Shown: piece after piece, positions 1 through 16,152 of the stretch
Position numbering within the stretch: the first letter of the stretch is position 1
Layout: each line of letters opens with the position of its first letter
Assembly: GCA_946478755.1 (NCBI GenBank)
Contig: CAMLDJ010000111.1
Span: 1-16,152 of the forward strand
DNA from: an uncultured Pedobacter sp.
Lineage (GTDB): Bacteria; Bacteroidota; Bacteroidia; Sphingobacteriales; Sphingobacteriaceae
DNA: 16,152 nucleotides
Reading direction: 5' to 3'
The notes under the pieces: generated by a model
The model's database searches: none
What the model saw: the letters and a program-made list of their open reading frames with translations, nothing else
What the model was told of the DNA's origin: nothing
Position numbers and translations under genes: made by a program

Positions 1-309
1 TTTTTGAAGAAAAGCTATTGCATAAATTGTGAATGGGACATAAACTACCACTTCAACAATCACCAGTATCGGGAACAACCAGACCGCGTGTCTGGGTTTT
101 GCCATGGATGTTGGTAAAATAACATGAGCATGAAAATAAAACAAACAAATGTTAAAAAAATAGAAGATGGCGTAATTTCCTAAGCTTGCAAAATATCCTC
201 TTAGCAATCCTGTAATTACAATTTCATAGAACATAAAGAAGAACCACGCTATGAAATGAATTCGATATTTTTTTATTGACAGATAGTATCCTTTTAAACG
301 TTCCCCCAT
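1..309 (-). CDS. Sensor histidine kinase (LytS/YehU-like), N-terminal membrane part, truncated by window edge
   Basis: Minus-strand reading frame open from the ATG at 309 to the window edge, 103 codons; an in-frame stop lies a short distance upstream, so 309 is the only ATG start. The product begins MGERLKGYYLSIKKYRIHF and shows three hydrophobic segments at about residues 17-37, 41-63 and 73-100. The middle one ends in the FYFHAHVILP pattern typical of the membrane sensor region of Bacteroidota LytS/YehU-type histidine kinases. The catalytic His_kinase and ATPase domains would lie outside the window, so the call rests on the N-terminus and on the LytTR regulator next door. Such kinases phosphorylate a LytTR response regulator. 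The gene order is odd: the regulator lies upstream and is separated from the kinase by a gene on the other strand, so the kinase may have its own promoter within 310-391. Confidence 0.65.
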   Translation of the reverse strand, partial: MGERLKGYYLSIKKYRIHFIAWFFFMFYEIVITGLLRGYFASLGNYAIFYFFNICLFYFHAHVILPTSMAKPRHAVWLFPILVIVEVVVYVPFTIYAIAFLQK

Positions 310-313
310 TTCA

Positions 314-342
314 TGTAATATAGTAGTGCTTTAGTGTAATAT
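314..342. promoter_or_regulatory. Pair of direct repeats TGTAATAT spaced 21 bp, possible LytTR-type operator
   Basis: The octamer TGTAATAT occurs at 314-321 and again at 335-342, giving a 21-bp start-to-start distance with a 13-bp spacer. LytTR-domain regulators typically bind two direct half-sites about two helical turns apart. The pair lies between the kinase start (309, minus) and the 47-residue peptide gene (392, plus), so it could act on either. The repeat is AT-rich, so chance is a real alternative, and the half-site differs from the ACCAC type seen near 1526. Confidence 0.3.
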
Positions 343-391
343 TTTTCCCGTGTTTTACAATTAGCCATAACTTAAATAAAAAACAAAAATT

Positions 392-535
392 ATGAAAAAG
401 AACCAAGCACGGGTAAATCTACAGAAAACAACATTGTTTGTATTCAAATCAAAAAAAAATGATGGCAGGCCTATTACCGATCCAACAGTTCCACCTACCA
501 CAACCGTAACCTTTTTTGCAGGGGCAAAACATTAA
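392..535 (+). CDS. 47-residue Thr/Pro-rich peptide, possible RiPP (lanthipeptide-like) precursor or signal peptide
   Basis: Open frame ATG 392 to TAA 533-535. The N-terminal half is basic (MKKNQARVNLQKTTLFVFKS, then KKN) and resembles the leader type Lys-x-Leu-x-Lys-Thr-Thr-Leu-x-x-Phe of small Bacteroidota class I lanthipeptide-like precursors. The C-terminal half (from about residue 24) is rich in Thr (6) and Pro (4), with TDPTVPPTTTVTFF, and ends GAKH. It has no Cys, so lanthionine rings could not form within it, and no Gly-Gly leader motif. An intrinsic terminator begins 16 bp after the stop (551-601) on the same strand, which supports real plus-strand transcription. It sits divergently to a membrane histidine kinase and convergently to a LytTR regulator. 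No modification enzyme is in the window. That it is translated is fairly likely; that it is a RiPP or pheromone precursor is inference. Confidence 0.5.
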   Translation: MKKNQARVNLQKTTLFVFKSKKNDGRPITDPTVPPTTTVTFFAGAKH

Positions 536-550
536 TTAATTAATTATCAC

Positions 551-601
551 AACACTAAGATTTAATCTGGTATGCCCCGGTTGGACCTTAGTGTTTTTTT
601 C
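551..601 (+). terminator. Intrinsic terminator of the 47-residue peptide gene
   Basis: AACACTAAG (551-559) pairs perfectly with CTTAGTGTT (587-595), followed by a run of T to 601. The 27-nt loop contains the last codons of the convergent response regulator. The T-run lies on the plus side only, so it terminates plus-strand transcription coming from the peptide gene. Confidence 0.7.
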
Positions 602-1308
602 TCCAAAAAAGTTAAAAATTGCTTTTTATAAGTAGTTCCCAAAGGGACATCAAGTTTATTATTCAGCGTTATTGTGGCCCCCTCGATCTTATTAATATAA
701 TCCATTGACACAATATAAGATCTTTGGACCCTTATAAAAGAACTATTCCCTTCCAGTTTAGCCTCCAGTTCTTTCATGGTCAGATATGCGATGTACATAT
801 TATTTACTGTGTGAATTTTTACGTAGTTATTCAGACCTTCGATCGCTACAAGCTCTTTCAGATTTACCCGAACAAATTTCTGGACCTGATCCGTTTTAAT
901 AAAGAAAAAATCCTCCTTTGGTACTTCTTTTTTAACATTTACATCCGGTTTAAGCAGGCGATTGATCATCAATGCAAATTTGCTCATTGAAATAGGTTTT
1001 AGCAGGTATTCATTAGCCTGTACGCCAAAAGCGTCAATGGCATATTTGGCATGGGCAGTGGTAAAAACCAGGTACCTGGTTTTATGCCTGATGGCATGCG
1101 ACAAGTCCAAGCCAGTCATGCTCGGCATATCAACATCCATAAAAAGGATATCTATATCATCTTCCACGGTAATGTCCATCAAGGCTTTCAGCGGATCAGT
1201 GAAATACTTAAGCAATTGCAGATTAGGCATTGCATCAATATAATCAGCCAATAGATCGACAGCATGTTTTTCATCGTCAATAATAACGCAGTTTAATTTG
1301 GTCTCCAT
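562..1308 (-). CDS. LytTR-family response regulator
   Basis: Two-domain regulator of 248 residues from the ATG at 1308; an upstream in-frame ATG at 1356 would add 16 residues. The 1308 start is preferred because the protein then begins METKLNCVIIDDE, the usual receiver start, and because a TAAGTTTG -7 element lies at 1338-1345, inside the longer version. The receiver has the acidic pair IIDDE, the phosphoacceptor Asp in LFMDVDMPSMTG (about residue 58 of the short form), the conserved Thr in FTTAH and the Lys in LLKP. The C-terminal LytTR DNA-binding domain shows the marks AIEGLNNYVKIH and FIRVQRSYIVSM. It is presumably phosphorylated by the LytS-like kinase at 1-309 and binds direct repeats; matching candidate sites lie at 1523-1564 and perhaps 314-342. 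The gene order regulator then kinase, with an opposite-strand gene between, is unusual. Confidence 0.93.
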   Translation of the reverse strand: METKLNCVIIDDEKHAVDLLADYIDAMPNLQLLKYFTDPLKALMDITVEDDIDILFMDVDMPSMTGLDLSHAIRHKTRYLVFTTAHAKYAIDAFGVQANEYLLKPISMSKFALMINRLLKPDVNVKKEVPKEDFFFIKTDQVQKFVRVNLKELVAIEGLNNYVKIHTVNNMYIAYLTMKELEAKLEGNSSFIRVQRSYIVSMDYINKIEGATITLNNKLDVPLGTTYKKQFLTFLEKKTLRSNRGIPD

Positions 1309-1337
1309 TGAATCGCTTTTAATTGATATAACCTTTA

Positions 1338-1345
1338 CAAACTTA
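1338..1345 (-). promoter_or_regulatory. Candidate -7 element for the response regulator
   Basis: The minus strand reads TAAGTTTG at 1345-1338, an exact match to the Bacteroidota -7 consensus TAnnTTTG. It would give a leader of about 20 nt before the ATG at 1308. No clear TTG lies about 20 bp upstream, so the promoter would be weak or activator-dependent. A copy of the CATTnGCGTAATATA motif (1371-1385) lies just upstream. Confidence 0.4.
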
Positions 1346-1358
1346 TGTTTATTCACCC

Positions 1359-1523
1359 TTAAAAATACGCCATTCGCGTAATATATTTTATTATTCCAAT
1401 AAGTTTACTAAACAAAATTAGATGAAATGTAATTAAAACCATAATTAATAAACCAAAAAATATGAACAGGACAAGATAAGACACTTTTTTAGTTATAAAC
1501 TCAAAGCAGTTATTCATTTTCAT
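1359..1523 (-). CDS. Possible 54-residue membrane peptide (uncertain)
   Basis: Minus-strand frame from ATG 1523 to TAA 1359-1361. The product starts MKMNNCFEFITKKVSY and has one long hydrophobic stretch (about residues 16-38) followed by a short basic tail. It ends 50 bp upstream of the preferred response-regulator start, on the same strand, and so could be the first gene of that operon. Against it: the DNA is AT-rich, where Ile/Leu/Phe/Lys frames arise by chance, no good promoter is seen, and its start codon overlaps a direct repeat that looks like a regulatory site. Not recognised as a known family. Confidence 0.25.
   Translation of the reverse strand: MKMNNCFEFITKKVSYLVLFIFFGLLIMVLITFHLILFSKLIGIIKYITRMAYF
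1371..1385. repeat. CATTnGCGTAATATA motif, copy 1
   Basis: This 15-mer matches positions 1563-1577 at 14 of 15 bases. This copy lies just upstream of the response regulator -7 element, and the other copy just upstream of a plus-strand TTG -33 element. The GTAATAT core also occurs in the 314-342 repeats. A shared operator for this locus is plausible but unproven. Confidence 0.4.
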
Positions 1524-1564
1524 TCACCACAGAAAAAACACTGTTCACCACGTAAAACCACTCA
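1523..1564. promoter_or_regulatory. Triple direct-repeat site with LytTR/BtsR-like geometry
   Basis: TTCACCAC occurs at 1523-1530 and 1544-1551, exactly 21 bp apart. Read as ACCACAGA (1526-1533), a 13-bp spacer, then ACCACGTA (1547-1554), it resembles the ACC(G/A)CT(C/T)A-N13 repeat bound by the LytTR regulator BtsR/YehT. A third half-site, ACCACTCA (1557-1564), fits that consensus exactly and is one helical turn further on. The site ends 14 bp before the TTG of a plus-strand promoter, a usual activator position. The LytTR gene at 562-1308 is the obvious candidate binder. Confidence 0.5.
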
Positions 1565-1577
1565 TTAGCGTAATATA
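1563..1577. repeat. CATTnGCGTAATATA motif, copy 2
   Basis: Second copy of the 15-mer described at 1371-1385, one base different. It overlaps the end of the third ACCAC half-site and abuts the TTG at 1579-1581 of the candidate plus-strand promoter. Confidence 0.4.
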
Positions 1578-1578
1578 A

Positions 1579-1609
1579 TTGGAGGGAGTTTCTTTCTTTT
1601 ATACTTTTA
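1579..1609 (+). promoter_or_regulatory. Candidate plus-strand promoter with no downstream gene
   Basis: TTG at 1579-1581, a 20-bp spacer, then TACTTTTA at 1602-1609, which matches TAnnTTTG at all but the last base. This is the Bacteroidota sigma-factor layout. Transcription would start near 1614 and run into two strong hairpins, with no open frame of note. Confidence 0.4.
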
Positions 1610-1613
1610 GTAA

Positions 1614-1740
1614 ATCTCCTATTAAAAACAGTAGTCCCTGGCACCCCCCCAGTGCCAGGGATTAATAAATTGTCAAAAAAAGTTTGGTACGTTCTCGTAT
1701 ATATTTAGTTCTAAAGGGAGTTAATCCTCCCTTTAGTTAC
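1614..1740 (+). ncRNA. Possible small RNA with two strong hairpins
   Basis: No protein gene is seen between 1524 and 1832, but two perfect 10-bp stems stand out in AT-rich DNA: TCCCTGGCAC (1635-1644) with GTGCCAGGGA (1652-1661), loop 7; and CTAAAGGGAG (1711-1720) with CTCCCTTTAG (1727-1736), loop 6. They follow the candidate promoter at 1579-1609 and the LytTR-like site. Neither is followed by a good T-run on the plus strand. On the minus strand the first is followed by CTACTGTTTTT, so they may instead form the 3' end of the PAP2 transcript. The small-RNA reading is inference. Confidence 0.25.
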
Positions 1741-1832
1741 TAAATAATCTGCCTCAACAAAAAATGCCATTTGAGTTCATGTAATACCAGTATGACCGGA
1801 ATAGGTATTTAATTCTCTTATTTATTGAACGT

Positions 1833-2453
1833 CTAGATTTTAGCCATCGATTTTCCCAGATACCAGCATCCCCAGGTGAAAAACGGTGCGGCCAGAATAT
1901 CAGCCGTATAATGAACATGCTGGATCAGCAGCAATATTGCAAGAAAAACGGAAGCACCAAAAGCCAAGATCTTATCGTTCCTGCGGTCCATACAAAGCGC
2001 ACCCAAAAATACCGTAGCAGTATGTCCGGAAAAAAACAAGTCCTTGGTAATTACATTTGAACGATAAAAGAAAATCGAACATGGATCGGTAAGGTTAATG
2101 ATATCGACAGGAGGATTAAGAGGAACCAACGTTATGGTGATTATCCTGGCTGTACATAGAAATATAAACGCCCACAACGCAGTTAGGCACATCATTGTAT
2201 TTTTAGACATCCGATAAATGAATAAACCTATCATTGTGTATAGTACAATAAATATTCCTCCAGAAACGTCTTTCGCGGGAATAACAGTAAGTAACCAGTC
2301 ATTTAGTACAGTTCCTTCTCTCAGTTCAATATGCGAGAAAAAATGTGGGATGAAAATTAAAATCGCAATAAAAATCAGCATTCCGAGGATAATTTTAATT
2401 CGAAACGCTTGATAATCCCAGGCTATCTGCCAGGTAAATTGGTTAGACTGCAT
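1833..2453 (-). CDS. PAP2-like phosphatase of the sphingomyelin-synthase type (membrane protein)
   Basis: 206-residue integral membrane protein with about six hydrophobic segments. The motif CTARIITITLVPLNPP, then TDPC, the block DLFFSGHTATVFLGAL (about residues 138-153) and QHVHYTADILAAPFFT (about 178-193) match the PAP2_C (sphingomyelin synthase-like) family. The His of SGHT and the His and Asp of HYTAD form the expected catalytic triad. The family acts on lipid phosphates or transfers phospho-head-groups in the membrane; Bacteroidota make sphingolipids, so a sphingolipid or phospholipid role is plausible, but the substrate cannot be read from the sequence. The gene stands alone, divergent from the GMC operon. 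A CAAATAAA at 2487-2494 (minus strand TTTATTTG) may be a weak -7 element. Confidence 0.8.
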   Translation of the reverse strand: MQSNQFTWQIAWDYQAFRIKIILGMLIFIAILIFIPHFFSHIELREGTVLNDWLLTVIPAKDVSGGIFIVLYTMIGLFIYRMSKNTMMCLTALWAFIFLCTARIITITLVPLNPPVDIINLTDPCSIFFYRSNVITKDLFFSGHTATVFLGALCMDRRNDKILAFGASVFLAILLLIQHVHYTADILAAPFFTWGCWYLGKSMAKI

Positions 2454-2591
2454 TAAATCGGTTAGTTATTTGTTTTTAAAATTATACAAATAAAGCGATT
2501 TAATATATAAGTTATAAACACTCATACCCTTATTCCTGACAACCTTTAGTAAAATATTTGATTCGTTATATCATTGAACCTAAACATGACG

Positions 2592-2621
2592 AAATGCGGC
2601 TTGTAAGCCGCATTTTTTTTT
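2592..2621 (+). terminator. Plus-strand terminator hairpin in front of the GMC operon
   Basis: AAATGCGGCT (2592-2601), loop TGTA, AGCCGCATTT (2606-2615), then T to about 2621. The T-run is on the plus strand, yet no plus-strand gene lies upstream: the PAP2 gene is on the other strand. It lies 56 bp before the GMC start, so it may be an attenuator in that operon's leader or the end of a small RNA. Confidence 0.65.
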
Positions 2622-2676
2622 ATTTACAAATTGTTATAAAAAGTATAAATTACATCAACAAATACAGCAAATCAAA

Positions 2677-4413
2677 ATGAATGAATTCCAGATCAAGAAA
2701 TCTCCTGTCAGGTATGATGTAATAATAGTTGGGTCAGGAGCCGGAGGTGGAATGGCAGGATACGTCCTGGCAAATGCGGGGCAAAAAGTACTAATGCTTG
2801 AAGCGGGCGACAATTTTGACCCGCGCACAGACGCGCAACAGCTAAAATGGCCATGGGAATCTCCACGAAGAGGGGCTGGTACTACACGGCCGTTCGGTGA
2901 TTTTGATGCTTCGTATGGTGGCTGGGAACTTGATGGAGAACCTTACACACAGAAAAACAACTCAGAGTTCGCCTGGTTCCGGTCAAGAATGTTGGGTGGA
3001 CGAACCAATCACTGGGGTCGGATTTCTTTGAGAATGGGTCCTGACGATTTTAAATGTAAAGATGGTTTAACGGACGACTGGCCCATAACTTATGAAGAAG
3101 TAAAACCTTTCTATGATAAGGTCGACCGCCTGATTGGAATCTATGGAACCGTGGAGGGTATAGAAAACGAACCAGACGGAATTTTTCTGGCCCCACCAAA
3201 GCCTAGGTTACATGAGTTATTTATAAAAAAAGCCGGACAAAAAGCCGGAGTAAAGGTAATTCCGGGAAGAGGCGCTGTTCTAACTGAGGCGCTTCCGGGC
3301 AATAACGACCGGGCACCTTGTTTTTACTGCGGACAGTGCGGAAGAAGCTGTAAGGTTTACGGAGACTTTTCTGCATCATCCTGCCTGGTCATACCTGCAG
3401 TGAAAACCGGCAATTTGACAGTAATTACCAATGCAATGGTCAGAGAAGTGCTTACAGATCAACATGGCCTTACAACGGGAGTATCCTATGTTGATACTAA
3501 AGACCTTCGCGAACATCAGGTGAATGCAGGGATTGTAATCCTGGGTGCCAGCGCATGCGAATCTGCAAGATTACTTCTAAACTCAAAATCTTCCGCACAT
3601 CCTAACGGCCTGGCTAATAGCAGTGGAGTAATCGGAAAATACCTTCACGATTCAACAGGAGCCAGTCTAAGTGGTTTCTTACCTCAGCTAATGGATCGAA
3701 AGCGTTATAACGAAGATGGGGTTGGGAGCGTACACATTTATTCGCCCTGGTGGCTTGATAATAGAAAACTGGATTTTCCCCGTGGATACCATATTGAGTA
3801 TTGGGGAGGGATGACCATGCCGGCCTATGGCTTTGGCGGAACTGTGCCGAAAATGAATGGTATGGTGCCAGACAGGAACGGGAAGATGAAGGAAGCTGGG
3901 GGATATGGTATTGGACTGAAAGATGATTACAGGCGTTTCTATGGCACAGGGGTTGGAATGGCAGGCAGGGGAACAGCTATAGCGAAAGAAAGTAACTATT
4001 GTGAAATAGATCCTAAGGTAGTTGATAAATATGGAATTCCTGTATTACGTTTCAATTATAAATGGGCACCGGAGGAAATAAAACAAGCTAAACATATGCA
4101 GGAAACATTTCAAGCGATGATGCATGCGATGGGTGCAATCATTACATCCGATATTCATGGCGCCGAAACCAATTACGGATTAGAAGCACCCGGTAAAATT
4201 ATACATGAGGTGGGTACAATACGAATGGGAGATGACCCTAAAAAATCAGCTTTGAATAAGTGGTGTCAGGCACACGAATGTAAAAATCTATTTGTTGTTG
4301 ACGCTGGGCCATTTGTACAACAAGGTGACAAAAATGCAACCTGGACGATCCTTGCGTTATCGATGAGAACAGCTGAATACATCCTGGATCAGAAAAAAAA
4401 GCAAAATATCTAA
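2677..4413 (+). CDS. GMC-family FAD-dependent sugar/polyol dehydrogenase, large subunit, with Fe-S-like Cys cluster
   Basis: 578 residues, GMC oxidoreductase. The N-terminal FAD-binding site is YDVIIVGSGAGGGMAGYVL (about 13-30), with the ribose-binding acid in LEAGD (41-45) and the family block MLGGRTNHWGRISLR (105-119). The C-terminal domain has HEVGTIRMGD (510-519), whose His is the likely catalytic base, and DKNATWTILALSMR (551-564), with Asn553 at the second active-site position. A cluster CxxCxxCxxxC (Cys215, 218, 221, 225) plus Cys236 has ferredoxin spacing, suggesting an Fe-S centre that passes electrons on, as in FAD glucose and fructose dehydrogenase large subunits. There is no signal peptide; it is probably exported by riding on the Tat-signal partner encoded 5 bp downstream. 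The usual cytochrome c subunit is absent from the window. Substrate unknown. Confidence 0.88.
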   Translation: MNEFQIKKSPVRYDVIIVGSGAGGGMAGYVLANAGQKVLMLEAGDNFDPRTDAQQLKWPWESPRRGAGTTRPFGDFDASYGGWELDGEPYTQKNNSEFAWFRSRMLGGRTNHWGRISLRMGPDDFKCKDGLTDDWPITYEEVKPFYDKVDRLIGIYGTVEGIENEPDGIFLAPPKPRLHELFIKKAGQKAGVKVIPGRGAVLTEALPGNNDRAPCFYCGQCGRSCKVYGDFSASSCLVIPAVKTGNLTVITNAMVREVLTDQHGLTTGVSYVDTKDLREHQVNAGIVILGASACESARLLLNSKSSAHPNGLANSSGVIGKYLHDSTGASLSGFLPQLMDRKRYNEDGVGSVHIYSPWWLDNRKLDFPRGYHIEYWGGMTMPAYGFGGTVPKMNGMVPDRNGKMKEAGGYGIGLKDDYRRFYGTGVGMAGRGTAIAKESNYCEIDPKVVDKYGIPVLRFNYKWAPEEIKQAKHMQETFQAMMHAMGAIITSDIHGAETNYGLEAPGKIIHEVGTIRMGDDPKKSALNKWCQAHECKNLFVVDAGPFVQQGDKNATWTILALSMRTAEYILDQKKKQNI

Positions 4414-4418
4414 AAAGC

Positions 4419-5036
4419 ATGAATAGACGTCAATCCTTAAAAATCCTTGGCTTAACTACATTAAGCAGTACCGTGTTATTGGAAGCTTGCAGACCCGGCG
4501 CCGATCAATCGAAACTTACAAAAGCACCTGTTGAGCGGCCGACATCAGGCAGGCAGGAATTTGAAGTTGCTAGGGATAAAAAACTAAACGCTGATCAATT
4601 TTTCAACCAGCACGAAATGGCCACAATTACTGTTCTCGCCAATATCATTATCCCTGAAGATCAAAAATCGGGAAATGCCTCTGATGCAAAAGTGCCCGAC
4701 TTTATTGAATTTATTGTTAAGGACATTCCCGCTCATCAGTTACCTATGCGCGGTGGATTAAAATGGCTGGATCTGCAATGCTTAAACCGCTTTGAGAAGC
4801 CGTTTAAAGATGCCTCGAAAACTCAACAGACCCAAATGCTCGATCTTATTGCTTACCCGGATCGGGTTACAACAGGAATGGAGCAGGGCGTTTCGTTCTT
4901 TAGTCTCATGAGAAATCTCACAGCCTCAGGATTCTTTACCAGCGAAATAGGTATAAAAGATCTGGGCTATAAAGGAAATGTTCCTAACAAATGGGAGGGG
5001 GTTCCTGCGGATGTTTTAAATCAGCACAACCTTTGA
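4419..5036 (+). CDS. Gluconate 2-dehydrogenase subunit 3 family lipoprotein (Tat signal)
   Basis: 205 residues, starting 5 bp after the GMC stop, clearly the same operon. The N-terminus MNRRQSLKILGLTTL carries a twin-arginine motif (Arg3-Arg4), followed by a hydrophobic stretch and a lipobox LLEAC with Cys24, so it is predicted to be a Tat-exported lipoprotein. The body (ADQFFNQHEMATITVLANI, then IIPEDQKSGNASDAKVPDFI) matches the Gluconate_2-dh3 family, the gamma or small subunit that matures and exports GMC dehydrogenase large subunits. It probably anchors the complex at a periplasmic membrane face and carries the GMC subunit through Tat. It is not catalytic itself. Confidence in the family is high; the anchoring role is inference from signal and context. 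Confidence 0.88.
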   Translation: MNRRQSLKILGLTTLSSTVLLEACRPGADQSKLTKAPVERPTSGRQEFEVARDKKLNADQFFNQHEMATITVLANIIIPEDQKSGNASDAKVPDFIEFIVKDIPAHQLPMRGGLKWLDLQCLNRFEKPFKDASKTQQTQMLDLIAYPDRVTTGMEQGVSFFSLMRNLTASGFFTSEIGIKDLGYKGNVPNKWEGVPADVLNQHNL

Positions 5037-5070
5037 CTAAATACTCGACACTCATGTACCATACATTCCC

Positions 5071-5100
5071 ATGCCCGATATAATTTATATCGGGCATTTT
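5071..5100 (+). terminator. Terminator of the GMC dehydrogenase operon
   Basis: ATGCCCGATATA (5071-5082) pairs over 12 bp with TATATCGGGCAT (5086-5097), loop 3, followed by TTT and a GCTT. It lies 35 bp after the subunit 3 stop. Confidence 0.75.
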
Positions 5101-5139
5101 GCTTACCAGGAATTAACAAATTCAACCGAGAAAAGTCTT

Positions 5140-5180
5140 AAAAAAAGAAACGGGGATAGGTCCTAAGACTTACCCCCGTT
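5140..5180 (-). terminator. Terminator of the outer-membrane protein gene, with alternative pairing
   Basis: On the minus strand AACGGGG (5180-5174) pairs with CCCCGTT (5155-5149), followed by TCTTTTTTT (5148-5140), a clear intrinsic terminator about 125 nt after the stop at 5306. The loop holds AAGTCTTA (5171-5164), which can pair with TAAGACTT just past the T-run (5140-5133), so a pseudoknot or competing helix is possible. Confidence 0.65.
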
Positions 5181-5305
5181 AAATTAACGCTCTCACCACA
5201 AATGTAGGTATTATTTTTAATTCCCCAAACAAACTTTGTTTAAATATTAATAGCAACGCTGATCCGGTGCCACAAGCACTAGCTACAGTACTGAATTTAA
5301 ATACG

Positions 5306-5884
5306 TTATTTCATATCACGCTCTACTTTTCTAGCTGTACTTTTCCCCGGAAGGTAAATTTGGAATCCGACACCGATTCCGAGATTATGTGCATATGCAC
5401 TTGAACCAAAACCAAGGACGCCATTATATTTCAGCAAAGCTTCAAGACCAATTGAAGGTGTGACAAAATAAGTAAAGCCAGGACCAAAACTAAATCCCAA
5501 TCCGTTAGTGCTACCACCGCTAGAAGGATTATACCCTTGTATTCCGACAGTAGCCTCGCCAAAGAATCTGGAGCTATTGACAATTTCATTAGCACCGGTT
5601 GCTCCATAATATCTACCCAATGCACTAACACCGTAACTAAAATCAGTTCCCGATCCTTTTTGTGTAGCCAGACCCAGATCAACTTCAGCTCCAATAGCCA
5701 GTCCATCCTGTACAAACCATGCTGCTTTTGGGCTTATATTAAAAGTGAATTGATTGGGCTCATCTAAGCCAAACCTGATATCAGATAAATCTGAACCTAT
5801 CATTATATTGCCTTTTTGTATTTGGGCCTTGGTTCCAAACGACAGGGAGGCGCCCAAAAACATAGTAAAAATTAACTTTTTCAT
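5306..5884 (-). CDS. Small outer-membrane beta-barrel protein
   Basis: The start is set at 5884 (product MKKLIFTMFLGASLSF...), 192 residues. The longer frame to 5941 would put 19 residues before a classic signal peptide, so it is unlikely. The signal runs to about residue 20 with cleavage after TKA, before QIQKG. The mature part alternates polar and hydrophobic residues and is rich in Gly, Ser and aromatics (IMIGSDLSDIRFG, FSYGVSALGRYYG, FFGEATVGIQGY, LGFSFGPGFTYFVTP, SIGLEALLKYNG, NLGIGVGFQIYL), the pattern of an eight-strand OmpA/OmpW-like barrel as in the outer-membrane beta-barrel families of Bacteroidota. The last barrel strand is followed by a short basic tail. Function not assignable; the gene stands alone, divergent from the oxidoreductase. 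Confidence 0.8.
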   Translation of the reverse strand: MKKLIFTMFLGASLSFGTKAQIQKGNIMIGSDLSDIRFGLDEPNQFTFNISPKAAWFVQDGLAIGAEVDLGLATQKGSGTDFSYGVSALGRYYGATGANEIVNSSRFFGEATVGIQGYNPSSGGSTNGLGFSFGPGFTYFVTPSIGLEALLKYNGVLGFGSSAYAHNLGIGVGFQIYLPGKSTARKVERDMK

Positions 5885-6148
5885 AAGATGATATTTTAGG
5901 ATTAAAATCACAAAAAAACGATAAGCAGTTTGTTTTCTCAAAGGAACAATTTTCGTTGATTTTTGTTTATAAGATTTAATTTAAGATATTTACTTAATAT
6001 TCCACCTTGTTTATCAATAGATTACGAAATTTAATAATTAAAGAAGTTTATTTCAAACGAAAAATTAAACATAGAATTTATCCATAAACCCGGAAAATGC
6101 AACTGATAGCGGATTATACCATTTTAACAAGGAAAGATTATAGGTAGC

Positions 6149-7183
6149 ATGGAAACATTAAGTGATCGACCTAACTACTTTATAGAAAAGGTTTGGAATA
6201 TGCTTGGAAAAAACAATGTTGAAGAAATTAAGTGGGGCATTATTGGCTGTGGGGATGTTACAGAGCTTAAAAGCGGTCCCGCCTTTAATAAAGTAATGAA
6301 TTCATCCCTGATTGCGGTCATGCGCCGTGATGGCAATAAGGCAAAAGATTATGCCCTGCGACATGGAGTTCTTAAATGGTATGATGATGCAAACCACCTT
6401 ATAGATGACCCAGAAATAAATGCAATTTATATTGCTACTCCTCCCTTACAACATGAAGAATATGCCATTCGCGCTATGGCTGCCGGAAAACCTGTATATG
6501 TCGAAAAGCCTATGACCCTGAACGCAGCCTCTGCTGCGAGAATGAGAGACGCCTCGGAAAAGTACAATGTGAAGCTTACCGTAGCTCATTACAGACGGGC
6601 ACAACCCATGTTTTTAAAAATCAAGTCACTTTTAGAGAGTAATGCAATAGGAGAGGTAAAGGTTGTACAGCTCCAAATGCTGCAGCCACAGAATTCACAG
6701 TTAATTGCAGGGTCTGAGACGAACTGGCGCTTGGATCCAGCCATATCAGGAGGCGGATTATTTCACGATCTCGCTCCTCATCAGCTCGATTTGATGATAC
6801 ATTTTTTTGGGGAGGTAGATAAATCATCGGGTATATCTTTAAATCAAGGAAGCTCCTACGCAGTCGATGATATGGTTACCGGGCATATTTTATTTAAAAA
6901 TGGAGTTGTTTTTAATGGAACATGGTGTTTTTCCGTTGCAGCGCATACTGATCTTTGCGAAATCATCGGAACCGGGGGCAAAATCAGCTTTCCCATGTTT
7001 GGCCATAAGGTGACTTTAGTTAAGGACGGTGAGGAAGAAGATTTTATATTTGATACCTTAACTCATGTGCAGCAACCTATGATAGACGAAGTGGTGAGAT
7101 ACTTTTTGGGTAAAGCAGATAATCCCTGCTCTGCAGAACAAGCGCTGCAATCCATGCAGTTAATGGATATCTTCACAAAATAA
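6149..7183 (+). CDS. Gfo/Idh/MocA-family NAD(P)-dependent oxidoreductase
   Basis: 344 residues from 6149; a second in-frame ATG at 6200 (residue 18, MLGKNNVEEIKWGIIGCG) is a good alternative start, as family members usually begin near the nucleotide fold. The Rossmann motif is GIIGCGDV (30-37), followed by IYIATPP (94-99) and the catalytic-region EKP at 119-121 (VYVEKPMTLN). The second domain has GGGLFHDLAPHQLDLMIHFFG (201-221), where His and Asp residues contribute to the active site. Such enzymes oxidise or reduce sugars, inositols or bile-pigment-like substrates with NAD(P). The substrate cannot be told. It sits alone between a divergent outer-membrane protein and the ABC exporter genes, with 93 bp before the latter. 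Confidence 0.9.
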   Translation: METLSDRPNYFIEKVWNMLGKNNVEEIKWGIIGCGDVTELKSGPAFNKVMNSSLIAVMRRDGNKAKDYALRHGVLKWYDDANHLIDDPEINAIYIATPPLQHEEYAIRAMAAGKPVYVEKPMTLNAASAARMRDASEKYNVKLTVAHYRRAQPMFLKIKSLLESNAIGEVKVVQLQMLQPQNSQLIAGSETNWRLDPAISGGGLFHDLAPHQLDLMIHFFGEVDKSSGISLNQGSSYAVDDMVTGHILFKNGVVFNGTWCFSVAAHTDLCEIIGTGGKISFPMFGHKVTLVKDGEEEDFIFDTLTHVQQPMIDEVVRYFLGKADNPCSAEQALQSMQLMDIFTK

Positions 7184-7276
7184 ACATTGCCTTATCCGCA
7201 ATTATTCAGTCATTCAATTATATATTCCCTTATTCGTATATTGTGCGGCTGAAATCAAACCAGCAGGTACGGATAT

Positions 7277-9022
7277 ATGGATAGCAAAGCAGTAAGCAGC
7301 AAACCGAAAGAACCAGGTATTTTTAGTTTACTAAAGCCCTATAAAGGTTTGATCTTTCTACTACTTTTTTTCGCATTGATAAGTAACGGCGTAAACCTTT
7401 TGTTACCTAAAATAATAGCAAATGGAATTGATGCCTATACCGATGGCACGTTTGATCCCCAAGCTATCCTTATCAAATTCACTGTGGCCATTCTCTTTGT
7501 GTTTCTCTTTACATCTCTGCAAAGCATCATACAAACGTATGCCTCGGAAAAAGTTGCGAGGGACCTTAGAACTCAACTTGCTGATCAAATCTCAAAGCAA
7601 AGCAATAGCTATATAGAAAAGGTCAGTCCAGCCAAGTTACTAACCAACTTAACTGCCGATGTAGATTCTATAAAATCATTTATCTCGCAGGCCATCATTT
7701 CAATTACTTCATCCATATTGATTATTATTGGTGCCACCATTCTCTTGCTTACTATTAACTGGAAACTTGCGTTAGCCATAATAGCGATCATTCCGATTAT
7801 CGGCATTGCCTTTTTTTGGGTGATCAAAAAAGTAAGTGCGCTCTTTAAAGAGAGCAGAGCGGTCATAGACTGGCTTAACAAAGTCATTAATGAAAGTATA
7901 CTTGGTGCTGCCCTGATTCGCGTAGTCAACTCGCAGCAATTAGAATACATTAAATTTTTATCTGCCAATACTAAGGCAAAAGATCTGGGTCTGTCTATTT
8001 TAAGTCTGTTTGCAGGTTTAATCCCCGTAATCATATTTGTAGCCAATCTGGCAGGTCTAACCATATTGCTTCTCGGCGGGCATTACGTAATTAATGATAC
8101 CATGACCCTTGGGGATTTTGCTGCATTTAACAGTTATCTCGCGCTACTCATTTTTCCAATTATCGTGATTGGTTTTATGAGCAACGTTATTGCGCAGGCA
8201 ACAGCATCTTACGGACGTATTGCACAGATATTGAATAAAACAAATGAATCTAATTCGGGTAGCCTTATCGATTCGTTAAAAGGAGAGGTAGAAATGAAGA
8301 AAATCAATGTGATTTATGGACAAAAGCCAGTACTTAAAAATATTTCCTTTCATCTTCAGCCTGGATCGAAAACAGCAATCATCGGCCCGACTGCCGCTGG
8401 TAAAACACAGCTCCTTTATCTGCTTACTGGATTAATCAAACCGGATAGCGGTGACATTATGTTCGATCAACATCACATATCACATTACAATCAGGAAGCT
8501 TTTCATAACCAGGTGGGCTTTGTTTTTCAGGATAGCATTATCTTTAATATGAGTATTCGCGAAAATATTGCCTTCAACGACATGGTTACTGATCAGTCCC
8601 TGGAAAAAGCAATAGAAACAGCTGAACTAAAAGATTTCATCCAGACACTTCCTGAACATTTGAATACGGTTGTCTCTGAAAGAGGATCCAATCTTTCAGG
8701 CGGACAAAAACAAAGGATCATGCTTGCTAGGGCACTGGCATTAAATCCAAAAATTCTTTTGCTTGATGATTTTACCGCAAGGGTTGACAGCCATACCGAG
8801 CAACGGATCCTCGCCAATGTACAGCGAAACTATCCAGGTTTAACCTTACTTTCAGTTACGCAAAAAATTGCCGCTGTTCAAAATTATGATAATGTCATTC
8901 TGATGATGCAGGGTGAAATAATATCACAAGGCACACATCAGCAGCTCATGAAAAGCAGTACTGAGTACGTTCAAATTTACAATTCACAACAGAGCACCAG
9001 TAATTATGAATTACAATCTTAA
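7277..9022 (+). CDS. ABC exporter subunit with degenerate catalytic site (half of heterodimer)
   Basis: 581 residues: a transmembrane domain with six hydrophobic helices (about 20-320) then a nucleotide-binding domain. Walker A is GPTAAGKT (370-377), the Q-loop Gln418, the signature LSGGQ (473-477), and Walker B ILLLDD (493-498). Two catalytic positions are changed: the Glu after Walker B is Asp498 and the switch-loop His is Gln529 (SVTQKIAAV). This is the pattern of the degenerate-site subunit of heterodimeric exporters such as TM287/288. The product would pair with the next gene's protein, whose start overlaps this stop by 17 bp, giving coupled expression. Type IV (ABCB-like) exporters move drugs, lipids or peptides out of the cell; the substrate is unknown. 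Confidence 0.93.
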   Translation: MDSKAVSSKPKEPGIFSLLKPYKGLIFLLLFFALISNGVNLLLPKIIANGIDAYTDGTFDPQAILIKFTVAILFVFLFTSLQSIIQTYASEKVARDLRTQLADQISKQSNSYIEKVSPAKLLTNLTADVDSIKSFISQAIISITSSILIIIGATILLLTINWKLALAIIAIIPIIGIAFFWVIKKVSALFKESRAVIDWLNKVINESILGAALIRVVNSQQLEYIKFLSANTKAKDLGLSILSLFAGLIPVIIFVANLAGLTILLLGGHYVINDTMTLGDFAAFNSYLALLIFPIIVIGFMSNVIAQATASYGRIAQILNKTNESNSGSLIDSLKGEVEMKKINVIYGQKPVLKNISFHLQPGSKTAIIGPTAAGKTQLLYLLTGLIKPDSGDIMFDQHHISHYNQEAFHNQVGFVFQDSIIFNMSIRENIAFNDMVTDQSLEKAIETAELKDFIQTLPEHLNTVVSERGSNLSGGQKQRIMLARALALNPKILLLDDFTARVDSHTEQRILANVQRNYPGLTLLSVTQKIAAVQNYDNVILMMQGEIISQGTHQQLMKSSTEYVQIYNSQQSTSNYELQS

Positions 9023-10766
9023 CCAGATCAGCGGTAAGGAAGAAAAGAAATCTACATTTGCAGTACTAAAAAAGCTATTGCAGCTCATCGCTCATGAACG
9101 CAAAAATCTTTTACTTGCCTTCATTGCAATAGTAATTAACTCCTCCTTGCTGTTGCTTTCACCATTAATTATAGGCTATACTATAGATACCTATGTAACT
9201 ACCAAGCAATTTAGCGGGGTCTTGTTATATTCAGGCATCCTTTTCACCATGTATCTGGTTACCTTATTTACAGGATACACACAGACCAAGCTGATGGGTG
9301 GAGTAGGACAAAGAACATTGTTCACTCTTCGCAATGTGATATTTCAGAAATTGCAGGAACTGCCGGTTTCTTTTTTCAGTCAGAATAAAGCTGGCGATCT
9401 TATTTCAAGGGTTAACAATGATACTGATAAATTGAACCAGTTCTTCTCACAATCTTTAATGCAGTTTTTAAGCAGCATATTTACCATGCTGGGAGCAGGT
9501 ATTTTTCTTCTCGTGATTAACATCAAACTTGGCGCTGCGACACTCGTCCCAGGATTATTAATATTGATATTTACAGCCCTTGTGTCGAGATGGGTAAAAA
9601 AGAAAAATACAGCAAATCTAAAAAGTGTAGGAAGCCTGAGTGGCGGAATACAGGAAAGTCTGAACAATTTCAAAGTCATCATTGCTTTTAACCGGCGTGA
9701 CTATTTCAGAAAGAAATTTGACGAAACCAATAGCCAGAACTATAAAACCGCAATTGGCGCTGGTATCGCCAACACTATTTTTGTTCCCATATTTGGGTTC
9801 TTCTCCAGTGCAGCGCAGCTGATTGTACTGTTATACGGCATACATCTTATTTTAATTGGTGAATTTTCCATAGGCTTACTGATCAGTTACCTCTCTTATG
9901 CAGTAAACTTTTACAACCCGTTACGTCAGCTCGCTGCCTTGTGGAGCAGCTTCCAGGTAGCCATGGCAGGCTGGGACAGAATCTCCCAAATTCTATCATT
10001 GGAAAACAACCTTCGTGTAATACAAGACGCCAATTCGTCTAATTCCAATGCCTTGCTATCTTTTAAAAATGTTCATTTTTCCTATTCAGGTGGAGAAGAA
10101 ATATTGCATAATATCAGTTTCGATCTTCTAAAAGGCAAAACCTATGCTTTAATTGGCCCCACTGGTGGTGGCAAAACTACTACCGCATCTCTGATGGCTC
10201 GTTTATACGATGCTACCGATGGTAAAATATTGTTGCAAGGAAAGGATATTCGTTCTTATACTGCAGAAGAACGGGGAAAAAAAATAGGATTCATTTTACA
10301 GGAACCATTTTTATTTACGGGCACAGTAAGAGACAATATTTTGTACAGCAACAATGCTTATAAGGACTATACAAATGAACAGCTGGAAGAGGTCATTAAA
10401 ACAGCACATCTAGAGGACTTGCTGACCTTGTTTGATAGAGGATTGGAAACAGAGGTGACATCAAACTCAGACAATATAAGCCTGGGGCAAAAGCAGCTGA
10501 TTGCATTCATGAGAGCTGTGCTGCGCAATCCCGAATTACTTATTCTCGACGAAGCTACCGCCAACATAGATACCATTACAGAAAAACTGCTCAGTGATAT
10601 CTTAAAAAAACTACCAAGTGAAACTACACTGGTAATCATTGCTCACCGGTTGAATACCATCGAGAACGCGGATGAGATATATTTTATAAACTCTGGTGAG
10701 GTGATTAAAGCTGGCACACTCAATCATGCGATGAATATGCTGCTAAAAGGAAAAAGAAACAGTTAA
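9006..10766 (+). CDS. ABC exporter subunit with consensus catalytic residues (partner of 7277-9022)
   Basis: 586 residues: six hydrophobic helices (about 35-330) and a nucleotide-binding domain. Walker A is GPTGGGKT (384-391), Q-loop Gln432, Walker B LLILDE (511-516) with catalytic Glu516, and the switch His547 (IIAHRLNTI). The signature is ISLGQ (491-495) instead of LSGGQ: Leu493 replaces the first Gly. Since the signature of one subunit faces the Walker motifs of the other, this altered motif falls in the same composite site as Asp498/Gln529 of the first subunit, giving one degenerate and one active ATP site. The start codon lies inside the upstream gene (17-bp overlap), so the two are translated together. 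Confidence 0.93.
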   Translation: MNYNLNQISGKEEKKSTFAVLKKLLQLIAHERKNLLLAFIAIVINSSLLLLSPLIIGYTIDTYVTTKQFSGVLLYSGILFTMYLVTLFTGYTQTKLMGGVGQRTLFTLRNVIFQKLQELPVSFFSQNKAGDLISRVNNDTDKLNQFFSQSLMQFLSSIFTMLGAGIFLLVINIKLGAATLVPGLLILIFTALVSRWVKKKNTANLKSVGSLSGGIQESLNNFKVIIAFNRRDYFRKKFDETNSQNYKTAIGAGIANTIFVPIFGFFSSAAQLIVLLYGIHLILIGEFSIGLLISYLSYAVNFYNPLRQLAALWSSFQVAMAGWDRISQILSLENNLRVIQDANSSNSNALLSFKNVHFSYSGGEEILHNISFDLLKGKTYALIGPTGGGKTTTASLMARLYDATDGKILLQGKDIRSYTAEERGKKIGFILQEPFLFTGTVRDNILYSNNAYKDYTNEQLEEVIKTAHLEDLLTLFDRGLETEVTSNSDNISLGQKQLIAFMRAVLRNPELLILDEATANIDTITEKLLSDILKKLPSETTLVIIAHRLNTIENADEIYFINSGEVIKAGTLNHAMNMLLKGKRNS

Positions 10767-10769
10767 CAG

Positions 10770-10806
10770 CAGCGGTTAATGACCGCTGGTGTGATTGTCT
10801 TTTTTT
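10770..10806 (+). terminator. Weak terminator-like hairpin after the ABC exporter genes
   Basis: CAGCGGT (10770-10776), loop TAATG, ACCGCTG (10782-10788); a T-run follows only after about 9 nt (10799-10806). On the minus strand the stem is followed by CTGTTAACTGTTTCTTTTT, so it may serve both convergent units. The stem overlaps the 3' end of the 33-residue gene. Confidence 0.4.
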
Positions 10807-10877
10807 CCGAAAGTTAAATAAAGCGCTGCCACCATGATGATTACTGAAAGGATAACTAAGCTGATTAAGGATGCCAT
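10776..10877 (-). CDS. 33-residue single-span membrane protein
   Basis: Minus-strand frame ATG 10877 to TAA 10776-10778. The product MASLISLVILSVIIMVAALY followed by LTFGKKDNHTSGH is an N-terminal hydrophobic helix of about 22 residues, then a short polar tail with Lys-Lys-Asp, giving an N-out or N-in single span that cannot be oriented from sequence alone. A near-perfect promoter (10907-10938) and a short leader precede it, and a hairpin lies at its end, so it is likely a real small gene missed by length cut-offs. It converges on the ABC exporter operon (stop at 10766). Family not recognised; a regulator or partner of a membrane complex is possible but unproven. Confidence 0.6.
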   Translation of the reverse strand: MASLISLVILSVIIMVAALYLTFGKKDNHTSGH

Positions 10878-10906
10878 AGAATTGTTATTTAAAGTAAATT
10901 ATACCA

Positions 10907-10938
10907 CAAATATAACTTTACAAATGAATAAAAAACAA
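10907..10938 (-). promoter_or_regulatory. Promoter of the 33-residue membrane protein gene
   Basis: The minus strand has TTG at 10938-10936, a 21-bp spacer, then TATATTTG at 10914-10907, an exact match to the Bacteroidota consensus TAnnTTTG. The predicted start site is near 10900, about 23 nt before the ATG at 10877. Confidence 0.65.
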
Positions 10939-10939
10939 T

Positions 10940-11360
10940 TAAACTTTCGCGAAGACTCGTATTCAACATCATAAAGAAAAGCTAAAAATATTTTGTTTGA
11001 AAATGAGCAGAGCACAAGGGATTTACGAAAGTGTGAATTTGTTAATAAATTCTATACAAAGGCAAACCAGAAATTCACTAGATTGTTTTTAGTAAAAGAT
11101 GCTCGACAACCCGATACAAAAGTCCTGTGAGTGGGTGATCCACGTAGGGCAGGCACACCATAAAAAGAAGATCAGCTGCTGATCTTCTTTTTTCCATATA
11201 TTATCCCGGGATGGGCGGCTCGCATCATTCTTTCCCATAAAGTTCCACATATCGTTTGACCTTTCAGTAGGTAAGTTCACGTTACAAAGCCTAAATTAAG
11301 CTTATACCGAACAAATCGAAATAAACCCTGTTGTTATAACTAGATCAATTGAAATAATGT
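10940..11360. other. Gene-free stretch with a possible structured RNA ending at 11192
   Basis: No convincing protein gene lies here. On the plus strand 11120-11160 can fold into an interrupted hairpin: CCTG and CAGG outside, GTGG and CCAC inside, loop GTGAT. It is followed directly by the strong hairpin at 11162-11192. A small transcript ending there is possible, but no clean promoter was found and it matches no RNA family I recognise (not tRNA-, SRP-, tmRNA- or 6S-like). The part 11200-11360 shows nothing further; it must hold the promoter of the GH15 gene, but no TAnnTTTG was seen. Confidence 0.25.
11162..11192. terminator. Strong bidirectional intrinsic terminator
   Basis: AAAAAGAAGATCA (11162-11174), loop GCTGC, TGATCTTCTTTTT (11180-11192). 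The 13-bp stem carries an A-run on one side and a T-run on the other, so it works on both strands. No gene is seen ending nearby on the plus strand, and on the minus strand it lies upstream of the GH15 gene. Confidence 0.75.
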
Positions 11361-13145
11361 ATGACAGAGAGACACACCTATCAAACAGGAATCATCGGGA
11401 ACTGCGCCTATATTGCACATGTAAACAAAAATACCAATATAGATTGGCTTTGCTGGCCGCGGTTCGATAGCAGTTTCATATTTGGTGGTTTATTGGATAG
11501 AGACAAAGGGGGTGAATTCTCCATTCTTCCACACGGTGAATATATATCAAGGCAATACTATCTCGAAAACACGAATGTGCTTTGTACCGAGATAAGTAAT
11601 CCGGAAGGAAAATACAGGATTATTGATTTTGCACCACGTTTTTATCAATTTGAAAGATACTATAAACCTTTGATGCTAATCCGGAAAGTCGAGCCGCTGG
11701 AGGGTAACCCAAGAATTAAGGTGACCTGTAAACCAGTATGCGACTATGGTAATAAGAAGCAAAAAGGCAGTAGGGGCAGTAACCATATCGAATTTACTGG
11801 CGACAATGAGGACATGCAATTGAGCACTAACATTTCCCTTAGTTATATAGAAGACGCTAAATATTTCGCGTTAAATGAACCTAAATACCTTATTCTTACT
11901 TACGGCCATGAACTGAATGCGCCAATCATCAGCACGGCAGACAGGTTCTTAAGGGAAACCGTTAAATATTGGCGGACATGGATCAAGCATTCCACGATTG
12001 CCGGCTTCTATCAATCGTACGTCATCCGCTCAGCCCTCACGCTAAAGATCCATCAATACGAAGATACGGGTGCAATTATAGCAGCAAGTACAACCAGTCT
12101 GCCTGAATCACAGGGGAGTGGCAGAAACTGGGACTACCGTTATTGCTGGATGAGAGATACCTATTATGTCATTACCTCCTTAAACCATATCGGTCACTTC
12201 GAAGAAATGGAGCGGTATTTTAATTATATCACTGATATTTCTTTCAGAGATGACGAGCGCTATCAGCCACTGTTTGGCATTGCCGGTGAAAGAGTATTAA
12301 CCGAGCGTAAGCTCAAAAACCTGAAAGGTTATCTTGGAAACACACCTATAAGAATCGGAAACCAGGCTTTTGAACATATTCAAAATGATATTTATGGCCA
12401 GGTACTGGTCTCTATGTTGCCACTCTACACGGATAATCGCTTCATCTATTCAGAAAGAAAAGATTCGGAGCAATGGCTGGATTATCTTATGAAAAAGATA
12501 GAACGTACTATTGACGAAAAGGATGCAGGGATATGGGAGTTCAGAAATATTGCAAATACCCACTGTTATACCAACCTTTTTCAGTGGGCAGGAGCCAATG
12601 CTGCGCTTAAAATGGCTAAAACTATAGGCAATCAAATATATGTGGAAAGGGCCCAGATCCTGATTGATAAAGCAGCCAAGCATATTGAAGACTGCTACGA
12701 TCCGCTTCGAAAAGTATATAATCATGCTGTGGGCAGTACACACTTGGATGCCAGTACCTTACAACTCATATTAATGAACTACCTTGACCCGGCATCACAA
12801 AAGGCAAAGGATCATCTAACTGCTTTGGAAAATGAACTTAAAGGTAAAGATGGGCTATTTTACCGATACTTACATAGAGACGACTTTGGTAAGCCTAAGA
12901 CCACATTTCTCATTTGTGCTTTTTGGTATGTTGAGGCCCTGGCCTGTGTCGGCAGACTGGATGACGCGATCAAAGAATTTGAATCACTGATTAAATATGC
13001 CAATCATTTGATGCTTTTCAGTGAAGATGTAGACGAGAACGATGGCAGTCAATGGGGGAATTTCCCCCAGGCTTACAGCCATGTAGGATTAATGAATGCA
13101 GCACACCGCATAGCTATAAAGTTAGACAGACCTGTATTTCTCTAA
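11361..13145 (+). CDS. Glycoside hydrolase family 15 protein (glucoamylase/trehalase type)
   Basis: 594 residues with the full GH15 layout. The N-terminal beta-sandwich domain has GIIGNCAYIAHVNKN then IDWLCWPRFDSSFIFGGLLD (10-46). The (alpha/alpha)6 catalytic domain has GRNWDYRYCWMRD (254-266), the general-acid region VLTERKLKNLKGYLGN with Glu315, and the general-base region LFSED with Glu555, followed by GNFPQAYSHVGLMNAA (566-581). No signal peptide, so it is cytoplasmic. GH15 enzymes release glucose from alpha-glucans, and some bacterial members are trehalases. It converges on, and overlaps at the stop codon with, a trehalose-6-phosphate synthase/phosphatase, which makes trehalose or a related storage glucan a likely substrate. 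That last step is inference. Confidence 0.9.
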   Translation: MTERHTYQTGIIGNCAYIAHVNKNTNIDWLCWPRFDSSFIFGGLLDRDKGGEFSILPHGEYISRQYYLENTNVLCTEISNPEGKYRIIDFAPRFYQFERYYKPLMLIRKVEPLEGNPRIKVTCKPVCDYGNKKQKGSRGSNHIEFTGDNEDMQLSTNISLSYIEDAKYFALNEPKYLILTYGHELNAPIISTADRFLRETVKYWRTWIKHSTIAGFYQSYVIRSALTLKIHQYEDTGAIIAASTTSLPESQGSGRNWDYRYCWMRDTYYVITSLNHIGHFEEMERYFNYITDISFRDDERYQPLFGIAGERVLTERKLKNLKGYLGNTPIRIGNQAFEHIQNDIYGQVLVSMLPLYTDNRFIYSERKDSEQWLDYLMKKIERTIDEKDAGIWEFRNIANTHCYTNLFQWAGANAALKMAKTIGNQIYVERAQILIDKAAKHIEDCYDPLRKVYNHAVGSTHLDASTLQLILMNYLDPASQKAKDHLTALENELKGKDGLFYRYLHRDDFGKPKTTFLICAFWYVEALACVGRLDDAIKEFESLIKYANHLMLFSEDVDENDGSQWGNFPQAYSHVGLMNAAHRIAIKLDRPVFL

Positions 13146-13154
13146 TACAGGTCT
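13128..13154. terminator. Shared hairpin at overlapping convergent stop codons
   Basis: AGACCTGTATT (13128-13138), loop TCTCT, AATACAGGTCT (13144-13154), an 11-bp perfect stem. It spans the last codons and stop codons of both the GH15 gene (TAA 13143-13145) and the otsAB gene (minus-strand TAG 13144-13142). There is no real T-run on either side, so it may act as a bidirectional terminator or RNA 3'-end protector. Confidence 0.5.
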
Positions 13155-15319
13155 TTCAATAACTCCCTTACTTCGTTATAATCCTTAAGATAATATCTGG
13201 CGGCAGAAATGTTGCTTCCAACCTTAATAGTATAAGCTTCTGGTGATAAGGCCTTAAAAATATCCTCATCAGTATGATCATCGCCTAAGGCAAGGATAAA
13301 ATCCGGATCGTTGCCATACAGCCAGTTTTGAGCAGCTTTACCCTTATTGACTTCAATGTTTTTAAACTCAATTACCTTATTCCCCGGCATCATTTGTAAG
13401 CCCTTATCCGCAATGATCACTCTTAAATGATTAAGGATCTCATTTGCCCTTAGTTCGCCCAATCCTTCCTCAACTTTGCGATAATGCCATACTAAAGAAT
13501 AACTTTTTTCTTCTATAAAGGACCCTGGCGTACGGTCAGTATATGTGTCCAACACTGTTTTCACTTCCTGCTTCCATCGATCTGTAAGCAAGGGAAGGGG
13601 CTTCCATTCAGCATCTTTATATTTTTGCCAGGCTCCATGCTCAGCTATCATATCCAGGTCTAAATGTCCAAACCATTGCTCCATGGTTTCATATCTGCGA
13701 CCACTGATCAGTATGACCCTGTTTAGAGGATCTTGTGTTAACCTTTCTAAAATTGAATATAATTCTCTATCAGGTGCAGCCTTGTCAATATCGCCTTTAA
13801 AGCCCACCAGCGTACCGTCGTAATCTAAAAAGATGTATCTGTCAGTTGTTCTAGCATAATCAGCCGCTATTTGCGCACGTATGCTTTCTACTGCATGCCT
13901 GGTATGCAATGATTCCTGCATTACTTTCACTTCTTTAAGTTTGTCCATAAAGTTTTTAACCCATAAATGAATGTCAAATTTTGTGACCACACTTTGCATG
14001 CTTTTCATGCGTAGATGCTGTTCGTCAACCGGCATATTTATCGCTTGCACAATAGCCTGCATGATGTCACCGATATTATTTGGGTTTACAATCAGCGCGT
14101 CATTTAATTCCTTCGATGCTCCCGCCATTTCGCTCAGTATCAGTACCCCATCATGTTGGGCTCTGGAAGCCACATATTCCTTACTGACCAGGTTCATTCC
14201 ATCGCGCATAGGTGTTACCAGGCAAATATCTGCTGTACTATATATCGCCGAAAGAAACTCGACAGAAAAGGACCTGTAAAAATAATGTACAGGAACCCAG
14301 TTTATGGTTCTGAAACGAGCATTGATATTACCCACAAGCTGGTCGATCTGATCTTTTAACTCCCTGTATTTCGGAACCGTATCCCTGGACGGCACGACGA
14401 TCATGTAAAGTGCCAGCTTGCCAATATATTCAGGGTGCAGCTGCAGCAACAGCTCATAAGCCTGTAAACGCTGTAATATACCTTTGCTGTAATCAAGTCT
14501 GTCGATAGACAATATCGTTTTAACATTTCGCAGACTTGACTTAAACGATGCAGTAAATTTTGCTACTTTTTCGTTCCTGGTCAGCATTTCAAATTTCCTG
14601 GCATCAATACCCATAGGGAATGCTTCAACAACAATCTGCCTGTTCTTGTGATTTAATATATTATCAGAAAGATTGCTTGAAGAAAGCCTTGAGGCCGCGC
14701 TTAAAAAATGTCTTGCGTCATCAAACGTGTGAAAGCCCAGCAAATCGGCTCCAAGCATTCCCGCAATTAGCTCCTCCCTCCATGGAATAAGCCTGAAAAT
14801 TTCAAAAGAAGGAAAAGGGATGTGCTGAAAAAAACCAATGGTCACCTGGCGCTGTTCAGCCCGGATAAGACAGGGCAACAGCAACAACTGGTAATCATGT
14901 ATCCAGATGGTGTCGTTGCTCTTTAGATGTGCTAATGCCACCGCCTTGAATTTTTCATTTACCATTTTGTAAGCATCCCAGTAGGTTTGTTCAAAATTTG
15001 CATAGGTAACAAGGTAATGAAATACAGGCCACAACACCTCGTTAGAAAATCCTTCGTAATACAAGCTGATCTCTTCATTCGTTAGAAAAACGGGAATCAG
15101 GTTTAAAGCCGCAAGTCTTTCCCGGACTTCGTCGTGCCGGTCTGCCGGTACTTCTATTCCAGGCCAGCCGATCCAGATGTTATTTCCATTTTTATATACA
15201 GAACCTAATCCTGTCGCCAGGCCTCCTTCGCTCGGGCTTAACTTATATTCTCCGTTTTCTTCAGTAATTTTGACCGGTAGGCGGTTTGATATTATGATCG
15301 TTTTACTATTTGTTATCAT
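13142..15319 (-). CDS. otsAB: Bifunctional trehalose-6-phosphate synthase/phosphatase (OtsA-OtsB fusion)
   Basis: 725 residues. The N-terminal GT20 synthase domain (about 7-475) joins UDP-glucose and glucose-6-phosphate: IIISNRLPV (8-16), the Gly pair in SEGGLATGLG (30-39), WIHDYQLLLLP (139-149), GFFQHIPFPS (162-171), the phosphate-binding DRLDYSKG (273-280) and the nucleotide-sugar site TPMRDGMNLVSKEYVASR (369-386, Glu381). The C-terminal HAD phosphatase domain (about 490-725) removes the phosphate to give trehalose: LDYDGT (498-503, nucleophile Asp499), ISGRR (538-542), the SLVWHYR cap motif (608-614) and GDDHTDEDIF (679-688). Fused OtsA-OtsB enzymes are known in Bacteroidota. The start at 15319 fits the family. 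It converges on the GH15 gene, with stop codons overlapping by 2 bp. Confidence 0.96.
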   Translation of the reverse strand: MITNSKTIIISNRLPVKITEENGEYKLSPSEGGLATGLGSVYKNGNNIWIGWPGIEVPADRHDEVRERLAALNLIPVFLTNEEISLYYEGFSNEVLWPVFHYLVTYANFEQTYWDAYKMVNEKFKAVALAHLKSNDTIWIHDYQLLLLPCLIRAEQRQVTIGFFQHIPFPSFEIFRLIPWREELIAGMLGADLLGFHTFDDARHFLSAASRLSSSNLSDNILNHKNRQIVVEAFPMGIDARKFEMLTRNEKVAKFTASFKSSLRNVKTILSIDRLDYSKGILQRLQAYELLLQLHPEYIGKLALYMIVVPSRDTVPKYRELKDQIDQLVGNINARFRTINWVPVHYFYRSFSVEFLSAIYSTADICLVTPMRDGMNLVSKEYVASRAQHDGVLILSEMAGASKELNDALIVNPNNIGDIMQAIVQAINMPVDEQHLRMKSMQSVVTKFDIHLWVKNFMDKLKEVKVMQESLHTRHAVESIRAQIAADYARTTDRYIFLDYDGTLVGFKGDIDKAAPDRELYSILERLTQDPLNRVILISGRRYETMEQWFGHLDLDMIAEHGAWQKYKDAEWKPLPLLTDRWKQEVKTVLDTYTDRTPGSFIEEKSYSLVWHYRKVEEGLGELRANEILNHLRVIIADKGLQMMPGNKVIEFKNIEVNKGKAAQNWLYGNDPDFILALGDDHTDEDIFKALSPEAYTIKVGSNISAARYYLKDYNEVRELLKDLY

Positions 15320-15607
15320 TCTTACTTAAAACAACCAATAAGCTAATAATTTGTTTGAAAAATTATCAAATTTCAGTTAATGCATTAGTTATTAACTGTA
15401 TATTGAAAGTGGATATTTTCAATTGTAGGACCTTTCGTCCCGGCGATGCCATTTCAATAAAAAAGCCTGTGATTAATCTCTACAAACTTTATTGCCCCTG
15501 ACATTTCTTCATCAGGAACATTTACAAAAAATTTGGAAATATTAAAAATACTTTACACATTTGATATGTACTACATAACTACTAGTCACTAACCAAATAT
15601 AAATCAT
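15320..15607. other. Divergent intergenic region with inverted repeat
   Basis: Holds the promoters of otsAB (minus) and the sialidase gene (plus), but no strong consensus element was found. CAGTTAAT (15374-15381) and ATTAACTG (15391-15398) form an 8-bp inverted repeat with a 9-bp centre, which could be an operator. CCTGA (15497-15501) and TCAGG (15512-15516) form a weaker one. Open frames here are short and not convincing. Confidence 0.3.
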
Positions 15608-16152
15608 ATGTACCACGTTAAGAAATTAAGTGTTAGCAGAAAGAAGGTTTCAATTCTTTGCTACCTTACTTCTATGTTACTTACTGTGACGGGTTGTGCA
15701 AAGCCACAGGTAGCTCTGCAATGGCTCGAAAAACAAGCCGCAGGGCAGGAAAACCTGGCTACCGCTACTGTCTTAGCGGTCCCTGTTTACACCACTATCA
15801 CACTGCTTAATGACGGCAACGAAGGCAATAACGGAGTTATCTATCATTCATTCCGCATCCCATCAATTATTAAAACGAATAATGGTACACTAATCGCCTT
15901 TGCAGAAGGCAGAAGATGGATTCCGAGCGACTATGGAGACATTAATATTGTCTTTAAGAAATCGACCAATAAGGGTTCTTCCTGGTCTGCCTGTGGAGAA
16001 GTAATTGGAAGCGGACCTGGTAGCTGGACTAATCCGACGGCTGTTTGTGACTGGAGTTTGGGTGCGAATGGTAGGATATGGCTTTTCATGGAATGGAACG
16101 ATGAGCATAAACAACAATGCTCAGATTTTGCTGCATGGGGTGATAGAAGAAT
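15608..16152 (+). CDS. Exo-alpha-sialidase-like lipoprotein, 5' part, truncated by window edge
   Basis: 181 residues visible, open to the window end. The N-terminus is basic then hydrophobic (about 15-29) with a lipobox TVTGC, Cys30, so it is a predicted lipoprotein. A linker of about 45 residues leads into the catalytic part: the sialidase FRIP motif in YHSFRIPSII (79-88, Arg83 of the arginine triad), LIAFAEGRR (95-103) and SDYGDINIV (107-115), where Asp108 is the likely acid/base. A degenerate Asp-box, KSTNKGSSW (118-126), has Asn in place of Asp. This is the start of a six-bladed sialidase/neuraminidase fold acting on sialic-acid glycans at the cell surface or periplasm. The C-terminal Tyr/Glu nucleophile region is outside the window, so substrate and activity are unsure; other BNR-repeat hydrolases are an alternative. 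Confidence 0.8.
   Translation, partial: MYHVKKLSVSRKKVSILCYLTSMLLTVTGCAKPQVALQWLEKQAAGQENLATATVLAVPVYTTITLLNDGNEGNNGVIYHSFRIPSIIKTNNGTLIAFAEGRRWIPSDYGDINIVFKKSTNKGSSWSACGEVIGSGPGSWTNPTAVCDWSLGANGRIWLFMEWNDEHKQQCSDFAAWGDRR

Follow-up and report, generated by a model that had tools for sequence, protein, structure and literature searches.

Threonine-rich peptides of Pedobacter and related bacteria are probably chemically modified, private signals, each read by a neighbouring sensor kinase

The window analysed in this work is a 16,152-nucleotide stretch of DNA from an uncultured Pedobacter sp., a soil bacterium, and a small peptide gene near its left end had previously been overlooked. The gene lies between those of a membrane histidine kinase and a LytTR response regulator, and the following features were located around it:

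1..309, minus strand: N-terminal part (103 aa) of the membrane histidine kinase, whose gene is divergent from that of the peptide and is cut by the window edge.
314..339, plus strand: direct repeat TGTAA-N16-TGTAA with 21-bp spacing, LytTR-box-like, between the kinase start and the peptide start.
392..535, plus strand: predicted precursor peptide gene, 47 aa, with a basic first half and a Thr/Pro-rich second half, no Cys.
413..445, plus strand: leader motif VNLQKTTLFVF, which fits [LIV]xLxKx5[LFY], from motif statistics over 148 leaders.
476..532, plus strand: operational core TDPTVPPTTTVTFFAGAKH with a putative cleavage site, from variability between loci, near-invariance within arrays and a family Thr+Ser content of 38%.
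551..601, plus strand: predicted terminator (hairpin plus T-run) for the transcript of the peptide gene; it overlaps the regulator gene at its 3′ end.
562..1308, minus strand: LytTR response regulator (PF00072 and PF04397), convergent with the peptide gene.

The description given in the earlier note, of a Cys-free frame of 47 residues with its own terminator between the two genes of a LytTR system, was borne out in all its parts. The hairpin at 551-595 (+) has a dG of −17.4 kcal/mol (z −3.77), none of 200 shuffled sequences was equally stable, and T594-600 follows it; the stop of the regulator gene, at 562, falls inside this plus-strand hairpin. A comparable terminator hairpin is present at locus L004, which belongs to a Pedobacter genome (G004), and under an overly strict filter the terminator was recovered at 16 of 117 loci, against 1.8 in shuffled sequences and 3 on the opposite strand. 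The regulator was recognised by its Pfam domains, and its close relatives are 65-97% identical, the named ones being from Pedobacter. The kinase fragment had no Pfam match of its own; it was 50% identical over 90 aa (E 1e-33) to the kinase of L004, which carries PF06580 (His_kinase). In the AlphaFold model of the L004 kinase, helices at 16-37, 43-68, 73-103 and from 117 onward precede the kinase part. When this model was used in Foldseek, the matches listed were kinases or kinase domains, none of which was specific to the membrane part. Elsewhere in the window there is a strong terminator-like hairpin of 11 pairs at 1635-1661 (−), between the regulator gene and a PAP2-like gene (1833-2453), and two adjoining genes at 7277-10766, ABC-exporter-like by translation only, lie about 7 kb from the peptide gene.

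A protein search with the peptide gave six relatives of 44-50 aa (E 5.7e-19 to 1.1e-5) and a profile search a seventh (E 2.9e-16). All seven share the invariant block K-T-T-L-F-V-F-K-S-K-K-N, and the second half is variable. The Pfam and NCBIfam searches returned chance-level matches only, and the phage collection searched gave none; among the genome and viral contigs, an 8-member alignment produced 82 and 328 pattern matches, none of them confirmed, the peptide being perhaps too short for tblastn. Family alignments of 33 (A4) and 62 (A6) members were then available. With the 33-member alignment, 38 of the 201 genomes of the family of G004 matched at E<=0.001. A limit of E<=0.1 raised this to 69, the matches weaker than 0.001 being partly due to chance; several of these genomes hold many peptide copies and tandem arrays. 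In wider samples, 3 of 395 genomes of a phylum-wide sample matched at E<=0.001, all three also being in the family sample; in the order of Pontibacter only the centre genome itself did (1 of 194), and a candidate peptide of Chitinophaga found, in 195 genomes, itself and two matches at E 0.04-0.08. Taking into account that these three samples are nearly empty, the profile reaches little outside the family. The candidate frames of Chitinophaga and Niastella (L061, L066) were assigned by their position and their LanB only, in regions that hold other small frames.

Two contigs, paired by their lengths of 5,956 and 89,277 bases, appear to carry a relative of the peptide together with one of the regulator. 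When genome contigs were scanned with the regulator alignment, 76 loci were obtained, of which 36 carry a family peptide at E<0.001, a count that leaves out L077-L136 (short copies of sites); here peptide and regulator are encoded on opposite strands or, at some loci, the peptide gene lies upstream of the kinase gene. By the converse route, 91 peptide-site regions were picked by hand from the family-search matches listed (E<0.001, some weaker), those of G004 and G008 having been included already. Among the 82 distinct loci found by peptide search only, the arrangement of the window, with a convergent regulator and a divergent kinase, occurs in 73, and in 5 the peptide gene is divergent from a kinase gene that the regulator gene follows; the others have a regulator only (2), a kinase only (1) or neither (1). 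Thus, a divergent membrane kinase and a LytTR regulator are both present in 78 of the 82. The polytopic membrane kinase and LytTR regulator expected of an agr-type system were found as well. One peptide is encoded in 64 of these loci and 2-7 tandem copies in 18. Over all 116 distinct loci (125 minus duplicates, peptide matches at E>0.001 having been removed beforehand) the first arrangement occurs 101 times and the second 10 times. In three Pedobacter loci (L021, L023, L032) a second LytTR regulator stands behind the kinase, in the order regulator, peptide, kinase, regulator. At L172 and L193 the regulator, peptide and LanB are present and no kinase frame was recognised in the gap of about 1.1 kb between peptide and LanB; this kinase has possibly diverged or been broken.

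LytTR regulators bind direct repeats whose halves are separated by about two helical turns; promoters of Bacteroidetes carry a −7 box. Pairs of TGTAA at 21 bp occur in 10 of 113 regions upstream of the peptides, against 0.1 in shuffled sequences, and looser repeat halves at the same distance in 27 of 113 against 1.0, with a 23-bp spacing also enriched (9 against 1.2); the 21-bp spacing was first seen in these same, often related sequences, so these counts should not be read as independent tests. Of the 113 regions, 43 have a TAnnTTT[CG] box no more than 45 bases from the start (8.2 in shuffles). When eight peptide-bearing genomes were scanned with a pattern read off these same peptide promoters, the peptide promoter was the only perfect match in six and the best match in G009 (one mismatch); in G008 a second site equalled it, each with one mismatch. 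Other matches in the genomes were not above the reversed-pattern control; considering also that three of the seven other sites inspected lie inside one conserved coding frame, no second target of the regulator is claimed.

The earlier note had stated that no modification enzyme is nearby, which is due to the window ending inside the kinase gene: in many peptide-bearing relatives a gene for a full-length LanB dehydratase stands directly behind the kinase. In a search with PF04738, all 44 module-bearing family genomes tested had a LanB adjoining a peptide module (22/22 and 22/22 in two batches, read by eye from the coordinates). These genomes include all 38 with a peptide at E<=0.001, and the adjoining peptide of G193 is weak (E 0.006). 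Two other weak matches (G133, G027; E 0.003) have an adjoining LanB, and a third (G067) is without one. Any LanB was found in 5 of the 20 genomes listed of the 132 without a peptide match (5/12 and 0/8), several of which are small, so this contrast is not fully controlled. In Pontibacter, the LanB of G599 adjoins the module and the nearest one in G597 is about 8 kb away. The LanB gene is convergent with the kinase or, where the regulator follows the kinase, with the regulator, and this includes the Chitinophaga and Niastella loci. The frames mostly have 917-984 aa, with 1049 in G088 and two frames (714 and 240) in G103. Lant_dehydr_N and Lant_dehydr_C (PF04738 and PF14028) were present in the three proteins tested, and the comparison with NisB gave E 3.3e-20. 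The motifs H.R.R, RYG and HM.VNR, elimination-site residues of NisB, are common to NisB and invariant in 18 LanBs of array loci.

From this linkage we infer that the LanB acts on the peptide precursor, which does not favour the unmodified signal put forward as one option earlier. The other option, a precursor modified elsewhere, may hold for modules without an adjoining LanB. More peptide sites than LanB genes were counted in five genomes, with four sites (E<0.001) and a single LanB in G047, G176 and G188 and three sites (E<0.001) and a single LanB in G199 and G208, so the LanB would have to be shared if it modifies all the precursors. G157 has seven sites, together with LanBs of other types, and further LanBs of other types occur in many genomes. 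No peptide was detected at 40 of the regulator-search loci, two duplicates that do have one being set aside. A LanB is present at seven of the 40; at six of the seven a small divergent frame was judged family-like by eye, and the seventh, L064, is cut at the contig end. At L001, L002, L003 and L006 the kinase lies 16-77 bases behind the regulator, and neither peptide nor LanB lies behind it; G001-G003 have no LanB at all and G006 has one of 1048 aa elsewhere. L001 and L002, both without peptide and LanB, are the closest relatives of the window regulator for which there is a genome. These four loci keep kinase and regulator despite the loss of peptide and LanB, and it is possible that their kinases are receivers of the signals of other cells.

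Leader and core were counted over 148 distinct peptides, which omits 11 of 159 without a boundary motif, four of them containing Cys. The pattern L.K.{5}[LFY] is present in 97 of 148 leaders, where shuffles give 5.6; its extended form [LIV].[LIVKT].K.{5}[LFYI] is present in 37, where shuffles give 10.0. An LxLxKx5L motif was reported for class I LanAs of Bacteroidetes in the portion of PMC7268733 consulted, and the leader motif of the family is related to it. The window peptide has no GG motif, and for 33 family members neither the class I lanthipeptide leader model of NCBIfam nor the ComC family gave a match at E<=1. The cores have 27% Thr and 11% Ser, with a median of 7 hydroxy residues. Cys, which a class I lanthipeptide has in its core for (methyl)lanthionine rings, is absent from 143 of the 148 distinct cores and from that of the window, and is present in 5.

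The genes that flank the LanB modules vary by locus and include OmpA, PorP/SprF, HSP90, a methyltransferase, transcription regulators, NusG, a condensation domain, a glycosyltransferase, an MFS transporter (L007) and a subtilase (L012). No exporter or leader protease was found within the module, no LanC in a set of 14 proteins from the flanks of nine loci, and no AgrB (PF04647) above the cut-off in 22 module-bearing genomes, with one sub-threshold match in G004. C39 peptidases matched in 21 of 22 genomes that have a module and in 5 of 12 that have none, which makes them a candidate exporter or protease for the peptide; they lie 2-7 kb from a peptide site in G047:C8, G157:C17, G170:C36 and the weak site of G199:C17, and mostly farther away. 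In the genomes where both families were searched, 3 of 31 LanB-less sites with E<0.001 were seen by eye from the coordinates to have a C39 peptidase or a different LanB within 10 kb (G047:C8:175763, G157:C17 and G170:C36). At L198 (G157:C17) a grasp-with-spasm ATP-grasp maturase, above the cut-off, is encoded at 6273-7199 (+), about 2 kb from the regulator of a LanB-less module, with the C39 peptidase beyond it. At L063, also LanB-less, two Cys-rich GG-leader precursors lie about 0.5 kb from the regulator, together with two LanC-like genes (3976-4458 (−) and 1268-3695 (−)); of the two precursors one was scanned, and it fits the class I lanthipeptide leader model of NCBIfam. This suggests that some modules control neighbouring RiPP clusters as outputs, which the two loci do not establish, since they were chosen for their nearby RiPP genes.

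An adjoining, NisB-like LanB would also be expected if the product were a dehydrated antimicrobial RiPP induced by its own two-component system, signalling being then the autoregulation of a weapon. Loci of nisin also carry a two-component system, and the MFS transporter and the subtilase in the flanks agree with this explanation. Against it, the flanking genes differ from locus to locus with no immunity gene recognised among them, and a LanB lies within the fetched flank in 36 of the 82 peptide-search loci and in none of the other 46. Taking into account as well that the cores of an array are kept identical, and that changes of the core go with changes of the kinase membrane domain, as described below, we consider a weapon an unlikely explanation.

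Within 17 arrays the core is more conserved (identity 0.95) than the leader (0.78), and between 18 array loci, which share flanking gene sizes, the order is reversed (core 0.47, leader 0.65). The pN/pS of the leader within arrays was 0.24 and that of the core 0.07; with a core pS of 0.43 against a pN of 0.03, selection, and not recent copying, appears to have kept the cores identical. The co-variation of core and kinase was calculated for 100 modules (4950 pairs; 8 of 108 modules had no recognisable boundary and were skipped), corrected for the identities of kinase domain, regulator protein and regulator DNA, with 199 permutations, for which 0.005 is the minimum p. Over all pairs, core identity was related to that of the kinase membrane part (0.191, p 0.005) and not to that of the kinase domain (0.025, p 0.30), and the leader was not related to the membrane part (−0.045, p 0.87). 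In 333 close pairs the values for the core were 0.627 (p 0.005) with the membrane part and 0.055 (p 0.28) with the kinase domain, and for the leader with the membrane part 0.163 (p 0.07). Array modules alone gave 0.609; when they were excluded, the full set of pairs no longer showed co-variation (0.009, p 0.36), and the 123 close pairs gave about equal values for the core (0.366) and the leader (0.352). Some pairs with regulators 0.91-0.94 and kinase domains 0.74-0.79 identical have membrane parts with an identity of only 0.22-0.35 and cores with one of 0.14-0.19; L137 and L138 are a counterexample, with cores 0.95 identical and membrane parts only 0.58. The core thus tracks the membrane domain of the kinase, not the catalytic domain or the regulator, mainly in array modules, and it is mainly through these that the co-variation of core and receptor sensor domain expected of a peptide pheromone is found.

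Such co-variation could also arise if the peptide were a non-secreted small-protein partner that binds the kinase and tunes it from inside the cell, with which the lack of a detected exporter or protease in the module agrees. The association with LanB speaks against this, and tandem arrays of near-identical cores would fit a released product better; we hold an intracellular partner to be improbable.

Between loci, pN/pS was 0.24-0.33 in leader and core alike, well below 1, and the frame at 392-535 is a real gene under purifying selection. In the test that the earlier note had proposed, relatives that keep the kinase and regulator genes also keep the leader motif, and their cores vary; the likeness to peptide-pheromone or RiPP loci that it pointed out gains support from the adjoining LanB and from the co-variation of core and receptor. 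The opposite strand and the terminator over the 3′ end of the regulator gene would suit a transcript that acts as antisense or attenuating RNA on the regulator or kinase genes, the peptide being incidental, but selection on the protein (as low as 0.07 in array cores) and the placement of the regulator elsewhere, behind the kinase, in 10 of 116 loci make this very improbable. A chance open frame, in whose favour there is nothing, is refuted by conservation, relatives, constancy of position and pN/pS.

The explanation that we prefer, and regard as likely, is that the gene encodes a RiPP precursor, dehydrated by LanB and Cys-free, that serves as a self-induced peptide signal. Points that speak against it are the 46 peptide-search loci whose fetched flank has no LanB, the exporter and protease not found in the module, the co-variation confined mainly to array modules, and the upstream repeat, present in 27 of 113 regions even by the looser count. 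LanB would recognise the LxKx5[LFY] leader and dehydrate Thr and Ser of the core to Dhb and Dha; as the core has no Cys, the predicted product is a dehydropeptide and not a lanthionine. The leader would be removed and the core exported by machinery that was not found in the module, and the core would then act on the membrane domain of its own kinase. The kinase would phosphorylate the LytTR regulator, which would bind the direct repeat and activate the peptide gene; in some modules it would also activate RiPP genes nearby. In genomes with several modules, one LanB might be shared among the precursors, each core being read by its own kinase. Extended to the Sphingobacteriaceae and related Bacteroidota, this would amount to a multi-channel dehydropeptide language in which one LanB serves several Thr-rich, Cys-free precursors (up to about seven per genome) with private kinase/LytTR pairs, arrays set the dose and some channels switch RiPP clusters; for this wider proposal we see even chances.

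Peptide autoinducers have been described for Gram-positives, and for Bacteroidetes, in the sections of PMC8895600 consulted, only homologues of known kinase/regulator pairs; the extract of PMC10352776 describes a ComX-like gene of B. fragilis without the key tryptophan. In the open-licence literature searched, which included parts of PMC8895600, PMC12181424, PMC12328550, PMC10352776 and PMC7268733, there was no description of the module or of a peptide-pheromone system of Bacteroidota. The module is conserved and easily recognised by its own LanB, co-varying receptor and candidate promoter site, and can be tested in culturable Pedobacter. If the proposal is true, LanB would have a role without Cys, with dehydroamino acids within a signal, and one RiPP enzyme would be common to several receptor-matched precursors.

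Nisin-type class I lanthipeptide loci comprise NisA, NisB, NisC, NisT, NisP and NisK/NisR. The module resembles them in having precursor, LanB, membrane kinase and regulator in one locus, with a product that may induce itself. It differs in the LytTR regulator and PF06580 kinase, in its mostly Cys-free cores (143 of 148), in a leader of the LxKx5[LFY] type where nisin has FxLD, in the lack of LanC among the flanking proteins scanned (the LanC-like pair of L063 excepted) and in the five genomes that hold more sets of peptide, kinase and regulator than LanBs. The class I lanthipeptides of Bacteroidetes, such as pinensin and the PedA15 type of Pedobacter lusitanus, have Cys-containing cores, often GG leaders, and clusters with LanB and LanC. 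With these the module shares LanB, phylum, genus and, according to the portion of PMC7268733 consulted, an LxLxKx5L-like leader; the differences are the mostly Cys-free cores and the family members without a match to the NCBIfam class I leader model (0/33).

By comparison with the agr, ComCDE and Blp systems of Gram-positives, the module has no AgrB above the cut-off in 22 genomes and no GG leader in the window peptide; it belongs to Bacteroidota and includes a LanB, and its kinase and regulator are encoded on one strand, its peptide on the other. It shares with them the short precursor, the polytopic kinase with a divergent membrane sensor and the LytTR regulator, as well as a core and a receptor that vary together. 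Blp controls bacteriocins, and the few modules that adjoin RiPP genes recall this control.
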